From Erysipelotrichales bacterium (GTDB lineage: Bacteria > Bacillota_I > Bacilli_A > Erysipelotrichales > Erysipelotrichaceae), in the NCBI GenBank assembly GCA_910575705.1, contig CAJTFG010000002.1:124001-188000 (forward strand): a stretch of 64,000 nt of DNA. The letters are read 5' to 3'. The notes under the pieces were generated by a model that made no database searches, had not been told where the DNA came from, and worked only from the letters and a program-made list of their open reading frames with translations. This document shows positions 1 through 64,000 of this stretch, piece after piece. The translations under genes were made by a program, and so were the position numbers. Numbering within the stretch: position 1 is the first letter of the stretch; each line of letters starts with the position of its first letter.

Positions 1-1
1 G

Positions 2-1126
2 TCCGTTCGTCATCATCAGGATCGTTTTTTGGCAGAAGTGGCTAATTATAAGGAGGAAGCGATTGCCGAATTCAATGTTTCTTATCAATCCTATATCAAA
101 GATGATCGCTATATATCAGTAAAGCTTGATTTTTATCGTACGATCTATCAGACATCGGAAACGGTAGAGACCTTTGTGTATGATGCCGAGGAGCGAAAAC
201 TGATCGATCTGTATGATATTTACGAGGATGAAGCTTTGCCGGATCTGTCTGCTTTTGCGGTGTCGTATTTTCAGAAGAACTTCCCGCAGGAATGCAATAC
301 GCAGGAATTTAAAATTGCCAGCGCTCCTACGATTGCCAATTATAATCAGTTTGTATTACGCAAGGATGCCATCGTGTTTTATTTTCAGGAAGGAACGCTC
401 TTTGATCGCTTGGCGACATTGGAAGTGCCGTATGAACAGATCGAAGATCATGTGGATATAAAGGAGGAAAGGCAAGTATTTGTCGCTTATGATCAAGTGC
501 TGAACGAACCGGTAAAAGAGATCGATCCGAATAAACCGATGGTTGCTTTGACATTGGATGACGGCCCTTCTAAAAAATATACGCCGATCATTTTGGATAC
601 TTTGAGAGAATATAATGCCAGCGCGACGTTTTTTGTGTTAGGCTCCAAAGCGGAAAGTGAACCGGAATTATTACAGCGTATGATCTTGGAAGGAAATGAA
701 ATAGGAAATCATACGTATTCGCACAAGCAGCTGACAACGTTATCTAAAGAAAGAATAGAAGATGAGATCGCCCATACGCAGGAAGTTATTTATAAGATGA
801 CCAGCACGTATCCGCAGATGATCCGTCCGCCTTATGGTTCTCGCAACGATACGGTATTTCAATGTGCGGCAGATAAAAAAATCGTCGCATGGACGATCGA
901 TACGGAAGACTGGCGCAGTCAGGATGTGCAGCAGATCGTGGAAAAGGTATTGAATGAAGTAGAGGATGGCTCCATCATATTGATGCACGATATGTACGCA
1001 TCGACTGCCGAGGCGGTAAAAATTTTGGTTCCGGAATTGCAGGATCGCGGATATCAGCTGGTAACCGTGTCCGACTTGTATGCATATGGAAAAAACAAAG
1101 CGGGGAAGATCATGGAAGGAAAGTAG
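2..1126 (+). CDS. Polysaccharide deacetylase (NodB domain), 5' partial
   Basis: Secreted or surface carbohydrate esterase that should remove acetyl groups from peptidoglycan or another polysaccharide. The reading frame is open to the left edge, so the real start and probably a membrane anchor lie outside; the TTG at 29 is unlikely to be the start. The first ~165 visible residues resemble the DUF3298/PdaC-type region. The NodB domain follows with all family motifs: TLDDGPS (catalytic Asp and metal Asp), HTYSH (metal histidines), RPPYGS, DTEDW and ILMHD. The metal site and catalytic residues look intact. The substrate cannot be told from sequence. Confidence 0.9.
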   Translation, partial: SVRHHQDRFLAEVANYKEEAIAEFNVSYQSYIKDDRYISVKLDFYRTIYQTSETVETFVYDAEERKLIDLYDIYEDEALPDLSAFAVSYFQKNFPQECNTQEFKIASAPTIANYNQFVLRKDAIVFYFQEGTLFDRLATLEVPYEQIEDHVDIKEERQVFVAYDQVLNEPVKEIDPNKPMVALTLDDGPSKKYTPIILDTLREYNASATFFVLGSKAESEPELLQRMILEGNEIGNHTYSHKQLTTLSKERIEDEIAHTQEVIYKMTSTYPQMIRPPYGSRNDTVFQCAADKKIVAWTIDTEDWRSQDVQQIVEKVLNEVEDGSIILMHDMYASTAEAVKILVPELQDRGYQLVTVSDLYAYGKNKAGKIMEGK

Positions 1127-1224
1127 AGCGATCTGCTTTTTTTCTTTATGAACGAAAAGGATAAGGATGTTCAGATCATCGAAAACATGGTACACTATAA
1201 AAGATCAGCAAAGGGGATGATTTG

Positions 1225-2430
1225 ATGAACTTCGTTTTTATATCACCGCAGTTTCCGAAGACGTACTGGAATTTCTGTGATCGTTTAAAGCAGCGCGGTG
1301 TGAATGTCATCGGGGTTGGCGATACGCCTTATGAGCAGCTGGATGACTGTGTAAAAAGATCTTTGAACGAGTATTTCAAAGTAGATGATATGAAGGATTA
1401 TGAGGAGATGTTGCGCTGTTTTGGGTTGATAACGTTTAAGCATGGGAAGATTGACTGGATCGAATCCAACAATGAATTCTGGTTGCAGCAGGATGCTCGG
1501 TTAAGGACGGATTTTCATGTCACGACTGGTATTCAAAGTGAGGGCGTAGTAGAGATCAAAAGCAAGAGTGCCATGAAAAAGCACTATGCGCAAGCAGGGG
1601 TTCCTACAGCTCGTTATCATATGGTATCTACATTGGAAGCAGGATATTCCTTTATTGATGAAGTCGGTTATCCGGTGATTGTGAAACCGGATATCGGTGT
1701 TGGCGCAGAAGCGACGTTTAAGCTGAAGAACGATAAGGATATGAGAGATTTTTACGCAAACCTTCCCGCTATTCCATATATTATGGAAGAATTTATTCCT
1801 GGGATGATCATTTCTTATGACGGTATCACCGATTCCCGTAAGGAGATTTTGTTTGAGACGAGTCATGTCTTTCCAACGCCTATCATGGATATCGTGAATA
1901 CGAGGGATCACCTTTCGTATTACAGTATGATTGAAATTGATGAGGATATTCGGGATGCGGGACGACGAGTAGTAGAAGCGTTTTCTACGCAGAGCCGCTT
2001 TTTCCACCTGGAATTTTTCCGTTTGACAAAAGATAAGGCGGGGCTTGGCAAAAAAGGCGATCTGGTAGGCCTAGAAGTTAATATGCGCCCACCAGGGGGA
2101 TATACACCGGATATGATGAACTTTGCGAATGAGACCGATGTTTATCGGATTTGGGCAGATATGGTTTGTTTTGATGAACTTCGCATTCCGAAGATACAGC
2201 GGCAATACAGCTGTGTTTTTGCGTCTCGAAGAGACGGCAAGCGGTATTTGTATTCGCATGAGGATATTTTAAAGAAGTATGGAAATCATATTGTGATGGA
2301 AGAGCGGATGCCGGATATTTTATCGGCGGCGATGGGGAATCAGATGTATACAGCGCGATTTACGACGCAGAAAGAAGTCGATTGTTTTATTCGTTATGTA
2401 CAAAGATCTGATCATGGAGGAAATGAATGA
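1225..2430 (+). CDS. ATP-grasp domain protein (carboxylate-amine ligase-like)
   Basis: A 401-residue ATP-grasp enzyme of unknown substrate. Such enzymes join a carboxylate to an amine or thiol through an acyl-phosphate. An N-terminal pre-ATP-grasp region (FVFISPQFPKTYWNF) is followed by the nucleotide-binding strand PVIVKPDIGVGAEATF, the hinge YIMEEFIPG, and the metal-binding segment GLEVNMRPPGGY with its Glu and Asn. I chose ATG 1225 over the TTG three bases earlier because the purine-rich AAGGGG is better spaced. The stop overlaps the start of the next gene (ATGA), so the ligase and the esterase are translationally coupled and probably act together. Confidence 0.8.
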   Translation: MNFVFISPQFPKTYWNFCDRLKQRGVNVIGVGDTPYEQLDDCVKRSLNEYFKVDDMKDYEEMLRCFGLITFKHGKIDWIESNNEFWLQQDARLRTDFHVTTGIQSEGVVEIKSKSAMKKHYAQAGVPTARYHMVSTLEAGYSFIDEVGYPVIVKPDIGVGAEATFKLKNDKDMRDFYANLPAIPYIMEEFIPGMIISYDGITDSRKEILFETSHVFPTPIMDIVNTRDHLSYYSMIEIDEDIRDAGRRVVEAFSTQSRFFHLEFFRLTKDKAGLGKKGDLVGLEVNMRPPGGYTPDMMNFANETDVYRIWADMVCFDELRIPKIQRQYSCVFASRRDGKRYLYSHEDILKKYGNHIVMEERMPDILSAAMGNQMYTARFTTQKEVDCFIRYVQRSDHGGNE

Positions 2431-3164
2431 AAGTAGAATATTATAAGGAATACAGTCACGAACTGAATCGTGATATGGAGTTTAAAGTATTCGGTCATGC
2501 CGGAAAGCCGTGTCTTGTGTTTCCGAGTCAGGACGGTCGTTTCTTCGATTATGAAGATATGGGGATGATCGAAGCGGCTAGAGAGTATATCGAACAAGGC
2601 AGGATACAGTTTTTTTGCTGCGACAGCATCGATCAGGAAACTTGGAGCAAGCAGGATGGCGATCCTCGCGAACGCATCGTGCAGCATGAACGCTGGTATC
2701 ATTACATCACTTGTGAGCTTGTGCCGAGGATATATGAGATCAGCTGTTCTCATGAGGCGATCATGACGACAGGCTGCAGTATGGGAGGATACCATGCGGT
2801 AAATTTCTTTTTGAGACGGCCGGATGTCTTTGATAAGGTGCTGTCTTTGAGCGGTATCTTTCATGCAGATTTCTTTTTTCACGGGTATCATGATGAATTG
2901 ACGTATCGAAACTCTCCTAATGAGTATCTGGCGCAGACCGATCTGCAGCATCCATATATGGAATTGTATCGCCGTGCACAGATCATCCTCTGCTGCGGAC
3001 AAGGGGCGTGGGAAGAGGATATGATTGCCAGCCTTCATCATCTGGAACAGATTTTAAAGGAAAAACAGATCGATGCATGGGTGGATTTCTGGGGATATGA
3101 TGTCAGCCATGATTGGTGCTGGTGGACAAAGCAGCTACCTTATTTTCTCAATGTGATGGTGTAA
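2427..3164 (+). CDS. Esterase D-like alpha/beta hydrolase
   Basis: A 245-residue alpha/beta hydrolase of the esterase D type. The nucleophile elbow is TGCSMGGYHA (Ser in GxSxGG), and a late His in DVSHDW is the likely catalytic base. There is no signal peptide, so it acts in the cytoplasm. It starts inside the stop codon of the ATP-grasp gene and is followed by a terminator, making a two-gene operon. The natural ester is unknown. Confidence 0.82.
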   Translation: MKVEYYKEYSHELNRDMEFKVFGHAGKPCLVFPSQDGRFFDYEDMGMIEAAREYIEQGRIQFFCCDSIDQETWSKQDGDPRERIVQHERWYHYITCELVPRIYEISCSHEAIMTTGCSMGGYHAVNFFLRRPDVFDKVLSLSGIFHADFFFHGYHDELTYRNSPNEYLAQTDLQHPYMELYRRAQIILCCGQGAWEEDMIASLHHLEQILKEKQIDAWVDFWGYDVSHDWCWWTKQLPYFLNVMV

Positions 3165-3186
3165 AGCGCGTAAAGGCGCTTTTTTC
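3164..3186 (+). terminator. Intrinsic terminator after the esterase gene
   Basis: Six-base stem AAGCGC/GCGCTT with a six-base loop, followed by a T run. It ends the ATP-grasp/esterase operon. Confidence 0.75.
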
Positions 3187-3252
3187 TTATCGTGAAAGCG
3201 GCATATCATTTTCCGAAGAAGACGGTCATACACTGAAAACAGAGGTGATGGT

Positions 3253-5169
3253 ATGATTCGAGGAAAGGTTAAAAACAGGATACATATCATTTTTTTATGC
3301 TGCTGTGTCATTTTCGGCTGTATATTGTGCAAACTTGGTTATGAGCAGATCGTTAATCATACGAATATCATGGAGAAAGCCATGAATCTGTGGGAACGTG
3401 ATTTTACCATCGCCGGACTTCGTGGGAGCATTGTAGATGTGAACGGTGAGATTCTTGCTTATGATATTCCTTCTACATCGGTAATGGTAGTGCCTGCCCA
3501 AATACAGGATGCTGATAAAACAGCGCAGGTATTGAGCGATATATTGGAAGCGGATAAAGAGAAGGTATACGGTATTATCACAAAAAAAGTAAGTACACAG
3601 AAGATTCAGCCGGAAGGAAGGTTGATTTCCGATGATAAGGCAAGAGCTTTAGAGGAACTCGACCTGCCCGGTGTATATCTGGTTCAGGATTCCTTGCGCA
3701 ACTATCCTAATAATAATTATCTGGCTCAGGTGTTGGGATTTACCGGTATTGACAATCAGGGACTTGCGGGATTGGAACTGCAATACGATGAGATTTTAAG
3801 CGCAAAGAATGGGAGTTTGAATATTCCCTTTGATGCGAAGGGACATAACGTAGAACTGTATAATGAAAGCTATGAGGCTCCAGGGCGAGGAATGGACGTC
3901 ATGCTGACGATCGATTCGCATATTCAGGATATCGTTGAGCGGGAGATGAATAATCTGATGGAGCGTTATAAACCGCGTTCCGCTCTTGCGTTAGCGATGG
4001 ATCCGAATACGGGGGAGATCTTGGCAATGGTATCGAAACCTGATTTTGATCCGAATCATTACGAAGATTATTCCAGTGACATTTACAATCGCAATCTTCC
4101 GATATGGATGAGCTATGAGCCCGGTTCCACATTTAAAAGCGTTACGTTTTCCAGCGCTTTGGACTTAGATCTATTTGACATGTTTACCGATACGTACTAT
4201 GACCGAGGATATGAGATGGTCGGCGGTGCCCGTATTAAATCATGGCGTGCCGGCGGTCATGGACTGCAGACATTTCTTCAGGTGCTGGAGAATTCGTCAA
4301 ATCCGGGATTTGTAGAGATTCAAAGGCGGTTGGGATTGGATAATCAGTATGAATATGTTAAGAATTTCGGGTTTGGTGAAAAGACCGGTGTGGATCTGCC
4401 CGGAGAAAGTACAGGGATCATGTTTAAAAAAGAAGCCATGGGAGAGGTAGAACAGGCGACAGTGGCATTTGGGCAGGGATTGTCGACCACACCGATTCAG
4501 TTGGTTACCGCCTTCAGTGCGATCATCAACGGCGGAACTTTATATCAGCCTTATATTACAAAGGCGATCTTAGATCCGGTCACCCATGAGACGATCGTTG
4601 AATTCAAACCGACAGCGAAGCGGCAGGTCATCAAAAAGGAAACGAGTGAGAAGATGCGGTATGCTTTGGAAAGTGTCGTTGCGAACGGCGGAGGAAAGAA
4701 TTCATATATAGAAGGATATAAGATCGGGGGAAAAACAGGTACGGCGCAGAAAGCGATCGACGGTGTCTATTCCAGCAGTGAATATATTTTGTCCTTTCTT
4801 TCCGCCGCACCGATGGATGATCCTAAGATCGTATTATATATTGCGGCCGACAGTCCGCAAAATGATGTTCAGTATGGCGGAACGGTCATTGCACCGGTTG
4901 CGAAAGCGTGCTATGAGGATATACTTCCTTATTTGGATGTAAAGAAAACGACAGAGCAGATCCCTAAAAAGACGACATGGCTGGATCCTGTGAAAATAAC
5001 GTTGGAAAACTATGTCGGCATGGATAAAAAAGATGTGTATCATGAAGGGATCATCTTTGAAACGATCGGTGAAGGAGATACTGTCATTGATCAGCTTCCG
5101 GAAGCCGGTGCTGTGTTGAATGAAGGGGGAAGGGTGTGGCTCTATCTTGGAAAAGATGACGTTGAGTGA
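3253..5169 (+). CDS. Class B penicillin-binding protein (FtsI/SpoVD-like) with one PASTA domain
   Basis: Peptidoglycan DD-transpeptidase of 638 residues. It has one N-terminal membrane segment (about 10-28), a PBP dimerisation domain (RGSIVDVNGEILA at 57-69), and a transpeptidase domain with SxxK (STFK, 292-295), SxN (SSN, 348-350) and KTG (494-496). A single PASTA domain follows from about 590. The RBS AGAGGTGATGG precedes ATG 3253. murE starts inside its 3' end and mraY and murD follow, which is the dcw-cluster order. It could serve vegetative septation (FtsI) or sporulation (SpoVD); position favours the division enzyme, the PASTA tail is seen in both. Confidence 0.9.
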   Translation: MIRGKVKNRIHIIFLCCCVIFGCILCKLGYEQIVNHTNIMEKAMNLWERDFTIAGLRGSIVDVNGEILAYDIPSTSVMVVPAQIQDADKTAQVLSDILEADKEKVYGIITKKVSTQKIQPEGRLISDDKARALEELDLPGVYLVQDSLRNYPNNNYLAQVLGFTGIDNQGLAGLELQYDEILSAKNGSLNIPFDAKGHNVELYNESYEAPGRGMDVMLTIDSHIQDIVEREMNNLMERYKPRSALALAMDPNTGEILAMVSKPDFDPNHYEDYSSDIYNRNLPIWMSYEPGSTFKSVTFSSALDLDLFDMFTDTYYDRGYEMVGGARIKSWRAGGHGLQTFLQVLENSSNPGFVEIQRRLGLDNQYEYVKNFGFGEKTGVDLPGESTGIMFKKEAMGEVEQATVAFGQGLSTTPIQLVTAFSAIINGGTLYQPYITKAILDPVTHETIVEFKPTAKRQVIKKETSEKMRYALESVVANGGGKNSYIEGYKIGGKTGTAQKAIDGVYSSSEYILSFLSAAPMDDPKIVLYIAADSPQNDVQYGGTVIAPVAKACYEDILPYLDVKKTTEQIPKKTTWLDPVKITLENYVGMDKKDVYHEGIIFETIGEGDTVIDQLPEAGAVLNEGGRVWLYLGKDDVE

Positions 5170-6562
5170 ACTGCTTTCAAAAGTTCATATAGATTGTCAG
5201 GATGATCGTATCGTTCAGGGGATCAGCGATGACAGCCGAAAGATTCAAAGCGATTGGGTATTTGTGGTACGTAATGAACAGGGTAAGGCGTATATTGCTG
5301 ATGCTTTGGCCAAAGGAGCCGTCGTAGTACAGGAAGACGCGGATGAGCGAGACGATGTTTATCGGGTGGTGTATGTAGAGGATGTCTTACCGGTTTTATT
5401 GCACGTATATTATAAAGACCCTTGGAAGGATCTGTTGATGGTCGCGGTGACAGGAACAAATGGAAAAAGCAGCGTATCGGATATTTTAAAGCAGCTTTTG
5501 GAAAAGAATGGATATTTCACTATGACGATCGGTACGGGCCAAGTCGTATATCCCGGCCATGTGGATCCGATCGATAATACGACGCCATCCGTTTTTTTGC
5601 TCATGCGCTATTTTGCACTGGCAAAAGAATTGGGACTTACCGCTGTCATCATGGAAGTATCTTCTCATGCCATAGATCAGATGCGTATTCGCGGTATTTG
5701 TTATGATATGGTTATCTATACGAATATCACTCAGGATCATCTGGACTATCATCTGACAAAAACGCATTATCAGTATACGAAATTCAAACTCAGAAACGCA
5801 TTGAAAGAAAAGGGGATCATCGTTCTTAATAACGACGATCCGGTATTGGAAACGCTGTATTCTTTAACGGGACATAAGATCATAACGTGCGGAACATCGC
5901 AAGCGCACGTTACGATTTGCGATGTCTTTCTGCAAGCTTACGGCAGCCGTTTTCGCATTGATGATAAAATCTTTCATACACGTTTGTTGAGTATGGCTAA
6001 CGTGTATAATATTACGCAGGCATTGATCGTTTGTCGACATTTGGGTATTTCTTATGAGAAGCTGCAGCGGGATGTAGAGGATTTGCATCCGGTGCCGGGT
6101 CGCCTGCAATGTTTGTCGCATACCGGATATACGGTATGGATCGACTATGCGCATACGTATGCCGCAGTAAAAAACATCATTGATTTTGCGAATTCGGTAA
6201 AAGAGAGAAACGTGATTCTTGTAGTAGGCTGCGGCGGAGAGAGAGAAAAGGCAAAACGCCATATGATTGGAAGCTATGCGGAAAATATGTGTGACCATGC
6301 GATTTTCACGACGGATAATCCGCGCCATGAGCTTCCGGATAAGATCTTGAGTGATATGCTGCCAAAGCGGCATTCCCATATTCAGGTGATTGAAAATCGC
6401 TGGTATGCGATAAAACAAGCTGTTAACATGGCAGAAAAAAGTGATATAATAATAATCGCTGGGAAAGGAAATGAAAAAACGCAGTCATTTATGGGCAAGG
6501 AGTATCCGTTCCATGATGAAGACTGTATTTATGAAATATGGAAGAGGGAGGAACTCACTTGA
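5156..6562 (+). CDS. murE: UDP-MurNAc-tripeptide synthetase
   Basis: Mur ligase that adds the third amino acid of the peptidoglycan stem in the cytoplasm. It carries the ATP-binding motif VTGTNGKSS (about residue 98), the central-domain ITQDHLDYH, and the amino-acid-selecting loop DNPR near the C terminus. DNPR is the known signature of meso-diaminopimelate-adding enzymes, whereas lysine-adding enzymes lack the Arg. ATG 5156 gives the usual MurE N terminus (MTLSELLSK) and overlaps the PBP gene by 14 bases. The ATG at 5120 would add an unlikely 12-residue extension. The stop overlaps the TTG start of mraY. Confidence 0.95.
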   Translation: MTLSELLSKVHIDCQDDRIVQGISDDSRKIQSDWVFVVRNEQGKAYIADALAKGAVVVQEDADERDDVYRVVYVEDVLPVLLHVYYKDPWKDLLMVAVTGTNGKSSVSDILKQLLEKNGYFTMTIGTGQVVYPGHVDPIDNTTPSVFLLMRYFALAKELGLTAVIMEVSSHAIDQMRIRGICYDMVIYTNITQDHLDYHLTKTHYQYTKFKLRNALKEKGIIVLNNDDPVLETLYSLTGHKIITCGTSQAHVTICDVFLQAYGSRFRIDDKIFHTRLLSMANVYNITQALIVCRHLGISYEKLQRDVEDLHPVPGRLQCLSHTGYTVWIDYAHTYAAVKNIIDFANSVKERNVILVVGCGGEREKAKRHMIGSYAENMCDHAIFTTDNPRHELPDKILSDMLPKRHSHIQVIENRWYAIKQAVNMAEKSDIIIIAGKGNEKTQSFMGKEYPFHDEDCIYEIWKREELT

Positions 6563-7521
6563 AACTTACCTATCTGTTGGCTTTTGGGATCAGTCTATTG
6601 GCAACACTGTGCGTGATGCCGTTGCTGATACCATTCCTACATAAAATTAAATTCGGACAGATCGAACGGGAGGAAGGTCTTGCTTCTCATAAAAAGAAGC
6701 AGGGAACGCCGACCATGGGCGGTATCGTATTCGTTATCGTTCCCGTCATCGTTATGTTGGTGATCAGTCCTGCTTCTTTTACATCGCCGGAGATGCTGAT
6801 CGTCGTATTTGCTTATTTGGGCTACGCGGCGATCGGTTTTATTGATGACTTTCTCATCGTTGTAAAAAAGGTAAATGACGGGCTGAAACCGAAATATAAA
6901 TTTTTTCTGCAGTCCGTATTGGCGGTCCTCTTTTTCATATGGTATACGAAGATCGCATCTACGCATATTCAGATTCCTGTGTTCCATGTGACGATGCAAC
7001 TCGGCTTTTTGTATTTTATTCTCATTTTTATCATGTTTACCGCAGAATCCAACGCCGTTAACTTTACGGATGGGTTGGACGGCTTGTGTGCCGGTACTTC
7101 GCTTATCGCGATCTTTCCGTATATTATCTTTGCGTTGATGCAGTCCAATAGCGATCTCGCTGTATTTCTGTTAGCTGTCAGCGGTGCTTTGTTAGGCTAT
7201 TTGAAATTTAATCTGCATCCTGCCAGGATCTTCATGGGAGATACCGGTTCTTTGGCTTTAGGAGGTCTTTTATCAGCCTCTGCGATGATCTTGAAAGAAG
7301 AACTGCTGTTAATCGTTATCGGCGGTGTATTTTTGATAGAGATGCTGAGTGTAGTGATCCAGGTTCTTTATTTTAAATCCACGGGAAAGAGGATATTTAA
7401 GATGGCGCCGATCCATCATCATTTTGAACTGTGCGGGATGAAAGAAACGCAAGTCGTTTTGATGCTTTGGATCCTCGGCTTTCTATTTGCCTGTCTAGGG
7501 TTATGGTTAGGAGTTGTTTGA
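6559..7521 (+). CDS. mraY: Phospho-N-acetylmuramoyl-pentapeptide transferase
   Basis: Multi-spanning membrane enzyme that transfers phospho-MurNAc-pentapeptide to undecaprenyl phosphate, giving lipid I. 320 residues with family signatures: KKQGTPTMGG, GFIDD, NFTDGLDGL, FMGDTGSLALGG and the HHHFE motif. The TTG at 6559 fits best: GGGAGG lies about eight bases upstream, and TTGA overlaps the murE stop. An upstream ATG (6538) would place the Shine-Dalgarno sequence inside the gene. Confidence 0.95.
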   Translation: MKLTYLLAFGISLLATLCVMPLLIPFLHKIKFGQIEREEGLASHKKKQGTPTMGGIVFVIVPVIVMLVISPASFTSPEMLIVVFAYLGYAAIGFIDDFLIVVKKVNDGLKPKYKFFLQSVLAVLFFIWYTKIASTHIQIPVFHVTMQLGFLYFILIFIMFTAESNAVNFTDGLDGLCAGTSLIAIFPYIIFALMQSNSDLAVFLLAVSGALLGYLKFNLHPARIFMGDTGSLALGGLLSASAMILKEELLLIVIGGVFLIEMLSVVIQVLYFKSTGKRIFKMAPIHHHFELCGMKETQVVLMLWILGFLFACLGLWLGVV

Positions 7522-7522
7522 T

Positions 7523-8848
7523 ATGAAAGAGAAAGTGTTGGTTATCGGTGCTGCTCGCAGCGGTGTTGCGGCGGCAAAGCTGCTGCATCGTCATGGCTAT
7601 GAGGTCAGCATTACGGATATGGGGACTATTGCCGAGGCTGTGGAATTACAAAAGATGCATATACACGTATATGCAAACGCTCATCCGGATGCGCTTCGCA
7701 ATACGCAGTGGTCCTTCGTTGTCAAGAATCCCGGGATTCCTTACCGTGTCCCTTTTGTGAAATATTTTGCGGATCATCACGTTCCGATCTATACGGAGAT
7801 TGAGATTGCATATCGCTATGCGAAGGGATTTCATTACGGTGCCGTTACCGGTACCAATGGTAAGACGACGATCACGACCATGCTGTATGAAATGCTGAAA
7901 AGAAAGGGGCATGCGATCGCCGCGGGCAACATCGGCTGTCCTTTGAGCGAACAGGTTTTGCAGTACGAAGACCAAGAAGTAAACGTCGCTTTGGAATTAA
8001 GCAATTTTCAGCTTTTGGGCATCGATACGTTTGCCCCGAAAGTATCGGTCGTATGCAATCTTGCACCGGATCATCTGGACTATATGGATAGCGTAGAAGC
8101 GTATTATGAAAGCAAGATGCGCATTTATGAAAACTGTACGAAGGATGCTTGGTTCTTGCGTAATGCGGATGATGAAACCGTTATGAAGTATGCGGTAGAT
8201 ATCCCTTGTACCGTCATTGATTTTTCTTTGCATCGCGAGGATGTCGATCTTTATCGTAAGGACGGCGCTGTATATTTAAAGAAAGAAAAGTTATTTTCCA
8301 TTGATGAGCTTACGATCGTAGGAGAGTATAATGTTGCCAATGCCATGGTCGCTTCCTGTATGGCTTATAGGCTGGGCGTTTCGTTATCAGATATTCAGGA
8401 AGTTATTCGTACGTTCGCTTCGGTAGAGCATCGTATGGAATTTGTAAAAGAAGTACAGGGCGTTCGTTTCTATAATGATTCGAAGGCGACTAATACGCAT
8501 GCATCTGCAGCGGCTCTGAGTTCTTTCGATCAAAATGTCATTTTGTTAGCCGGTGGTCATGATAAGGGAATTTCGTTTGATGAATTGAAAGCATTTGATC
8601 ATCGGATAAAGGCTTGTGTTTCTTTCGGTGAGACGAAGGATCACTTTTCGCATATCTTTACCCGTGTCATAACAGCGGAAGATTTACGCGAAGCGTTTGA
8701 AAAAGCGGTTGCACTCAGTGCTCCTGGCGATATTGTATTACTATCACCGGCTTGTTCCAGCTATGATCAATTTCATAATTACGAAGAGCGGGGCCGTCTT
8801 TTTAAAGAACTCGTTTATGCCTATGAAACGGGAGATTGTAATTTTTAA
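7523..8848 (+). CDS. murD: UDP-N-acetylmuramoyl-L-alanine--D-glutamate ligase
   Basis: Cytoplasmic Mur ligase adding D-glutamate to UDP-MurNAc-L-Ala. 441 residues with an N-terminal Rossmann loop (VIGAARSGVAAA), the P-loop TGTNGKTT, NLAPDHLDYM, HRME, and the C-terminal NDSKATN. ATG 7523 sits just behind the mraY stop, with TAGGAG as RBS; a TTG at 7514 is less well placed. A promoter for uppP lies over its 3' end. ftsW and murG, which usually follow murD, are absent here; an ftsW/rodA relative lies at 52.6 kb. Confidence 0.95.
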   Translation: MKEKVLVIGAARSGVAAAKLLHRHGYEVSITDMGTIAEAVELQKMHIHVYANAHPDALRNTQWSFVVKNPGIPYRVPFVKYFADHHVPIYTEIEIAYRYAKGFHYGAVTGTNGKTTITTMLYEMLKRKGHAIAAGNIGCPLSEQVLQYEDQEVNVALELSNFQLLGIDTFAPKVSVVCNLAPDHLDYMDSVEAYYESKMRIYENCTKDAWFLRNADDETVMKYAVDIPCTVIDFSLHREDVDLYRKDGAVYLKKEKLFSIDELTIVGEYNVANAMVASCMAYRLGVSLSDIQEVIRTFASVEHRMEFVKEVQGVRFYNDSKATNTHASAAALSSFDQNVILLAGGHDKGISFDELKAFDHRIKACVSFGETKDHFSHIFTRVITAEDLREAFEKAVALSAPGDIVLLSPACSSYDQFHNYEERGRLFKELVYAYETGDCNF

Positions 8849-8864
8849 TACAATGGGTTACAAT
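8836..8864 (+). promoter_or_regulatory. SigA-type promoter for uppP
   Basis: TTGTAA and TACAAT separated by 17 bases, overlapping the murD stop codon. It would allow uppP to be transcribed separately from the mur genes. Confidence 0.5.
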
Positions 8865-8891
8865 AATACAGTATAAAAATGGAGGAGTGTT

Positions 8892-9707
8892 ATGGTAGAA
8901 TTTTTAAAAGCTATTCTCCTTGGGATCATTCAAGGAATAACCGAGTGGTTGCCGATCAGCAGTACCGGTCATTTGATCCTCGTGGATAGCTTGTGGCCGA
9001 TGGAGGATCCGGCATTTTTTGAAGTGTTTAAAGTCGTGATACAGTTTGGCTCTATTCTTGCGGTATGTGTCCTGTTTTTTCATAAATTGAATCCATTTTC
9101 ACCGAAGAAAACAGGAAAGGAAAAGAAAGCAACCTTTCAATTGTGGTTTAAGGTCTTTGTCGGCATCCTTCCCGCTATGGTGATCGGTCTGCTGTTTGAT
9201 GATTTTATCGAAGATATTCTTTCCGGTAATTTAGTGATCGCATGCACGTTGATTTTATATGGTGTTTTCTTTATCATGATGGAAAAGCAGAAGAGAACGC
9301 CGGATATTACGCGTTTGGAAACCTTGGATTATCGTACGGCTTTTCTGATCGGTTGTTTTCAGGTACTGGCTTTGGTTCCGGGAACCTCTCGCTCCGGAGC
9401 GACGATTCTCGGCGGTGTATTGCTGGGCTGTTCCCGTTATGTCGCAAGTGAGTTTTCGTTTTTTCTGGCGATACCGGTCATGGCGGGTGCCAGCGGTTTA
9501 AAGATCATCAAATATATCAAAGAGATCGGATGGTTTACGTTTGGACAGTGGTTTTTACTGCTTGTCGGTACTTTTGTGGCATTCATCATATCGCTGTTTG
9601 CGATCCGTATGCTGTTAAGTTATATACGAAAACACGATTTCAAGATATTTGGATACTATCGAATCATTTTAGGAATCGTCGTACTGTTAGTTACGCTTCT
9701 ATTTTAA
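8892..9707 (+). CDS. uppP: Undecaprenyl-diphosphatase (BacA/UppP)
   Basis: Integral membrane phosphatase that recycles the lipid carrier for cell-wall synthesis and can give bacitracin tolerance. 271 residues, several hydrophobic helices, and both catalytic signatures: EWLPISSTGH near residue 18 and PGTSRSG near residue 165. RBS GGAGGAG. It follows murD and is closed by a strong terminator, which matches a role in the lipid II cycle. Confidence 0.95.
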   Translation: MVEFLKAILLGIIQGITEWLPISSTGHLILVDSLWPMEDPAFFEVFKVVIQFGSILAVCVLFFHKLNPFSPKKTGKEKKATFQLWFKVFVGILPAMVIGLLFDDFIEDILSGNLVIACTLILYGVFFIMMEKQKRTPDITRLETLDYRTAFLIGCFQVLALVPGTSRSGATILGGVLLGCSRYVASEFSFFLAIPVMAGASGLKIIKYIKEIGWFTFGQWFLLLVGTFVAFIISLFAIRMLLSYIRKHDFKIFGYYRIILGIVVLLVTLLF

Positions 9708-9732
9708 AAGATCGCATCGGCGATCTTTTTTT
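9706..9732 (+). terminator. Intrinsic terminator after uppP
   Basis: Perfect nine-base stem AAAGATCGC/GCGATCTTT with an ATCG loop and a T run. Confidence 0.85.
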
Positions 9733-9778
9733 AGGTATTTCTTTCATGGATCCGTATGGATTATATGAGGTGATGTAA

Positions 9779-10474
9779 ATGCGAAGACGTTTTTTCTGTG
9801 TGTTGTTACTTCTGGTGATCGGTGATGTCGTATGGATACATTGGTATTGTAAACAAGCGATCGATCTTGTCAGCGTGCCGGTAGCAGCATGTGATATTTA
9901 TGCCCGAACGCAGATCGATGCTTCTATGTTGGAATATGTGGAGCTTCCAAGTGCATATGTACAGGATCATGCATATCGTAAAGAAGAGGATATCGTCGGC
10001 AAATATACCGAGCTTGGTTATAAGATCGAAAAGGGGTCGTTGTTTTATACCGGTTCTTTGTTTCATGAAAAGGATCTTCCCGATGCGCCTTCTTTAAAGC
10101 TGAAAAAGGGACAGACAGCTTTTACGCTTCCCGTGGATTTGGTAAAGCTTTCGGGCAATACGATTACTGAGGATCAAAAAGTGGATATCTATGTATCTAT
10201 CGACCAGTCAAAAGGAGCTCCACTTGTTGATAAATTGATTCAGGCGGTACGCGTTGTGGGGATCAAAGATCGAAACGGATATGATATTTCAGATGCGGAT
10301 TCCTCGCATATTCCTTATGTTGCCATATTGGCGGTTAATGACGAACAGATCATGTACTTAAAAAAAGCCGAGCGTATCGGTGAAATTGATATTCTGGCAC
10401 CTTCCATGCAATATCTTTATGAGGAAGAGAGCATCTTAAACGAAGAAAGCAGTATTCTTTCGCATCTTGAGTAA
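9779..10474 (+). CDS. SAF-domain protein, CpaB/RcpC-like
   Basis: A 231-residue protein with an N-terminal membrane segment (about 5-20) and then a SAF-like region (VPVAACDIYARTQI, MLEYVELPSAYV). The C-terminal part (TLPVDLVKLSGNTI, DQKVDIYVSI, VRVVGIKDRNG) follows the CpaB/RcpC layout of Flp pilus assembly proteins. No pilus or secretion gene is nearby, so it is an orphan. The tail is rich in Glu and Ser. Function is inferred only from fold similarity; a non-pilus envelope role is possible. Confidence 0.65.
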   Translation: MRRRFFCVLLLLVIGDVVWIHWYCKQAIDLVSVPVAACDIYARTQIDASMLEYVELPSAYVQDHAYRKEEDIVGKYTELGYKIEKGSLFYTGSLFHEKDLPDAPSLKLKKGQTAFTLPVDLVKLSGNTITEDQKVDIYVSIDQSKGAPLVDKLIQAVRVVGIKDRNGYDISDADSSHIPYVAILAVNDEQIMYLKKAERIGEIDILAPSMQYLYEEESILNEESSILSHLE

Positions 10475-10586
10475 GTTCCTCTATATAGCCGTATAAAACG
10501 ATAATGCTTATTATACTATTTTAGATCATAGAGTCGTACGAGATGAAAAACGAACGATTGCTGACCTGATGACCATCAGCCGGTAA

Positions 10587-10786
10587 TTGATACACGGTAC
10601 CTCTGAGATACAAGGGGAAGAGATGGATCGCATGATACAGGCTGTTATGGCAGCGAAGCGCGTGTTTGTGGCAGGGATAGTCAGAAGGGGACTATCAGCA
10701 GAGCATATGCGGTAGGAAAATCGATGACGAAGGAAAGCGGACAGGACAGTGCTGGTCTTATGGAGAGTCATGCGAATTTAGAATAA
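10587..10786 (+). pseudogene. Remnant of a SIS-domain sugar-phosphate isomerase (6-phospho-3-hexuloisomerase-like)
   Basis: One frame reads GEEMDRMIQAVMAAKRVFVAG, close to the start of the SIS domain in HxlB-type isomerases (AKRxFVAGxGRSG). The next residues are damaged (IVRRGLSAEHMR, then stop), and the expected RAxAxxx segment continues in another frame (RAYAVGKSM) to a stop at 10786. That indicates a frameshift and truncation. There is no start codon or RBS and most of the domain is missing. The assignment rests on this short stretch only. Confidence 0.4.
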
Positions 10787-10817
10787 GCATTTGTGTATCG
10801 TCGATTATGATATGAGT

Positions 10818-10850
10818 AAAGAGAGCGATCTATGACGAGGCTCTCTTTTT
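10818..10850 (+). terminator. Intrinsic terminator in the relic zone
   Basis: Nine-base stem AAAGAGAGC/GCTCTCTTT with a 13-base loop and a T run. It probably ended the lost SIS-domain gene. Confidence 0.6.
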
Positions 10851-10919
10851 GCATTCGTGCAAAAAAACGCCATATATATTTTGACTTATAAAATAAAGGA
10901 GCCTCTGTGAGTTGTATAG

Positions 10920-10941
10920 AGCTATCATATGTATGATAGCT
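10920..10941. repeat. Perfect 10-bp palindrome beside locus A
   Basis: AGCTATCATA and its exact complement, separated by two bases, with no T run. Outer arms CTCTGTG/CACAGAG extend the inverted repeat. It lies 12 bases past the conserved QRPAL motif of locus A in the coding direction; locus B has a similar palindrome at the matching place. Confidence 0.8.
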
Positions 10942-11332
10942 ATCGAATATGCACAGAGCCGGACGCTGATAATCTTCCCAGGTTGGTTGAAAAAGTGCCC
11001 ATTTTCCTTGTACTTTTCCATATTTTAATACGAAGTATGCGGCGAACGACACCGGATGCTTGGAAGATAAATAAAAATGCTGCGCTACCGTGAAGGTAAG
11101 ATCTGCGGAGCCTGTACATGAAGTTTGACCTAAACAGTCTATGGATTCTACTGTTTTGATATAGTGGACATTAGAAATCGTGCTTTTCGCAGATGTAAAA
11201 TCTTAAAGTATTTACTCAAAGTTATATTTTTTAACCTACCTTTATAAGAAAATCATACCAGAAAACATAGGAATGCCTTATAAGATATGAATGTTGTATG
11301 AGATGAATGAGACATGCGCGAGTTCGATTCAT

Positions 11333-11358
11333 AAAAAAAGTCTTCTTAACGAAGACTT
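11333..11358 (-). terminator. Terminator of the tRNA-His gene
   Basis: On the minus strand, AAGTCTTC/GAAGACTT with a five-base loop and a run of seven T, ten bases past the encoded CCA. Confidence 0.85.
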
Positions 11359-11368
11359 GTTTTCAATA

Positions 11369-11445
11369 TGGGGCGACCGAAGGGGATCGAACCCTCGCAT
11401 GACGGGACCACAACCCGCTGTGTTAACCACTTCACCACAGTCGCC
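11369..11445 (-). tRNA. tRNA-His (GTG anticodon)
   Basis: Full cloverleaf on the minus strand. The acceptor stem GCGACTG/CGGTCGC has an extra encoded G(-1) facing C73, the identity element of histidine tRNAs. The anticodon stem CGGG/CCCG encloses TTGTGGT (anticodon GTG). The T arm has TTCGATC, and CCA is encoded. It has its own promoter and terminator, so it is a single-gene unit. Remnant DNA lies directly downstream, and tRNA 3' ends are common integration sites, but I see no att repeat. Confidence 0.97.
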
Positions 11446-11463
11446 GTAAATCAGACAAACTGT

Positions 11464-11492
11464 ATTATAGTCTATCTCTTCTTTTTTGTAAA
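11464..11492 (-). promoter_or_regulatory. Promoter of tRNA-His
   Basis: On the minus strand, TTTACA, 17 bases, then a perfect TATAAT, ending about 19 bases before the tRNA. Confidence 0.75.
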
Positions 11493-11500
11493 TAGTTTTA

Positions 11501-11529
11501 TTGTATTTTAAGCGGAAAGTTGATATAAT
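11501..11529 (+). promoter_or_regulatory. Promoter of degV gene
   Basis: TTGTAT, 17 bases, TATAAT, with AAGGAG and ATG 11550 following closely. It lies back to back with the tRNA promoter. Confidence 0.7.
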
Positions 11530-11549
11530 CATGCTCAAGGAGTGATTCC

Positions 11550-12389
11550 ATGAAAAAGATTGCATTAATGTGTGATTCGGCTGCGGACATCGCCAAAGAG
11601 GAGGCTGAACGCCTTCATATACATGTGCTGCGCATGCCGCTTATCATAAATGGGAAAGAATATATAGAGGAAGAGACGATTACAGACAAAGAGATCATTG
11701 ATGCATTGCAGGCAGGGGAGCGGATCACGACTGCTCAGCCAAGTATTGGTGAGATGATCAATATGTGGGATGCTCTTTTGGAAACGCATGATGAGGTGTT
11801 TTATTTGCCTTTGTCCAGAGAACTGAGCGGGACGTGCGGGAATGCCATTACCATGGCGGAGCAATATAAGGGACGTGTAACGGTTGTCGATAGCGAATAT
11901 GCTTGTTATCCGATCGTTGTTCAGCTTTTGCATGCCCGGGAAATGTTCCAAAAGGGATATTCAAGCGCGGAAGTAAAGAAGAAGCTGGAAACGGAAAGCA
12001 GTTTATTTGCTATTTTGATTCCCGAAACGCTCACGACCTTGAAAAACGGCGGTAGGCTATCACCGGCAGCTGCTGCGCTTGCAGGAATGCTGAAAATACA
12101 TCCTTTGTTGAATGTGGATCATGGCAGTATCGGTGTTCAGGATAAAGTGAGAACGATCTCCAAAGCATATAAGGAGGGAATACGTGCTGTTTTAAAAGAT
12201 GTGGATCCACAGGATTATACGTGGATGGTGATCGATGCCGATAACCGCAAACAAAGCGATGCTTTAAAAAAGGAACTGGAAGAGCTTACCGGTCAGCCGG
12301 TCGAACAGCATTCGTTTAAAGCGGTCATCATGTCGCATACCGGACCTGGTACCATTGGCTTTGGACGTATTAAAAAGATAAAATATTAA
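11550..12389 (+). CDS. DegV family fatty-acid-binding protein
   Basis: 279-residue DegV/FakB-type protein. Family members bind one fatty acid, and FakB hands it to the kinase FakA for entry into phospholipid synthesis. Visible signatures: the N-terminal CDSAADI, ITTAQPSIGE, the LSRELSGTCGNA segment with fatty-acid head-group contacts, LKNGGRLSP, and the C-terminal SHTGPGTIGFG. No fakA lies in the window. The gene has its own promoter, and the infC promoter starts immediately after its stop. Confidence 0.9.
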   Translation: MKKIALMCDSAADIAKEEAERLHIHVLRMPLIINGKEYIEEETITDKEIIDALQAGERITTAQPSIGEMINMWDALLETHDEVFYLPLSRELSGTCGNAITMAEQYKGRVTVVDSEYACYPIVVQLLHAREMFQKGYSSAEVKKKLETESSLFAILIPETLTTLKNGGRLSPAAAALAGMLKIHPLLNVDHGSIGVQDKVRTISKAYKEGIRAVLKDVDPQDYTWMVIDADNRKQSDALKKELEELTGQPVEQHSFKAVIMSHTGPGTIGFGRIKKIKY

Positions 12390-12418
12390 TTGACATAGAT
12401 GTGGAGATATGATATCAT
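12390..12418 (+). promoter_or_regulatory. Promoter of infC-rpmI-rplT
   Basis: Consensus TTGACA, 17 bases, TATCAT, starting one base after the degV stop codon. Confidence 0.8.
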
Positions 12419-12424
12419 AAACAG

Positions 12425-12573
12425 GCAGAAAAGCAGTGGAAAGTAGAAGACCCCTTCTCACCTGATAGCTGAAGCTATAGGTAAACGCTACGTGATATCT
12501 AAGATGATACGTAAACGGAAGCGGGCGGAACTTTCATGCCCGCTTTTCTATTGGCAAATTGGAGGTGTCCTTT
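12425..12573 (+). promoter_or_regulatory. L20-type ribosomal-protein leader with terminator
   Basis: About 150 bases of untranslated leader containing several helices and ending in a terminator hairpin (AGCGGGC/GCCCGCT at 12520-12544, then T's). This is where Bacillota carry the L20 leader, in which free L20 binds the mRNA and favours termination. Position, operon content and the terminator support this; I did not test the covariance fold. Confidence 0.7.
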
Positions 12574-13110
12574 ATTAATAAAAAAGTTATTCCTAACAAC
12601 GTGAACGACGACTTGGTAAATGAAAAAATTCGTTTCAAAGAAGTATTGGTAATCAATTCCGATGGTGAGAAATTAGGGATTAAAATGCGCCGTGAAGCAT
12701 TAGAGATCGCCTATGCACAGGAACTGGATCTGTTATGTGTGAGCCCTAACGCAGTACCACCGGTATGTAAGGTATTGGATTATGGCCGCTATCATTTTGA
12801 ACAGCAGAAAAAAGCGAAAGAGGCTAAGAAAAAACAGCATGTTACGGAAGTGAAGCCTTTGCGCCTGTCTCCTGTGATCGATAAGCATGACTTTGATACA
12901 AAGATGCGTCATGCGCGGAAATGGATTGAAGATGGCATGAAGGTAAAGGTGGATATGAGATTCCGCGGCCGTCTGATTACCCGTCTGGAAGTTGGTAAGA
13001 AAATTATGGATAGCTTCATTACCGAAATTTCTGACATTGCCAATGTAGAGAAGAAACCGCTTCTTGAAGGCAATACAATGTCATGTGTATTGGCACCAAA
13101 AAAGAAATAG
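12574..13110 (+). CDS. infC: Translation initiation factor IF-3 (AUU start)
   Basis: Binds the 30S subunit and checks start-codon pairing. 178 residues. The Shine-Dalgarno GGAGGTG (12561-12567) is seven bases from an ATT, and reading from it gives the normal N terminus (INKKVIPNNVNDD). AUU starts are the known autoregulatory device of infC, because IF-3 itself rejects them. An upstream TTG would put the RBS inside the gene. Conserved IF-3 segments: RFKEVLVINSDGEKLG, CKVLDYGRYHFEQQKKAKEAK, and the C-terminal GRLITRLEVGKKIM. First gene of the IF3-L35-L20 operon. Confidence 0.93.
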   Translation: MNKKVIPNNVNDDLVNEKIRFKEVLVINSDGEKLGIKMRREALEIAYAQELDLLCVSPNAVPPVCKVLDYGRYHFEQQKKAKEAKKKQHVTEVKPLRLSPVIDKHDFDTKMRHARKWIEDGMKVKVDMRFRGRLITRLEVGKKIMDSFITEISDIANVEKKPLLEGNTMSCVLAPKKK

Positions 13111-13132
13111 ATAAATAGTAGGAGGTAGTATT

Positions 13133-13327
13133 ATGCCAAAGATGAAAACTCATAGTGGATTAGCAAAACGCGTTAAAAAAACAGGTACAGGCAAACTGAA
13201 AAGAAGTCATGCTTATACTTCTCACCGTTTCCATGGAAAAACGCAGAAGCAGAAGCGTCATCTGAGAAAGTCAGCGATTGTAAACAGCTCAGATTACAAG
13301 CGTATTAAGCTGATGCTGCAGAAATAG
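13133..13327 (+). CDS. rpmI: 50S ribosomal protein L35
   Basis: 64-residue basic protein with the family pattern [20 protein letters not shown] and [29 protein letters not shown]. It is the middle gene of infC-rpmI-rplT, 22 bases after infC and 15 before rplT. Confidence 0.97.
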
Positions 13328-13342
13328 TAAGGAGGAATTGAC

Positions 13343-13708
13343 ATGGCAAGAGTAAAAGGTGGAACAGTAACACGTAATCGTAGAAAAAAAGTATTGAAAT
13401 TAGCCAAAGGTTATTTCGGTTCAAAACATCTGTTGTATAAGACAGCGCATGAGCAGGTAATGCACTCATTGAAGTATGCATATAACGATCGTAAAGATCT
13501 GAAAAAAGAGATGCGCAAGTTGTGGATCGCTCGTATCAATGCGGCTGCGAGAATGAATGACATTTCTTATTCTCGTCTTATGCACGGCTTGAAGCTGGCA
13601 AATATAAAAGTAAATCGCAAAATGCTTTCCGAGATCGCAATCCACGATCCGAAGGGGTTTGCGAATATTTGCGATAAAGCGAATAAAGCGCTGGAAAAAG
13701 CAAAATAA
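13343..13708 (+). CDS. rplT: 50S ribosomal protein L20
   Basis: 121-residue early-assembly protein of the large subunit and probable repressor of this operon through the leader at 12425-12573. Family signatures: [29 protein letters not shown] near the N terminus, the [10 protein letters not shown] segment, and [22 protein letters not shown]. The operon ends at the terminator downstream. Confidence 0.97.
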
Positions 13709-13730
13709 AAAACGAGATCAATTCGTTATA

Positions 13731-13756
13731 AACAGGGAGCTTATCCCTGTTTTTTC
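13731..13756 (+). terminator. Terminator of infC-rpmI-rplT
   Basis: Eight-base stem AACAGGGA/TCCCTGTT, five-base loop and T run. Confidence 0.9.
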
Positions 13757-13785
13757 TTGATTATGCGAATAAAACTGTGTATGAT
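13757..13785 (+). promoter_or_regulatory. Promoter of the thioredoxin-like lipoprotein
   Basis: TTGATT, 17 bases, TATGAT with an extended TG two bases earlier. The -35 element overlaps the T run of the preceding terminator. Confidence 0.6.
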
Positions 13786-13816
13786 AATAAAGACATACGT
13801 ATGGGAGGTTTTCTGT

Positions 13817-14254
13817 ATGAAAAAATTTATATTGGCCGGCTTTTTTTGTTTGTGTTTCTTGGCCGGCTGCAGTTCAAAGGAGATTACCGTGATTTCAGCG
13901 GAAGAAGCAGTTCAGAGATTGGATAATAAGGAGAGTATGGTGTTGGTTGTCGGTTCTACAACATGCCATGCATGCCAGTCATATGATCCGGTTTTAGAGG
14001 AGATCATGAAAAATTATGAGGAACTTCCGCTTGTAAAGATCTATATCGATGATGAAGACCCGATAGCGGTAGAAGGAGAAGAGGAGCAGGTGCGTGTGCA
14101 TTTTCGTGAACTGCAAGAGAAAACAGTGACGATGCCGTCTACGCCGACGACACTGTTTATCAAGGATGGAAAGCTTATGGACAGCATTGTAGGCAACAAG
14201 GAATATGCTAAGGTCGTTTCCAAACTGCAAAGTACGGGCTTTATTTCCCAATAA
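13817..14254 (+). CDS. Thioredoxin-fold lipoprotein
   Basis: 145 residues with a signal peptide and lipobox (LAGC at about 16-19), so membrane-anchored outside the cell. A thioredoxin-like domain follows, with CHAC as the redox CxxC motif and the cis-proline loop STPTTLFIKDG. An acidic insert (DDEDPIAVEGEEEQ) sits in the middle. ATG 13817 is preceded by GGGAGG. It probably acts in disulfide exchange with surface proteins; the partner is unknown. It lies between two promoters, so it is monocistronic. Confidence 0.82.
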   Translation: MKKFILAGFFCLCFLAGCSSKEITVISAEEAVQRLDNKESMVLVVGSTTCHACQSYDPVLEEIMKNYEELPLVKIYIDDEDPIAVEGEEEQVRVHFRELQEKTVTMPSTPTTLFIKDGKLMDSIVGNKEYAKVVSKLQSTGFISQ

Positions 14255-14268
14255 GCATATGCTATAAT
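14240..14268 (+). promoter_or_regulatory. Promoter of the glp-type operon
   Basis: Perfect TATAAT with an extended TGC before it and a weak -35 (TTTATT) at 17 bases. It overlaps the end of the preceding gene and drives the leader with the terminator at 14300-14342. Confidence 0.65.
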
Positions 14269-14299
14269 GAAGATACAAGTTAAGAGATGCGAGAACAGG

Positions 14300-14342
14300 A
14301 GACATCAATAAGAGGGATCACTCTTTTTGATGTCTTTTTTTT
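14300..14342 (+). promoter_or_regulatory. Leader terminator, likely GlpP antitermination site
   Basis: A long stem (AGACATCAA with TTGATGTCT, continued by AAGAG/CTCTT) followed by eight T's lies between the promoter and the first gene. A terminator inside the 5' leader of an operon that ends with glpP fits GlpP-controlled antitermination, known from glycerol genes of Bacillus, where GlpP with glycerol-3-phosphate permits read-through. The GlpP-binding sequence itself is not identified. Confidence 0.65.
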
Positions 14343-14356
14343 GTTGAGGGAGGATC

Positions 14357-15781
14357 ATGAAAGATATTATCATTATCGGGGCAGGTATCACAGGATGCTT
14401 TATTGCCCATAAGCTGAGTCATTATGAAGTAAATGTGACCGTCATTGAACAGGAAAATGATATTGCGGCGGGAACGACGATGGCGAACAGTGCGATCGTG
14501 CATACGGGCTATGATCCCGAAGAAGGTACGTTAAAGGCGCTGTTAAATGTTCAGGGAGCACGGATGTATCCTGCTGTATGTAGGGAATTGGGATGCTTTT
14601 ATCATCGCTGCGGTGCTTTTATAACAGCGCATAAACAAGAAGAAGCAGATCTTCAGATATTGTATGAGAAAGCTTGTAGGCGTGGTATCCGTGCGTCTAT
14701 GTTAAGCATAGAGGAAGCGCGCAAAGAAGAACCGAAGCTGCATGCGTCCATAACCAAAGTCATGTCCGTTCCCGATACGGCGGTGATCTATCCTTGGGAG
14801 ATTGCCATAGCGCTGATGGAGGAGGCGGCAGAGAATCAGACGCGTATAAAACTGTCGGAAAAAGTGATCGCTATCCGGAAAGAAGAGCGGTTTATCGTTG
14901 AAACGGATCAAGGTGTTTATGAAGGGGATTATGTGATCAATGCTGCCGGAGTCAAAGCCGAGGAGATCGCTTCCTTGTATGAAGATGATCTTCCCTATCA
15001 TATACAGCCGAAAAAGGGTCAATATTATGTGCTGTCAAAAAGGGCGAAAGATTTTGTGCGTCATATCCTATATCCAACACCTACAGCGGCTGGAAAAGGC
15101 GTTCTCTGCGTTCCTACGGTGCATGGAAATACATTGCTTGGACCGACGAGCGAATGTTGTGATCATGAGGATACGTCTACTTCAAAGGAAGGGTTGGACA
15201 GTATCCGCATGCGATTATCAACTATGCTTTATGATGTCCCTTATGAGGAGATCATTCGTTCGTACAGCGGTGTAAGAGCGACCGGGAATCAAAACGATTT
15301 TTATATTCAGCCTTCTGCCAAAGAAGGTCATTTCCTGCATGTGGCCTGTATAGATTCTCCGGGACTTGCTTCTTCACCGGCGATTGCAGCATACGTATTC
15401 GATAAATTTTTCTCGCATGAGGGGTTTTGTGAAAAAGCAGTATACCATCATCGTACGCCGCCGGTCGTTATGGAAAAGCTTTCTATGGAAGATAAACGGA
15501 AGATGATTGAAAAAAATCCGGCATATGGGGAGATCGTCTGTCGCTGTGAGCGGATCAGCAAACAGGAAATCATCGATGCGATTCATCGCCCATGCGGTGC
15601 AAGGACGATCAAAGGAATTAAAAAACGTGTCCGGCCTGGTATGGGACCGTGTCAGGGAGGGTTTTGTGAACCGCTGGTTGCTGCCATATTGGCTGAGGAA
15701 TTGGGCATACCGTTACAAGAAGTTCTCTATGATTCTCATAGTTCTCATCTTGGAGAGATCGGTAAAGGAGGGAAAGGATGA
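14357..15781 (+). CDS. FAD-dependent oxidoreductase with BFD-type [2Fe-2S] domain (GlpA-like)
   Basis: 474-residue flavoprotein. An N-terminal dinucleotide fold (IIGAGITGCFIA) begins a glycerol-3-phosphate-dehydrogenase-like DAO domain with VIEQENDIAAGTT and the C-terminal FAD contact PGLASSPAIAAY. From about residue 395 there is a BFD-like domain with four cysteines (CRCE, then CQGGFC). It likely oxidises glycerol-3-phosphate with electrons passing to the next gene's product. Neighbours support this: an overlapping NAD-type flavoprotein, a DUF1667 protein and GlpP, the usual set in Bacillota. It could alternatively oxidise another hydroxy acid. Confidence 0.85.
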   Translation: MKDIIIIGAGITGCFIAHKLSHYEVNVTVIEQENDIAAGTTMANSAIVHTGYDPEEGTLKALLNVQGARMYPAVCRELGCFYHRCGAFITAHKQEEADLQILYEKACRRGIRASMLSIEEARKEEPKLHASITKVMSVPDTAVIYPWEIAIALMEEAAENQTRIKLSEKVIAIRKEERFIVETDQGVYEGDYVINAAGVKAEEIASLYEDDLPYHIQPKKGQYYVLSKRAKDFVRHILYPTPTAAGKGVLCVPTVHGNTLLGPTSECCDHEDTSTSKEGLDSIRMRLSTMLYDVPYEEIIRSYSGVRATGNQNDFYIQPSAKEGHFLHVACIDSPGLASSPAIAAYVFDKFFSHEGFCEKAVYHHRTPPVVMEKLSMEDKRKMIEKNPAYGEIVCRCERISKQEIIDAIHRPCGARTIKGIKKRVRPGMGPCQGGFCEPLVAAILAEELGIPLQEVLYDSHSSHLGEIGKGGKG

Positions 15782-17031
15782 TTATAAGAGACATGATCAT
15801 CATCGGCGGCGGCTGTGCTGGTATGGCGGCTGCACTTGGTGCTAAAGAAGCCGGATTAAAGGATATTGTGATTATCGAGCGCGATAAAGATTTAGGAGGT
15901 ATACTTCAGCAGTGTATTCATAACGGGTTTGGGTTACAGATTTTTCGGGAGGAATTAAGCGGACCTTCTTATGCGGAGCGATATAAGGAGCAGATCAAAG
16001 AGCACGGAATTGCAGTGCTCCTCAATACAACGGTAGTATCGGTAAGTTCGGATTGTGTCGTTACGTATGTGAATGCACAAGAAGGATATATGCAGGTAAA
16101 AGCAAAGGCCATTGTTTTTGCCTGTGGCTGTTATGAGCGAAGCAGGGGAGCTATTTCCATACCCGGTGATCGAGGAAAAGGTATTTATACGGCAGGAAGT
16201 GCCCAACGATATCTGAATATGGATAACGTGCGTATCGGCAATCGTGTTTTTATCTTAGGAAGCGGGGATATCGGCCTAATCATGGCGCGGCGGATGACAT
16301 TGGAAGGGGCGAAAGTGTTAGGTGTTGCCGAATTGCTGCCGTATTCCAATGGGTTGAAGAGAAATATCGTCCAATGTCTGGAAGATTTTGATATTCCTCT
16401 TTATCTTTCCCATACGGTTACGAATATACGAGGCAAAGATACGCTGGAACAGATTACGATCATGCAGGTGGATGAAAAGAAACAGCCGATCCCTGGCAGT
16501 GAAAAGGTTTTTGATGTAGATACGCTTCTTTTATCCGTTGGATTGATTCCGGAAACACAGCTGGAAAGAGATCTTCACATCGTGTTGGATCCGCGTACCA
16601 AAGGAGCCTGTGTGGATGAATATTATCAGACGAGCATGCCGCATATGTTTGCTTGCGGCAATGCTTTGCATGTGCATGATCTTGCTGATTTTGTATGTGT
16701 GGAAGCTAGGCGCTGCGGATCTTATGCGGCGCAGGATGTCTTGGGTAAGCTGCATGCGGGTGTCGAGATGCTGCGTATGGAAGCCGGTGAGGATATCGCG
16801 TATGTATTACCGCAACACATACATGCGAAAAGCAACTGTGATATCGAGATCTGCTATCGAGTAAAGCAGCCGCTCGCTCTTGGTGAAATCGAATTGTATG
16901 GGGACGGACGGCTTATCAAACGTATAAAAAAACAGCATCTTCTTCCTGCGGAAATGGGAAAATGCCGTGTGGAAGCAAACGAACTGGCTGGTCTTTGCGA
17001 AGGGCTAAAACTGAAGGTGAGGGAATTTTGA
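15778..17031 (+). CDS. NAD(P)/FAD-dependent oxidoreductase, partner of the GlpA-like protein
   Basis: 417 residues, pyridine-nucleotide-disulfide oxidoreductase fold. It has an FAD site (IIGGGCAGMAAALGA), a second dinucleotide site (VFILGSGDIGLIMARR) and the C-terminal FAD contact FACGNALHVHDLADFV. It starts inside the stop of the previous gene (ATGA) and its stop overlaps the next start (TGATG), so the three proteins are made in step and probably form one complex passing electrons between glycerol-3-phosphate and NAD or quinone. Confidence 0.85.
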   Translation: MIIRDMIIIGGGCAGMAAALGAKEAGLKDIVIIERDKDLGGILQQCIHNGFGLQIFREELSGPSYAERYKEQIKEHGIAVLLNTTVVSVSSDCVVTYVNAQEGYMQVKAKAIVFACGCYERSRGAISIPGDRGKGIYTAGSAQRYLNMDNVRIGNRVFILGSGDIGLIMARRMTLEGAKVLGVAELLPYSNGLKRNIVQCLEDFDIPLYLSHTVTNIRGKDTLEQITIMQVDEKKQPIPGSEKVFDVDTLLLSVGLIPETQLERDLHIVLDPRTKGACVDEYYQTSMPHMFACGNALHVHDLADFVCVEARRCGSYAAQDVLGKLHAGVEMLRMEAGEDIAYVLPQHIHAKSNCDIEICYRVKQPLALGEIELYGDGRLIKRIKKQHLLPAEMGKCRVEANELAGLCEGLKLKVREF

Positions 17032-17399
17032 TGATTCGAGAGATGTGTTGTATCGTATGTCCGATGAGCTGTCATATGACGCTGGAGATGAATGAGGAAG
17101 GAAGCATTTTGCAAGTGAGAGGAAATCGCTGTCCCAGAGGGGAAGCGTATGCTAGAAGTGAAGCTATCGATCCTAAGAGGATGTTGACGACTACGATTCG
17201 TATTTATGGCGCTCAACTGCCTCTTCTTCCGGTAATGACCTCGCAAGCGATATCAAAAAATAAAATGATGGAGGTGATGGAGGTGTGCCGGTATTTGACA
17301 GTAGAAGCACCGGTAAAGATGGGAGATACCGTTGTCTTGAATATCGCTGACAGCGGTGCGGATCTGATTGCTTCCCGAACGATGGAACGAGAATCGTGA
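17031..17399 (+). CDS. DUF1667 family protein
   Basis: 122-residue protein with N-terminal cysteines CCIVCPMSC and a later GNRCPRGEAYA, the DUF1667 pattern, which suggests a metal or Fe-S site. The middle (LTTTIRI) and end (VKMGDTVVLNIADSGADLIAS) are typical. Family members accompany the GlpA-like and NAD/FAD proteins, so it is probably the third subunit of that dehydrogenase. The exact role is not known. Confidence 0.85.
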   Translation: MIREMCCIVCPMSCHMTLEMNEEGSILQVRGNRCPRGEAYARSEAIDPKRMLTTTIRIYGAQLPLLPVMTSQAISKNKMMEVMEVCRYLTVEAPVKMGDTVVLNIADSGADLIASRTMERES

Positions 17400-17455
17400 A
17401 TTGCATTCGGATAGTGAATTTGCTATATTAAGTATAACTTGACGGAGGTTATGCG

Positions 17456-18013
17456 ATGGATCAGAATGTTTTGCCGGTGATTTGCGATTTTAAAGCTGTT
17501 GATCTTTTTTTAAAGACGGATATTCCATGGTGTATTCTCATGGATTTTCATATTTGTGCATTAGAAGATCTCATGTGTCGTTTGCATCGGGCGAATAAGC
17601 GTGTGATCCTGCATTTGGATATGATTCACGGTTTGTGCGCCGATGAGGCGGGGACGCAGTATGTTTGTCAAAAACTGCATGCCGATGGTGTGATCTCGAC
17701 CAAAGCAAAGGTTATCGAAACATCAAAAAAGAATCATGTATTGACGATCATGCGTCTGTTTATGATCGACAGCCGTTCGATAGAAAGGGGCTGTGAACTC
17801 GGGAATCGCCTGCAGCCGGATTTTTTAGAGGTTCTTCCCGCCAATACGAAAAACGGGATCTCTTATGTACGGGAACGATCTTCCTTACCGTTGATCGCAG
17901 GTGGTTTGATCCGCTGTAAAGAAGATATCGAGGAATGTCTGGCACTCGGAGTATGTGCTGTCACAACGAGCAGTTTGTCTTTATGCAGAGAAATGAAAGC
18001 GGGGAGAGCATGA
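17456..18013 (+). CDS. glpP: Glycerol-3-phosphate responsive antiterminator
   Basis: 185-residue TIM-barrel-like RNA-binding regulator. Recognisable GlpP segments: LDMIHGLCADEAGTQYV, DGVISTKAKVIETSKK, TIMRLFMIDSRSIERG, PDFLEVLPA and LIAGGLIRCKEDI. In Bacillus, GlpP with glycerol-3-phosphate lets RNA polymerase pass leader terminators of glycerol genes. It is the last metabolic gene of the operon whose leader carries such a terminator, which implies positive autoregulation. glpK and glpF are not in the window. Confidence 0.9.
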   Translation: MDQNVLPVICDFKAVDLFLKTDIPWCILMDFHICALEDLMCRLHRANKRVILHLDMIHGLCADEAGTQYVCQKLHADGVISTKAKVIETSKKNHVLTIMRLFMIDSRSIERGCELGNRLQPDFLEVLPANTKNGISYVRERSSLPLIAGGLIRCKEDIEECLALGVCAVTTSSLSLCREMKAGRA

Positions 18014-19293
18014 TGAAGCGAGCGCTTGTATTAGGTGGAGGAGGAAGTAAAGGAGCTTATGAGATCGGCGTATGGAAAGCGCTGGATGAGCTTGGTGAGA
18101 AATTTGATATCGTAACGGGAACATCGATCGGTGCGCTGATCGGAGCTATGTATGTGCAGCATGATTATGATCGATGTTTGCAGCTGTGGACGGAACTGAC
18201 GATTGATCAGGTTATCAAGGGTGGCGTAAATGTCGATATGGATATTGAACTTCTCATGTCGCAGAAAAATAAATATCTCACATTGCTGGAAAACTATGTG
18301 AAGCATAAAGGCGCCGATATCACACCGTTTACCGAAATGATCCATGCTATGTTTGACAGCGATCGTTTTTTTGCTTCTGACATAGATTTTGCCTGCATGA
18401 CGGTATGCTTGACAAAACCGGGACCGGTATCGTTTCAGAAAAGAGATATGACAAAGGAAAATGCGGAGGACTGTCTGCTTGCCAGCGCATCTTGTTTTCC
18501 GGCATTTCCGATGAAGAAGATTAAGGATGAGTATTATGTGGATGGCGGGTATTATGATAATGTGCCGATTGAATTAGCGCGTTCTATGGGCGCAAAGGAA
18601 ATCGTAGCAGTGGATTTGAAGTCGGTTGGGAAAAACCAGCTTCATGAGCCGCAGCGGCATTTGACGTATATTGAGCCGATGGTTCCGTTAGGTTCTTTTC
18701 TGATGTTTGATAAAGAGCGCATTCACCGCAATATACGGTTGGGGTATTTGGATACGATGAAAAAATTCGATCGTTGTCTCGGTTCTCTGTATACGTTTGC
18801 CAAAGCATCGAAAAAAGAAATACGCTCTTTTGAAACGATGTATGAGAAATATCTTGAAAAAATCGACTTTGCGATCGGTGATTCCATTTTACAGAAGCTG
18901 TATGCCAAACTGCTGAATCATCAGTTGGATACAACAGCAAAAAAAGTGGATAGCTACACATACAAGTATCTTCGCTTGCTGGAGACCTGTGCATGGATTT
19001 TTGGTGTGGATGATCTGGAAATTTATGAATTTCATGATTTCTGTGACAAGGTAATAGAAAAAGTGGAATGTTATCATCCAAAATATAAGGATCTTCTGGA
19101 AGAGAAAAGCGTGAAGAAAGTCATTGTGTTATTGAAGGGTTATGTTGTGAATGACACGGTTCATTATTTTTATAAAAAGATGGCGATGGCAGAAACTCCG
19201 TGCTATGAAGAACTTTACAATATGGCGGTAATTTTTCCCGATGAGTTTCATATGGCATTGATGTTGTTCATCATAAGAGAAAAAAAGATATAA
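18010..19293 (+). CDS. Patatin-like phospholipase
   Basis: 427 residues. The N-terminal patatin domain has the oxyanion loop GGGGSKGAY, the nucleophile elbow GTSIG, and the catalytic Asp in VDGGYYDNVP. A C-terminal half of ~200 residues, mostly helical, matches nothing I recognise. ATG 18010 or 18013 overlaps the glpP stop, with GGGGAGAG upstream. It probably hydrolyses membrane lipids. Coupling to glpP suggests a link with glycerolipid turnover, but that is inference from position. Confidence 0.85.
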   Translation: MMKRALVLGGGGSKGAYEIGVWKALDELGEKFDIVTGTSIGALIGAMYVQHDYDRCLQLWTELTIDQVIKGGVNVDMDIELLMSQKNKYLTLLENYVKHKGADITPFTEMIHAMFDSDRFFASDIDFACMTVCLTKPGPVSFQKRDMTKENAEDCLLASASCFPAFPMKKIKDEYYVDGGYYDNVPIELARSMGAKEIVAVDLKSVGKNQLHEPQRHLTYIEPMVPLGSFLMFDKERIHRNIRLGYLDTMKKFDRCLGSLYTFAKASKKEIRSFETMYEKYLEKIDFAIGDSILQKLYAKLLNHQLDTTAKKVDSYTYKYLRLLETCAWIFGVDDLEIYEFHDFCDKVIEKVECYHPKYKDLLEEKSVKKVIVLLKGYVVNDTVHYFYKKMAMAETPCYEELYNMAVIFPDEFHMALMLFIIREKKI

Positions 19294-19319
19294 AAAAGAA
19301 CACAGAGGTTCTTTTTTTT
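19292..19319. terminator. Bidirectional terminator between patatin and rlu genes
   Basis: Stem AAAAAAGAAC/GTTCTTTTTT with a six-base loop; A-rich on one side and T-rich on the other, so it serves both convergent genes. Confidence 0.8.
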
Positions 19320-20229
19320 AATACTGTTTCATGTCGGAACGATCCGCTATAGGGAAATCTTTCGGCAGATTGGCAGTTACCGTTATATCATTCATAGTCA
19401 AAGGATGGGGAAAGGTAACTTTATATGCGTGAAGTGCTATCCGTTCGATGAGCGGGGAAGGATGCCCGTATAGTTTATCGGAGAGTATCGGGTGGTTTAA
19501 AAAAGCCGTGTGAACGCGTATTTGATGACGGCGTCCTGTTTTTAACGTACAGTTGATAAGAGAATTTCCTTGTATATGCTTCTCACAGCGAATGGATGTA
19601 CTAGAAGCTTTTCCCGTTTTTGAGACTCGCTGCCGGCTGCTGTGATGTCGATCTCGTCCGATGGGCTGGTTGATTTGAATATCTTTATGCAAAGGCAGGA
19701 TGCCTTCTACGATAGCTTTATATTCCCGTGATATCGCTTTTTGCTGTAGCTGTTCATCCAGATACGGTTGAAAGAAGGCGCATTTGCAGAAGATAACAAG
19801 GCCGCTGGTGTCCTTATCTAAACGGTGGATCGGACGTATCACACATGCTTGTTGCGTTTTGTTGAAGTAAGCCTGAACTCGGTTGCAAAGGGTCATTTCA
19901 TCGCTTCCGTCACTATGTATCAAAATATGGGGAGGCTTGTTTATAACGAGAAAGATATCATCTTCATGCGCTATATCGATACAAGTCGCATCGGATGGAA
20001 GGCTTTCTTTTTGATCTTCGAAAATTTGCAAAGACAGCGTATCTCCTCGTTTCAGCACGGCATTTTTTACAGGCTGCTTTCGATTGTGCAGGATCCGTTT
20101 TTCCAGATAGAGAAGATAGCGGTTTTTCTTGGATTGTCTGTAATGCCGCAAGACGTCATCGATACTATGATCGTGAAAAGCTTCATCGATCTGTATGTGC
20201 AGCCAAGGCTTTTTGATTTTATATTGCAT
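19318..20229 (-). CDS. RluA/RluD-family pseudouridine synthase
   Basis: 303 residues. An S4-like N-terminal part is followed by the catalytic domain with the signature HRLDKDTSG (catalytic Asp), the conserved INKPP strand, and GRRHQIRVH near the end. It isomerises specific uridines in rRNA or tRNA; the target cannot be assigned. Convergent with the patatin gene. Confidence 0.92.
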   Translation of the reverse strand: MQYKIKKPWLHIQIDEAFHDHSIDDVLRHYRQSKKNRYLLYLEKRILHNRKQPVKNAVLKRGDTLSLQIFEDQKESLPSDATCIDIAHEDDIFLVINKPPHILIHSDGSDEMTLCNRVQAYFNKTQQACVIRPIHRLDKDTSGLVIFCKCAFFQPYLDEQLQQKAISREYKAIVEGILPLHKDIQINQPIGRDRHHSSRQRVSKTGKASSTSIRCEKHIQGNSLINCTLKTGRRHQIRVHTAFLNHPILSDKLYGHPSPLIERIALHAYKVTFPHPLTMNDITVTANLPKDFPIADRSDMKQY

Positions 20230-20341
20230 AGTCTATCCTCCGCAACGTATTATACTATATAAAATTTCTTATGAACATGCGTTTCTTTGTATATTCTTTT
20301 ATGGCATGTCCATACTATGGCTGATAGGAGGAAAACCTAAT

Positions 20342-20872
20342 ATGAAGAAAATTATGCTTAGTCTGTTGATGGCTGCGGCACTATGCGCCTGCAGTAATTC
20401 GGATGGTGTTGACAACAGTAAAACGAACCAGACAAAAACGGCACCGCAGACACAAAATGATTCTGCGACGGTTAACAATTCTACGATCGATGATTTTATG
20501 GGATACTTAAAGTCACAGGGTGTAGAGTATATGGATGAGCAGCCGATAGAAGACATGAATATTACGGCGCATGAAGGAAGAAGCTTTTCCATTGATGGCA
20601 ATACCGGATATTTGTATCGGGTGGATACCAGTGACGATACGATGAAGAAGCTGTTGAACAGCGCTCGGGATAATGGTGTTCTAGATGCGACACAAAACGG
20701 TGTTCAGAAATCGTATGCGGCTCATGTGAACGGCGATTATTTGTTCCTTTACGATAAGGAAGCGAATATGGACTCTATTTTAAAAGTATTTCCGAGCTTT
20801 AATCCCAATGCTCCTCAAACATCGAATACCGTAAATCCAGGAGTTTCTTCTACTGCTCCGGTAGGAGAGTAA
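20342..20872 (+). CDS. Small lipoprotein of unknown function
   Basis: 176 residues with a signal peptide and lipobox ending at Cys 18 (ALCAC). A Thr/Asn/Gln-rich linker follows, then a compact domain (VEYMDEQPIEDMNITAHEGRS and KKLLNSARDNGVLDATQNG). RBS TAGGAGG. No family recognised. Exported and membrane-anchored; closed by its own terminator. Confidence 0.75.
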   Translation: MKKIMLSLLMAAALCACSNSDGVDNSKTNQTKTAPQTQNDSATVNNSTIDDFMGYLKSQGVEYMDEQPIEDMNITAHEGRSFSIDGNTGYLYRVDTSDDTMKKLLNSARDNGVLDATQNGVQKSYAAHVNGDYLFLYDKEANMDSILKVFPSFNPNAPQTSNTVNPGVSSTAPVGE

Positions 20873-20873
20873 G

Positions 20874-20898
20874 CGGACAGGAATCTGTCCGTTTTTTT
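20874..20898 (+). terminator. Terminator of the lipoprotein gene
   Basis: Perfect seven-base stem CGGACAG/CTGTCCG, GAAT loop, seven T's. Confidence 0.85.
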
Positions 20899-20991
20899 AT
20901 ATTTTCGATATTTTGATTGTCAAATTCTTTTTCATATTATAACATTAATAATGTAATAATTCACTGTATCATTGCATCAGAGGTGATGATG

Positions 20992-21345
20992 ATGAACAAG
21001 GAAAGAATGTTAGCGAAACAACTGCTCAATGCAGTATGGGATGAGGATGACGCAAAGGTAAAAAGAGTTTTGTTGGAAGGTGCGGATCCCAATTGGATAT
21101 TTAACGGTTATCCTATTTTGGTACATGCGGTTTTCACTCGAAATTTGGAAACGGTGATGCTTCTGATCCGCTATGGAGCCTCCCAGCTTTCCGAAGCGCT
21201 CGGCTTTGCTTTGGATCGCGGAATCGGGGAGATGGTATTGCCGCTTGCTTTTTTGGGAGTCGTACCGAAGCCGGTGGAACGATTGGAGTATTTCGGTCCG
21301 TATCCGTCACGCTATGCGCCTTTGGATTATCCGTATCATTCATAA
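20992..21345 (+). CDS. Small ankyrin-repeat-like protein
   Basis: 117 residues. KQLLNAVWDEDDAKVKRVLLEGADPNW and PILVHAVFTRNLETVMLLIRYGAS each look like one ankyrin repeat (helix-turn-helix with the ADPN or GA turn). Three ATG codons occur in a row; AGAGGTG is best spaced for 20992. Ten bases before the WYL regulator, so probably co-transcribed with it. A partner-binding role is likely but untested. Confidence 0.7.
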   Translation: MNKERMLAKQLLNAVWDEDDAKVKRVLLEGADPNWIFNGYPILVHAVFTRNLETVMLLIRYGASQLSEALGFALDRGIGEMVLPLAFLGVVPKPVERLEYFGPYPSRYAPLDYPYHS

Positions 21346-21354
21346 AGGAGGACT

Positions 21355-22311
21355 ATGGGAAAAAGTGCAAAATGCATCCGCATGCTGCAGCTGCTTGCGG
21401 CAAGGGGTAGCATGTCCAGAGAAGAACTGGCTTGGGAGCTGCATACCAATGTACGCAATATCACGGAATACCGCCGGGAATTGGAAGAGGCCGGGTATCG
21501 CATTGAAAGTACGACAGGCAGATATGGGGGATATCAGCTGATGTCAACGGCGTATATTCCGATGCTGAAACTGAATATGGAGGAACAGAAAGCGCTTTTG
21601 GATGCACAGGGGTATTTATGTGCTCATGCGGATTTTTTGTCGATGGATACGTTTACGGCAGCGATGGATAAGATACGTGTTCAGCTGAAACATACGAATG
21701 TGGATAATATCTATATGCAGGAACAGCTTCCTCATATGGAGGATGCTGTTCGTGCGTGGATCCGTATTTGCGAAGAGGCGATCTCTTCTTCTTTGACGGT
21801 AGCGTTGGAATATAAGGGAGCAAAAGATACGAACGTGAAGAAGTTGATGATCCATCCTTATGAGATACTTCATTATCAATCCGCTTATTATTGTTTGGCA
21901 TATTCTTTATCCGCAAAGGATTTTCGTTTTTTCAAATTCAGCCGCGAGAGGATGAAACACGTATCACTGATGGACCGGCATTTTACAAGGGATAGAGATT
22001 TTCGTGTGAAAGATCACGTGGGTGCGCTGGGGATCATGAAAGGAGATCTTCACGAGCTTGAAATTTTGATAAGCGGTTATCCTGCATTGCTGGCGGCAGA
22101 GAAGGAGATCGGCCTTCAGCCGCAAATGCGTTGGCAGGATGAAGATACGCTTTACATAAAGACCGTTATGGAAGGAAAGATGAATGTGATATCCCTTCTT
22201 CTTTCTATGGGAGCGCATGTAAAGGTGCTTTCTCCTGATTATCTGAAAGAGGAACTGCGTGCCGTCATATGTAAAATGTATGAAATTTATGCGGAGGAAG
22301 AACACCTATGA
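21355..22311 (+). CDS. WYL-domain transcriptional regulator
   Basis: 318 residues. An N-terminal helix-turn-helix of the DeoR/HTH_11 kind (MSREELAWELHTNVRNITEYRRELEEAG) is followed by a WYL sensor domain (VALEYKG, HPYEILHYQSAYYCLAYS, FRFFKFSRERM) and a WYL C-terminal extension. Such proteins bind nucleic acid or nucleotide ligands and often regulate DNA-repair or defence genes. The downstream nuclease gene (DUF2779) is a possible target by position. Confidence 0.88.
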   Translation: MGKSAKCIRMLQLLAARGSMSREELAWELHTNVRNITEYRRELEEAGYRIESTTGRYGGYQLMSTAYIPMLKLNMEEQKALLDAQGYLCAHADFLSMDTFTAAMDKIRVQLKHTNVDNIYMQEQLPHMEDAVRAWIRICEEAISSSLTVALEYKGAKDTNVKKLMIHPYEILHYQSAYYCLAYSLSAKDFRFFKFSRERMKHVSLMDRHFTRDRDFRVKDHVGALGIMKGDLHELEILISGYPALLAAEKEIGLQPQMRWQDEDTLYIKTVMEGKMNVISLLLSMGAHVKVLSPDYLKEELRAVICKMYEIYAEEEHL

Positions 22312-22342
22312 TATAATGAATATCAGTTAGGATGTGGAATAT

Positions 22343-23836
22343 ATGCTGCATATATCGGATATAAAAAAATATGACCGGTGCGAGAAGCTGTTTTGGCTGT
22401 CCCAAAAAGATCCGCAGCCGAGGCAGCCCTATGTATATTATCATGAAGATCTTGTTAAGCTTTTGAAAGAAAAGTTTCATATCACGGATGCTTTTGAAGG
22501 CCATGTCGGTGATGATCCATGTTTGGCTATACAGGCTATGGAATGCGAAGACGTTCTCATAAATGCCCGCTTTGCTTATGGGGAATTGCGTATCAAAATT
22601 CCTCTGATGATGCGGAAGTCTTCTGTTTGGGATCTCTATTTTACGTATGGTAGCTGCTATCCAAAGGAATCGGAATCGCAAGTCATCTTTGATCATCTGG
22701 AAGTGCTGCGCTTATTAGGGATTTCCGTCGGTGATATTCGTGTAGTTCACCTGCAGGCGGATTATATCCGGAAAGATCGGCTGGATGCGGATGCATTGCT
22801 TACGGAAAGTGAATATTTATATAATCATAAAAATAAGGCGCATAAGAAAATAACGGAATTGCTGGCGGAATGTCATCGCGATCTTCCCCAAGTTATCGGG
22901 AATATGCAGGAACTTTTACGGGAAACGAACATATCGGCTCAGCGTTCCAGCGTATGTACAAGAGGGATGAAATGTCCATATATCGACACATGCTTTCCGC
23001 AGCCACCCAAAGATACGTCGATCATGCATTTGATATCCTGCTCTGCTCGCTATGAGATGCAGAATAAGGGAATTCTTGATATAAAGGATGTGGATTTGGA
23101 GAAGATCGAAGGAACTCGGCAGCAGTTTTCCCAAATTATGGCTGCTCGCTCGGATACTATGCATTTTGATGCGCTGGCCGTACGTACATGGATAGACAGC
23201 GGTATTCATTATCCGCTCTCTTATCTTGACTTCGAATGGGAGACATATGCGTATCCGCCTTATGAGGGGATGAAGCCTTTTGATGTCTTATGTTTTCAAT
23301 ATAGCTTGCATATAGAAAAACAGCCGGGAGATAAACTTATTCATAAAGAATTTTTGGAACAGGGCGATTGCCGCGAGAAGTTTATTTGTCAGCTTTTAAA
23401 GGATCTTCCGAAAGAGGGATCTATCATGGTGTTTAATATGGAAGGAGCGGAAAAGCTGCGGCTGCATCAGCTGAAAGAACAATTTCCGCAGTATGGAGCG
23501 CAACTGGATGCTGTATGCGATCGAATGGTCGATCTGGCACTGCCGTTTTCTACTGCCAGTATTTATGACAGCCGCATGCGGGGCTTGTTTTCCTTAAAGA
23601 CACTGGTTCCTATCTTTTCATCATATTCCTATGAAGATCTGGATATATCGTATGGCATGGATGCGGTGCGAAACTGGCGCCGCTTGGAAAGTGCAGATGC
23701 AGACGAAGTAAAAAGCATCCGCCGGCATCTTTTAGAGTATTGTGCTATGGATACCTATGCCGAAGTGCTCGTCTATCATGCGATCACCGAGATCCTCGAA
23801 GAAAAAGAACGAGCGATGCAGTTGCAGGATGTCTGA
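22343..23836 (+). CDS. DUF2779 protein: Cas4-like nuclease part plus DEDD exonuclease-like part
   Basis: 497 residues. The N-terminal half has one early Cys (KYDRCEKLFWL) and a later trio (CTRGMKCPYIDTC), the 1+3 arrangement that holds a 4Fe-4S cluster in Cas4/AddB-type PD-(D/E)XK nucleases. The C-terminal half looks like an RNase-H-fold exonuclease: LDFEWETY (DxE), FNMEGAEKLRL, and YCAMDTYAEV with the last Asp. ATG 22343 is preceded by TTAGGA. Family function is not established; a DNA-processing role is inferred. It follows a WYL regulator. Confidence 0.8.
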   Translation: MLHISDIKKYDRCEKLFWLSQKDPQPRQPYVYYHEDLVKLLKEKFHITDAFEGHVGDDPCLAIQAMECEDVLINARFAYGELRIKIPLMMRKSSVWDLYFTYGSCYPKESESQVIFDHLEVLRLLGISVGDIRVVHLQADYIRKDRLDADALLTESEYLYNHKNKAHKKITELLAECHRDLPQVIGNMQELLRETNISAQRSSVCTRGMKCPYIDTCFPQPPKDTSIMHLISCSARYEMQNKGILDIKDVDLEKIEGTRQQFSQIMAARSDTMHFDALAVRTWIDSGIHYPLSYLDFEWETYAYPPYEGMKPFDVLCFQYSLHIEKQPGDKLIHKEFLEQGDCREKFICQLLKDLPKEGSIMVFNMEGAEKLRLHQLKEQFPQYGAQLDAVCDRMVDLALPFSTASIYDSRMRGLFSLKTLVPIFSSYSYEDLDISYGMDAVRNWRRLESADADEVKSIRRHLLEYCAMDTYAEVLVYHAITEILEEKERAMQLQDV

Positions 23837-23886
23837 TACAATCATGGCTTATAAATGTATATAAACTATTCTGAGGAGAGGATATC

Positions 23887-25731
23887 ATGGCTTTTTTACC
23901 GACGACAAGAGAAGAGATGCTGGAGCAGGGATTTGACCAGGTTGATTTTGTATACGTATGCGGAGATGCATACGTGGATCATCCTTCTTTCGGATGTGCG
24001 ATCATTACGAGAACGTTACAGGCATACGGTTATAGCTGTGCCGTACTCCCGCAGCCGGACTGGCATCGGGATGAGGAGTTCCTCCAATTCCATGAACCGC
24101 GTCTGGGATTTCTCGTATCTGCCGGCAATATCGATTCCATGGTCAATCATTACAGTGTGAACAAGCGCAGAAGAGACAAAGATGCCTACAGCGATCAAGG
24201 TGTGATGGGAAAGCGTCCAGATCGTCCTACTATCGTTTACACGCAAATTTTAAAGCGTCTGTTTCCGGACAAACCGGTGATTATTGGCGGAGTGGAAGCG
24301 AGTCTAAGGCGTTTGGCACATTATGATTATTGGGATGATAAAGTGCGACGTTCCATTTTGATGGATTCTCAGGCGGATCTTCTGCTGTATGGTATGGGTG
24401 AAAATTGTATTATCGAAGTTGCGGATGCTTTAAACAGCGGTTTAAAAGCGAGCGATATCTGCTTTATCCGCGGCTGTGTATGGAAAACGAAAGATATTTC
24501 GCATGTTGTGGATTATGAGATGCTTCCATCTTTTGATGAAGTGGCATCCGATCCATATGCATATTGTCGCAGTTTCCGTCTTCAGCATGAAAATATCGAT
24601 GCGGTCCATGCACATGTATTGATCGAACCTTATGACGGATGGTATGTGGTGCAGAACTTGCCGCCGTTGCCGCTGACGCAGGAGGAAATGGATTTTACAT
24701 ATTCACTTCCGTATGAGCGGACATTTCATCCGCGTTATACGTATATTCCCGCCATCGAGGAAGTACAGTTTTCCATAGCCTTTAACCGCGGATGTTTTGG
24801 TTCCTGTTCATTTTGTGCGATCACTCATCATCAAGGGCGGATCCTTTCTTCACGCAGTAAGGAAAATATTATCGAAGAAGGAAAAAAGATCACACAGATG
24901 CCGAACTTTAAAGGGTATATTCATGATGTTGGCGGTCCGACGGCCAATTTTGCGCAGCCGGCGTGTGAAAAACAGAAAGAGCACGGCGCCTGCCGACATA
25001 AGGAATGTCTGTTTCCTCGTCCGTGCAGCAATATGACGGTGGACCATTCCCGCTATTTGGAGATCCTGCGGGAACTTCGGAAGCTTCCCAAGGTAAAAAA
25101 GGTGTTTATCCGTTCCGGGATCCGCTATGATTACCTGATGTACGATAAAGACGATACCTTTTTCGATGAACTTGTACAGCATCACATTTCCGGCCAGCTG
25201 AAGGTAGCACCGGAGCATATCAGCGCTAAGGTGCTGGATAAGATGGGAAAACCGCGGAAAGAGTTGTATTTGCGCTTTGTAGAAAAGTTTGAGCGAAAAA
25301 ACGAGAAATTTCATAAAGATCAGTATATCGTTCCGTATTTGATGAGTTCTCATCCGGGAAGCGATCTGGAGGCGGCGATTGAACTTGCCTGTTATTTAAA
25401 AAAGATCCGCCATACGCCGAAACAGGTACAAGACTTTTATCCGACCCCGGGAACTTTGGCGACATGCATGTATTATACCGGTATGGATCCGCGTACAATG
25501 AAGCCGGTATATGTAGCGAAGACGTTTGAAGAGAAGGCAATGCAGCGTGCTTTGATGCAGTTTACATATCCCAAGAATTATGATTTGGTTTATATAGCTT
25601 TAAAACAGGCGGGACGCCTTGATCTTGTGGGGACATCTTCGAAATGTTTGATTCCTCCTCGAAAAAGAACGTCTCATGATCAAAAGCGTCTAAGAAAACC
25701 ATATGCAAAACGTAAAAAAGATCTCTCATAG
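23887..25731 (+). CDS. YgiQ family radical SAM protein
   Basis: 614 residues. The N-terminal region (YVCGDAYVDHPSFGCAII) is family-specific, and the radical SAM cluster motif is CFGSCSFC (CxxxCxxC) near residue 307. A C-terminal DUF3362-like region ends in a basic tail. The reaction catalysed is unknown. RBS GAGGAG. Convergent with ftsH across a shared terminator. Confidence 0.92.
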   Translation: MAFLPTTREEMLEQGFDQVDFVYVCGDAYVDHPSFGCAIITRTLQAYGYSCAVLPQPDWHRDEEFLQFHEPRLGFLVSAGNIDSMVNHYSVNKRRRDKDAYSDQGVMGKRPDRPTIVYTQILKRLFPDKPVIIGGVEASLRRLAHYDYWDDKVRRSILMDSQADLLLYGMGENCIIEVADALNSGLKASDICFIRGCVWKTKDISHVVDYEMLPSFDEVASDPYAYCRSFRLQHENIDAVHAHVLIEPYDGWYVVQNLPPLPLTQEEMDFTYSLPYERTFHPRYTYIPAIEEVQFSIAFNRGCFGSCSFCAITHHQGRILSSRSKENIIEEGKKITQMPNFKGYIHDVGGPTANFAQPACEKQKEHGACRHKECLFPRPCSNMTVDHSRYLEILRELRKLPKVKKVFIRSGIRYDYLMYDKDDTFFDELVQHHISGQLKVAPEHISAKVLDKMGKPRKELYLRFVEKFERKNEKFHKDQYIVPYLMSSHPGSDLEAAIELACYLKKIRHTPKQVQDFYPTPGTLATCMYYTGMDPRTMKPVYVAKTFEEKAMQRALMQFTYPKNYDLVYIALKQAGRLDLVGTSSKCLIPPRKRTSHDQKRLRKPYAKRKKDLS

Positions 25732-25745
25732 GGAGATCTTTTAAA
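25714..25745. terminator. Bidirectional terminator between ygiQ and ftsH
   Basis: Ten-base stem AAAAGATCTC/GAGATCTTTT, overlapping both gene ends. Confidence 0.85.
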
Positions 25746-27582
25746 AATGGGAAGGCTGATTGAGGATTTCCATGAATTCCTCACCGGTTATCGTTTCTTT
25801 TTCATAAAGGAATTTTGCAAGTTCGTGCAGTTTGCTTTTGTGTTCTTCCAAAATGCGGTATGCCTCTTCATATGCTTTTTTGATGAGCGTGATGACTTCT
25901 TGATCTACTTTGGCTGCGGTTTCCGCACTGCAAGAGAGTGTCGTATCACTGCCTAGATACGGATTGTTTAGGGTTTCCAAAGCAGTCATGCCGAAAGCGT
26001 CGCTCATACCCAGACGGGTGATCATCGAACGAGCGATCTTGGTTGCCTGCTCGATATCGTTTGCGGCTCCGCTCGTGATGGAATTGAAAATCAGCTGTTC
26101 CGCAGCCCGTCCGCCTGTAAACGTCATGATTTTGGTAAAGGCCTCTTCTTTGGAAATCAGATTTGTCTCGTCTTCGGAGATCTGCATGGTGTAACCCAAA
26201 GCTCCGCTTGTCCGCGGAACGATGGTGATTTTATGCACCGGTGCCGCATGTTTTGATTTTGCGGCTACGAGGGCATGGCCGATTTCATGATATGCGACGA
26301 TCATTTTTTCCTTGGATGAGATAACGGCATTTTTTCGTTGGACACCAGCGATGACGGTTTCCACAGCTTCTTCCAGATCGCGCTGTGAAACGATCGTACG
26401 ATCATCCTTGACAGCCAGCAAGGCCGCTTCGTTTATGATGTTTGCCAGCTCTGCACCGCTGGCTCCGGCTGTGGCACGGGCAATAGCGTTATAATCGATG
26501 TTGGTACCCATCTTTACATCTCTTGCGTGCACTTTGAGAATGGCTTCTCTTCCGTTCAGATCGGGGAGATCGACGGGAATGCGGCGGTCAAAGCGTCCCG
26601 GCCGCAAAAGGGCGGGATCCAAGGATTCCGGACGGTTTGTGGCAGCCAGTATGATAACGCCTTTACTACCGTCAAAGCCGTCCATCTCTGCCAACAGCTG
26701 ATTCAGCGTCTGTTCTCGTTCGTCGTTGCTGCCGATGCCTGATGTATCGCGTTTTTTACCGATCGTATCGATCTCATCTATAAATATGATACAAGGGGCT
26801 TTTTCTCTCGCCTGTTTAAAGAGGTCGCGAACGCGGGCAGCTCCGCGCCCTACGAACATTTCCACAAATTCAGAACCGCTGATGGAAAAGAACGGAACTT
26901 CCGCTTCTCCGGCCACTGCTTTTGCCAGAAGTGTTTTACCGGTCCCCGGAGGGCCTACCAGAAGAGCGCCTTTCGGCATCTGTGCACCGATTTTGCTGTA
27001 TTTTTCCGGGTTTTTTAAGAAATCCACCATCTCTACGAGGGCTTCTTTTGCTTCTTCCTGCCCCGCCACATCTTTGAATGTCTTTCCCGTCTGTGATTTC
27101 ACGTATACTTTTGCGTCGCTTTTCCCAAACGATCCCATCGGATTGAATCCACCGCCGAAAGACATGGCGTCATCACCGAGCTTTTTCTGCATTTTTTTAA
27201 ATGTGCGGTTGCCCAACCACCATAAGAAGGCGATCGGCAGTACGAGTGTCAGAAAATAATATAGGAGAGGATTCATTTCCTTTGTGTGGATGCGACTGAA
27301 AGAAGCTCCGGATGCATATAGCCGTTCCGAAAGAGCAGTGTCTGTTTCCATAGTTTCTGTTTCGTATATCTTTCCCGCATCTTCCTTTAACGTATAACGG
27401 ATGCTCGTATCGCCGATCTCTACCGTATCGATCTTTTCTTCTTCGGCATCTCTCATGAACCGATTATAGGCGACGCTTTCTATTTTTGTAGAAAACAAGG
27501 GGAGAACGAAGGTATTGATAAGAACGAAGATAAGTAAGATGATGAAATAATAGTAATACAACGGCTTTTTTTGTTTATTCAT
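25741..27582 (-). CDS. ftsH: FtsH-family ATP-dependent zinc metalloprotease
   Basis: 613-residue membrane AAA+ protease for quality control of membrane and regulatory proteins. Two transmembrane segments (about 8-30 and 105-125) flank an extracellular domain. The AAA domain has Walker A GPPGTGKT, Walker B IIFIDEID and the second region of homology ending [19 protein letters not shown]. The zinc site is HEIGH, where HEAGH is more usual; both His and the Glu are kept. It stands alone, with a promoter and a leader hairpin upstream. Confidence 0.95.
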
Positions 27583-27603
27583 AAATAAGATACTCCTTCT
27601 TGG

Positions 27604-27631
27604 AATACAGGATATAGAAAACTCTGTATTT
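27604..27631 (-). promoter_or_regulatory. Hairpin in the ftsH 5' leader
   Basis: Inverted repeat AATACAG/CTGTATT with a 13-base spacer, just upstream of the ftsH ribosome-binding site on the minus strand. There is no T run. It may affect translation or mRNA stability. It is not a CIRCE element. Confidence 0.4.
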
Positions 27632-27663
27632 CTGGTGCCTGCTTCTGCTGATCATATGTGATT

Positions 27664-27691
27664 ATCATAAGTCCATTTGTAAAATAGTCAA
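27664..27691 (-). promoter_or_regulatory. Promoter of ftsH
   Basis: On the minus strand, TTGACT, 16 bases, TATGAT; transcription would start about 75 bases before ftsH. Confidence 0.55.
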
Positions 27692-27818
27692 TGAGATTTG
27701 TAAAATCAACATAATTATATTTAATTATCACATAATTCACAAATTCTGAGTCTTTTGATTAGGCTTGCGACTAGACGGAATTTGCGAAAAAGCATAACGT
27801 GGATTGGGGGTGGTCATC

Positions 27819-28946
27819 ATAGCGACGGGATATCTGCGTATTACAGTATACGATTCTTTTTGGAAAAAAGCGGTTCGCTATGCCTTGGTACGCATTTACA
27901 GAAAAGAAAGCAACGAGATCATCTATGAGGATTTTTTTATGAGCGATGATCATGGACAGACAGCGGATGTACCGTTGTATGCTCCGCCGCGTATGCTCAT
28001 GATGCAGAAAGACAGTGATGCGTGTCCCTATGCGTGCTATGATGTAGAAATACGTCATAAAGGATATGCTGCTCAAAGGATCACCGGGGTACAGATCTTT
28101 GCGGAGGAGTATTCCTATATCCGTCTGTTTATGAAGCCGCTGCGGCAGGAAGACAAAGAGATATGCTCACAGGCGATCTTACCGCACATGTTGTATAAAA
28201 AACACGATACGCATGTTCTTCCTTACGTATGCGATGCAGCATCGGATATGATAAAAGAAGATATTTATATTGAAGGAGAAGAACCGGTTGCATTGCGCGA
28301 TTATCTGAAGAACTGGGCAAGTGGAGTGCTATATCCGGGATGGCCGTATGAAAGCTTAAAAGCGGGTATATTGATCTTGATGACACAGGTCGTTTCTTCT
28401 TTAAAAGGAGAAGAGGTAGACGGATGTATGATGATCCATGCGGATGTTGCATTGCCGTATATAAGAAACAGGAATATTTATATGCGGATCGCGGAAGCGG
28501 TCGATGATGTGTACGGACGTTATGTGATGGTAACGGAAAAGGAAACAAGAGAATGCCGTTGGTGGGATCTGATGGAGCTGGCGCAGCGGGGATATTGTGC
28601 TGAGAAGATACTATGTCACTGCTATGCAGGGAATGCGCGTATAAACATGATTGATGTTTCTTCACAAAAGGATGACTCATGTGAACACACGTTTGTTTCG
28701 GAAGAGGAAAAAACATTTATGGGGGATGAGGACATCCGGAGCATCCAGAAGCAGCTGTATCTTATTTCCGGTCATTATAAAGAAATTCCCCGCGTTTATG
28801 CAGATGGTATCTTTTCTAAGAAAACGCGGCAGGCAATTCTTATGCTGCAGCGAATGCTCGGTATAAAAGAAAGCGGTAAGGCAGATGCCGATACGAGGAA
28901 ACTCATTCAGCAGCTGTATCAGGAATTAAGCGAAAAGAGATGCTGA
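27819..28946 (+). CDS. Peptidoglycan-binding domain protein
   Basis: About 375 residues. The N terminus (ATGYLRITVYD, then PLYAPPR, PYACYDVEIRHKGY, VQIFAEEYSYI) matches a family common in spore-forming Bacillota, whose proteins begin MATGYL. The C terminus is a peptidoglycan-binding repeat (IQKQLYLISGHY, VYADGIFSKKTRQAILMLQRMLG). The family-like start falls on ATA 27819, five bases after GGGGGTGG, and there is no ATG near; GTG 27810 and TTG 27804 are alternatives with poorer RBS spacing. No catalytic domain is visible. Possibly a spore-coat or cortex-associated protein. Confidence 0.75.
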   Translation: MATGYLRITVYDSFWKKAVRYALVRIYRKESNEIIYEDFFMSDDHGQTADVPLYAPPRMLMMQKDSDACPYACYDVEIRHKGYAAQRITGVQIFAEEYSYIRLFMKPLRQEDKEICSQAILPHMLYKKHDTHVLPYVCDAASDMIKEDIYIEGEEPVALRDYLKNWASGVLYPGWPYESLKAGILILMTQVVSSLKGEEVDGCMMIHADVALPYIRNRNIYMRIAEAVDDVYGRYVMVTEKETRECRWWDLMELAQRGYCAEKILCHCYAGNARINMIDVSSQKDDSCEHTFVSEEEKTFMGDEDIRSIQKQLYLISGHYKEIPRVYADGIFSKKTRQAILMLQRMLGIKESGKADADTRKLIQQLYQELSEKRC

Positions 28947-28957
28947 GCATCTCTTTT
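28933..28957 (+). terminator. Terminator of the peptidoglycan-binding protein gene
   Basis: Eleven-base stem AAAAGAGATGC/GCATCTCTTTT with a TGA loop that is also the stop codon. Confidence 0.8.
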
Positions 28958-29014
28958 CTGTTTAAAGCTATGAAATTATGTTGTATAATTTCATTACATA
29001 AAGGAGGCGCTTGT

Positions 29015-30001
29015 ATGCCGAATATCATTACTCATAAGATTTTTGCCGAAGAGGTTTTAAAAAAATTAGACAATGCGGATATTCGCCGTGTGATAGAAAG
29101 GAATCTGCAACTATATTACATCGGAAGCAACGGTCCTGATTTTTTGTTTTTTTATCATGCGAAGCCTTGGGAGGCATTGAAAAATCACGATATGAATCGA
29201 ATTGGAAGCGATCTTCACAGTCGGGGGATCAATGCTTTTTATCAAAGTGCCGTCCACAGCATATGCAGGGAGAAATGCGAAAGCGTCAAAGAACGCATGA
29301 CTGCTTATATCCTCGGTCATCTCTGTCACTGGGCGTTGGATATGAGTGCACATCCGTATATTTTTTATCGGACGGGAAACTGCTGCGGAAAGAGTGCGGC
29401 ACATCATCATCGCTTTGAATCCATGATGGATACGATGATGCTGGAAGAATTTCACGGTATGACGATTGCGGAGTATCCCTATTATGAGATATGTACTTAT
29501 GATGAGGAGATGCTGAAAGCGATTGCCCGTATTTATGTGCCTGCCGTGCGTGCTGCCTTGCAAAAAGACATAAAAGTATATGATCTGCGCGTTTCTTTGA
29601 ATGAATGGAAAGATATTCAGCGGCTGTTATATGATCCTCATAATTATAAGATAGTGCTGTTGAAAGGGATGGAAAAGATGTTAAAGAAACCGTGGCTTAT
29701 TTCCGGCAATGTCGTTTTGAAACATACAGATCTTCGTTTTGATATTTTAAACAAAGAGAAGAGAGAATGGATGCATCCTTGTGATGGCAGCCGTACCCAT
29801 CGTGATTCTTTTATGGAGCTGTTTTATCAAGCGGTTGACATAGCGGTATCTGTGATCGAAGAGCTGTATGGATGTGTCGCCTATGGCGCTCCTAAAGAAA
29901 AGCTGTTGTCCTTATTGGATGATCGGGCATATGATACAGGGATGAGAGGAGAGAAGGATATGAAGTATTTTAAGATCATCTACGAGGAGGAAGATAAGTG
30001 A
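29015..30001 (+). CDS. Zinc-dependent phospholipase C-like protein
   Basis: 328 residues. MPNIITHKIFAEEVL, LYYIGSNGPDFLFFYH, AYILGHLCHWALDMSAHPY and HHHRFESMMD give the spread His and Asp residues of the zinc-PLC/S1-P1 nuclease fold family found in clostridia. No signal peptide is seen, so it may be cytoplasmic despite the phospholipase name. ATG 29015 follows AAGGAGG. It overlaps the dipeptidase start by four bases (GTGA). Confidence 0.78.
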   Translation: MPNIITHKIFAEEVLKKLDNADIRRVIERNLQLYYIGSNGPDFLFFYHAKPWEALKNHDMNRIGSDLHSRGINAFYQSAVHSICREKCESVKERMTAYILGHLCHWALDMSAHPYIFYRTGNCCGKSAAHHHRFESMMDTMMLEEFHGMTIAEYPYYEICTYDEEMLKAIARIYVPAVRAALQKDIKVYDLRVSLNEWKDIQRLLYDPHNYKIVLLKGMEKMLKKPWLISGNVVLKHTDLRFDILNKEKREWMHPCDGSRTHRDSFMELFYQAVDIAVSVIEELYGCVAYGAPKEKLLSLLDDRAYDTGMRGEKDMKYFKIIYEEEDK

Positions 30002-30930
30002 AGCTGGTGGATCTGCATGCGGATATCGGATATGATGTCCTGCAGAAGAAAAAAGAGGGATATCGCGATATTTTAAAGAAATTTCACGTTCCGAAATGGC
30101 AGGCGGGCGGTATCGATACCGTTTGCATGGCTTCCTTTTTTGACGGACATGAAACATGGGAGGATATGCAGGAGATGATCCTCGCATTAAAAGAAGAGAT
30201 CGCCTCTTGTGAAGAAATTGTTCTCGTACGGAAGAAAGAAGATTTTTCATCTCCGTATATCAAGGCGGTACTGAGCGTGGAAGGTATGTGCGGTATCAGG
30301 GAGCAGGAGGAAACTCGTATCGATTGGCTGCATGAGCAGGGGATCGCTTTGGCGTCTTTGACGTGGAATGATGAAAACTATCTGGCTACCGGTGTAAAAG
30401 GAGATCCGAATCGAGGGATAAGCGAAGCCGGTATACGGGCTGTACGGCGTATGGAAAAGCATCATATGATCATAGATGTATCGCATGCCAACGAAAAGAG
30501 TTTTTGGGATATCATGGAGCATACGAGAGGAATGGTCATAGCGACGCATTCAAATGCCAGAGAGCTCTGCCATCATGTTCGTAACTTATGGGATGAGCAG
30601 TTATCGGCGATTGCCAAACGCGGCGGTGTGATCGGAGCGGTGGCGGCACCGTGGTTTATTCATGAAAATGAAGAATATTGGGATGCCGCGCATATGGCGG
30701 AACATACGTGCTATGTGCAAGATCGCATCGGTGTGGAGCATGCTTCGTTCGGCTTTGATTTTATGGATTTCTTTACTGGATATGAAGAGGCTTATGTGAA
30801 GGGGCTCAAAGATGCATCCCAAGCGCAGAATATCGTACATGAATTAAGAAAAATATCCATAAGTGATACTGATTTAGAAAAAATATGTTATAAAAATGCT
30901 ATAAAAATATTAAAAACAGCATTTAATTGA
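29998..30930 (+). CDS. Membrane dipeptidase (peptidase M19)
   Basis: 310-residue zinc dipeptidase, TIM barrel. The metal-binding HAD (LVDLHADIGYD), Glu in VLSVEGM, and the two later His (IDVSHAN, IATHSNARELC) are present. GTG start at 29998 with GAGGAGGAAG upstream, overlapping the previous stop. It cleaves dipeptides, often with D-amino acids; it may act in peptidoglycan peptide recycling. Confidence 0.9.
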   Translation: MKLVDLHADIGYDVLQKKKEGYRDILKKFHVPKWQAGGIDTVCMASFFDGHETWEDMQEMILALKEEIASCEEIVLVRKKEDFSSPYIKAVLSVEGMCGIREQEETRIDWLHEQGIALASLTWNDENYLATGVKGDPNRGISEAGIRAVRRMEKHHMIIDVSHANEKSFWDIMEHTRGMVIATHSNARELCHHVRNLWDEQLSAIAKRGGVIGAVAAPWFIHENEEYWDAAHMAEHTCYVQDRIGVEHASFGFDFMDFFTGYEEAYVKGLKDASQAQNIVHELRKISISDTDLEKICYKNAIKILKTAFN

Positions 30931-30933
30931 CAT

Positions 30934-30963
30934 AAAAGGGAAAAGAATTTCCCTTTTGTTTTA
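30934..30963 (+). terminator. Terminator after the dipeptidase gene
   Basis: Ten-base stem AAAAGGGAAA/TTTCCCTTTT with an AGAA loop and a T-rich tail. Confidence 0.8.
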
Positions 30964-31002
30964 TCCGTGCTATAATTTACATCTAATGAAAGGAGACATG
31001 TC

Positions 31003-32475
31003 ATGGAACAGCTGGTATCGACCGGTCTGCAGATGATGCAGATGGACTTATCCATAGATAGAGAACGGCTATGTGTCATACGGGCTTTAAATACGATCAG
31101 CTTTGATGACCTGCATAAGATCATCTGCCATAAACTATCTGTTCCTGTCTCTGTTTCGTATGCGTTTTATCTCCCTAAATCGGAACTTCTCATTCGTAGG
31201 ATAACACGCAGTTTTGAAGAGAGCGCCGCATCGCGGATCACATCTTATGTGCAGTCGGGAGATACGATCTACTATCGTATCTATCATTCCGAATTTCATG
31301 TCCGTTTCAGCAGTGTGGGCGTTGTCGATGAGGAATCGGCGATGGAAGCAAAGCTCCTTGCTACGCAGGGGAAGATTCGCAATATGGCGAAAAAAACGAT
31401 CATCAGCCGCAATTTTATATCTAAAAAGTCTTTATATGCGCTGTATGATCTCGGTGAGCGGCTGTATGACGGCGGTATATTTTCCTATTTGCCGGATAAG
31501 CAGTTTTTGATGATACATATGGATGATATGCTACAGCCGGTTTATGTGGAAAACAAGGCGCACCAGTTCCTTTTATATTTTTTTGCTGATGAGGAGAGCT
31601 ATCGCCGTTTCTTTTGTGTATGTAAAGATACGTTGCCGCAGCAGAGTATTTATAAATATAAACATGCTTCCGTTATGAGGATTTCCAAAAAGCCTTTGCC
31701 GACTTTGCCGTATCGGCGTTACGGGGATTCTTTCATTTCTTTTTTGGATATGCGGCGCGGCTGGGAGATGGATGGTATATCGGAAGGTGCAGCGCAGGAG
31801 CTGCAGATGATTTTGCCGGTGTTGCTGCGTGCATTGACGCGCATGCGTTACGAGGCTTTTCGCATTTCGATGCGGCAGGGCATCCTCCATATATACAATC
31901 ATGCACGGCAAAATATGTGTCAGGTACGCATTCAACCGCCGGAAACGATGGTTCTCCCTGTTATTCCTTATGAACAGCAACATAATATCGATGCTTTGCA
32001 GGGAAAGGAAACGCTGTCGACGTTCTTAGAGATGGATTATCACTTTATCCGTCAGCCATATAAGGGAAATGTACAGCAAAGGCGTGCCTATCTTTTGAAT
32101 GTCTCCGCTTTGGGGCCACACATCCGTTCTCATTACGAACATATATTCGATAAAGAGCAGAACATTAAAAATGCGCTTTTGGATATGATGATCAATATCC
32201 TTGTGGAGCATGGACGTCCAAAGACGATTCTTGTGAAAGACCGCTATGTGTATTCGATCCTTGCGGATCTGTGTCGGAAGCTGCGGATCTTTATTCAGAT
32301 TGAACCACGTCTTTTATATACAGAAGCTTATTTTGCGGATAATGAGCGTGTCATCTATGATCTTGAAGTGGTGGAAAGAGAGGCACAGCCGATAAAAAAA
32401 GCTGCTTATGAGCAGCCCTTACAACAACAGTATAACAGAAAAAATTTCAAAATGAAAGGCTATTTTAATTCCTGA
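31003..32475 (+). CDS. Unrecognised 490-residue cytoplasmic protein (possible DUF6930-like tail)
   Basis: No signal peptide or membrane segment. The last ~70 residues (HGRPKTILVKDRYVYSILADLCRKLRIFIQIEP) resemble the DUF6930 type of tail, with a strand-helix layout. The middle carries short beta-rich segments (QFLMIHMDDM, ISFLDMRRGWEMDG). It ends in a Gln-rich basic tail. It stands just upstream of the ribosome hibernation factor gene, 42 bases apart with no terminator between, so they may be co-expressed. Function unknown. Confidence 0.7.
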   Translation: MEQLVSTGLQMMQMDLSIDRERLCVIRALNTISFDDLHKIICHKLSVPVSVSYAFYLPKSELLIRRITRSFEESAASRITSYVQSGDTIYYRIYHSEFHVRFSSVGVVDEESAMEAKLLATQGKIRNMAKKTIISRNFISKKSLYALYDLGERLYDGGIFSYLPDKQFLMIHMDDMLQPVYVENKAHQFLLYFFADEESYRRFFCVCKDTLPQQSIYKYKHASVMRISKKPLPTLPYRRYGDSFISFLDMRRGWEMDGISEGAAQELQMILPVLLRALTRMRYEAFRISMRQGILHIYNHARQNMCQVRIQPPETMVLPVIPYEQQHNIDALQGKETLSTFLEMDYHFIRQPYKGNVQQRRAYLLNVSALGPHIRSHYEHIFDKEQNIKNALLDMMINILVEHGRPKTILVKDRYVYSILADLCRKLRIFIQIEPRLLYTEAYFADNERVIYDLEVVEREAQPIKKAAYEQPLQQQYNRKNFKMKGYFNS

Positions 32476-32517
32476 GATACTTCTATAATAGAGATATAGT
32501 AAAAGGAGGAATTTATT

Positions 32518-33054
32518 ATGAAAGTCCAGATTTACGGAAAGAATATTACGGTGACTCCAGCCATTGCAGAAAAGATCGAGAATAAGCTCTCATCTTTGGA
32601 AAAGTATTTTATTATCGATGAAAACACAATAGCGAATGTTGTCGTAAGAGTATACCCAGCAAAGCAGAAGATCGAGGTTACGATCCCGTGTAAGACAGCT
32701 ATATTGAGGGCGGAGGTTACCCATGACGATCTGTATGCGGCAATCGATCTTGTCGTTGACAAGCTGGAAGATCAGATTCGCCGACAGAAAACCAGATTGT
32801 CCAGAAAGAATAAGGAAAAACTGGCGATGGCCTTTGTGGATACGGAAAGCGACTATGATGATTATGATGCGCTTGATGATGAACTCGTTCGTACGAAATC
32901 CATTGTTCCGGATCTGATGGAACTGGATGAAGCCATCATGCGTATGGAAATGCTGAATCATTCATTCTTTATTTATAAGGACGCTGAAACGAAAGAAGTC
33001 GCTGTTGTTTATAAACGTCATGACGGTGGTTATGGTTTGATAGAAACAGAATAA
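32518..33054 (+). CDS. hpf: Ribosome hibernation promoting factor, long form
   Basis: 178 residues. The N-terminal HPF/YfiA domain (MKVQIYGKNITVTPAIAEKIENKL, then IEVTIPCKTAILRAEVTHDDLYAAIDLVVDKLEDQIRRQK) is joined by an acidic linker to the C-terminal dimerisation domain (IVPDLMELDEAIMRMEMLNHSFFIYKDAETKEVAVVYKRHDGGYGLIE). It inactivates 70S ribosomes by forming 100S dimers in stationary phase. RBS AAAGGAGG. Confidence 0.95.
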   Translation: MKVQIYGKNITVTPAIAEKIENKLSSLEKYFIIDENTIANVVVRVYPAKQKIEVTIPCKTAILRAEVTHDDLYAAIDLVVDKLEDQIRRQKTRLSRKNKEKLAMAFVDTESDYDDYDALDDELVRTKSIVPDLMELDEAIMRMEMLNHSFFIYKDAETKEVAVVYKRHDGGYGLIETE

Positions 33055-33070
33055 ACGTCATGTTGTTAAG

Positions 33071-33107
33071 AACCTTTAAAGATAGAAGATCTTTAGAGGT
33101 TTTTTTA
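33071..33107 (+). terminator. Terminator of hpf
   Basis: Thirteen-base near-perfect stem AACCTTTAAAGAT/ATCTTTAGAGGTT followed by T's. Confidence 0.8.
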
Positions 33108-33435
33108 TTTCCTCTGTAGATATGATTATCAAGATACTTATCTTGCTATATTGTTGTATCTTCAGAGCCGGACGCTGATGCACATAAACATTTGTATCTT
33201 TGATGAAAGCTGCATTCCTATTTGTGGCAAACCAACCGAACTTACCGACATAATACGGTGAATGGCAAGTATTGGAGGACATCCAAAACATATCATGGTA
33301 AACATTTGTTACAAGATGATATCGTAGGAAAAAATCTGCGGAACCATTGCAGCCGAATTCGCCGGGACATCCACTGGTAGCGACTGTTTTAATATGGTGG
33401 GAATAAGAAATCGTGCCGATGCATGCATACTGTTG
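33076..33435 (-). pseudogene. Decayed small Cys-pair protein gene, locus B
   Basis: A 119-codon open stretch without a usable start; an in-frame stop lies just before QQYACIGTISYSHHIKTV. Homologous to locus A (10768-11202): ISxxHxIKTV, C-x5-C-x-GSAD, YxVxKxG and a terminal QRPAL are shared, while the centre differs in sequence and length. The codons CAG CGT CCG GCT CTG are identical in both. Past QRPAL the frame runs into a palindrome and the hpf terminator. The signal peptide expected for such a protein is absent in both copies. Family unknown. Confidence 0.45.
33130..33145. repeat. Palindrome beside locus B
   Basis: CAAGATA and its exact complement with a two-base centre, 17 bases past the conserved QRPAL motif in the coding direction of locus B. 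Same architecture as 10920-10941, but a different sequence. Confidence 0.75.
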
Positions 33436-33476
33436 TCATTACCTTTTATATTTATCTTATTTTATTTTTCGGAATA

Positions 33477-33541
33477 TGTCGATAGGAATGAAGACACGCA
33501 TCACAAATTCGACAACATATGTTTTTTTAAAACAGTATACT
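33477..33541 (+). promoter_or_regulatory. Spo0A-controlled promoter of spoIIGA-sigE
   Basis: A perfect 0A box lies in reverse orientation (TTCGACAA, 33508-33515) and a 6/7 match in forward orientation (TGTCGAT, 33477-33483). A -10 element TATACT sits at 33536-33541 without a good -35. The 0A box falls over the -35 position, as at the Bacillus subtilis spoIIG promoter, which Spo0A-P activates. Activity here is inferred from that layout. Confidence 0.7.
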
Positions 33542-33558
33542 GATAGCGGGTGATAAGG

Positions 33559-34290
33559 ATGGAAAGTTATGTGGAAATCAGCTATATGGTTCAGTTTTTT
33601 ACCATGATGATTTCCTGCATGACAGCCGGCTATCTGTCCCTGCAGCCACTTTCTATCAAACAGATGTTAGTATATAGTCTGGTTTTGCCGTTTGCCGCTT
33701 GTTCTATGTGGATGGAATATAGCTGGTTCTATGTGCTGACTATAGAAGTCCTTTTTTTTCTACTGTATTTCCGCTGTCGCATCCGTACGTATGCATGTAT
33801 GCTGACATTGCGGTTCCTTCTCAGTTTTACATGGATCGTTTTTTATCGAGGCGGTATTCATAACTTTCAATATTTTTTTCCGCTGCGCTCACCATTGTCC
33901 TTGTTTGTGATAGAATGCATCGTGCTTGTGCTTCTATATCGGAAATGGAATTACTGGCTAGGACGTCTTCGCTATGTATATGAATGCAGGATACCTCAGA
34001 TTTCAAAGACAGCATGGATGAAGGGGTATTTGGACAGCGGGAATATGCTTGCATCGGACGATATTGCAGTCATATTTATCGATGAGCATTATCAGACATA
34101 TTTTGAAAAGGAACGCATACACTATGTAATAATGAATACGATGGGCGGTGATGCACCTGTCATGTGCTATGAAGGGATGATCCAGATCCGTGGTTTTGAG
34201 ATGAAAAAGGTGTTGGTCTGCTGTCGCGAAAATCTGCGGCTGCCGATGCATTGTCAAATATTATTGAATGTAAATTTATGGTTGGGGTGA
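33559..34290 (+). CDS. spoIIGA: Sigma-E processing peptidase SpoIIGA
   Basis: 243 residues. The N-terminal half is a membrane domain with about five hydrophobic segments. The C-terminal half is an aspartic-protease-like domain with the catalytic motif KGYLDSGN (DSGN). In spore formers it sits in the septal membrane and cleaves pro-sigma-E. The context is decisive: sigE starts five bases downstream. It is shorter and more diverged than the Bacillus protein. ATG 33559 was chosen over the GTG at 33550 because GGGTGAT lies upstream. Confidence 0.88.
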
Positions 34291-34294
34291 GATT

Positions 34295-34996
34295 ATGAAA
34301 AAGTTTTTGATGAAGATGTGGATGATGATATGGAAGCGAAAAAGTGAACGCTATGTATACTATATACAAGGAAACGATGTTCTGCCTCAGCCGCTGAGCA
34401 AAGAGGAAGAACTGGCTGCGCTGATCGCTCTTGAAAACGGCGATGAAGAAGCCAGAAATACGCTGATTGAACATAATCTTCGACTGGTGGTTTATATTGC
34501 GAAGCGTTATGAGACAAATCCTATTTTTATGGAGGATCTGATCAGTATCGGCAGCATCGGTTTGATTAAGGCGGTAAATACATTCAAAAGAGATAAGAAT
34601 ATCAAACTGGTTACATATGCTTCACGTTGCATAGAAAATGAGATCCTGATGTTTTTAAGGAAAAAGAGCAGAAGAAAAGTTGAAGTGTCGTTTGATGAAC
34701 CTCTGAATGTAGATTACGACGGCAATGAACTGTTACTTTCGGATATTCTAGGCACGGAAGATGACCTTGTGACGAAGGAATTTGAAAAAAAGGAAAACAA
34801 GAGGGAATTGTTGGAAGCGATGAAATGCCTGAAAACCAGAGAGCGGCAGATCCTCCAGATGCGCTATGGCATCGAACATGAAGAGCTTACGCAAAAAGAT
34901 ATCGCGAAGCGCCTCGGTATCTCGCAGTCTTATATTTCACGTTTGGAAAAACGGATTCTGCACAAGCTGCAGGTTCATATGAAGCATAATATGTAA
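34295..34996 (+). CDS. sigE: RNA polymerase sporulation sigma-E factor precursor
   Basis: 233 residues, mother-cell sigma factor. A pro-sequence of ~25 residues (hydrophobic/basic [16 protein letters not shown]) precedes the conserved [15 protein letters not shown]. Region 2 ([37 protein letters not shown]) and region 4 ([24 protein letters not shown]) follow. SpoIIGA next door removes the pro-sequence. A terminator separates it from sigG. Confidence 0.95.
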
Positions 34997-35023
34997 AAGC
35001 TATGGGAAACCGTAGCTTTTTTT
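34995..35023 (+). terminator. Terminator between sigE and sigG
   Basis: Stem AAAAGCTATGG/CCGTAGCTTTT (one G-T pair) with an AAA-type loop and T run. It allows sigG to be transcribed separately. Confidence 0.75.
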
Positions 35024-35037
35024 CCAATTATTTCATC

Positions 35038-35066
35038 GTATAAGCATATATCTCAAGGGAAAACTT
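35038..35066 (+). promoter_or_regulatory. Possible sigma-F/G-type promoter of sigG
   Basis: GTATA followed after 14 bases by GGGAAAACTT, close to the forespore sigma-F consensus (GYATA and GGNNANAHTR), about 25 bases before the start codon. No SigA-type elements are evident in this gap. The spacer is about one base short of the usual value. Confidence 0.4.
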
Positions 35067-35089
35067 CTAGTAATGCTAGGAGGAAGAAC

Positions 35090-35866
35090 ATGAGTCGCTA
35101 TAAAGTTACGATCAATGGTGTGAATACAGCCGATTTGAAAGTGCTGACAAATACGGAGATGAAAGATCTTTTTATAAAATTAAAGGAAGGCGATGACTCG
35201 GCGAAAGAACAGCTGATCACCGGTAATCTGAAACTTGTTTTGTCCATCGTTCAGCGGTTTTCTTCCCGTTGTGATAACATGGATGATCTGTTTCAGGTAG
35301 GGTGCATAGGACTTGTGAAATCCATTGATAATTTTGATTTGAAGCATGAAGTGCGTTTTTCTACCTATGCGGTGCCGATGATCATGGGAGAGATCAAGCG
35401 TTATTTAAGAGATAATCAGGTCATACGCGTTTCTCGTCATTTAAAGGATATCGCATATAAGTCATTTAAGATCAAAGAGGATTATATGCATCGTTATCAG
35501 AAAGAACCTTCGATATCTTATATAGCGAAGCAGCTGGAAGTGAAAGAAAAGGATATCGCGGTAGCATTGGATTCCATGCAGAGCGTTATTTCCATATTTG
35601 AACCGATTTACAGCAGTGACGGTGATGAGCTTTATCTTTTGGATCAGATCAAAGACGATAAGGATGAGATCGCGTATCTTTCTAATCTGATGACGTTGAA
35701 AAAGGCTATGAAGTATTTGAAGGATAAGGAAAAGGACATCATTCGGAAACGCTACTATATGGATATGACGCAGACGGAGATCGCACAGGAGCTCGGTATT
35801 TCTCAAGCGCAGGTATCGCGTTTGGAGAAAAGTGCGATAGCGGTATTAAAAAAGAATTTCGAATAG
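35090..35866 (+). CDS. sigG: RNA polymerase sporulation sigma-G factor
   Basis: 258 residues, late forespore sigma factor. The N terminus KVTINGVNTADLKVLTNTEM matches the sigma-G-specific start. Region 2 (GNLKLVLSIVQRFSSRCDNMDDLFQVGCIGLVKSIDNFDL), FSTYAVPMIMGEIKRYLRDN, and region 4 (TQTEIAQELGISQAQVSRLEKSAI) are present. The order spoIIGA-sigE-sigG is the classic sporulation cluster. RBS TAGGAGGA. Confidence 0.95.
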   Translation: MSRYKVTINGVNTADLKVLTNTEMKDLFIKLKEGDDSAKEQLITGNLKLVLSIVQRFSSRCDNMDDLFQVGCIGLVKSIDNFDLKHEVRFSTYAVPMIMGEIKRYLRDNQVIRVSRHLKDIAYKSFKIKEDYMHRYQKEPSISYIAKQLEVKEKDIAVALDSMQSVISIFEPIYSSDGDELYLLDQIKDDKDEIAYLSNLMTLKKAMKYLKDKEKDIIRKRYYMDMTQTEIAQELGISQAQVSRLEKSAIAVLKKNFE

Positions 35867-35911
35867 TTCATAAATGTTACATGCTGCATATACTATAGGG
35901 AAGGTGAGTAT

Positions 35912-36157
35912 ATGCGGTTTAGTGAGATATGCAGCAAACAGGTTGTCAATATGAAAGACGGAAGCATTATCGGTAAGGTGCATGATGCGGAGATTTACCG
36001 TGAAGATCTTTGTATCAAAAGCTTTTATGTCGTGGAGTGTGCCGGTTTTATCAACCGAATGCTGCCGTGGTTATTTCCTATGGAAGAAATTGAAATTCCT
36101 ATTTCCGATATCGTTCATATTGGAGAGGATGTCATCATGGTCAAACTGTCATGCTGA
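35912..36157 (+). CDS. ylmC: YlmC/YmxH family PRC-barrel protein
   Basis: 81 residues. MRFSEICSKQVVNMKDGSIIGKVHDAEI is the PRC-barrel start of the YlmC/YmxH sporulation family; the end is IPISDIVHIGEDVIMVKL. RBS GGAAGGTGAG. It lies between sigG and sepF as in Bacillus. Upstream, CATATACT at 35887 is one base off the sigma-E -10 consensus, so mother-cell expression is possible. Molecular role unknown. Confidence 0.85.
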   Translation: MRFSEICSKQVVNMKDGSIIGKVHDAEIYREDLCIKSFYVVECAGFINRMLPWLFPMEEIEIPISDIVHIGEDVIMVKLSC

Positions 36158-36282
36158 TGAAATGGGATAGGAAACTATCCTTTTTTCTTTGGAGAAAAAG
36201 ATGATAAAATATTTTGCATTAGCTCTTTTTCTTGTATATTCATTTGTGTTATAATGTCTCTAACGTACAGGAGGTATGCACC

Positions 36283-36681
36283 ATGAAGCTAGGCGATAAG
36301 TTTAAAGAGTTCATTGCCCCTATGGATGAAGATGATGTTTTAGAATTTGAAGAAGATGAAGCACGGCCGATTTCTGAGTATGAAGCACCGAAATCCAAAG
36401 TGGTCAATCAGTTTTCTCATGATACAAAGATGGTTCTTTTTGAACCCAGATCTTTCGATGAGTCGGAAGAGGTTGCAAAGAGACTGAAAGAAAACAGAGC
36501 GTGTGTCGTGAATCTGCATAAGCTGCAAAGAGATTATGCGCAGCGTACGATCGATTTCTTGACAGGTGTGATCTTCGCGTTGGATGGGAGCATTCAGAAA
36601 ATAGGTCACAATGTCATTTTGTGTGCACCGAAAAGTATGGGTGTACATGGTCAGATCAATTTAGATGCCAACGATGAATAA
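36283..36681 (+). CDS. sepF: Cell division protein SepF
   Basis: 132 residues. An N-terminal amphipathic membrane-binding stretch (MKLGDKFKEFIAP) and an acidic linker precede the SepF core (VVNLHKLQRDYAQRTIDFLTGVIFALDGSIQKIGHNVILCAPKSM). It bundles FtsZ and tethers the Z ring. ATG 36283 follows GGAGGTATGC. ylmD, ylmE and ylmG, which flank it in Bacillus, are missing. Confidence 0.95.
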   Translation: MKLGDKFKEFIAPMDEDDVLEFEEDEARPISEYEAPKSKVVNQFSHDTKMVLFEPRSFDESEEVAKRLKENRACVVNLHKLQRDYAQRTIDFLTGVIFALDGSIQKIGHNVILCAPKSMGVHGQINLDANDE

Positions 36682-37435
36682 TGTCTATGAGCATTATCGG
36701 GGTGATGAAGAATTCGTAAAGCGAATGCTGGATCGTATCGAACGTATGCAGCGCAGCTATCGGGTGATTTATACACCTTTTTTAACGTCTGCTCAGCAGC
36801 ATATATGCCATCAGCTGTTAGGGAAACAGGTTTTATATATGATGGACGGCGGCTATGAGCAGGCAGAGTATAAATGTTTGGCGATATATCCCGATGAGGG
36901 TATGAAAGATGCGGTATGCATGCCGATCGCATGTCTGAAAGCGTCGTTTTCTGAACGTTACAGCAGCCTTCAGCACCGCGATGTATTGGGAGCGCTTATG
37001 AATCTCGGTATCCGGCGGGAACAGTTCGGCGATATCCTCGTGCAAACGGGAACGATATATGTATTCGTGCATGAAGATATCCGGACGTATGTAATGCAGA
37101 ATTGCCGTCGGATCGGACGCAGCTCTGTTTGTTTTGAGGAGTTTTCCGGGACTGTCACGCATGAGCCGTCTTTGCTATATCGGCAGGTCTTTGTGAGCTC
37201 TTTGCGCTTAGATGCGCTTGTTTCCGCAATCACATCGCTCTCCAGAGCAAAAGCGCAGAATATGATCCGCTTGAAACAGGTAAAAGTTGATCAAGTGCTA
37301 CTTGAAGATTGCGATTATTTATGTAATAATAACAGTATTCTATCGATACGCGGATATGGACGTTTTCAGATCAGCCTCAAGGATCGGAAAACAAAGAAGG
37401 GAAATATCGTTGTAGAAATAGGAACGTATGTATAG
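36665..37435 (+). CDS. ylmH: YlmH-type S4-domain RNA-binding protein
   Basis: 256 residues. The N-terminal domain (VYEHYRGDEEFVKRMLDRIE) and middle are YlmH-like. The C-terminal S4 domain (SSLRLDALVSAITSLSRAKAQNMIRLKQVKVD) binds RNA. YlmH/RqcP-like proteins assist ribosome-associated quality control. The start overlaps sepF by 17 bases (ATG 36665; ATG 36674 is an alternative). Sits between sepF and divIVA as in other Bacillota. Confidence 0.9.
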   Translation: MPTMNNVYEHYRGDEEFVKRMLDRIERMQRSYRVIYTPFLTSAQQHICHQLLGKQVLYMMDGGYEQAEYKCLAIYPDEGMKDAVCMPIACLKASFSERYSSLQHRDVLGALMNLGIRREQFGDILVQTGTIYVFVHEDIRTYVMQNCRRIGRSSVCFEEFSGTVTHEPSLLYRQVFVSSLRLDALVSAITSLSRAKAQNMIRLKQVKVDQVLLEDCDYLCNNNSILSIRGYGRFQISLKDRKTKKGNIVVEIGTYV

Positions 37436-37449
37436 TGTGAGGTGAGGAC

Positions 37450-37929
37450 ATGGCAAAGCAGTTATTCGATACGATGAAAAACGGATATAACCGCTATCAG
37501 GTTGAAGATTATCTGAATGAGCTTGAGGAAAAAACAGCCATGTTGAACCGTAAGGTAGAGATGTACCGCAAGCGCAGTGAGGAAGTGGAGCATCAGCTCA
37601 TTTTGATCAAGCGCAAGTATCAGTATGTCGTAGATAATCTTGCTGCGAAGGAACAGGCGGCTGACGATATGGCGCGGATGGCTATGCGGCAGTCAAATCG
37701 GATCGTGGAAACGGCGCAGGCGAATGCGGATGTGATCGTGAAAGAAGCGCTGATGTCGGCTAGGTCGATCCTTCTGGAAGTAGCAAAGATGGGGACGGAA
37801 GCTACCGAGCTGAAAGGTAATATGTATGAACAGCTGAAGATTATATCAAAGGCATTGGATGATTTTGAGATCCCGCCGCTGCCGGATATGGATCTGCTGA
37901 AAAAAGATGAAGATCAATTGCTGCGATGA
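37450..37929 (+). CDS. divIVA: DivIVA-family cell division/polarity protein
   Basis: 159 residues. The N-terminal lipid-binding motif is FDTMKNGYNRYQVEDYLNEL, followed by a long coiled coil (about 25-140) and the tail IPPLPDMDLLKK. It marks curved membrane at septa and poles and can place division and sporulation proteins. Start 15 bases after ylmH; GTGAGGTGAG is the RBS. Confidence 0.92.
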   Translation: MAKQLFDTMKNGYNRYQVEDYLNELEEKTAMLNRKVEMYRKRSEEVEHQLILIKRKYQYVVDNLAAKEQAADDMARMAMRQSNRIVETAQANADVIVKEALMSARSILLEVAKMGTEATELKGNMYEQLKIISKALDDFEIPPLPDMDLLKKDEDQLLR

Positions 37930-37934
37930 AGACA

Positions 37935-38140
37935 CGCTTCTGATGATGAATGCAAAGAGAGCAGGCGGCTGGTGAAAGCCTGAGAGGATTCATGGGAAGA
38001 TATCACTTCTGAGCTGGCAGTCCGAAGGATGGTAGGATTGCCCGTCTGCTTACGTTACGAGTACAGAGTGCATATCAAGCGATATGAACTAAGGTGGTAC
38101 CACGTGATCAGCGTCCTTAGATCAGGGCGCTTTTTTTTTA
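37935..38140 (+). promoter_or_regulatory. T-box leader of ileS (Ile specifier)
   Basis: The T-box sequence AAGGTGGTACCACG is at 38091-38104. CTAAGG (38089-38094) can pair with CCTTAG (38115-38120) as antiterminator, competing with the terminator AGCGTCCT/AGGGCGCT (38110-38131) and its eight T's. ATC at 38002-38004, in an internal loop closed by GAAG/CTTC, is the likely specifier codon and fits the downstream enzyme. Uncharged tRNA-Ile should switch ileS on. Confidence 0.92.
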
Positions 38141-38156
38141 TAATCAAGGAGGAACA

Positions 38157-40886
38157 ATGATGGATTATAAAGATACGTTATTAATGCCAAAGACAGAATT
38201 CGAGATGAGAGGCAAGCTTCCGACGAAGGAGCCGGGCTTTCAGAAGCGCTGGCAAGAACAGCGCATATTTGAAAAAATGCAGGAGAGAAGAGATGGAGCG
38301 CCGACATTTCATCTGTATGATGGTCCTCCTTATGCGAATGGGGATATTCATTTAGGGCATGCATTAAATAAGATCTTAAAAGATGTAATCGTGAGAAACC
38401 GTTTTATGGCCGGTTTCCATGTACCGTATATCCCGGGATGGGATACCCATGGACTTCCGATTGAAACAGCGATTACGAAGCTCGGATATGATCGTAAGAA
38501 GATGGAGCTTTCCGAATTCCGTAAGCTTTGTAACGACTATGCGTTAAAGCAGGTGGAAAACCAGAAGCAAGGCTTTCTTTCTTTGGGGGTTGTCGGTGAT
38601 TATGATCATCCGTATATGACACTGGAGAAACAGTTTGAGGGACATCAGATCCGTATTTTCGGTAAGATGGCTATGAGCGGGTTGATCTATAAGGGATTGA
38701 AACCGGTATACTGGTCACCTTCCAGTGAATCTGCTCTTGCGGAGGCAGAGATTGAATATCATGATATCAAATCACCGACGATTTATGTGAAATTCCCAGT
38801 ACGTGACGGCAAAGGAATATTGGATGAAGATACTTCTTTTGTGATCTGGACGACGACGCCGTGGACGATCCCTGCCAATTTGGCAATCTGTTTAAATCCG
38901 CATTTTACATATGCGCTGGTAGACAGTGAAAAGGGAAAACTGATCGTATTGGAGGAACTCGTAGATTCTCTTTGGAAAAAATTCGGGTTGACAAAAAAGG
39001 AGATTTTAAAGAGATTTAAGGGTTCTGAATTGGAAATGATCACGACGAAGCATCCTTTTTATGATCGTGATTCTCTCATTATCTTAGGAGATCATGTTAC
39101 CGCGGATGCCGGTACCGGCTGTGTTCATACGGCTCCTGGTTTCGGTGCGGATGACTTTTTCATCGGCCAGAAATACGGATTGCCTGCGTACTGTAATGTG
39201 GATGAAAAAGGATATCTCACAGAGGAAAGCGGTGACTTTGTTGCCGGACAGTTTGTGGATGATGCCAATAAGACGGTTGCGGTAAAATTGGATGAAGAGG
39301 GTTATCTTTTGAAGATGGAATGGATCACCCATGCCTATCCGCATGACTGGAGAACGAAAAAGCCGATTATCTTCCGTGCTACGACACAGTGGTTTGCGTC
39401 CATCGATAAGATCCGCGATCAGCTTTTGGAAGAGATCGATCGTGTAGACTGGGTGCCGGCTTGGGGGCAGCAGCGCATGCACAATATGATTGCGGACAGA
39501 GGCGACTGGTGCATATCCAGACAGCGTGCTTGGGGTGTACCGATTCCGATTTTCTATGGAGAAGACGATACGCCGATCATGGATGAAGTCGTGTTTGAAC
39601 ATGTAGCGAATGTATTTAACGAACACGGTTCTAATATCTGGTTCGAGAAAGATGCTAAGGACTTGCTTCCGGAAGGATATACGCATCCGAGTTCACCAAA
39701 CGGTATCTTCCGCAAAGAGATGGATACGATGGATGTATGGTTTGATTCCGGTTCTTCTCATACAGGATGTTCCATTGATCGAGGGTTGACCTATCCAGCA
39801 GATTTGTATTTTGAAGGAAGCGATCAGTATCGCGGTTGGTTTAATTCTTCTTTGATCATAGGAACGGCAGTATATGGACAGTCACCTTATAAGCAAGTAT
39901 TGAGCCACGGTTTCGTTATGGATGGCAAGGGCGTTAAAATGTCCAAAAGTCAATGGAATGCCGTTGCACCTTCTGAGATCACGAAAAAATACGGTGCGGA
40001 TATCCTGCGTTTATGGGCTACGACCGTTGATTATCAAGCAGATTGCAGCATGAGTGATGAAATCATGAAGCAGTGCAGTGAGAATTACCGCAAGGTGCGC
40101 AATACATTCCGTTTCTTGCTTGCCAATATTTCACCGGATGATTTTACGAAAAAAGATCTCATTCCTGTGAAAGAGCTGCCGGAGATCGATCAGTATATGA
40201 TCCTGCTGCTGAATGAAGTAAACCGCAATGCGCAGAAAGCATATAAGGAATATCGCTTTGCCGATGTAACCGGTGCTTTGACCAACCTGATGACCAATGA
40301 ATTTTCTTCCTATTATCTGGATTTTACGAAAGATATTTTGTATATTGAAAAGAAAGATGCCCTGCGCCGTCGTCAGGTGCAGACGGTTCTTTATCACGCC
40401 GTTGATGTGCTGCTGAAACTGTGGGCGCCGATTTTGGTACATACATGTGAGGAAGTTAACGATTACTTCCATGCGGATGAGACGAGCATTCACTTAACGA
40501 GGTTTGCCGAGGAGCTGCCGCTGGAAGAGGAAGGAAAGATCCGTGAGGATATGGCTCGTCTTATGGCGATCCGCAGCGATGTTTTCAAGGCGTTGGAAAA
40601 TGCCCGTGCGCAGAAGGTGATCGGCAAATCACTGGAAGCTTATGTGACCGTTCATCTGCAGGAGGAAGATCGATCTTTAGTCGAACGCATATTGGGTCAA
40701 GCATTTGCACAGTGGCTTATCGTATCGAAAGCAGCGATCGTCGATGAGGAACTGACACCATATGAAGTATGTCAGGTAAGCGTTGCGAAATGTGAAGGAA
40801 CGCTTTGTCCGCGTTGTTGGAATATTACGGATTCAAAAGCCGAAGACGGTTTATGTGAGCGATGTGCGGCTGTCTTGCGATCATAA
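38157..40886 (+). CDS. ileS: Isoleucyl-tRNA synthetase
   Basis: 909-residue class I synthetase with editing domain. It has the HIGH-type motif GDIHLGHALN, the editing-domain segment WTTTPWTIPANLA, KMSKS (GKGVKMSKSQWN), and a C-terminal zinc site with paired cysteines (CPRCW and CERC). AAGGAGG precedes ATG ATG at 38157/38160. Controlled by the T-box directly upstream; it ends the division cluster, as in other Bacillota. Confidence 0.97.
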   Translation: MMDYKDTLLMPKTEFEMRGKLPTKEPGFQKRWQEQRIFEKMQERRDGAPTFHLYDGPPYANGDIHLGHALNKILKDVIVRNRFMAGFHVPYIPGWDTHGLPIETAITKLGYDRKKMELSEFRKLCNDYALKQVENQKQGFLSLGVVGDYDHPYMTLEKQFEGHQIRIFGKMAMSGLIYKGLKPVYWSPSSESALAEAEIEYHDIKSPTIYVKFPVRDGKGILDEDTSFVIWTTTPWTIPANLAICLNPHFTYALVDSEKGKLIVLEELVDSLWKKFGLTKKEILKRFKGSELEMITTKHPFYDRDSLIILGDHVTADAGTGCVHTAPGFGADDFFIGQKYGLPAYCNVDEKGYLTEESGDFVAGQFVDDANKTVAVKLDEEGYLLKMEWITHAYPHDWRTKKPIIFRATTQWFASIDKIRDQLLEEIDRVDWVPAWGQQRMHNMIADRGDWCISRQRAWGVPIPIFYGEDDTPIMDEVVFEHVANVFNEHGSNIWFEKDAKDLLPEGYTHPSSPNGIFRKEMDTMDVWFDSGSSHTGCSIDRGLTYPADLYFEGSDQYRGWFNSSLIIGTAVYGQSPYKQVLSHGFVMDGKGVKMSKSQWNAVAPSEITKKYGADILRLWATTVDYQADCSMSDEIMKQCSENYRKVRNTFRFLLANISPDDFTKKDLIPVKELPEIDQYMILLLNEVNRNAQKAYKEYRFADVTGALTNLMTNEFSSYYLDFTKDILYIEKKDALRRRQVQTVLYHAVDVLLKLWAPILVHTCEEVNDYFHADETSIHLTRFAEELPLEEEGKIREDMARLMAIRSDVFKALENARAQKVIGKSLEAYVTVHLQEEDRSLVERILGQAFAQWLIVSKAAIVDEELTPYEVCQVSVAKCEGTLCPRCWNITDSKAEDGLCERCAAVLRS

Positions 40887-40892
40887 ATATAC

Positions 40893-40929
40893 AAAAAGGT
40901 ATGTTCCATAAGGATACATACCTTTTATT
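40893..40929. terminator. Bidirectional terminator between ileS and ybaK
   Basis: Eleven-base perfect stem AAAAGGTATGT/ACATACCTTTT shared by convergent genes. Confidence 0.85.
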
Positions 40930-40939
40930 TACCGCTATC

Positions 40940-41413
40940 TTATTCTTTCCATCCTTTGCAGACATCGATCCATGACAGAAAAGGAACGATGTTTTCCAGC
41001 TCGTCAATGGTAAGCTCGATCGCTGAGTTGGCGGAACCGCAAGCGGGATAGACACTTTCAAATCGTTTTAAAGATTCATCAAAATAAATGTCTGTGGTTT
41101 TCGGTATACCGAAAGGACAGACACCGCCGATGGTGTGATTGGTATATCGTTCCACTTCTTCCGCTTTCAGCATTTTGGGCTTTGTCTTGAAAACGTCTTT
41201 AAAAGCGTGATTGTCGATCCGGCAGTCACCGGCACAGACGATGACAACGGCATGATCCTTAACCCATAGAGATAATGTTTTAGCGATCCTTTCTTCCTGA
41301 ATACCCAGTGCCTGTGCAGCCAATTCTACGGTGGCGCTGCTCTGGCTGAGCTCTATGATCTGAGAATCTTTGGCATATGGTTTAAGGTATTCTTGTACAA
41401 TGTGCAGGGACAT
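40940..41413 (-). CDS. YbaK/ProX-type aminoacyl-tRNA deacylase
   Basis: 157 residues, YbaK/EbsC fold. TVELAAQALGIQEERIAKTL, AGDCRIDNHAFK and the loop GGVCPFGIP are family marks, with the conserved GGVxPFG. It probably hydrolyses mischarged tRNA (for example Cys- or Ala-tRNA-Pro). RBS GGAGGAAG on the minus strand. Confidence 0.9.
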   Translation of the reverse strand: MSLHIVQEYLKPYAKDSQIIELSQSSATVELAAQALGIQEERIAKTLSLWVKDHAVVIVCAGDCRIDNHAFKDVFKTKPKMLKAEEVERYTNHTIGGVCPFGIPKTTDIYFDESLKRFESVYPACGSANSAIELTIDELENIVPFLSWIDVCKGWKE

Positions 41414-41548
41414 GATTCTTCCTCCTTTTTGTCCTTCATTGTAAAAGGAGATTTATGAAAAGTAAAGAATATCTTTCGAAATTTTTAATATGTGCTGTCC
41501 CTTTATCTTAAGAACTTCTGATTATACTAGAGCATGAGGTGAAGGAAT

Positions 41549-42262
41549 ATGGCACAAAAGCGTAAAGAGCGCATCATCGGTATCAGCGTATGTCTGATCA
41601 TCCTTGCGGGTTTTATCGGTATTGCGTGGTATGCGGGAAATCCGTTGGTAGAGCTGGCAAAGGATCCGAAAGCATTTCGTTTATGGTTGGAGGAGCAGGG
41701 GATCTTTTCTCGCCTGTATATGGCAGGCATTATATTTCTTCAGATCGTGATCGCGTTTATTCCCGGAGAGATTTTTGAGATCGGCGCAGGATATGCGTTT
41801 GGATTTTGGGAAGGGACGTTTCTTTGTATGCTCGGCTCTATGGCAGCGAGTGGTGTTGTTGTGTGGCTGGTAAGAAGGTTTGGTCTTCGTTTGGTAAATG
41901 TCTTTTTTTCAACAGAAAAGCTGCAGAGCGTTCGCTTCTTACAGGATCGCTCAAAACTGACGCTCTGGACATTCATCGCTTTTTTTATCCCCGGTACACC
42001 AAAGGATATCATGACGTATATGATAGGATTTACCGATATGAAAATATCGGTATTCATGCTGGTTTCTACGATCGCCCGCATTCCGAGCATCATCACTTCT
42101 ACGTTCAGTGGGCATGCTTTGGGAAGTGAAGATTATACGTTGGCTGTGATATCGTTTGTGTTTACGATTCTCATCAGCGCGTTTGGCTTATGGGTCTACG
42201 GAGCTTTTGTAAATCAAAAACATGCAGAGCATAAAAATATAGAAATACTGGCTGAGAAATGA
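41549..42262 (+). CDS. TVP38/TMEM64 family membrane protein
   Basis: 237 residues, about five or six membrane segments. The DedA/SNARE-associated core reads FIPGEIFEIGAGYAFGFWEGTFLCMLGSMAAS, and a second re-entrant-like motif is FIPGTPKDIMTYMIGF. Family members are membrane transport or lipid-scrambling proteins. Its own RBS AGGTGAAGG; 24 bases before the rRNA methyltransferase gene. Confidence 0.88.
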   Translation: MAQKRKERIIGISVCLIILAGFIGIAWYAGNPLVELAKDPKAFRLWLEEQGIFSRLYMAGIIFLQIVIAFIPGEIFEIGAGYAFGFWEGTFLCMLGSMAASGVVVWLVRRFGLRLVNVFFSTEKLQSVRFLQDRSKLTLWTFIAFFIPGTPKDIMTYMIGFTDMKISVFMLVSTIARIPSIITSTFSGHALGSEDYTLAVISFVFTILISAFGLWVYGAFVNQKHAEHKNIEILAEK

Positions 42263-42286
42263 TACACTAACATAAGAGGTGTTGAG

Positions 42287-43021
42287 ATGGAAATTACTTC
42301 ATTGACCAATGCGAAGGTTAAGCAGTGGGTGCGGTATCGAGAAAAGAAATACCGCGATATGGATCAGAGTTTTCTGATCGAAGGAGAACATCTGATTGAA
42401 GAAGCGCATCGAGCCGGCTGTATTCGTTATCTGATATTGGAACAGCATCTTCCCAACCCGTATCCGCAATATGATGCTTATACGGTTACATCGCAGATCC
42501 TGCATAAGATCAGTTCTCATGTATCTGCCGTGAAGATGATCGCAGTATGCCGTTATAAGGAGCCAAGTGTGGAAAAGGGATTGCGCATATTGGCGCTTGA
42601 TGATGTGCAAGATCCGGGAAATATGGGAACGATGATCCGTACAGCGGTGTCTTTTGGTTATTCCGCATTGCTTCTTTCTCAAAGATGCGTGGATATTTAT
42701 AATGAAAAGGTGATTCGTTCTACACAGGGCGCTCTTTTTCATCTGTCATGTTGCCGCTGTTGTTTCGAAGATATGCTGCCCCAGCTGCAGCAAGAGGGAT
42801 ATCACATATATGGAACGAGCCTGCATGATGCCGTTCCTTTGCAGCAGATCCAAAGAAAAGAGAAGCATGTGCTACTGATGGGAAATGAAGGCAGCGGTGT
42901 ACGCAGACAATTGTTGGATCTGTGCGATGAGCGTATATTCATTGAAATGGATTTTTTTGAGTCTTTGAATGTAGGTGTAGCGGCAGGGATCTGTATGTAT
43001 CATTTTCGTCATTGCGAATAA
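42287..43021 (+). CDS. TrmH/SpoU-family RNA 2'-O-methyltransferase
   Basis: 244 residues. A substrate-binding N-terminal domain (TNAKVKQWVRYREKKYRDMDQSFLIEGEHLI) precedes the SPOUT knot with ALDDVQDPGNMGTMIRTA, LLMGNEGSGV and the final motif MDFFESLNVGVAAGICMYH. It methylates rRNA (YsgA/TsnR-like). It is the gene upstream of the pheS T-box, a placement also seen in Bacillus. Confidence 0.9.
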   Translation: MEITSLTNAKVKQWVRYREKKYRDMDQSFLIEGEHLIEEAHRAGCIRYLILEQHLPNPYPQYDAYTVTSQILHKISSHVSAVKMIAVCRYKEPSVEKGLRILALDDVQDPGNMGTMIRTAVSFGYSALLLSQRCVDIYNEKVIRSTQGALFHLSCCRCCFEDMLPQLQQEGYHIYGTSLHDAVPLQQIQRKEKHVLLMGNEGSGVRRQLLDLCDERIFIEMDFFESLNVGVAAGICMYHFRHCE

Positions 43022-43084
43022 GAGATTAAAAAGAAAAAACATATTTGAAATTTTTATGTGATTACGTTATAATATCAAGGAATA

Positions 43085-43300
43085 CGTTGAAAAGGAGCAG
43101 TAATAAAGCGGGTGGTCGATAGGGAACGGCAGTCATGGACTGGAAGCTGCCGGTGGTCATGCTTTATGAATTCACCTTGGAGTGGGACTAATCATCTCCC
43201 GTACATACGGTTATCATGTCGAGAAATAAGTGCGTCGTAAGATGAAACAGGATGGTACCGCGCAAAGCCAAGCGTTCCTGTGATATTACGGCTTTTTTAT
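43085..43300 (+). promoter_or_regulatory. T-box leader of pheST (Phe specifier)
   Basis: The T-box core AGGATGGTACCGCG is at 43249-43262. CAGGA before it can pair with TCCTG (43276-43280) as antiterminator, against a terminator AAAGCC/GGCTTT (43264-43295) with a T run. TTC at 43171-43173 is the probable specifier codon and matches phenylalanine. The stem I region (43100-43190) is GC-rich and foldable. Confidence 0.9.
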
Positions 43301-43318
43301 TTAGGAAAGGAAATGAGT

Positions 43319-44353
43319 ATGGAAAAACTAGAAATGATTCAGCAAGAGGGGTTATCCAAAATCCATGCATGTGCAAATGCTTCCGAACTGCAGCAGCTGC
43401 GAGTGCTTTATTTGGGTAAAAAGGGTCCTGTCCAGGAGGTCATGAAAACGATGAAGGATCTTCCGGCAGAAGAGCGTCCGGCTTTTGGGCAACAGGTGAA
43501 TGCCGTGAAGTCACTGTTGGCAGAGGCGATCGAGAAAAAAAGAGCCGAACTGGAACAGAAGGAAATGCTGGAAAAGATGGAAGAGGAGAAGATCGATATC
43601 ACGTTGAGCGGCTATCGCCCTTCTTTGGGGACGCTGCATCCTTTGACCGTCGTACAGCAGGAGATCGAGGATCTGTTTATCGGTCTTGGCTATACGATAG
43701 CCGAGGGACCGGAAGTGGAACTGGATCTTTATAATTTTGAACGTGCCAATATTCCGCAAGATCATCCGGCGAGGGATATGCAGGATACATTTTACATCAA
43801 TGCGGAAGAATTATTGAGAACGCATACGACGGCGATCCAGACAAGGCAGCTGGAAGCATATGCACCGAAGTTGCCGGTCAAGGTCATATGCCCCGGGAAA
43901 GTGTATCGCCGGGATGATGATGATGCGACGCATTCTCATCAATTTACGCAGATAGAAGGACTCGTCGTCGGAGAACATATCACGATGTCCGATCTGAAAG
44001 GGACATTGGAATTTATGGCTAAAAAAATGTTCGGTGAAGCTCGTGAAATCCGTTTTCGTCCAAGCTATTTTCAATTTACTGAACCGAGTGTAGAGGTAGA
44101 TGTCAGCTGCCATATATGCAACGGTAAGGGCTGCAGTGTGTGTAAAGGGACTGGATGGATCGAAATTTTGGGATCCGGGATGGTACATCCGAATGTTTTG
44201 AAAATGGCCGGTTACGATCCTGAAAAATGTTCGGGATTTGCTTTTGGTGTAGGTATAGAACGAGTTGCGATGCTGAAGTATGGGATTGATGATATCCGTC
44301 ATTTCTATACAAATGATATTCGTTTTTTAAAGACATTTACTCGGTTTGAATAG
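43319..44353 (+). CDS. pheS: Phenylalanyl-tRNA synthetase alpha subunit
   Basis: 344 residues, class II catalytic subunit. An N-terminal coiled coil precedes motif 2 ([27 protein letters not shown]) and motif 3 ([24 protein letters not shown]). An insert carries two pairs of cysteines (CHIC, CSVC). ATG 43319 is preceded by AGGAAAGG at good distance; ATG 43313 is too close. Eleven bases before pheT. Confidence 0.96.
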
Positions 44354-44364
44354 GAGGCATACAT

Positions 44365-46770
44365 ATGAACATCAGTAAGAAATGGCTTAGTCAATACATG
44401 GATATAGAAGACCTTACTATCGAGGAGATCGCTGATCGGATCACTGCGGCAGGTTCTGAAGTGGAGGGGATCTTTCGTATGAGCGAGGGGAGTCATCTGG
44501 TAATTGGAGAAGTGCTTTCCTGTGAGGCACATCCGGATTCCGATCACCTGCATATATGTCAGGTAAATGTAGGAAGCACAGTAGAACAGATCGTCTGTGG
44601 AGCTCCTAATGTGGCGTCCGGACAGAAGGTCATCGTGGCACGTGTCGGTGCTCGATTACCAGGAGGAGAGATCAAGGCGAGCGTTATCCGTTCCCAGCCT
44701 TCCAACGGTATGATCTGTTCTTTGGTAGAATTGGGTGTGGATCCGCACAGCCTCAGTGAAGAAAGCAAAAACGGTATTGAAGTTTTGGATGAAGATGCAC
44801 CGGTCGGATGTGAAGATCCGCTTGGTTATTTAGGCTTGGATGATGCCGTGATGGATGTTGGTCTGACCCCGAACCGCAATGATTGTATGGCGGCATGGGC
44901 GATGGCAAAAGAAGCAGGAGCCGTGTTAAACCGCAAAGTTACGCTTCCTTCTTGTGATGAAGCGGCGGATACAGGGGTGAAAGGCCGCTTGAAAGTTGCT
45001 TCTACGACGGATAAATGCCCTTTGTTTCTCGGTAAGGTCATCAATTCCGTTACGATCAAGGAATCCCCGCGATGGATGCGGAAATTGCTGCATGCAGCAG
45101 GCATGAAATCGATCAATAATGTGGTCGATATTTCTAATATCGTAATGCTGGAAACCGGACAGCCGCTGCATTTTTATGATATCGATGCGCTTCCGGCTCA
45201 GGAGATCACCGTTAAGGATCATATGACGGAAGTATATACCGCTTTGGATGGGGTGGATTATCAGTTGGAAAAAGATGATCTTGTCATTACGAGTGAGGGC
45301 AAACCGATCGGTATCGCGGGTATCATGGGAGGGAACGACTCCAAGATCGAAGATACAACGAGAGGGATCATCATAGAAGCAGCTGTATTTCATCATGTTA
45401 GCATACGCAACACAGCGCGCAGGCTGAACCTCGGCACGGATGCGTCCATTCGTTATCAGAAAGGAATCGAACCGCTGGCAACTTTTAAGGCGATGGATCG
45501 TGCAGTACAGCTGCTTATCGAATATGCAGATGCGAAGGATATGGAAGAGACCGTACAATACGGAACCAATAATTATGAACCGGTTTCTTTTACGATCGAC
45601 TTAACGAACATCAATACGCTCTTAGGAACTGATTTTGAAGAGGGAGAAGTGATGGACGTATTGCAGCGCTTGGATTTGCAGCCGGTAAAAAAAGGTGAGG
45701 CAATTCAGGTTGTGATTCCGAGTTATCGAACAGATCTGATGATGGAAGCGGATATTGCGGAAGAGATCATTCGTATTATCGGCTATGATCGTCTGCCTAG
45801 CACCATGCCGACGATGCCGGCAACCGTCGGTGCTTTGGATCCTCGTCAGCAGCTGCGAAGAAAGCTGCGTACGACGCTGACAGCGTTGGGGTATCATGAG
45901 GCAGAGACGTATACGTTAGTATCCGAGCGGTTGATCCATGATGGTGTTATGCCGCTGGATGATGCGATTTCACTGGCTTCGCCGATGAGTGAAGACCGCA
46001 GGTTTGTCCGCAGTTCCATTTTGCCGAGCCTTCTGGAAAGTGCGGCTTATAATCAAGCTCGTTCTATAAAAGATCTTGCTTTGTTTGAGATCAGCAATGT
46101 ATATGGCAAGAGTGCGGTAGAGGAACGTTTGGCTGTCGTTATGAACGGCGATATCCAAAAAAGCCGTTGGCAGAAGCTGGCGCTTACCGCAGATTTTTAT
46201 ACGGTGAAAGGACTTGTGGAAAGCTTGTTTGCACATTTGGGGTATGATAAAAAACGTATTCTGTTTAAGGAGAATACATTGGATACGGTGCACTTCCATC
46301 CATATCAGAGTGCGGTCGTCTATTTAGGAAAAGATGTGCTTGGGATCATTGGTAAGATCCATCCGCAGATGGCAAAGGAATACTCCGTTACAAAAGAAAC
46401 GGTAATGGCAGAACTTCGGTTGGATGTCGTTTTGAAAAATAAAGCAGCTAAGGTGAAATTCAAGCCGCTTTCCAAGTATCCCGCAATTACCCGTGACCTC
46501 GCCTTTGTGGTAGAGGAAAATGTTCAAGTTCAGCAGATCGCGGATAGCATTGAACGGCATGGAAAACTTGATAAGGAACATATTATTACCGATGTGGAGG
46601 TCTTTGACGTATATACCGGTGAACATGTGGAAAAAGGGAAGAAATCCATCGCTTTATCTATTACATTCCAATCTGCGCAGCGGACATTGAAAGATGATGA
46701 GATCAATGAGGTTCATCAGGTGATCCTTTCTGCTTTGGAAAAGGATGTTCATGCAGTGCTTCGCGGCTAG
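44365..46770 (+). CDS. pheT: Phenylalanyl-tRNA synthetase beta subunit
   Basis: 801 residues in the usual order: tRNA-binding OB domain (EVLSCEAHPDSDHLHICQVNVG), B3/B4 editing domain, B5 domains, a catalytic-like core (LASPMSEDRRFVRSSILPSLLE), and the C-terminal anticodon-binding FDX domain (PAITRDLAFVVEENV). Together with PheS it forms the heterotetramer. Full length, RBS TAGGAGG. Confidence 0.96.
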   Translation: MNISKKWLSQYMDIEDLTIEEIADRITAAGSEVEGIFRMSEGSHLVIGEVLSCEAHPDSDHLHICQVNVGSTVEQIVCGAPNVASGQKVIVARVGARLPGGEIKASVIRSQPSNGMICSLVELGVDPHSLSEESKNGIEVLDEDAPVGCEDPLGYLGLDDAVMDVGLTPNRNDCMAAWAMAKEAGAVLNRKVTLPSCDEAADTGVKGRLKVASTTDKCPLFLGKVINSVTIKESPRWMRKLLHAAGMKSINNVVDISNIVMLETGQPLHFYDIDALPAQEITVKDHMTEVYTALDGVDYQLEKDDLVITSEGKPIGIAGIMGGNDSKIEDTTRGIIIEAAVFHHVSIRNTARRLNLGTDASIRYQKGIEPLATFKAMDRAVQLLIEYADAKDMEETVQYGTNNYEPVSFTIDLTNINTLLGTDFEEGEVMDVLQRLDLQPVKKGEAIQVVIPSYRTDLMMEADIAEEIIRIIGYDRLPSTMPTMPATVGALDPRQQLRRKLRTTLTALGYHEAETYTLVSERLIHDGVMPLDDAISLASPMSEDRRFVRSSILPSLLESAAYNQARSIKDLALFEISNVYGKSAVEERLAVVMNGDIQKSRWQKLALTADFYTVKGLVESLFAHLGYDKKRILFKENTLDTVHFHPYQSAVVYLGKDVLGIIGKIHPQMAKEYSVTKETVMAELRLDVVLKNKAAKVKFKPLSKYPAITRDLAFVVEENVQVQQIADSIERHGKLDKEHIITDVEVFDVYTGEHVEKGKKSIALSITFQSAQRTLKDDEINEVHQVILSALEKDVHAVLRG

Positions 46771-46797
46771 TATGGATTTCTTTACCGAGAGTGTATC

Positions 46798-47880
46798 ATG
46801 ACAGCATTGGTGTTAGAAAAGATCGGTAAGTGTTATCCCAATCATATACAGGCAGTACAGGATTTTTCGCTGTCTGTGGAAGAGGGAGAGTTCATTGTGA
46901 TCGTAGGTCCTTCTGGCTGCGGAAAGAGTACGTTGCTTCGGATGATTGCCGGATTAGAGGAAATCAGTTGTGGGGAGTTGTATATTCACGGGCAGCCGAT
47001 GAAGGACGTTCGTCCGCAAGATCGGGATCTAGCCATGGTATTTCAGACGCCTGCCCTTTATCCGCATCTGAGTGTATATGATAATATCGGCATTGGGATG
47101 AGAGGAAAATTTCCTTTGCAGGAGCTCGATTGTCGTATACGCGATACGGCGGATATTCTCGAGATCTCCGAATTACTGATGCAAAAGCCGAATACGCTGT
47201 CAGGCGGACAGAAACAGCGGGTAGCTTTAGGAAGAGCGATCGTCCGCAATGCCAGCATATTATTGTTTGATGAACCGCTCAGTAGTCTTGATGCAAGGCT
47301 GCGTGTACAGATGCGTTCGGAGATTATGGCGCTTCATGAGAAGCTGCAGTCAACGATAATTTATGTCACGCATGATCATACGGAGGCGATGACGATGGCA
47401 TCGCGTATCGTAGTCATGAAAAATGGCAGGATCATGCAAGTCGGGACACCGGATGAGATCTATGAGGAACCTGCTAACACATTTACAGCACATTTTATGG
47501 GGACTGTAGGAATGAATTTTTTAGAAGGGATGTATCATGATCGTAAATTGTCCGTATGCGGCAGAAATATCGATCTTCCTGCATCTGTTCATAAGGTATT
47601 GCGGCCTTATGAGGGAAAGGTGATATTTCTCGGTATCCGTCCGGAAAATCTGCATATAGAAAGAGAAGCGATATTAAAAAAAGACGGTTTTTCGTATCAT
47701 GTACATAGTGTGGAATACTTGGGACATGAATGCATTCTGCATGGCAGGATCGGGGAGAATCCTACAGATACGATGGTTTATGCACCTTTTTCTACATCGT
47801 ATAAAGATGAGCTTGTTTTAACGATAGACATGGATAAAATCCATTTCTTCGATATTGAAACCGAACAGAAAATCATATAG
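46798..47880 (+). CDS. ABC transporter ATPase, MsmK/UgpC type
   Basis: 360 residues. Walker A GPSGCGKST, Q-loop, signature LSGGQKQRVALGRA, Walker B LLFDEPLSSLD, switch His in YVTHDHTEA, and a C-terminal TOBE-like domain. This type energises carbohydrate ABC importers, and in several Bacillota one ATPase serves many importers. No permease or binding protein is near, which fits a shared ATPase. It follows pheT by 27 bases and may be read through from it. Confidence 0.88.
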   Translation: MTALVLEKIGKCYPNHIQAVQDFSLSVEEGEFIVIVGPSGCGKSTLLRMIAGLEEISCGELYIHGQPMKDVRPQDRDLAMVFQTPALYPHLSVYDNIGIGMRGKFPLQELDCRIRDTADILEISELLMQKPNTLSGGQKQRVALGRAIVRNASILLFDEPLSSLDARLRVQMRSEIMALHEKLQSTIIYVTHDHTEAMTMASRIVVMKNGRIMQVGTPDEIYEEPANTFTAHFMGTVGMNFLEGMYHDRKLSVCGRNIDLPASVHKVLRPYEGKVIFLGIRPENLHIEREAILKKDGFSYHVHSVEYLGHECILHGRIGENPTDTMVYAPFSTSYKDELVLTIDMDKIHFFDIETEQKII

Positions 47881-47925
47881 AATACAATTGTAAACATATA
47901 TTCCTATTTTTGAAAGGAGATCTTT

Positions 47926-48834
47926 ATGAAAGAACCGATATTAGTCGTTTTGGCTGCGGGAATGGGCAGTCGGTATGGCGGATTGAAACAGATCGATCCG
48001 ATAGGCCCTAATGGTGAGATCATATTGGAATTGAGCGTATATGATGCTTTGCAGGCTGGATTTAAGAAAGTCGTATTCATCATTAAAAAGGAGATTGAAA
48101 AGGACTTTAAAGAAGCGATAGGCAATAAGATAAGTCAGTTTTGCGAGGTTGTGTATGTATATCAGGAATTGGATAAACTTCCTGCAGGCTGTGCATTGCC
48201 AAACGGGCGTAAAAAACCATGGGGGACATCGCATGCGCTTCTTTGCTGCAGAGATGTCATTGATGCTCCGTTTGCCGTTATCAATGCAGATGACTATTAC
48301 GGAAAGAGTGCATTTGTAAGTCTGTATGATTTTTTGTGTCATAATGATGAGGAGCGGTCTTATGCGATGGTTGGATATATTTTAGAAAATACAGTCAGCC
48401 TTCATGGAAGTGTCGCCCGCGGTGTATGCAGTTATCAAAACGGCAGACTTACCAATGTTCGTGAATTGAAACGAATTGAAGTACATGGTGATGCTATCGA
48501 ATATACGCTGGATGGGGAACAGTGGGAACCGCTGGCGAAAGACTCTCTTGTTTCCATGAACATGTGGGGATTTAAGGAAACGGTATTGGATCGTTTAGAA
48601 GAGGGATTCTTGAAGTTCTTTGCAGAGGATGTTTTAGCAAATCCGATGGGTGCGGAAGATCTCATTCCTGTAGAAGTGGGAAGAATGCTGAGGAATGAAG
48701 AGATCGAAGTTCATATGCTTTCCAGCAGGGATAAATGGTATGGCGTAACATATCAGGAGGATAAGCCCGTTGTAAAAGAAGGAATTCGGAAATTGCTCGA
48801 GGAAGGGCAGTATCCGCAGCCTCTTTGGAAATAA
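47926..48834 (+). CDS. Sugar-nucleotidyltransferase family protein
   Basis: 302 residues, NTP_transferase fold. The nucleotide loop LAAGMGSRYGGLKQIDPIGPNGE (GxGxR) is followed by NADDYYGK with the metal-binding Asp. It probably makes NDP-sugars for surface glycans; the substrate is unclear. RBS GAAAGGAG. Confidence 0.82.
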   Translation: MKEPILVVLAAGMGSRYGGLKQIDPIGPNGEIILELSVYDALQAGFKKVVFIIKKEIEKDFKEAIGNKISQFCEVVYVYQELDKLPAGCALPNGRKKPWGTSHALLCCRDVIDAPFAVINADDYYGKSAFVSLYDFLCHNDEERSYAMVGYILENTVSLHGSVARGVCSYQNGRLTNVRELKRIEVHGDAIEYTLDGEQWEPLAKDSLVSMNMWGFKETVLDRLEEGFLKFFAEDVLANPMGAEDLIPVEVGRMLRNEEIEVHMLSSRDKWYGVTYQEDKPVVKEGIRKLLEEGQYPQPLWK

Positions 48835-48857
48835 AAAAGAGCCGAGACGGCTCTTTT
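48835..48857. terminator. Bidirectional terminator after the nucleotidyltransferase gene
   Basis: GAGCCG/CGGCTC stem with AGA loop, flanked by A's and T's, between convergent genes. Confidence 0.8.
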
Positions 48858-48863
48858 CTTATG

Positions 48864-49745
48864 CTATTCTTTTGCTTTTGGAGCTTTTGAATAAAGACGG
48901 TAAAACGTGAGCTGCGGAGGGGCAAACAAGCGCATATCCATACCGGTAGTGCCTAACCCGTTTGTTATGACGAGCTGTGTATCGTTGATGGTATAGGAAC
49001 CGTGATAGTAAGTTTTCGCTCCGTCCATAGGACTTATCGGACCGATAAAAGGAAGATAGATCTGACCGCCATGGGAATGACCGGCTACGATGAGATCGGT
49101 CGATGTGAGCGGCAGATCGGAGGATGTGGCTAGATCCGGACAATGCGTGATCAGGATATTATATTCTTCAGCATTGACATTATGGAATGCTGCAGCTATG
49201 TCGACAGTTCCGTTAATAAGGGAATCGATACCGATCAGGGTAATGGATGAATTGGTGCCGTTGCGCAGACGTACACTTTTGTTTTCCAATACTTCAAAAT
49301 CGCTTTGGTATAAGATTTGTTTTACCATTGTTTTGACATCTTCATTAACTTCATCATGTTCTCCTAAAACGGCGAATTTGCCTAAGGGTGCATCTAATGA
49401 GCGCAATGCGGCTATCATTTTTTGAACGGTTTCTTCATCGGGAGATGAAGTTTCCGGATGATCGAATATATCTCCGACAAAGATGAGGATATCCGGATGG
49501 GTATTCTTGATTTTTTCGATCATGGATTGCAGCCGTTCATGATCCATAAACGTTCCATAATGAATATCCGAAAAAAAGGCAATGGAAACACCGTCCATAT
49601 CTGTAGGTATCTTTTCGGAAGACAACGTTCCATAATCGATATTTATGCGTCCTACAGATATATAGATGGAATAAAAGAAAATACCGGCGATGATCAATGT
49701 CACGATCAACAATACGGAAAAGATCTTCAATAGTTTTTTGACCAT
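48864..49745 (-). CDS. Membrane-anchored metallophosphoesterase (YkuE-like)
   Basis: 293 residues. One N-terminal membrane segment (about 5-27) and a calcineurin-like domain outside or at the membrane. Motifs: FSDIHYG (DxH), VGDIFDH (GDxxD), GEHDE at the GNHD position, ITHCPD and GHSHGGQ. Asn of the GNH motif, normally a bridging-metal ligand, is Glu here. YkuE-type enzymes are exported phosphodiesterases; the substrate is unknown. Confidence 0.88.
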   Translation of the reverse strand: MVKKLLKIFSVLLIVTLIIAGIFFYSIYISVGRINIDYGTLSSEKIPTDMDGVSIAFFSDIHYGTFMDHERLQSMIEKIKNTHPDILIFVGDIFDHPETSSPDEETVQKMIAALRSLDAPLGKFAVLGEHDEVNEDVKTMVKQILYQSDFEVLENKSVRLRNGTNSSITLIGIDSLINGTVDIAAAFHNVNAEEYNILITHCPDLATSSDLPLTSTDLIVAGHSHGGQIYLPFIGPISPMDGAKTYYHGSYTINDTQLVITNGLGTTGMDMRLFAPPQLTFYRLYSKAPKAKE

Positions 49746-49798
49746 GCCATCACCTCATTATTTTATTATTTTATCATAAAAGCAACATGAAACATATA

Positions 49799-49830
49799 GT
49801 AAAAAGTCAGATTCTATTTAGAATCTGACA
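49799..49830 (-). terminator. Terminator of rnj
   Basis: On the minus strand, GTCAGATTC/GAATCTGAC with a six-base loop and five T's; the stop codon lies inside the stem. Confidence 0.85.
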
Positions 49831-51652
49831 GTGTTGTTTTTGCTTTCTTAGAAGTATGACCATGCGTCTTATTCGTTCTTGCTTGCTGCATGGCAGCCAT
49901 GGCAGCTTTGGAATTCAGAATGACCGGAATGACGATCGGATTGCGGTGTGTCATGTTATAGAGGAACGGTTCTAAGGAGCCGCGGATGGTATTTTTCAGC
50001 TCGGAAAACGTCGTCCGTTGCTCCATCTTCTGCTTTAACGCATTATAGACGATCTGTTCTGCTTCTTTCAGAAGGCCATGCGAATCTTTGATGAAGACAA
50101 AGCCGCGGGAAACGATGACTGGTTTGCATAGAATTTTGTTTTCCATGGAATCGATTGCGACGATGACCGAAACCAAACCGTTATCAGATAAGATCTTACG
50201 GTCTTTTAGAACAGCAGTGGATACGCCACTGATATCATTTCCGTCTACGTAAATATCGTCCGCATTGATGCGGTATTTGCTTTGGAATACTTGTTCCTTG
50301 CGCATGATCAGGACATCGCCGTTGGCGCATGTGAAGATATTCTCTTCCGGAATACCGGTTTCCATTGCCGTTTCCTTATGCTGTTTGAGCATTTTATACT
50401 CTCCGTGAACCGGCATAAAGTATTTCGGCTTGATCAGTTGCAGCATGAGTTTCTGTTCTTCTTGAGAAGCGTGTCCCGTTGTATGCAGATTCGTCAATAC
50501 CGATTTGGTCAGCACGTTTGCTCCGGCACGGAACAGCTTGTTTACGACCTGATTGACACTGGCGGTATTTCCGGGGATCGGGGAGGAGGAGAACACTACC
50601 GTATCTCCGGGGATCAGCTTGATAAAGCGATGCGTACCGGCAGCGATGCGTGATAATGCTGCTAACGGTTCTCCTTGTGATCCCGTGCAGACGATGCATA
50701 TTTTACCGGCTGGAGTGCTGTTCAGCTGCTCCGGTGTCAAGAAATGCTTATCACTGAGTTTGATCGTGCCTGTCTTACGGCCGATCGCTACTACGTTTTC
50801 CATGCTTCTTCCGAAGATGATGACCTTGCGTCCGCAGGAAACGGCCGCATCTAAGATCTGTGCGACCCGGTGGACATTGCTGGCAAAGGTTGCCACGATC
50901 ATCCTTCCGGTCGTCTGCCGCGTAATCTCCATGATCATATCCGCAACCTTTTTTTCAGAAATAGAAAAATCTTCTACTCCGGAATTGGTGGAATCGCTCA
51001 TCAGAAGAGTTACTCCGATTTGACCGATGTAGGCCATTACCTGATAGTCAGCATTGGTTCCGACCGGTGTGAGATCAAACTTGAAATCTCCGGTAGCGAC
51101 GATGCGGCCGTTTGGAGTATTGATGAGGATTCCCAGAGAATCGGGAATGGAATGCACCGTGTTAAAGAAGCCAACGGTAAAATGCTTTGTCTTGATGCTG
51201 CTTTGCGCGTTGATCTCTATGAGTTTGACGCTCCTCAGCATCTTGCGCTCTTCCAGTTTGCGGTTGATCAGCGATATGGCAAATCTTCCGGCATAGATCT
51301 TGTGTATTCCCTCTACTGTTTTTAACAGGAAAGGGATACCTCCGATATGATCCTCATGTCCATGGGTAATGATCAATGTTTTCTTCTTGCTTTTATTTTT
51401 AACCAGATAATCGTAATCTGGGATTACATAGTCTACTCCGAGTAAATTTTCCTCAGGAAAACGAACACCGGCATCGATGATCAAAATCTCATCCTCGTGT
51501 TCAATACAGTACATGTTTTTGCCGATTTCACCTAATCCACCCAATGCAAAAATCAGCGTATCTGTTTTTTTATGATCGATATGATTATATGTGCTCTTCA
51601 AATTTCCATGATTGTTTCTCGGTGTACCTTTGCTTTCGCGATGGTTTGTCAT
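49814..51652 (-). CDS. rnj: Ribonuclease J
   Basis: 612 residues. A metallo-beta-lactamase core with HGHEDHIGG, VATGDFKFDLTP and MSDSTN, then the beta-CASP domain (ATFASNVHRVAQI, IVCTGSQGEPLAALSRIA, MPVHGEY) and a C-terminal domain. It is a 5'-3' exo- and endoribonuclease for mRNA decay. The start at 51652 follows AAAGGAG. The N-terminal ~25 residues before LIFALGGLGEIGKNMY are Asn/His-rich and longer than usual. Confidence 0.93.
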   Translation of the reverse strand: MTNHRESKGTPRNNHGNLKSTYNHIDHKKTDTLIFALGGLGEIGKNMYCIEHEDEILIIDAGVRFPEENLLGVDYVIPDYDYLVKNKSKKKTLIITHGHEDHIGGIPFLLKTVEGIHKIYAGRFAISLINRKLEERKMLRSVKLIEINAQSSIKTKHFTVGFFNTVHSIPDSLGILINTPNGRIVATGDFKFDLTPVGTNADYQVMAYIGQIGVTLLMSDSTNSGVEDFSISEKKVADMIMEITRQTTGRMIVATFASNVHRVAQILDAAVSCGRKVIIFGRSMENVVAIGRKTGTIKLSDKHFLTPEQLNSTPAGKICIVCTGSQGEPLAALSRIAAGTHRFIKLIPGDTVVFSSSPIPGNTASVNQVVNKLFRAGANVLTKSVLTNLHTTGHASQEEQKLMLQLIKPKYFMPVHGEYKMLKQHKETAMETGIPEENIFTCANGDVLIMRKEQVFQSKYRINADDIYVDGNDISGVSTAVLKDRKILSDNGLVSVIVAIDSMENKILCKPVIVSRGFVFIKDSHGLLKEAEQIVYNALKQKMEQRTTFSELKNTIRGSLEPFLYNMTHRNPIVIPVILNSKAAMAAMQQARTNKTHGHTSKKAKTTLSDSK

Positions 51653-51845
51653 ATAAACTCCTTTCTTACACCTCATTCTTTGCTTATTATAGCATATATT
51701 TCTCAAAATAACCTCTTTTTTATGCAATTCGGAAGAAATGTCTTTGGCATTATATAAAAAGGGACGAATATGGATGTCTGAAAGAGAGGAGCGAACGATA
51801 TGGTAAGTCAATGCTCCTGCTGGTGAACATATCTGCTTCTTATGA

Positions 51846-51878
51846 AAAAAAAGCAGTGTTATTCAATTACCACTGCTT
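51846..51878 (-). terminator. Terminator of def
   Basis: On the minus strand, AAGCAGTG/CACTGCTT with a twelve-base loop and eight T's, overlapping the 3' end of def. Confidence 0.8.
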
Positions 51879-52416
51879 CCGGGTCTTCTTTAAAAGGATT
51901 CGTTTTATCGATATGATCATAATACAAAGTACCGCTTAAATGATCGATTTCATGCTGGAGCACGATTGCCAGATAATCTTTTGCCCGCAAAGTTATCTCT
52001 TTCTCTTGCAGCAGATCATAAGCCTTTACGGTAATTCTGGCATGACGATATACGTAACCTTCATGCATGTTTTCCACAGACAGACATCCTTCTCCGTTTT
52101 TTAAATAGGAGTTTTGAACCGAATGCGATATGATCTTTGGGTTTACCAGCGCATATTCCAGAAAGTCACCGTTTTCATCCTGTATGGCTACAGCGATCAT
52201 CTGTTTTCTGATGCCGAGCTGTATCGCTGCGATGCCGACGGCAGGCCGCAGATCTTCCTCTTGTGATTTTTGAGGATCTACGGAATCTTTGACATATGTC
52301 AGCATGGCTGTAAGCAATTCCTGATTTTCTGCGGATAAAGGAAGTGCCACTGGTTCACTTTTTTCTCTTAAAAGAGAATTGTCGTCCTTTATGATATTCT
52401 GATAATTCAGTTTCAT
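51859..52416 (-). CDS. def: Peptide deformylase
   Basis: 185 residues. Motif I GIAAIQLG, motif II EGCLSV (metal Cys), motif III QHEIDHLSG (metal His pair and Glu). It removes the formyl group from new proteins. The start at 52416 (MKLNYQNII) follows GAAGGAGG; a longer form would add six residues before it. Confidence 0.95.
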   Translation of the reverse strand: MKLNYQNIIKDDNSLLREKSEPVALPLSAENQELLTAMLTYVKDSVDPQKSQEEDLRPAVGIAAIQLGIRKQMIAVAIQDENGDFLEYALVNPKIISHSVQNSYLKNGEGCLSVENMHEGYVYRHARITVKAYDLLQEKEITLRAKDYLAIVLQHEIDHLSGTLYYDHIDKTNPFKEDPEAVVIE

Positions 52417-52551
52417 GAGATACCTCCTTCGCATCTATTTTATTTTAAACATATTTTAACGGGAAGGGAAGACTTTTTATAAATTCTATTAAAAATATTG
52501 CATGAATATGATATCATTAATACACCATTGAAGAGAAGCGGAGGATGAAAG

Positions 52552-53739
52552 ATGCGCATTGGCAATATGAAACTGACAGCGAAAATGCCGAAGAAATATG
52601 ATTTTTGGCTGCATTTTTCTTCTTTGCTGATGATCCTGTTCGGTACGCTGATGATCATTTCTACCAATTTGGGAAATGTGCAGGATGACCAGCTGATCAT
52701 TTTAAAAGTAATGCTGAAGCAGAGTGCGTTTATCGTAGCCGCTTATATCATCATGGTCTTTCTGGCGAATAATTTTACGCTTTTAAAAGCAAAAAAGCTG
52801 GCATATCCGATCGCGTTTGCCTTGATCGGCTGCTTGATTCTAACTCTTTTGACACCGGCGGAAGGTGGATCCAGAGCATGGATCCGCATTAATTTTCCGG
52901 GACTTCAAATAACTTTGCAGCCGAGTGAATTTGTCAAGGTATTTATGATCGTCATCATGGCGGTATATATCGAGATTGCCGGCCGCCGCAACTTTGATTT
53001 TTGGACGATCGTCAAGATTCCCGTTTACTTTTTCCTGATGTTCTTTGCTTTTATCGTATTTCAAAAGGATTATGGGACCTTGCTGATCATGGTTATCATC
53101 TGCGGTGTCTGTTTTCTCATACCCTCGCACCCTAATATAAAGAAGATGCAGCGTTGGTTGTGCCTGCTGATCATGGTCGGTGCGGGTCTTGGTACTTTTT
53201 TGATGAGCGATATCGGTATTCATTTGTTTTCTATGGTGCCGGGTCTCGGTCATATTGCCGTCCGCATCGAGAATTCCATCAATCCCTTTTTGAATCCGTA
53301 TGGAACCGGATTACAGCTGATCAACGGATTGTTCGGAATTGCCAATTCCAATTTTATCGGTAGAGGAATCGCGAATTCCACTCGTAAGATGGGATTTCTT
53401 ACACAGGCGGATAATGACTTTATCTTTTCTATCGTTATTGAAGAGCTGGGTATCTTCGGGCTTCTTTTTATCGTACTCGGTTATATTGTCATCGTGCAGC
53501 GTCTTGTCCATTATGCTTTGCGTACCAAAAGCGAAGGATATAAAATCATCCTGATGGGTACCGCTATGTACATTATTGCGCATTTTGTATTGAATGTGGG
53601 AGGGGTCAGCGGATTGATTCCGGCTACCGGTGTTCCGTTGCTGTTTATCAGCAGCGGCGGTTCTTCATTGATGGCGATCATGGCGGCGTTGGGGATATGT
53701 CAGTCGATCATTGCCCGTATACGCCGTCAGGGAGAATAG
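52552..53739 (+). CDS. FtsW/RodA/SpoVE-family SEDS glycosyltransferase
   Basis: 395 residues, about ten membrane segments. Conserved SEDS features: GGSRAWIRI, LQPSEFVKVFMI, FQKDYGTLLI, GIANSTRKMGFLTQADNDFIFSIVIEELG and the end GVPLLFISSGGSSLMA. It polymerises lipid II with a partner PBP. Which member it is (FtsW, RodA or SpoVE) cannot be fixed from sequence; its place is away from the murE-murD cluster. Confidence 0.9.
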   Translation: MRIGNMKLTAKMPKKYDFWLHFSSLLMILFGTLMIISTNLGNVQDDQLIILKVMLKQSAFIVAAYIIMVFLANNFTLLKAKKLAYPIAFALIGCLILTLLTPAEGGSRAWIRINFPGLQITLQPSEFVKVFMIVIMAVYIEIAGRRNFDFWTIVKIPVYFFLMFFAFIVFQKDYGTLLIMVIICGVCFLIPSHPNIKKMQRWLCLLIMVGAGLGTFLMSDIGIHLFSMVPGLGHIAVRIENSINPFLNPYGTGLQLINGLFGIANSNFIGRGIANSTRKMGFLTQADNDFIFSIVIEELGIFGLLFIVLGYIVIVQRLVHYALRTKSEGYKIILMGTAMYIIAHFVLNVGGVSGLIPATGVPLLFISSGGSSLMAIMAALGICQSIIARIRRQGE

Positions 53740-53741
53740 AA

Positions 53742-53769
53742 AAAGAGTCCCTAGGGGTTGGGACTCTTT
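53742..53769 (+). other. Stable hairpin without T run between the SEDS gene and rsmD
   Basis: Perfect ten-base stem AAAGAGTCCC/GGGACTCTTT with an eight-base loop, three bases past the stop codon. The 3' side continues AAGAAAGGG, so it is not a standard terminator. It could protect mRNA ends, mark an RNase processing site, or be a weak terminator. Confidence 0.6.
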
Positions 53770-53872
53770 AAGAAAGGGAAGAGGAGAAACAAAGATTGGG
53801 GTGCATCTTCTTACCAGATGCATTCTTATCATTCCCGTTCATATTTGTTTTATACAACAAAAGGAGAAAAAA

Positions 53873-54433
53873 ATGAGAATTATTGCTGGAACGTATCGTT
53901 CTCGTGTTTTAAAGAGTCTTCCCGGAGATCAGACAAGGCCGACGGCGGATAAGATAAAGGAAGCGATATATTCCCGTATCGGTCCTTATTTTGATGGCGG
54001 TGGCATGCTGGATTTGTTTGGCGGCAGTGGGGGAATGGGTTTGGAAGCTTTGTCGCGCGGTATGGAGCATGTTGTGTTTTGTGATCATCATGATCTGGCG
54101 ATGAAGACCATAAAGGAAAATATACGAAGTTTGGATGTGTATGATCAATGCACTTGTATGAAGATGGATTATCATCGCGCGCTTCAGGAACTTTCCGTTA
54201 ACAAATGCCGTTTTGATCTTATCTTTCTCGATCCGCCGTATCGAAAGCAGAAGATTTCGGAAATATTGTATTTTATCGAACAGCATGATCTGTTGAAGGA
54301 AAACGGGGATATCGTTTGTGAAAGCTTGAAGGAAGATGTATTTGAGGATACTTACGGCAGTCTTGTTAAGGTGAGGGAAATAACATATGGGATTACACGG
54401 ATCACCTATTATAAAAGAAGGGAAGGAGAGTAA
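53873..54433 (+). CDS. rsmD: 16S rRNA (guanine966-N2)-methyltransferase RsmD
   Basis: 186 residues. MRIIAGTYRSRVLKSLPGDQTRPTADKIKEAIYSRI is the typical start; the SAM loop is MLDLFGGSGGMGLEALSRG and the catalytic motif is FLDPPY. It methylates 16S rRNA during 30S assembly. ATG 53873 follows AAAGGAG. Next to coaD, the common rsmD-coaD pair. Confidence 0.94.
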   Translation: MRIIAGTYRSRVLKSLPGDQTRPTADKIKEAIYSRIGPYFDGGGMLDLFGGSGGMGLEALSRGMEHVVFCDHHDLAMKTIKENIRSLDVYDQCTCMKMDYHRALQELSVNKCRFDLIFLDPPYRKQKISEILYFIEQHDLLKENGDIVCESLKEDVFEDTYGSLVKVREITYGITRITYYKRREGE

Positions 54434-54435
54434 CT

Positions 54436-54921
54436 ATGAAAGCTTTGTTTCCGGGTACGTTTGATCCGATCACAAAAGGGCATCTCGATCTTATCCGGCG
54501 TGCTGCCTCTTTGTTTGAGGAAGTGCATGTCGTAATGATGCTGAACCATGAAAAAAAAGCGCTTTTGGATGTATCCGTTCGGCTTACGTTGATGGAAGAG
54601 AGTTTACGGCCTATTTCCAATATCGTTTTGGATGTCTATGAAGGGTTAAGTGTACAATATGCCAAAGATCATGATATTCCGATTATGATCAGAGGGGTGC
54701 GTTCTGTGACGGATTATGAATATGAATGTCAGATAGCCTCTGTTAATCAGCTTTTGGAGCCTGAAATAGAGACGATGTTTTTATTATCAAAGCCGGAATA
54801 TGCATCTGTTTCATCGAGCAATGCCAAAGCGGTAGCAATACAGAAAGGGGATCTTTCCTCTTTTGTGGATCCGCATGTAGCGCTGGTATTATACGATGCA
54901 TATGATATGCAGAAACGCTGA
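54436..54921 (+). CDS. coaD: Phosphopantetheine adenylyltransferase
   Basis: 161 residues, fourth step of coenzyme A synthesis. N-terminal FPGTFDPITKGHLDLI with the nucleotide-binding GH, then MIRGVRSVTDYEYECQIA. The later motif reads SVSSSNAKAVA, a little different from the common SSSxVK form. Two bases after rsmD with GGAAGGAG as RBS. Confidence 0.94.
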   Translation: MKALFPGTFDPITKGHLDLIRRAASLFEEVHVVMMLNHEKKALLDVSVRLTLMEESLRPISNIVLDVYEGLSVQYAKDHDIPIMIRGVRSVTDYEYECQIASVNQLLEPEIETMFLLSKPEYASVSSSNAKAVAIQKGDLSSFVDPHVALVLYDAYDMQKR

Positions 54922-54944
54922 AGAAGAACGATATTGAAGGAAAT

Positions 54945-54991
54945 AAAAAAACAGATGGGAATCGCGATGTGCGAAATTCCTATCTGTTTTT
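54945..54991. terminator. Bidirectional terminator between coaD and the reverse transcriptase
   Basis: Long stem built from AAAAACAGAT and ATCTGTTTTT with GGAAT/ATTCC inside; it marks the boundary between the core gene and the accessory cassette. Confidence 0.8.
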
Positions 54992-55008
54992 AGAATGCGC
55001 TTACTGAT

Positions 55009-56247
55009 TTATGCGGTTTTACGAGGAGCGTCATTTCTTTTTGAATTATCGAGCGGAGGGCTCTTTGTTTGTTTTTGCGCTTGTTGTCTTGCCTTTTGCT
55101 TTCGTTTTCGCTCTTCGATTTTTTTGATCGTGTGCTGTTTGCCTTTTTCCAGATTTTCAATCGTAAAATTTTGAAAGATCTTTTTCTGCAGCTGATATGT
55201 ATGCCCTTGCTTTAAATGTCCTTGTATGCTAACGATCTGTTTGTTGATGGTTTCTAGGTCTGTACGTCCACAATAGTAATCGTATTTCATTTTATTGAAT
55301 TTACGCTGCAATCTTTTTTTGGCGCTTTTTCTTAGGCGGCGGATCACTTTTCCGCTTTCGGTGACATAGAAATGAAAGCCGATAAAATCGATTCCTTGAG
55401 AAAGGGCAGCCATTTCGGTTTTCTCATTAAAACGAAGATGCAGTTTGTGCTCGATAAAAGATTCCAAGCGAAAACGGATCTCCTTGAGCTTTTCTTTATC
55501 TTCATGGATCAATACCATATCATCCATATAGCGGATATAATATTTTATCCGCAGTTCTTCTTTGATGAAATGATCCAGGGGATTCAAATAGTAAAGAGCG
55601 AGCACTTGAGAGACCAGATTGCCTTGCGCCAGTCCGGTACCATTTTCATTTGCATAGCTGTCGATGTACATGTCAACCATAGAACGTATTTTTTCATCCG
55701 TAAATTCTTTGGCGATCAACTTCTTGATGATGTCATGATCGATGCTGGCAAAATAGCTTTTGATATCCGCTTTCAGGAAATATCCCTTATTGCCGTGCTC
55801 CTTATAAAATTTTACCAGGTGGGCCGTCAGTCGTTTTACCGCAAAATTATTTCCTTTCTCCTCCTGGCAGGCTACGTTGTCATAAATCAGTTTTTTTGAG
55901 ATTTGAGGGATTAGGACTTCATCGCAGATGGCATGCTGAATCATACGATCGCGATAAGATAATGTCTGAATCTCTCTCTCTCTTGGCTCATAGACCAAAA
56001 ATTTGCGATACCCATCAATCGCATATGTTCCGCTTCTTAGTTCATCTTGAACTTTCATGAGATTTAATCCGAGGTTCAATTCAAATTCCATGACCTCACG
56101 TTTGTTCTTTTTCCCCCGTTTTGCCTTTTGATGTGCTCGGTATAAAGCAGAAAATTCTGTCATGCGTTGAAAATCATCTTCGATGATCTCATCGATGATC
56201 GGCTTTTTTGTTTTTTCTGCTGTATTCCGATTGATGATATCTTCCAT
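55009..56247 (-). CDS. Reverse transcriptase (DGR-like or unknown-group RT)
   Basis: 412 residues. RT motifs: YEPREREIQTLSYRDRMIQHAI (finger/motif 0-1), LKADIKSYFASIDH (motif A with catalytic Asp), GLAQGNLVSQVLALYYLNPLDHF (motif B), YIRYMDDMVLIH (catalytic YMDD), IDFIGFHFY (motif D/E). After residue ~300 come a basic thumb-like region and a Lys/Gln/Arg-rich tail. There is no maturase X, endonuclease or primase domain, so it is not a group II intron RT. Motif B is QGNxxSQ: SQ is shared with DGR enzymes, but the leading Gln is the residue DGRs usually replace with Ile/Val/Leu. RBS AGAGG; twelve bases after the Avd-like gene, so one operon. Confidence 0.93.
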   Translation of the reverse strand: MEDIINRNTAEKTKKPIIDEIIEDDFQRMTEFSALYRAHQKAKRGKKNKREVMEFELNLGLNLMKVQDELRSGTYAIDGYRKFLVYEPREREIQTLSYRDRMIQHAICDEVLIPQISKKLIYDNVACQEEKGNNFAVKRLTAHLVKFYKEHGNKGYFLKADIKSYFASIDHDIIKKLIAKEFTDEKIRSMVDMYIDSYANENGTGLAQGNLVSQVLALYYLNPLDHFIKEELRIKYYIRYMDDMVLIHEDKEKLKEIRFRLESFIEHKLHLRFNEKTEMAALSQGIDFIGFHFYVTESGKVIRRLRKSAKKRLQRKFNKMKYDYYCGRTDLETINKQIVSIQGHLKQGHTYQLQKKIFQNFTIENLEKGKQHTIKKIEERKRKQKARQQAQKQTKSPPLDNSKRNDAPRKTA

Positions 56248-56259
56248 TGCGACCTCTTA

Positions 56260-56679
56260 TTATGATGGCAAATCCAAAGATTGCTGCGAATTCTTTTTCA
56301 TGATTTGCTTATGCTTGGCTTCATCACTGCGCATCCATCCAACGATCAGATTTAAACAATCATAGGTGTATTTGGATATATTGGCATAGTGTTTAGGAAG
56401 AATGCATTGCTGTTCTTTCGCAAACAGTGCCAGATAGGCGAGAAGCTTTAGCGTCGTTAATGCTTCGGACTGATAATTCCATCGTCTTCGATAAGTCTCC
56501 TTATCGATGATCTTTACTTCATTTGCTTTGTAAACCAATTCAATCAAAGTCAATGAGTAGTTCTGCATTCTGGATGTAAGAGTAAAACGAAACTTTTTTG
56601 GTGCGTTTTCTGATACCTGAAATATATAACTGCTTAAGTCTTTGATTTTTGTGGTAATTGTCAAATCGTTTAGTTTCAT
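56260..56679 (-). CDS. Avd-like four-helix-bundle protein
   Basis: 139 residues, predicted nearly all helical after a short N-terminal strand. SYIFQVSENAPKKFRFTLTSRMQNYSLTLIELVYKANEV, then LTTLKLLAYLALFAKEQQCILPKHYANISKY, and the end LNLIVGWMRSDEAKHKQ follow the layout of Avd (accessory variability determinant) and 23S-IVS four-helix proteins, including a closing GW. Avd forms a basic pentamer that binds RT and nucleic acid in DGRs. The start at 56679 has AGAGGA upstream. The assignment is by pattern and by the adjoining RT. Confidence 0.7.
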   Translation of the reverse strand: MKLNDLTITTKIKDLSSYIFQVSENAPKKFRFTLTSRMQNYSLTLIELVYKANEVKIIDKETYRRRWNYQSEALTTLKLLAYLALFAKEQQCILPKHYANISKYTYDCLNLIVGWMRSDEAKHKQIMKKNSQQSLDLPS

Positions 56680-56713
56680 ACAAAAATCCTCTTTTCTGGT
56701 ATTTTCTTTTGGT

Positions 56714-56745
56714 AAAATAAAAATGCAAGACAAATGTCTGTGCAT
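56714..56745 (-). terminator. Intrinsic terminator between the predicted RNA and the Avd-like gene
   Basis: On the minus strand, ATGCA-C-AGACA pairs with TGTCT-TGCAT (one bulge), followed by TTTTATTTT. Read-through would be needed to express Avd and RT from the upstream promoter. Confidence 0.7.
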
Positions 56746-56807
56746 CTTGCTCATACCGATGTGTGAATCTTCCTTTTCTTCCTCACCTAAAGATAGGGGA
56801 TTCACAC
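56714..56807 (-). ncRNA. Predicted ~95-nt structured RNA upstream of the Avd-RT genes
   Basis: On the minus strand a -10 TATAAT (56819-56814) places the start near 56807, at the first base of a ten-base inverted repeat (arms 56799-56808 and 56760-56769, TGTGTGAATC and its complement). The 29-base loop holds a small CCTA/TAGG hairpin and a purine-rich stretch (GAGGAAGAAAAGGAAG). The unit ends in an intrinsic terminator 30-odd bases before the Avd start codon. No convincing short ORF with an RBS fills it. Confidence 0.55.
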
Positions 56808-56813
56808 AATGTA

Positions 56814-56865
56814 ATTATAATTCATGTGTTTTAAAAAGTATATAGTTTTTTACATATTATGTTAA
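56814..56865 (-). promoter_or_regulatory. Promoters of the RT cassette
   Basis: Two overlapping candidates on the minus strand: TTAACA, 17 bases, TATACT (56865-56837), and a perfect TATAAT (56819-56814) with a weak -35. The surrounding 56810-56930 is very AT-rich, unlike the core genes around it. Confidence 0.55.
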
Positions 56866-56992
56866 AAAATTAACAATTTTAATATAATTTATGAAAAATT
56901 TGTAAAAAAATATAAAATGATATTGTCGGATCGCTTTGGGACATGCGCCGTACATATCGGGGAAAAGTATGGGATTTCTTTAGCGGTTGTGC

Positions 56993-56998
56993 TATAAT
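56993..56998 (+). promoter_or_regulatory. -10 element for the 57.0-kb membrane protein gene
   Basis: TATAAT with an extended TGC, 25 bases before the start codon. No clear -35. Confidence 0.5.
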
Positions 56999-57023
56999 AC
57001 AAAACAGATAGAGAGGAACGAAT

Positions 57024-57851
57024 ATGGAAGATAAGGAAAAGCGGGATGTGAGATATCATAACCTGAAAAATAAATGTATATATGTCGTCTGCTTCGCAGC
57101 GATGCTGGGGGTGCTTGGAACTGTATATTACGCTTGCTTTTTTCGTGAAATCCATATGGATTTGACACATAATGTAGAAGTGTCTTTCGTAGGTGAAAAC
57201 GGCAGCGGTCATATTGAGATAGAGAGGCATGATTTGAATTATAATCAGCGGATCCAGCCTTTTTATGACTCTTTATCGACGTCTTTCAGCAGTGACGGAA
57301 CCTTGACGAACGGAGATGAAGTCACGGTCACGATCATGTATGATAATGCTTTGGCTGAGAAATTTAACATCGTCATAGATGAAAATACGATGGTAAGAAC
57401 GGTCGAGGGATTGGCACAGAGGTTTTCTTCCAAAGATGAGATCCCTGCCGACTTTCTGCGGCGGGTCACAGAAAAAGGCGAACGATATATGAAGTCGCAT
57501 ATGGATTATATTTTGGGACAGGACTTCAATTTTGCATCCGATGCCGCACTGATCGATCAACGTATGTTACAGCGCGTATTTTTAAAAGCCAATGATATGC
57601 AGATTCATGATAAGATCATCGATATTTATCAGATGAAGGCAGAAGGAAAAAAAGAAGATGGAAGCGTATATCAGGAAACGATTTATTATATGCTTGTATT
57701 TGATGATATCAATAGTAATATGCAGTTGAGCGATCATCAGATCTATGGTGAGAAAGCGTTGTATACGGAGGAAAATCTGGGAGAGGAAACCGGTATTATC
57801 TGTTATTTTCGCAATAAATATATTTTAAGCTATGATGTTATATTGCTATAA
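57024..57851 (+). CDS. Single-pass membrane protein of unknown function
   Basis: 275 residues. A basic N terminus, one membrane helix (about 18-40), then an extracellular part. The first ~70 residues after the helix read like a beta-sandwich (NVEVSFVGENGSGHIEI, SSDGTLTNGDEVTVTIMYDNALAEKF), a pattern met in extracellular repeats of TcaA-like zinc-ribbon proteins. No catalytic motif. RBS AGAGGAACG. Divergent from the RT cassette and closed by a strong terminator. Confidence 0.75.
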   Translation: MEDKEKRDVRYHNLKNKCIYVVCFAAMLGVLGTVYYACFFREIHMDLTHNVEVSFVGENGSGHIEIERHDLNYNQRIQPFYDSLSTSFSSDGTLTNGDEVTVTIMYDNALAEKFNIVIDENTMVRTVEGLAQRFSSKDEIPADFLRRVTEKGERYMKSHMDYILGQDFNFASDAALIDQRMLQRVFLKANDMQIHDKIIDIYQMKAEGKKEDGSVYQETIYYMLVFDDINSNMQLSDHQIYGEKALYTEENLGEETGIICYFRNKYILSYDVILL

Positions 57852-57877
57852 AAAAATGGCTTTTGCCATTTTTTTAT
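57851..57877. terminator. Bidirectional terminator
   Basis: AAAAAATGGC/GCCATTTTTT with a TTTT loop between the membrane protein gene and the HIT gene. Confidence 0.9.
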
Positions 57878-58269
57878 AATTTTAATAGCGACTGCAGTGC
57901 ATCGAGATCCTGTTTTTCGCTTTCTTCAAAGTGTATTATGCAAGCATCGTTTTCATCGTAGCGGGGAATCAGATGTACATGGAAATGCGGCACACTTTGT
58001 CCTGCTGCTTGATATACATTGCTCAATACGTTCATACCGTTCGCAGAGAGCTTGTTCATCAGATGATTACCGATTTTTTTGGCGAGCATCATCACATGTG
58101 CGAGTGTTTCCTCTTCACAGTCCAACATCGTTTCCACGTGTTTCTTGGGAACGATGAGCGTATGGCCTTTGGTTACTTGTGAAATGTCCAAAAAGGCGAT
58201 GACGTCCTCGTCTTCATAGAGAATGCCGGCAGGGATCTCTTTTTTTATAATACTACAGAAAATACACAT
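57874..58269 (-). CDS. HIT-family nucleotide hydrolase
   Basis: 131 residues. N-terminal CIFCSIIKKEIPA and the histidine triad HFHVHLI. Hint-type enzymes split AMP-N or dinucleotide bonds. RBS AGGAGG on the minus strand; separated from the foldase gene by a terminator. Confidence 0.93.
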   Translation of the reverse strand: MCIFCSIIKKEIPAGILYEDEDVIAFLDISQVTKGHTLIVPKKHVETMLDCEEETLAHVMMLAKKIGNHLMNKLSANGMNVLSNVYQAAGQSVPHFHVHLIPRYDENDACIIHFEESEKQDLDALQSLLKL

Positions 58270-58300
58270 AGACAGTTCCTCCTTTTTTTATATTGTAGCA

Positions 58301-58326
58301 TAAAAAACCCGCAATCTGCGGGTTTA
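58301..58326 (-). terminator. Terminator of the foldase operon
   Basis: On the minus strand, AAACCCGC/GCGGGTTT with a five-base loop and six T's. Confidence 0.85.
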
Positions 58327-59190
58327 ATTATCTTGTACGAGATAAGATGGATTGTTTGCTTTGATCTGATTGTATACATCGATATCCCAAACACGGAATT
58401 CATGTTTTTCCAGATAGAAGATGAATGCGGTGCTTGTGATAGAGGATACATTGGATAAGACATCCAGCGCTTCGTCTTTGAATTTCTCTACATCCGTATC
58501 GATCACTTTAACGACATAGTATACGTTGCTGGAAGTATCGGCGATCACACCGGAAAGCGCTCCTTTTTTCACATTCAGCATTTCCTGCCATACGGTAGAA
58601 GGAAGACCGCTTGCACTGCATAGGATCATCTCGTCACCGTTGCTTTTAGCTGTATCTCCGTAGGAACTTGCGGCTTTTTGAAAGCTTGTGCCGTTTTTGA
58701 TCGCGGTCAAAGCTTGCTGTGCCTTTTCCTGACTCGTGGCAGCGATCATCTGAACTTTCAATGGCTGATATTCGGTCAGTTTGCTTTGCTCGTTCAGGTA
58801 TTTTTTCGTCAATTCCTTCGTCTGCAAGTTTGCGAGGATCATCTCGTTGTAATAAGCTTCTTCGTCTTTATAGTTGTTGTATTTCAGCATGCTTTCAAAG
58901 TTGCTGCCGAAATTTTCTTTAGAGGAAGCTAGTGTCTTTTTTCCTTCTTTTTCCATCGCTTCGGTTACGGGGACTTCGGCGTCCAGAAGAGATTTTCTGA
59001 CTAGGGTAGATGTGAAATCACCCGCTACGCTCGGCTTGGCTAAATCATATACGTTGCTTTTGGTTATGGCTTTGCCTTCTATTTTAAAGAGTACGGTGCT
59101 GCCGTCGCTGATGTCTGCGCTGGCATCGCTGCAACCGCTCATGAGCGTTAAAAACAGAGCAGCGCATGTCAATAGATGTAACTTTTTCAT
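58324..59190 (-). CDS. PrsA-like foldase lipoprotein
   Basis: 288 residues. Signal peptide and lipobox MSGC at about 17-20. A SurA/PrsA N-domain (VTEAMEKEGKKTLAS) and a parvulin-like centre (VQMIAATSQEKAQQALTAIKNGTSFQKAAS) follow, then YVVKVID. The parvulin region is reduced, with few of the catalytic residues obvious, so it may be chaperone only. Probably folds exported proteins. Ten bases downstream of the second foldase gene. Confidence 0.82.
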   Translation of the reverse strand: MKKLHLLTCAALFLTLMSGCSDASADISDGSTVLFKIEGKAITKSNVYDLAKPSVAGDFTSTLVRKSLLDAEVPVTEAMEKEGKKTLASSKENFGSNFESMLKYNNYKDEEAYYNEMILANLQTKELTKKYLNEQSKLTEYQPLKVQMIAATSQEKAQQALTAIKNGTSFQKAASSYGDTAKSNGDEMILCSASGLPSTVWQEMLNVKKGALSGVIADTSSNVYYVVKVIDTDVEKFKDEALDVLSNVSSITSTAFIFYLEKHEFRVWDIDVYNQIKANNPSYLVQDN

Positions 59191-59200
59191 ATAACGCCTC

Positions 59201-60205
59201 CTATTCCTTTACGCCCAGAAAATTCATGATTCTGGTTTTTACCGTTTCATCGGGGAATTCGATGTTCAATTTTTTGCTTTCTTCCCATACGATCTTATAG
59301 CCGATATTCTTGTTGGCATTGGAGATCGCAGTGTAGATACCGTCTTTGAGATCTTCGTTCTCACATAGTGCCTTTTGTTCTGTTTCAATTGCCTTTATCA
59401 AGTGCCATCCGCTGTAGCTGTTGGAATCTTCCATGGTAACTTTTACCCAGTCGCTGACTTCGCCTTTGGAGAGTTCCATTGCTTTTGCATGAAATTTTTT
59501 GACCAGACTTCCGGAATTGTCGCTGTCAACATAGCCGATCCATCCGCCTTCCGCGGCGCTTCCGGTATCATCGCTGAATTCTTTTGCGACTTCCGAGAAA
59601 TCCTTTCCGGCAGCTAATGCTTCGTTTATCTTTCTTACCTTTGCCAGCTCTTCCTCGGTAGGATTCTGGCTGTCTTCCATTTTGACGAGGATATGGGAAA
59701 CGCTTCTTGGATGTTTGTTTTTATAGATCGGTGTGAACAATTCATCCATATGTGCATCAAAATAGTCGGACAGAAGTTTGTTGTTCTTGGCGATCAGCAA
59801 TGTATAGCCTTCCAAGTCATCTTCCGCAAATCCCATGTTTTTCAAAGAAGTACCGATGGTCTTCTTATATCCTGCGGGATCTTGCTGCTGCATGCTTTCC
59901 GTGATCTGATCCGCCTGCAGTTTGGCTTCCGATTTCAGATCATCCGTCGTTTCTACCGCTTCCATGATCACCGCCTGCTGGAAGAGAGTCGCCAACAGCT
60001 CGTCGCCTTTTACTTCATCGATCTTGTTGTAAAGATCGTCGGCAGTAAACGATGCGCTGTCCAGACTTGCTACCAAAGCATTTCCGTCTACCTTTTTTCC
60101 AGGTAATTTTCCCTTGTTCGTGTCATAGATCACATAAACGCCGAATATGACGAGGATACATGCGATCAAAACGACGAACCATTGTTTTTTCAATATATCG
60201 ATCAT
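59201..60205 (-). CDS. Membrane-anchored parvulin-type peptidyl-prolyl isomerase
   Basis: 334 residues. One N-terminal membrane anchor (about 9-27) rather than a lipobox. The SurA-like N-domain is followed by a full parvulin domain: RSVSHILVKMED, AGKDFSEVAKEFSDDTGSAAEGGWIGYV, AMELSKGEVSDWVKV, SGWHLIKAIE. It helps fold secreted proteins. First gene of a two-foldase operon. Confidence 0.9.
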   Translation of the reverse strand: MIDILKKQWFVVLIACILVIFGVYVIYDTNKGKLPGKKVDGNALVASLDSASFTADDLYNKIDEVKGDELLATLFQQAVIMEAVETTDDLKSEAKLQADQITESMQQQDPAGYKKTIGTSLKNMGFAEDDLEGYTLLIAKNNKLLSDYFDAHMDELFTPIYKNKHPRSVSHILVKMEDSQNPTEEELAKVRKINEALAAGKDFSEVAKEFSDDTGSAAEGGWIGYVDSDNSGSLVKKFHAKAMELSKGEVSDWVKVTMEDSNSYSGWHLIKAIETEQKALCENEDLKDGIYTAISNANKNIGYKIVWEESKKLNIEFPDETVKTRIMNFLGVKE

Positions 60206-60374
60206 AAAGACCTCCTGTTAATTCAATATCTTTTTCATTATAAGATAATTCTATGCAAAAAGCAATTTATCGTTTTATATTCATCTGTTTTTCAAAATGC
60301 GTAAGGAACGTTCCTTTTTGTGATGAAAGTGTCTTTAAGGGGCATAATAAGAAAGAAATTCATAATCGTTTAAA

Positions 60375-60403
60375 TGGAAATCAGCCATAAAATCTGGTAT
60401 GAT
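60375..60403 (+). promoter_or_regulatory. Promoter of the suf operon
   Basis: TGGAAA, 17 bases, TATGAT with an extended TG. No regulator site recognised in the 215-base gap. Confidence 0.5.
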
Positions 60404-60429
60404 TATGCAGTCAAGGAAGGATGATCAAA

Positions 60430-61248
60430 ATGACACAGCTGATGATAAAAGATCTCTTCGTGAATGTGGAAGGGAAAGAGATATTAAAAGGGTTGGATCT
60501 GACGATCAACGAAGGGGAGACCCACGCGCTGATGGGACCGAACGGCAATGGAAAATCCACGTTGCTGGCGGCGATCATGGGTAATCCGAAATATACGGTT
60601 ACCAAAGGCAGCATCACTTTGGATGGGAATGATGTGTTAACGATGGAAGTCGATGAGCGTAGTCGTGTCGGTCTGTTTTTAGGCATGCAGTATCCAAGTG
60701 AGGTTTCCGGGGTAACGAATTCCGATTTTTTGCGGGCGGCAATCAATGCGCGGCTTGATAAGCCGATCGGACTGTTTTCTTTTATCAAGGAGATGGAAAA
60801 GACGATCGAGGAACTGCAGATGAAACCGGATCTGGCGCATCGCTTTTTGAATGAAGGATTCAGCGGCGGAGAAAAGAAACGCAATGAGATCGTTCAAATG
60901 AAGATGCTGAAACCGCGCATCGCCATGTTGGATGAGATTGACAGCGGTTTGGATGTAGACGCTTTGAAGATCGTCGCAGATGCCGTCAATGCCATGCAGC
61001 ATGAATATGCGATGGGCTTGCTCGTCGTTTCTCATTATGAGCGGTTTTATCAGCTTTTGCAGCCTACGCATGCGCATGTGTTGCTCGATGGAAAGATCGT
61101 AGAAAGCGGCGATATGAAGCTGGTTGAAAAAGTGGATCAAGAAGGCTATGACTGGTTGTTGGAAAAATACGGTATAACCGCTGCAAAGGAAAAGAAAAAA
61201 GAGCCGGTTCGTTTAGGTTCCTGCGCGGCGAAGAAGGCGGGCTCATGA
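60430..61248 (+). CDS. sufC: Fe-S assembly ATPase SufC
   Basis: 272 residues. Walker A GPNGNGKST, signature FSGGEKKRNEIVQM (SufC-specific), Walker B MLDEIDSGLD, switch His in VVSHYERF. It drives the SufBCD scaffold. ATG 60430 has AAGGAAGG nine bases upstream; ATG 60421 abuts the RBS. First gene of sufC-D-S-U-B; overlaps sufD by four bases. Confidence 0.95.
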   Translation: MTQLMIKDLFVNVEGKEILKGLDLTINEGETHALMGPNGNGKSTLLAAIMGNPKYTVTKGSITLDGNDVLTMEVDERSRVGLFLGMQYPSEVSGVTNSDFLRAAINARLDKPIGLFSFIKEMEKTIEELQMKPDLAHRFLNEGFSGGEKKRNEIVQMKMLKPRIAMLDEIDSGLDVDALKIVADAVNAMQHEYAMGLLVVSHYERFYQLLQPTHAHVLLDGKIVESGDMKLVEKVDQEGYDWLLEKYGITAAKEKKKEPVRLGSCAAKKAGS

Positions 61249-62066
61249 AAAGCGAAACGATAAAAAAACGCGATGTGCAGTTGCATATAAAAAAAGATGG
61301 CTTTTTTTCCTTTCATATAGAAGGAAGCGAAGCGAGTCAGCTGCTGATCACGGTGGATAAACACATAAGCGCTTCCTTATATATAACATATCATGGTATA
61401 GATATCGCTTGTAACTGCCATGTTGTGATAGAGTCGGGCAGCAGCTGTAAGATTCTTTTCTGGAATGAAGTTTCTTCTTCGATGAGGTTTCAGCAAACAG
61501 CCGAAGTCGGTCGCGATGCTTCTTTGACGATCGGGTATGGCGATCTGTCAGAAGCGGAAGTCGTTTCCGATGTACAGGCAGCTCTTTTGGAAGAAGGCGC
61601 GCAGGTGCAGCTGCTTACGGCATGCATTAGCGGGCAGAAGAAACACTATGCGCTGCATTGCCTGCATGAGGCGGCTCATACATCTTCTCAGATGGAAAAT
61701 TACTGTGTCGTGAAGAAGCATGGTGATTATATCATGAAGGCAAATGGGCAGATCAAAAAAGGAGCTTATCAGAGCACTTCTGTACAGAAAAGCCGTGTAT
61801 TGACGATGAGTGAACAACAGAGAAGTGAAGTAATCCCATTGCTGCTGATTGATGAGAACGATGTCAAGGCGGGACATGCAACGACGGTCGGCCAACCGGA
61901 TGAACGCCAGCTTTATTATATGCAGACGCGGGGATTGACGAGAGAACAAGCAATTTCTCTTCTCGTTATAGGGTATATGATGCCGATAGCAGAGATTATC
62001 GATCATGAAGAACTGCGTGATCAGTTACGGACAGATATCGAAAAAAAGGTGGGATATCATGCTTGA
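61245..62066 (+). CDS. sufD: SufD-like scaffold protein (short)
   Basis: 273 residues, much shorter than typical SufD (over 400). It keeps the beta-helix and C-terminal region: SQMENYCVVKKHGDYIMKANGQIKKGAYQSTSVQKSRVLTMSEQQRSEVIPLLLIDENDVKAGHATTVGQPDERQLYYMQTRGLTREQA in separate stretches, including the conserved ENDVKAGHA and QLYYMQTRG. The N-terminal domain is reduced. Overlaps sufC and sufS. Confidence 0.88.
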   Translation: MKSETIKKRDVQLHIKKDGFFSFHIEGSEASQLLITVDKHISASLYITYHGIDIACNCHVVIESGSSCKILFWNEVSSSMRFQQTAEVGRDASLTIGYGDLSEAEVVSDVQAALLEEGAQVQLLTACISGQKKHYALHCLHEAAHTSSQMENYCVVKKHGDYIMKANGQIKKGAYQSTSVQKSRVLTMSEQQRSEVIPLLLIDENDVKAGHATTVGQPDERQLYYMQTRGLTREQAISLLVIGYMMPIAEIIDHEELRDQLRTDIEKKVGYHA

Positions 62067-63291
62067 CGTTCATAAAATAAGAAAAGATTTTCCGATGTTA
62101 GAAGGACATCGGATGCAGGGAATGCCCTTGATCTATTTAGACAACGCGGCTACAACGTTTAAACCGCAGAGCGTTATCGATGCGGTCACGCATTATTATA
62201 CGGATATCAGCGTTAATGCGCATCGCGGTGATTATGAGTTGAGCTATCAGGTGGATACCGAGTATGAAAGTGCTCGTGAGACCGTTGCTCGGTTTCTTCA
62301 TGCGGATAAGCGGGAAATCGTTTTTACAAGCGGTGCCAGCGAAGCGTTGAATCTGGTAGCTTATGGGTTTGGCCGTAAACTGCTGAAGCCGGGTGATGTG
62401 GTTTTATCGAGTGAGGCGGAGCATGCTTCCAGCATCCTTCCATGGATGAAGACCTGTGAGGAGACGGGAGCGGAATTGACGTATATACCTTTGGATGAGG
62501 AAGGACGTTTGACAGCCGATAATTTTGAGAGATGCATGGATCATCACGTGAAAATCGTTGCGCTTGCGCAGGTAACGAATGTGCTTGGTTACGAAATGCC
62601 GGTAAAGGAGATCTGTGAGATCGCTCATCGCTATGGCGCTAAAGTCATTGTGGATGGGGCGCAGTCGGTTCCGCATATGCCGGTAGACGTGCTGGAGATG
62701 GATTGTGATTTTTTGGCATTTTCCGCTCATAAATTATGCGGACCGACCGGTATCGGTGTTTTGTATGGGAAATATGAATATCTGGATTGGATGGATCCGT
62801 TTCTGTTGGGAGGCGGCAGCAATGCGCGCTTTGATATGTGCGGAAATATCATGCTGAAGCAGCCTCCTTATAAATTTGAAAGCGGTACACCGGCGATTGA
62901 AGCCGTTCTTGGGATGAAAGCGGCGATTCAGTATATCGATTCCATCGGTATGGAGGAGATCCACGCGTATGAAAGAGAGCTGCATCGGTATGTTGTGGAG
63001 CGGATGATGAAGATGGATAATCTTGTCGTGTATAATCCATACAGCGATTCCGGCATCATTACCTTTAATGTGAAAGATGTATTTGCTCAGGACGGCGCTT
63101 CATTTTTCAATGCGAACGGCATCGCGGTAAGAAGCGGTCAGCATTGCGCTAAACTACTGATGGATAAGTTGGGAACAAGCGCGACCATACGAGCCAGTTT
63201 ATATTTTTATAACACGAAAGAAGAAGCGGATATCTTTCTGGATGTTTGTTCAAAGGCGACTTTGGAAAACTGTTTGGATATCTTCTTCTGA
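62059..63291 (+). CDS. sufS: Cysteine desulfurase SufS
   Basis: 410 residues, PLP enzyme giving persulfide sulfur. LIYLDNAATTFKP, DGAQSVPHM, the Schiff-base Lys in SAHKLCGPTGIGVL, and the catalytic Cys in RSGQHCAK. ATG 62059 overlaps the sufD stop by eight bases, with AAAGGTGGG upstream. Confidence 0.95.
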   Translation: MLDVHKIRKDFPMLEGHRMQGMPLIYLDNAATTFKPQSVIDAVTHYYTDISVNAHRGDYELSYQVDTEYESARETVARFLHADKREIVFTSGASEALNLVAYGFGRKLLKPGDVVLSSEAEHASSILPWMKTCEETGAELTYIPLDEEGRLTADNFERCMDHHVKIVALAQVTNVLGYEMPVKEICEIAHRYGAKVIVDGAQSVPHMPVDVLEMDCDFLAFSAHKLCGPTGIGVLYGKYEYLDWMDPFLLGGGSNARFDMCGNIMLKQPPYKFESGTPAIEAVLGMKAAIQYIDSIGMEEIHAYERELHRYVVERMMKMDNLVVYNPYSDSGIITFNVKDVFAQDGASFFNANGIAVRSGQHCAKLLMDKLGTSATIRASLYFYNTKEEADIFLDVCSKATLENCLDIFF

Positions 63292-63312
63292 TAGCAGAAA
63301 GAAGGAAACCTT

Positions 63313-63768
63313 ATGTCAGATATGTTGCATGATCCGATGGTTCTTCGTCAGATCATCATGGATCATTATGAATACCCCAGAAATCATGAGCTGAGCAAAG
63401 ATGCGGGCTATTGTCAGAAGCATATGGCTTCTGACTCCTGCATCGATGATATTTACGTTCAGGCGAAAATAGCGAATGGTGTGATCGACGATATACGCTT
63501 TGACGGTGTTGCCTGTACGATCTCAACGGCGAGTACTTCCATCATGAGCGAACTCTTGCAAGGGAAGAGCATTGCAGAAGCCCGGCAGATCTTAGAACAG
63601 TATTATGCAATGATCGATGGGAAGAATTATGATGCGCAAATGCTGGAAGAGGCTGTTGCCTTTCATAATGTCGGCCGGCAGGCAAACCGTATAAAATGTG
63701 CGACGATCGGCTGGAAAGCGATAGAAGAACTGATGGATGAAAGTGAGAAAGCACATGAGCAAGAATAG
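63313..63768 (+). CDS. sufU: Zinc-dependent sulfurtransferase SufU
   Basis: 151 residues, accepts sulfur from SufS. It has the three zinc cysteines of the family (SDSCIDDI, VACTIS, IKCATIGW) and ISTASTSIMSELLQGKS. Where most SufU proteins read NPxCGD, this reads ASDSCIDD. Overlaps sufB by 14 bases. Confidence 0.92.
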   Translation: MSDMLHDPMVLRQIIMDHYEYPRNHELSKDAGYCQKHMASDSCIDDIYVQAKIANGVIDDIRFDGVACTISTASTSIMSELLQGKSIAEARQILEQYYAMIDGKNYDAQMLEEAVAFHNVGRQANRIKCATIGWKAIEELMDESEKAHEQE

Positions 63769-64000
63769 CATACATATGGAAGAAGAATACAAATACGGTT
63801 TTCATGACCGGGATGTCAGCGTTTATAAAACAGGCAAAGGTCTTACCAGAGAAACGATCGAGGAGATCTCGCGCTTAAAAGGAGAGCCTCAGTGGATGAA
63901 GGAGTTTCGTCTAAAAGCATTTGAACAATTTTTGCGTATGCCTTTGCAGGATTGGGGACCGGCTCTTACGGACTTGGATTTTGATGCGTATACGTACTAT
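63755..64000 (+). CDS. sufB: Fe-S scaffold protein SufB, 3' partial
   Basis: First 82 codons only, cut by the right edge. EYKYGFHDRDVSVYKTGKGLTRETIEEISRLKGEPQWM is the typical SufB N terminus, as is the FLRMPLQDWGP that follows. Completes the sufCDSUB order. Confidence 0.93.
   Translation, partial: MSKNSIHMEEEYKYGFHDRDVSVYKTGKGLTRETIEEISRLKGEPQWMKEFRLKAFEQFLRMPLQDWGPALTDLDFDAYTYY

Follow-up and report, generated by a model that had tools for sequence, protein, structure and literature searches.

What a reverse transcriptase (RT) and an Avd protein may be doing at a site that shows no TR and no VR was the question raised by one locus in the window, the 64,000-nucleotide stretch of DNA analysed here. 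The initial annotation had described a YMDD RT with a helical Avd-like protein 12 nt before it, and both proteins were borne out. The RT gene (window 55009-56247, minus strand, 412 aa) encodes a protein with the catalytic motif YIRYMDDM, which matched RVT_1 (1.9e-16), kept its catalytic residues and gave a confident predicted structure. The avd gene (window 56260-56679, minus strand, 139 aa) lies upstream of it across the 12-nt gap. Its product scored 46.5 bits against Pfam bAvd (cut-off 40) and 1.7e-21 against the PHROG family "Avd protein of DGR", retained the Avd core residues, and was modelled by AF2 as a four-helix bundle (pLDDT 91.9) that matches the solved BPP-1 Avd.

The lineage of the RT was established by profile, structure and tree comparisons. 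PHROG_1423 was matched at 2.7e-111, and the top PDB match was the BPP-1 DGR RT (8ub7), both by sequence (3.6e-43) and by fold (1.3e-22). In a tree of 65 RTs, drawn without UG/DRT members, the RT was nested within two well-supported DGR groups (97/89 and 100/98), its closest neighbours being the RTs of G150 and G547. The group II intron RTs formed a separate clade (100/100). Its branch length in this tree (0.77) resembled those of its neighbours (0.70 and 1.0) and therefore gave no sign of decay. Scores against the maturase model TIGR04416 (104 bits, cut-off 300) and against retron_St85 (48.8 bits, cut-off 235) fell below threshold. The PADLOC models UG17 (2.3e-27) and UG4 (2.5e-26) were matched less well than the general RT model (2.6e-39); these matches are what any RT would give, and those to DGR enzymes are far stronger.

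The motif (I/V/L)GxxxSQ is diagnostic of DGR RTs, as opposed to QGxxxSP in other RTs, and has been proposed as the source of their adenine infidelity (PMC3521204). In the window RT this stretch reads QGNLVSQ (complete motif 4, GLAQGNLVSQ; DGR form, GxP(I/V/L)GNxxSQ), with SQ retained and Q replacing I/V/L. Among 170 aligned RTs the position was occupied by I, L or V in 152 and by P or T in 8 other DGR-type RTs; Q was confined to the window RT and nine group II intron RTs, and no other of the roughly 160 DGR-type RTs had it. The position is presumably that of I181 in the BPP-1 RT, where substitutions alter adenine mutagenesis. The closest DGR relatives (G150, G547 and the L001-L017 group) have motif 4 of the usual DGR type. 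No ortholog with Q was found in the family, order, class and phylum samples, nor in phages and plasmids, for part of whose matches the motif was read. Although group II intron RTs share the Q, they have SP where the window RT has SQ, and the window locus holds neither an intron RNA nor a maturase match above the cut-off.

No TR/VR had been visible to the initial annotation, and none was recovered here. A scan of 12 kb around the RT, positive for most of about 118 relatives, gave no pair. An exhaustive ungapped scan of positions 55000-57000 against the whole genome (1,845,098 bases) also gave none, and no DGR-like pair was found in a self-comparison of the genome, which recovered most positive-control DGRs. 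A TR/VR acting in trans was considered and ruled out by both genome scans; the A-biased pairs that were seen proved to belong to the cassette family described below. Nearly all members of L001-L017 have the TR between avd and RT and the VR downstream, and the G150 fragments encode DGR-type target proteins. In the window, the spacing in which relatives hold the TR has collapsed to 12 nt. The description of the locus as neither a retron nor a classical DGR was sustained, as Avd is kept and TR/VR are absent. What had been named in advance as speaking against it was the combination of an RT firmly among the DGRs with a TR/VR pair in another part of the genome; the first half of this was obtained and the second was not. 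The locus descends from DGRs; we do not claim membership for it, as both TR/VR and motif 4 fail. The RT/Avd pair may work like a DGR without mutagenesis.

Upstream of avd the initial annotation had placed a promoter, an RNA and a terminator. The sequence TTAACA-N17-TATACT (window 56837-56865, minus strand) is promoter-like as a consensus match only, at 10 of 12 positions. It is followed by a predicted structured RNA of about 110 nt (window 56722-56830, minus strand), the boundaries of which were set from the promoter and hairpin, with the annotated 10-bp stem on the outside and then a terminator-like hairpin before avd. The minus strand of 56705-56830 folded with an MFE of -35.6 kcal/mol (z = -4.8), and 0 of 200 shuffled sequences were as stable. 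Upstream of avd in the nearest DGRs z ranged from -2.1 to +1.5, and no comparably stable RNA was present. The fold and its ATTTTTATTTT tail suggest that the element ends in a terminator, a hairpin that the consensus terminator scan did not list. No match was found in Rfam, and no ortholog of the RT/Avd unit turned up in which the RNA could be followed. The RNA may be a leader or attenuator, or an RNA partner of the RT/Avd complex. Two further identities, a relocated DGR spacer RNA and a partner of the cassettes, were rejected, since neither sequence comparison nor duplex energies were significant.

On the other side of the unit, an inverted repeat with T/A tracts (window 54944-54992), read directly from the sequence and not listed by the scan, lies between coaD and the RT and probably serves as a terminator in both directions. 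Three relatives have an empty site at which coaD is followed, after 120-150 nt, by a homolog of the 57024 gene. The RT/Avd unit is therefore an insert of about 2 kb flanked by core genes, in keeping with the position first described. It has no defence or effector genes as neighbours. Elsewhere in the window a T-box leader was detected (37914-38121, 104.7 bits).

The same genome (G000) contains a large family of short frames of the form TIS...QRPAL, here called cassettes, of which 125 were recovered with a strict pattern and 133 with a relaxed one. Their 61 clusters are distributed over contigs C1-C4; in each of the 34 clusters with more than one member, all members point the same way. None of the silent cassettes belongs to a gene having a start; a co-oriented gene upstream is not consistent (71 of 125). 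Frames were intact in 133 of 136 units bounded by the 15-mer described below, against an expectation of 1.5% for shuffled cores, and so the silent copies are in use or arose by very recent copying. The window contains two silent cassettes, both on the minus strand and both ending in CAGCGTCCGGCTCTG. Cassette 1 (10954-11184) encodes STISNVHYIKTV...WEDYQRPAL and is followed at 10902-10953 by the hairpin ATAGCTATCAT-ACAT-ATGATAGCTCTAT, of which a compensatory variant exists, and an ACAGAGG box. Cassette 2 (33163-33414) encodes TISYSHHIKTVA...YVHQRPAL and is followed at 33111-33162 by the hairpin CAAGATAAGTATCTTG and the same box.

The only expressed cassette forms residues 324-400, the variable segment, of a 6858-aa frame (G000:C3:176534-197107, minus strand) that encodes a giant, repetitive surface protein; the frame opens with a signal-peptide-like stretch and closes with a membrane tail. 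The expressed cassette recurs without a mismatch, over 247 nt, in the silent cassette at C1:632805. The cassette system is in itself well supported. The RT/Avd unit is adjacent neither to cassettes nor to the expression locus. Directly upstream of the giant-protein gene is an ECF-like sigma factor gene (C3:197181-198257). The expressed protein looked by eye like a DUF6273 target such as those of G150; this identity was dropped, as Pfam and profile comparison did not support it. Cassettes compared with VR domains of the nearest DGRs gave a weak profile match (E 0.0033 in one comparison, probability 10%), and the RPAL-coded target end is common to cassettes and the VRs of L001-L015.

Both ends of the cassettes are conserved. 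At the 5' end GC followed by ACGATTTCT is shared, the conserved end being the 11-nt GCACGATTTCT. The last 15 nt are the GC-rich 15-mer CAGCGTCCGGCTCTG, present in 110 exact copies; across 125 cassettes, 13 of its 15 positions are at least 99% conserved, even where a change would be synonymous, while the preceding bases vary freely. Behind the 15-mer there is nearly always a hairpin with a stem of 9 bp and a loop of 4 nt, followed by (AT)ACAGAGG. Covariation was measured in the 63 flanks of the same architecture, in which the hairpin stands at a fixed distance: 93.5% of the pairs were standard and 82 both-side changes were counted, where the maxima in shuffled data were 84% and 40. With the partner strand slid as a control, pairing did not exceed 53%.

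The target of the BPP-1 DGR consists of an IMH with a GC-rich stretch and, 4-34 bp downstream of it, a hairpin with a 7-10 bp stem of free sequence and a 4-nt loop, and only about 8 bp of homology are needed on the 5' side (PMC3240598). This plan, a GC-rich end with a downstream hairpin, was found at the silent cassettes and not at the expression site, where the 15-mer is present and the hairpin absent. The hairpins at the silent sites have AT-rich stems and ARGY-like loops, whereas those of phage DGRs have GC-rich stems and GRNA loops. Nearly every silent site also has the CAGAGG box, which lies 21-22 nt past the centre of the hairpin (for example window 10902-10908); the expression site lacks it.

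Cassettes have been copied between these sites with sharp limits. Several distant pairs have cores identical over 228-237 nt between unrelated flanks and different hairpins, and hence the sites stay in place and the cores are swapped. Identity stops 0-2 nt from the 15-mer end in nearly all pairs and starts 2-4 nt (or 17-19 nt) before TIS; in one exceptional pair (C1:489529 and C1:621966) the hairpin is also shared, to +59. The upstream constant sequence of the expressed gene extends into 17 of 124 silent cassettes for 19-59 nt with graded 5' ends, while its downstream sequence extends for more than 4 nt into none of the 124. Twelve of these 17 end at the same 19 nt and share further flank among themselves, and so are not independent. 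A fixed 3' edge with a ragged 5' edge is what homing of cDNA would give. The mismatches between near-identical cores are mostly transitions with no A bias, unlike DGR mutagenesis. Other movers were tried and rejected. Three recombinases were found in a search for the tyrosine class, none of them near the RT or the expression locus, and integron-like attC sites, suggested by the hairpins, were set aside because the copied cores stop at the 15-mer and not within the hairpin.

We consider the chances evenly balanced that the DGR-derived RT/Avd copies whole cassettes faithfully; its role in the copying, the fidelity and the direction are inferred. The pair has lost the TR/VR of its DGR ancestry and probably also the adenine-mutating trait. 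It would make cDNA from a putative cassette-bearing RNA and home this cDNA, unmutated, into cassette sites. The GC-rich 15-mer would act as the IMH that fixes the 3' end, the hairpin behind it would stand in for the hairpin of DGR targets, and the short 5' homology would come from the 11-nt GCACGATTTCT end. Because the hairpin accompanies the silent sites and is missing from the expression site, the silent sites would by DGR rules be recipients, in which expressed cassettes are archived; since the reading frames are preserved, silent cassettes would also serve as donors for the expression site. The two directions could coexist, should the expression site also receive cassettes by gene conversion or homing.

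Put more generally, this would be a third DGR-type mode, in which an RT that regained the residue of faithful RTs carries out template-guided retrohoming of pre-diversified cassettes between more than 130 silent sites and one expression site, recalling or archiving variants. The retroelement would then run a memory of cassettes for a surface protein and would not be a mutator. This wider reading is offered tentatively, as one that falls slightly short of an even chance. The first suggestion of a genome-editing role came near to the present proposal, with the difference that the likely substrate, silent cassettes of a surface protein, lay outside what that annotation covered.

The anatomy of the sites and co-occurrence in one genome are suggestive of a link between RT and cassettes. 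Against copying by the RT weigh the missing hairpin at the expression site, the AT-rich stems and ARGY-like loops, the inconsistent placing of silent cassettes behind co-oriented genes, and the weakness of the profile match to VR domains. Among 273 genomes of the family, cassettes were found in one, the same genome that holds the window RT, which likewise was found in one of the 273; the sample holds no second species of that genus, and genome-specific traits would co-occur in any case. The cassettes were found in none of 24 genomes with other matches to the window RT, mostly DGR-type, in a search whose sole positive control was the source genome itself, within the search of 273. The pattern of 15-mer and hairpin was absent from viral contigs.

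The main rival to copying by the RT is gene conversion of the RecA type, as in Neisseria pilE/pilS and Borrelia vls, which would run the library while RT/Avd would be an unrelated, recently acquired orphan with another role or none. A single expression site served by silent cassettes is the classical layout of such systems, the 133 intact frames show that the cassettes are used, and the co-orientation in all 34 multi-cassette clusters fits tandem duplication. The conserved ends, together with the upstream 17-59 nt that match in 17 cassettes, could equally serve as homology arms, and RT/Avd is unlinked to cassettes and expression locus alike. However, most silent sites share just 11 nt at the 5' end and 15 nt at the 3' end, which is short for RecA-type exchange, and cores of 228-237 identical nt nonetheless move with exact edges. 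Gene conversion also has no need of a covarying hairpin that occurs at silent sites only. We rate it as less likely than copying by the RT, though a serious contender.

Decay of the RT/Avd unit was also weighed. A DGR remnant, from which TR and VR are gone and in which RT/Avd is drifting or already useless, would account for the absence of TR/VR from the whole genome, for the altered diagnostic residue and for an avd-RT spacing that is down to 12 nt in the place of the TR of relatives. We consider it unlikely, as both frames are intact with their catalytic and Avd core residues and confident structure models, the branch is about as long as that of the nearest DGR RT, and the substitution goes specifically to the residue of other RTs. 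An RT/Avd/ncRNA system of retron or DRT type with the upstream RNA as its template has in its favour a stable RNA with a promoter and a terminator-like end, and the reliance of DRT2, DRT9 and DRT10 on neighbouring ncRNAs described in PMC12596737 and PMC12632851, but it is very improbable for an RT of the DGR clade, apparently outside the retron and DRT families, whose RNA lacks an Rfam match and which has no effector or defence genes nearby. The defence role first suggested for the locus is not supported, the best matches being DGR enzymes and not those of retrons or DRT systems.

With DGRs of the BPP-1 type (nearest, L314 and L217 of G150, L001-L017 and phage nd12) the present system has in common the lineage and fold of its RT, the Avd protein, and cassette sites in which a hairpin stands behind a GC-rich end. 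In contrast to them it lacks TR/VR and adenine-biased differences, has Q for I/V/L in motif 4 and avd directly next to the RT without an intervening TR, and has many ready cassettes where DGRs have a single template. It resembles Neisseria pilE/pilS and Borrelia vls in having a single expressed surface gene, variable in one segment, alongside numerous silent cassettes that lack a start; one of these is identical to the expressed copy. Here, however, about 133 cassettes in 61 clusters are spread over most of the chromosome, each silent site has a covarying hairpin, the conserved ends are very short, and a DGR-type RT/Avd is present at an unlinked position; for vls of the Borrelia type strain, PMC3585125 gives 15 silent cassettes. 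Retrons and DRT systems likewise pair an RT with a nearby structured RNA, but the locus described here has what appears to be another RT lineage, an Avd and no effector gene.

If the proposal is true, the two halves of DGR function are separated and homing proceeds without mutagenesis, a purpose is found for a DGR RT whose active site is not that of a mutator, retroelements are tied to antigenic variation from silent cassettes, and nature offers a faithful homing system that takes many templates and has clear cis signals. Should the RT prove unrelated, the library of about 133 silent cassettes with intact frames, each site with its covarying hairpin, would still be an unusually large antigenic-variation system, undescribed in the literature searched. 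No description of the combination of RT/Avd with silent cassettes was found in that literature, which comprised open-licence papers.

Some further observations were made on the DGRs used for comparison. The variable domain lies at the N-terminus of a predicted AAA ATPase in L001 (7057-9159), L005 (4212-6431) and L012 (7111-9330), and on TIR plus DUF6273 proteins in L314 of G150, which suggests that the targets of the nearest DGRs are DGR-diversified conflict proteins. In L001-L015, about 20-45 nt behind the VR end and within coding sequence, stems of changing sequence (CCTC/GAGG, CCCAC/GTGGG and CCCC/GGGG) were seen by eye around a GAACGGAG-like loop, and are perhaps the DGR target hairpin of this group. 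The DGR-type RT frame of L199 (G547:C70) contains three TAG and two TGA codons, and its source is perhaps a phage with a changed genetic code.

Follow-up and report, generated by a model that had tools for sequence, protein, structure and literature searches.

What does a reverse transcriptase (RT) do that is encoded next to an Avd accessory protein, as in diversity-generating retroelements (DGRs), when neither the repeats nor the target gene of such an element are found with it? This question is raised by a compact cassette in a 64,000-nt stretch of genomic DNA (hereafter, the window) from an Erysipelotrichales bacterium (assembly GCA_910575705.1, contig CAJTFG010000002.1, positions 124,001 to 188,000). 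Among RTs, those of DGRs are the classic error-prone enzymes, and their sloppiness at adenines has been ascribed to a residue in motif 4. A naturally occurring member that has lost template and target and has Gln in that motif constitutes a ready-made test of the motif-4 fidelity idea. In addition, the system could show whether hosts re-use DGR machinery beyond diversification.

The cassette and its insertion site

A sequence-only reading of the locus had recognized an RT with a YMDD motif and, twelve bases before it, a helical Avd-like protein, and both assignments were borne out (Table 1). The RT gene is a complete ORF without internal stops and its product matches Pfam RVT_1 (1.9e-16), the best solved relative being the BPP-1 bRT (8ub7, E 3.6e-43; next relative, 1e-14). 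The GC content by codon position (48/27/43) resembles that of neighboring genes and looks coding. The protein retains 23 of the 25 strongly conserved columns as well as YMDD and R74, and displays 7 residues that are unique in their own column vs a mean of 3.1 in the other RTs. The avd product scored 46.5 bits against Pfam bAvd (cut-off 40) and 1.7e-21 against the PHROG family "Avd protein of DGR", and its AlphaFold model is a four-helix bundle (pLDDT 93) whose predicted fold matches the BPP-1 Avd, both in 4dwl and in chains B and C of the DGR ribonucleoprotein 8ub7; its identity as a genuine Avd is secure. The avd gene lies upstream of the RT gene with a spacing of 12 nt (56248-56259), and one RT and one Avd were counted in the whole genome. 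Avd accompanies about 62% of the DGR RTs in complete genomes (PMC8934634).

Table 1. Features of the cassette and its surroundings, in window coordinates
Feature	Position	Strand	Basis
coaD, left neighbor	54436..54921	+	adjoins right neighbor in related genomes without the cassette
Strong hairpin with A/T-rich arms, coaD–RT gap	54946..54993	.	fold -23.9 kcal/mol
DGR-clade reverse transcriptase, 412 aa, YMDD at residue 240, basic C-terminal tail	55009..56247	-	Pfam, PDB relative, trees
Codon CAA, Gln208, at the position of BPP-1 bRT Ile181	55624..55626	-	motif alignment
Avd accessory protein, 139 aa, four-helix bundle	56260..56679	-	Pfam, PHROG, AlphaFold, fold match
Candidate structured leader/ncRNA, 10-bp stem hairpin and second terminator-like hairpin	56715..56814	-	folding z -4.1
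Sigma-70-like promoter TTAACA-17-TATACT	56837..56865	-	consensus match only, 10/12 positions
Conserved 275-aa protein, right neighbor	57024..57851	+	next to coaD in cassette-free genomes

In G006 and G014, genomes that belong to the same family, the distance from coaD to the gene of the 275-aa protein is about 70-110 nt and the cassette is absent, which indicates that the ~2 kb cassette is an insertion between housekeeping genes, in agreement with the earlier description of a cassette located between core genes. The boundaries had been described as a terminator on one side and AT-rich DNA on the other, and this also agrees with the observations: on the coaD side the hairpin at 54946-54993 shows a strong stem and then T, being a probable bidirectional terminator between coaD and the RT gene, and the DNA flanking the cassette opposite to coaD has a GC content of 29.7%. 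The 275-aa protein has no Pfam match, and several of the family's genomes have its gene next to one of the HIT family.

Descent of the RT and the signature residue in motif 4

In RT trees of 93 and 72 sequences, assembled without DRT enzymes, the window RT falls inside the DGR RTs in both cases. The careful tree separates the DGR clade from group II RTs with a support of 100/100 and groups the window RT with those of the loci L195 (genome G277, same family) and L196 (G550) with a support of 98/94. Both relatives are full DGRs with A-biased TR/VR repeats: in L195 the TR adjoins the RT and two VRs lie in TIR-DUF6273 proteins, and in L196, which also encodes Avd, the order is RT-Avd-TR with the VR further on. 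The branch of the window RT (0.77) is comparable to those of these TR/VR-bearing sisters (0.67 and 0.93). Although they carry the nearest RTs, L195 and L196 differ from the window locus in their clear A-biased TR/VR, in the presence of Leu/Ile at the signature position (see below) and in their gene order; gene order in DGRs is fluid, the parts being freely permuted (PMC3521204).

Model searches gave a general RT signal. The general RT model of PADLOC scored 133 bits vs at most 94 bits for any UG/DRT model, the retron_St85 and group_II_RT_mat models reached 48.8 bits (cut-off 235) and 104 bits (cut-off 300), respectively, and an Rfam search detected no retron-like RNA and no intron RNA. No ortholog with more than 45% identity was found and the cassette is known from one assembly. 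Judged by its phylogenetic placement, the window RT is a derived DGR RT and does not form an RT class of its own. The sequence-only reading had taken the system as neither a classical DGR nor a retron; this stands for the anatomy, as no TR, VR or DUF6273 target was found and the retron model lies far below its cut-off, but not for a separate class, the RT being phylogenetically that of a DGR. The same reading had named, as evidence against its own proposal, an RT placed firmly inside the DGRs together with a TR/VR pair at another place in the genome; the placement was found, with the full support given above, and the pair was not found in the searches described below.

In DGR RTs motif 4 contains (I/V/L)GxxxSQ, vs QGxxxSP in other RTs, and this signature has been proposed to set the adenine-specific infidelity, the equivalent residue in HIV being Gln151 (PMC3521204). 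The motif of the window RT is GLAQGNLVSQ, the usual DGR form being G-(I/L)-P-(I/V/L)-GNxxSQ; it keeps SQ but replaces I/V/L by Gln and so departs from the signature, leaving a mixed motif that combines Gln with SQ instead of SP. Across 193 DGR-clade RTs the Ile181 position is occupied by I (104), V (55), L (25), P (7), T (1) and Gln (1, the window RT only), and group II intron RTs have Gln at the equivalent position. When 2.9 million viral contigs were scanned for the Gln motif, 3 matches emerged, none of them in RTs, vs at least 120 matches for the matched hydrophobic control scan of viral contigs, where 79 of the 80 matches fetched encode RTs. Several of the 7 RTs with Pro at the Ile181 position have good A-biased TR/VR, evidencing that a non-I/V/L residue alone does not abolish mutagenesis.

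A DGR RT sub-clade (L022, L104, L107, L108, L114, and L117) has a motif 4 of the form GxNPGSQxxQ, which places Pro at the Ile181 position, and has kept A-biased TR/VR. This Pro sub-clade represents a natural test of the residues that permit adenine mutagenesis.

Compared with the well-described BPP-1 element (bRT and Avd; 8ub7, 4dwl), the window cassette shares the RT clade, the SQ dipeptide, YMDD, the Avd fold and an Avd near the RT, but differs in that no TR, VR, avd–RT spacer RNA or target gene was detected, and by the Gln at the Ile181 equivalent. The DGR of phage nd12 (L206) encodes an RT that is 42% identical, with Avd upstream, and differs in its avd-TR-RT order, a VR in a downstream DUF6273 protein and the motif GIPIGNQTSQ.

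Repeats, target gene and leader RNA

A-biased imperfect repeats were scanned for in relatives whose two flanks both reach 2.5 kb or more. Strict TR/VR were detected in 76 of the 81 relatives scanned and weaker repeats in some of the remainder, the TR being located between avd and the RT, upstream or downstream, whereas the same scan detected no TR/VR at the window locus. Comparison of the cassette with the 64-kb window revealed no TR/VR and a 144-kb self-comparison around the locus no A-biased repeat. With blastn, the 2.1-kb cassette gave short chance matches only in its own 1.85-Mb genome (estimated 100% complete), a search that started from the cassette, so that a TR and a VR which are both distant from the RT would show up only within the 144 kb compared directly. 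A search of the genome for the DUF6273 target domain returned none, vs 33 in G277 by the same search. The absence of TR/VR is more than a local gap, and the earlier remark that no TR/VR is visible can be extended to the genome on the basis of the cassette blastn and the 144-kb comparison.

In six loci of Bacilli (L250, L251, L252, L198, L199, and L203) avd overlaps the RT gene and no TR/VR was found within several kb. A clade of TR/VR-less Avd-RT pairs formed by them was considered and discarded, since those included in the motif comparison retain Ile and branch in other parts of the tree; they are probably ordinary DGRs with remote or truncated parts. Elsewhere in the window, positions 10915-10969 match the sequence near 118.93 kb of G000:C2 in inverted orientation (84% over 55 nt), and the mismatches are not A-biased.

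Upstream of avd, the sequence-only reading had described a promoter and a ~95-nt unit with a 10-bp inverted repeat and its own terminator. A promoter-like site is present and the 10-bp stem was confirmed; the leader of ~100 nt folds with -30.8 kcal/mol vs -18.2 +/- 3.1 for shuffled sequences, 0 of 200 shuffles being equally stable. The second hairpin, which is bulged and followed by TTTTTATTTT, is plausibly the leader's own terminator; it was not reported by a strict terminator scan and this part of the description stays unproven. The leader matches no known RNA family in Rfam. A covariance model of the leader was run against 196 genomes of the family and 87 sources, namely the window plus 86 further loci that with few exceptions are related DGR loci; it recovered only the window's own copy besides weak scattered matches, the best of which (L062, E 0.004) is placed about 2 kb from the RT of that locus in AT-rich DNA. 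The expectation that RNA, Avd and RT stay together was not sustained, as no convincing copy of the leader RNA was found in the homologous loci searched, a data set without a close ortholog of the cassette. Homologous loci lacking the RNA had been named in the sequence-only reading as a second line of evidence against its proposal, and with this limitation of the data set the result goes against it.

Other origins of the leader were examined and rejected. As a remnant of a TR/VR or of the spacer it aligned with 146 TR regions at p values of 0.24 (best local alignment) and 0.17 (mean), and the leader region was not matched by a profile built from the 3' ends of TRs; the words that it shares with TRs, AGATTCAC and ACATCGGT, are common TR words and were chosen post hoc. 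An N-terminal extension of Avd, suggested by a frame open from a GTG at 56805, was discarded since an ATG preceded by AGAGGA provides avd with a start of its own, close to where the majority of relatives begin. The leader may be an operon-controlling element or a template of the RT.

Possible roles of the cassette

The explanation that we favor, tentatively, is that the cassette represents the protein core of a DGR, RT and Avd, that lost TR, VR and target and was most likely retained for another, non-diversifying job. This is suggested by an RT and an Avd that are intact and descend from a DGR, the lack of any TR/VR or DUF6273 target detected and the replacement of the motif-4 I/V/L by Gln, with further support from the conserved columns, the sister-like branch length and the coding-like codon-position GC. 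In such a scenario, the RT-Avd complex would still make cDNA, with near-ordinary fidelity at template adenines, and this cDNA would not home into a variable gene. The template would probably be a short structured RNA, the best local candidate being the leader that follows the promoter-like site immediately before avd, which could instead only regulate the operon; its role as a template is a guess because the leader RNA is not conserved. In a more specific and rather unlikely version, the cassette is a domesticated DGR in which RT-Avd shed its repeats, restored the ordinary fidelity residue and makes accurate cDNA from one fixed RNA, which may be its own leader, to serve a cellular function. 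If domesticated, it would be, to our knowledge, the first DGR-derived RT to have left diversification. The group II-like RT G2L4, reported as domesticated for DNA repair (PMC12337344), may be a precedent for the recruitment of an RT by its host; it differs from the window RT in belonging to another RT clade and in having no Avd.

A close rival of this re-purposing reading, possible although in our judgment doubtful, is a decaying relic, in which TR, VR and target were recently deleted, the ORFs remain open by chance and the Gln is an early hit of relaxed selection. Since the cassette comes from a single genome and has no ortholog above the identity level mentioned, recent decay would look the same. 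Decay would also fit the missing repeats and target, the failure to find an ortholog or a conserved leader RNA in any of the searches, the number of column-unique residues in the RT (7 vs 3.1) and the two adjacent changes within one motif. Conversely, the RT and avd ORFs are intact with a good start context, YMDD and 23/25 conserved columns are retained, the RT branch is not longer than those of the sisters and the change restores the exact residue of ordinary RTs, all of which argue against a relic.

It is improbable that the pair belongs to a split, trans-acting DGR, serving a remote TR/VR on a plasmid, a prophage or an unassembled part. Free permutation of the parts and remote targets are known in DGRs (PMC3521204, PMC7517822, PMC8144416) and the TR position varies among the relatives of this cassette, but blastn detected no repeat of the cassette in the genome, the surrounding 144 kb contain no A-biased repeat, the genome has no DUF6273 target and the signature residue, whose retention one would expect in an active DGR, is lost. 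Most improbable is a distinct RT/Avd/ncRNA system like DRT2/DRT9 or retrons, with the ~100-nt RNA as a dedicated template and its cDNA acting in phage defense: a promoter-led, strongly folding RNA does lie directly upstream, DRT2/DRT9 likewise combine an RT with an upstream structured RNA and several DRT systems work with a neighboring ncRNA (PMC12596737), but the RT lies in the DGR clade and not in a DRT or retron clade, DRT2/DRT9 have no Avd, generic RT models score the RT and none does so specifically, with the general PADLOC model above every UG/DRT model, no conserved copy of the leader RNA was found at other loci and the neighbors are housekeeping genes instead of a defense island. The defense or genome-editing role suggested earlier found no direct support.

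Among the relatives, the plasmid RTs of L274 (8497-10185) and L275 (8467-10167), accompanied by a divergent four-helix protein, were considered as a non-DGR group and this was rejected, as A-biased TR/VR are present on the other strand. These Aeromonas and Vibrio plasmid DGRs have an Avd-like gene that is divergent from the RT and annotated as four helix bundle or hypothetical, and their VR lies in or near a gene with an Ig-like domain. In L195 (G277:C20:1-4158) both targets combine a TIR domain with a variable DUF6273 domain at the C terminus and look like diversified immune-type sensors.

What the first reader, a model, noticed from the sequence alone, without database searches (positions are those of the whole stretch)
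56714..56808. Structured RNA candidate starting at a 10-bp inverted repeat and ending in a terminator
Seen: -10 TATAAT puts the transcript start at the base of the TGTGTGAATC stem; the loop is a 4-bp hairpin plus a purine run rich in A; a terminator follows, then the Avd RBS. A terminator between promoter and operon means the short RNA should be the main product. The purine-rich loop could be an RT template or a protein-binding site.
Basis: partly seen in the sequence, partly recalled or inferred. Interest (0 to 1): 0.7.

Follow-up and report, generated by a model that had tools for sequence, protein, structure and literature searches.

The report
DGR-derived cassette with hairpin RNA
A bacterium carries a small inserted cassette of a hairpin RNA plus two proteins taken from a gene-mutating retroelement, but the template and target that normally make that element work are missing and the enzyme's mutation-linked motif has changed, so it may have been put to a new use.

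Summary
The observation mostly holds. On the minus strand, 56808-56703 folds far better than shuffles (z -5.0, 0 of 200). It is a 10-bp stem (56808-56799/56769-56760) followed by a bulged terminator-like hairpin, then a Shine-Dalgarno, avd and an RT.

The RT and Avd are diversity-generating retroelement (DGR) proteins. The RT falls inside a clade of canonical DGR RTs, but the cassette has no template/variable repeat. None was found in the window or the 1.85-Mb genome, while 104 of 117 relatives with enough flank have one. The DGR signature (I/V/L)GxxxSQ reads QGNLVSQ here; Q occurs in 0 of 155 relatives. RNA, avd and RT together make a ~2.0-kb insertion between coaD and its usual neighbour.

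Best reading: a DGR-derived, probably non-mutagenic Avd-RT cassette with its own short structured RNA, more likely an RNP partner than a mere attenuator. No homologue of this RNA was found, so covariation cannot be tested and the RNA's role remains inference. New variant of a known kind, n=1.

The parts
54922..57023 (.). interval between coaD stop and the start of the 57024 gene, holding the whole inserted cassette
   Evidence: in 7 family loci coaD is followed by the same gene after about 40-230 nt; here 2102 nt
56837..56865 (-). best-scoring promoter-like site (TTAACA-17-TATACT), would start the RNA near 56830
   Evidence: 10 of 12 matches; consensus match only
56814..56819 (-).
   Evidence: sequence; -35 matches 3 of 6
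56760..56808 (-). hairpin 1: 10-bp stem with an inner imperfect hairpin that pairs the purine run; apical loop AGGUGAG
   Evidence: (-17.7 kcal/mol, z -3.5, 1 of 200 shuffles)
56709..56750 (-). terminator-like hairpin 2 with U-rich tail
   Evidence: -11.3 kcal/mol, z -4.2, 0 of 200 shuffles; not listed by the simple scan
56260..56679 (-). avd, 139 aa, bAvd-like
   Evidence: Pfam PF22296 E 5.7e-12 over cut-off; NCBIfam DivGenRetAVD under cut-off; only Avd in the genome
55009..56247 (-). DGR-lineage reverse transcriptase, 412 aa, intact
   Evidence: RVT_1; best solved relative 8ub7_A, the BPP-1 bRT by recall; tree; only RVT_1 hit in the genome
55624..55626 (-). codon of Gln208, where DGR RTs have I/V/L
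55519..55530 (-). YMDD catalytic motif, intact
54947..54991 (.). inverted repeat between the RT and coaD stops, probable shared terminator
   Evidence: 10-bp stem, loop 25

Best explanation
This is a compact inserted cassette, RNA - avd - RT, derived from a DGR that has lost its template repeat, spacer RNA and variable-repeat target (shown for this assembly). Transcription starts at or just upstream of the hairpin and mostly stops at the terminator-like hairpin, giving an RNA of about 100-120 nt; read-through supplies avd-RT mRNA (inferred). Avd and RT bind this RNA as an RNP, which serves as scaffold, primer or template for cDNA synthesis that is no longer adenine-mutagenic (inferred from the kept YMDD and Avd, the changed IGxxxSQ motif, and the RNA-operon layout shared with other ncRNA-RT systems). 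The part 'DGR-derived and without TR/VR' I hold at about 0.9; the part 'the RNA is the RNP partner' at about 0.4.
For: The RT is nested in a 21-row DGR clade (SH-aLRT 95, quick tree), with nearest RTs about 38-45% identical. Of the 20 others in that clade, 19 have a detected TR/VR; L012 is on a 3.7-kb contig. No TR/VR here: (2.1-kb locus against the genome, next best E 0.04), (at least 6 non-A mismatches per 60 nt, against 0-1 in 10 of 10 positive controls). No second RT or Avd. Gln at the first residue of the DGR motif in 0 of 155 relatives. RT otherwise conserved (departs at 2 of 29 conserved columns). RNA unusually well folded and inside the insertion.
Against: n=1: no relative with this RNA was found, so there is no covariation or conservation. 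No detectable similarity to DGR spacer RNA (model R1, 6.3 bits, E 0.68; Smith-Waterman: 204 of 300 shuffles reach the observed score); R1 misses many true DGR RNAs too, so this is weak. The purine run is paired. The hairpin could be only a leader, and the element could be a decaying DGR. No expression data.
Confidence: 0.4

Rival explanations
1. Leader attenuator: the hairpins only limit or regulate avd-RT expression (terminator/antiterminator, or Avd binding its own leader); the RNA is not a substrate of the RT.
For: A terminator-like hairpin sits between the promoter and avd, with a good SD after it. The leader lies directly upstream of the operon.
Against: No antiterminator alternative is evident: the best fold is also the centroid. 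No Rfam leader family matches. It leaves the RT without any known RNA substrate.
Confidence: 0.25
2. Decaying DGR: TR, spacer and VR were deleted, avd-RT is a not yet degraded remnant, and the hairpin is incidental.
For: DGRs without a detected TR/VR exist among relatives (13 of 117 with enough flank), and a broken one is seen in L190 (RT match with 2 TGA and 3 TAG inside). No target is found here.
Against: Both ORFs are intact with good ribosome sites, YMDD and nearly all conserved columns are kept, and the RNA is among the best folded stretches of the window. TR-less relatives with a matched motif keep I/L at the motif (e.g. L210, L247, L265).
Confidence: 0.22
3. DNA-level element: the inverted repeat is an operator or an end of the mobile cassette rather than RNA.
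For: The 10-bp inverted repeat overlaps the presumed start point. A 9-bp direct repeat AAAACAGAT flanks the insert (54948, 57001).
Against: The 9-mer occurs 7 times in the window. The loop of 29 nt with an inner paired hairpin and a following terminator fits RNA better. The same stem was found once in IMG/VR, in an unrelated intergenic-looking stretch.
Confidence: 0.08

Closest known systems
Diversity-generating retroelement (BPP-1 type avd-TR-RT; nearest examples L009-L025, L002, phage nd12 OR777946)
   Same: RT lineage, bAvd protein, YMDD, and a noncoding RNA as part of the cassette. In one DGR clade (L041, L043, L050) the TR also lies upstream of avd.
   Different: No TR/VR, avd and RT 12 nt apart instead of flanking a TR, RNA upstream of avd and unlike spacer RNA, motif QGxxxSQ instead of (I/V/L)GxxxSQ.
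DRT10 (UG17 RT + SLATT + ncRNA; PMC12632851, abstract and sections 6, 8 and 9 read)
   Same: Order ncRNA - small gene - RT; ncRNA of 137 nt there, about 100 nt here; a possible A-B-A' pattern (AGGAAGA-AA-AGGAAGA, 9-nt period).
   Different: RT is of DGR lineage, and its UG17 score is no higher than that of canonical DGR RTs (93.9 bits against 88.9-99.9). Avd instead of SLATT. The A-B-A' run is paired, and 6.9% of shuffles have a repeat as long.
Retrons
   Same: Short structured RNA with an inverted repeat next to an RT.
   Different: Repeat encloses 29 nt only; RT lacks the NAxxH and VTG motifs (motif names recalled).

Membership tests
DGR | RT falls in the DGR clade | tested here: met
   (104 rows, quick tree, SH-aLRT 95 for the 21-row set); best PDB match 8ub7 E 3.6e-43, next 1e-14
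DGR | (I/V/L)GxxxSQ motif in RT domain 4 (PMC3521204, passages read) | tested here: not met
   QGNLVSQ; Q in 0 of 155 relatives (I 74, V 50, L 23, P 7, T 1); SQ half kept
DGR | TR/VR pair with mismatches at TR adenines | tested here: not met
   positive controls (10 of 10; 104 of 117)
DGR | accessory protein Avd | tested here: met
   over Pfam cut-off; below NCBIfam cut-off
DGR | structured spacer RNA between TR and RT | tested here: inconclusive
   avd-RT gap is 12 nt; no match of R1 beyond chance, but R1 gave only 8 matches in 43 other relatives
DRT10 | UG17 RT with SLATT partner | tested here: not met
   DGR lineage; UG17 score same as canonical DGR RTs; partner is Avd
[quoted passage not shown]
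   7-nt repeat at 9-nt period, 6.9% of shuffles as long, paired in best fold
Retron | RT motifs NAxxH and VTG (recalled) | tested here: not met
Rfam families | match above gathering score | tested here: not met

The most novel reading that the evidence does not exclude
A DGR reverse transcriptase and its Avd have been exapted into a non-mutagenic, ncRNA-templated DNA-making system, convergent with DRT/retron defence: the 5' RNA replaces TR plus spacer, the IGxxxSQ motif reverted towards the QGxxxSP form of other RTs, and the RNA (possibly its AGGAAGA-AA-AGGAAGA stretch, in a telomerase- or DRT10-like repeat-addition mode) is copied into short cDNA.
Probability: 0.15. Interest if true: 0.85.

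Novelty: new variant of a known kind. Interest (0 to 1): 0.5.

Why it matters
DGR RTs are known as mutagenic retrohoming enzymes. An intact Avd-RT that has lost template and target, changed the residue tied in the literature to adenine mutagenesis, and sits with a new structured RNA would be a natural test of what that motif does and of whether DGRs feed into other RT functions such as defence. It would also show that searches requiring a TR/VR pair miss such elements.

Tried and rejected
TR in the cassette: rejected by blastn of the 2.1-kb locus against the genome, local TR/VR search, A-tolerant 60-nt scan against the 64-kb window (controls) and an A-free pattern of the hairpin against the genome. 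A short or very diverged VR outside the 64 kb, for a TR elsewhere in the cassette, could still be missed.

DGR RNA supplied in trans: model R1 over the genome gave only chance-level hits (best E 0.78); R1 is narrow.

Hairpin as remnant of TR end or spacer: I noticed AGATTCAC in the TR end of L009-L025 and in the hairpin, but local alignment is no better than shuffles (204 of 300). Dropped.

Closeness to UG17/DRT10: rejected as ancestry, kept as analogy.

Same stem elsewhere: one IMG/VR hit, unrelated context. Other Q-type DGR RTs: pattern QGxxxSQ-25aa-YMDD in IMG/VR gave one hit in a locus where no RT ORF was found; exact spacing was required.

Relatives in phages, plasmids, family, order, class and phylum samples: none with this layout seen in the loci opened (of the 148 phage and 962 plasmid records with a match only 3 phage loci were opened). 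Avd-only loci L285 and L286 have no RT in about 1.5 kb.

avd starting upstream at GTG 56805 (open frame through the RNA): not favoured, no SD there, good SD at 56679.

Full report
What is there. The feature is on the minus strand. Reading 5'->3': an 87% AT promoter region (56930-56809), a TATAAT at 56819-56814, the stem TGTGTGAATC (56808-56799), 29 nt, the stem GATTCACACA (56769-56760), a linker TCGGTATGAG, a bulged hairpin with a U-rich tail (56748-56709), a Shine-Dalgarno, avd (56679-56260), 12 nt, the RT (56247-55009), then an inverted repeat (54991-54947) shared with the converging coaD. The 106-nt RNA folds at -35.4 kcal/mol, z -5.0, 0 of 200 shuffles. In a scan of 3196 windows of the same length on both strands only 2 had a lower z (24 shuffles each, the RNA itself scoring -3.9 in that scan). 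The 10-bp stem by itself is not exceptional (18 in 64 kb). The promoter is uncertain by about 22 nt, and the simple terminator scan does not list the bulged hairpin.

It is part of an insertion. In 7 of 11 loci from other genomes of the same family that hold a homologue of the 57024 gene, coaD is its direct neighbour, with an intergenic space of about 40-230 nt. In the other 4 coaD was not found in the fetched stretch. (One search found the homologue in 22 of 57 genomes examined, the window's own included; only these 11 others became loci.) None of the 11 has avd; one (L184) has a distant RT-like gene (23% over 200 aa) in the stretch. In the window the space is 2102 nt and contains RNA, avd and RT. 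So the RNA arrived with, or has stayed with, the two genes.

The proteins are of DGR lineage. P0002 matches Pfam bAvd above its cut-off (E 5.7e-12), and NCBIfam's DGR Avd below its cut-off. P0001's best solved relative is 8ub7_A (E 3.6e-43; next 1e-14), the BPP-1 DGR RT by recall. Its closest sequences are RTs of DGR type in Firmicute/Tenericute MAGs, phages and IMG/VR contigs at about 38-45% identity. In a quick tree of 104 RTs (of 155 prepared) it lies in a 21-row set (SH-aLRT 95), 19 of whose other 20 members have a detected TR/VR pair; the exception L012 is a 3.7-kb contig. Only 8 of 272 family genomes have any match at E 1e-20, the window's own included, and the best other is 41% identical.

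It is not a working canonical DGR as assembled. In relatives, TR/VR pairs with A-specific mismatches were found in 200 of 258 loci, and in 104 of 117 with at least 2.5 kb on each side of the RT (a few loci are the same contig fetched twice). Here nothing: blastn of the 2.1-kb locus against the 1.85-Mb genome gave only itself and short hits (next best E 0.04). No local pair was found. An A-tolerant scan of all 60-nt windows of the cassette against the 64 kb had at least 6 non-A mismatches, where 10 of 10 positive controls had 0-1. The hairpin with all A free matches only itself, allowing 3 mismatches. There is one RVT_1 and one bAvd in the genome.

The motif. DiGReF (PMC3521204, passages read) describes (I/V/L)GxxxSQ as the almost invariant mark of DGR RTs that may explain adenine restriction, against QGxxxSP in most retroviral, non-LTR and group II RTs. 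The window reads QGNLVSQ. At that column 155 relatives have I 74, V 50, L 23, P 7, T 1 and Q 0. In the second batch of 92 loci the only Q is the window's own copy L198; the motif was not matched in 2 loci. The 8ub7 RT has I there. The biochemical role of that residue (bRT I181, Handa et al. 2021) is recalled; that paper was not held. Other landmarks, YMDD included, are kept (2 departures in 29 conserved columns).

What the RNA is not. No Rfam match. It does not resemble the spacer RNA of DGR relatives: I aligned 27 chosen spacers (of 163 extracted), which share an outer stem, GAGUA-hairpin-GAAA.CAG and CAAAGGAA, and built model R1. The window RNA scores 6.3 bits, E 0.68, lower than a stretch inside the RT gene (7.4 bits). 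R1 gave 8 matches at E up to 1 in 43 other relatives (one, in L274, is on the minus strand), so it cannot exclude a diverged spacer. Direct alignment with TR plus spacer of 20 near relatives is at shuffle level (204 of 300 shuffles as good). It is not a retron RNA by motif or size.

How it most likely works. Shown: intact Avd and RT, no TR/VR, a well folded leader RNA inside the insertion. Inferred: a short RNA is the main transcript, avd-RT come from read-through, and the RNP is Avd-RT plus this RNA, used as scaffold, primer or template. The nearest published layout is DRT10 (ncRNA - SLATT - RT; PMC12632851, abstract and sections 6, 8, 9 read), but the RT is not UG17: its UG17 score of 93.9 bits is within the range of three DGR RTs with TR/VR, 88.9-99.9. 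An A-B-A' pattern of 9-nt period (AGGAAGA-AA-AGGAAGA) exists in the purine run, but 6.9% of shuffles have a repeat as long, and it is paired, so it is a lead only. Rivals are a pure attenuator and a decaying DGR; without sister strains or expression data they cannot be separated.

Literature. Searches (open-licence PMC only) showed no paper in their listings whose title or abstract describes an Avd-RT cassette without TR/VR and with a 5' RNA. Roux et al. 2021 (PMC8144416, passages) required an imperfect repeat near the RT, so such elements would be left out there. Sharifi and Ye (PMC8934634, passages) found Avd_like next to 62% of DGR RTs.

Noticed in passing
L199, L204, L211 and 24 other loci (alignment A2): DGR spacers of phage-type relatives share a conserved core: outer stem, AGUA, small hairpin, GAAAgCAG, then CAAAGGAA. 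A covariance model could serve as a DGR RNA finder.
   Followed up: partly
L190 / L287: An RT with internal stops in its match and avd downstream of the RT: looks like a decaying or rearranged DGR.
   Followed up: no
L043:2924-4960 (also L041, L050): DGR layout with TR upstream of a 137-aa unknown gene, then overlapping avd and RT.
   Followed up: partly
L285 and L286: avd beside a large, possibly variable target-type gene but no RT within about 1.5 kb.
   Followed up: no
L184: A distant RT-like gene (23% over 200 aa) close to the homologue of the 57024 gene in another genome.
   Followed up: no
window 54948 and 57001: 9-bp direct repeat AAAACAGAT flanks the insert; it occurs 7 times in the window, so it may be chance.
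   Followed up: yes
window 37914-38121: T-box leader, plus strand.
   Followed up: no
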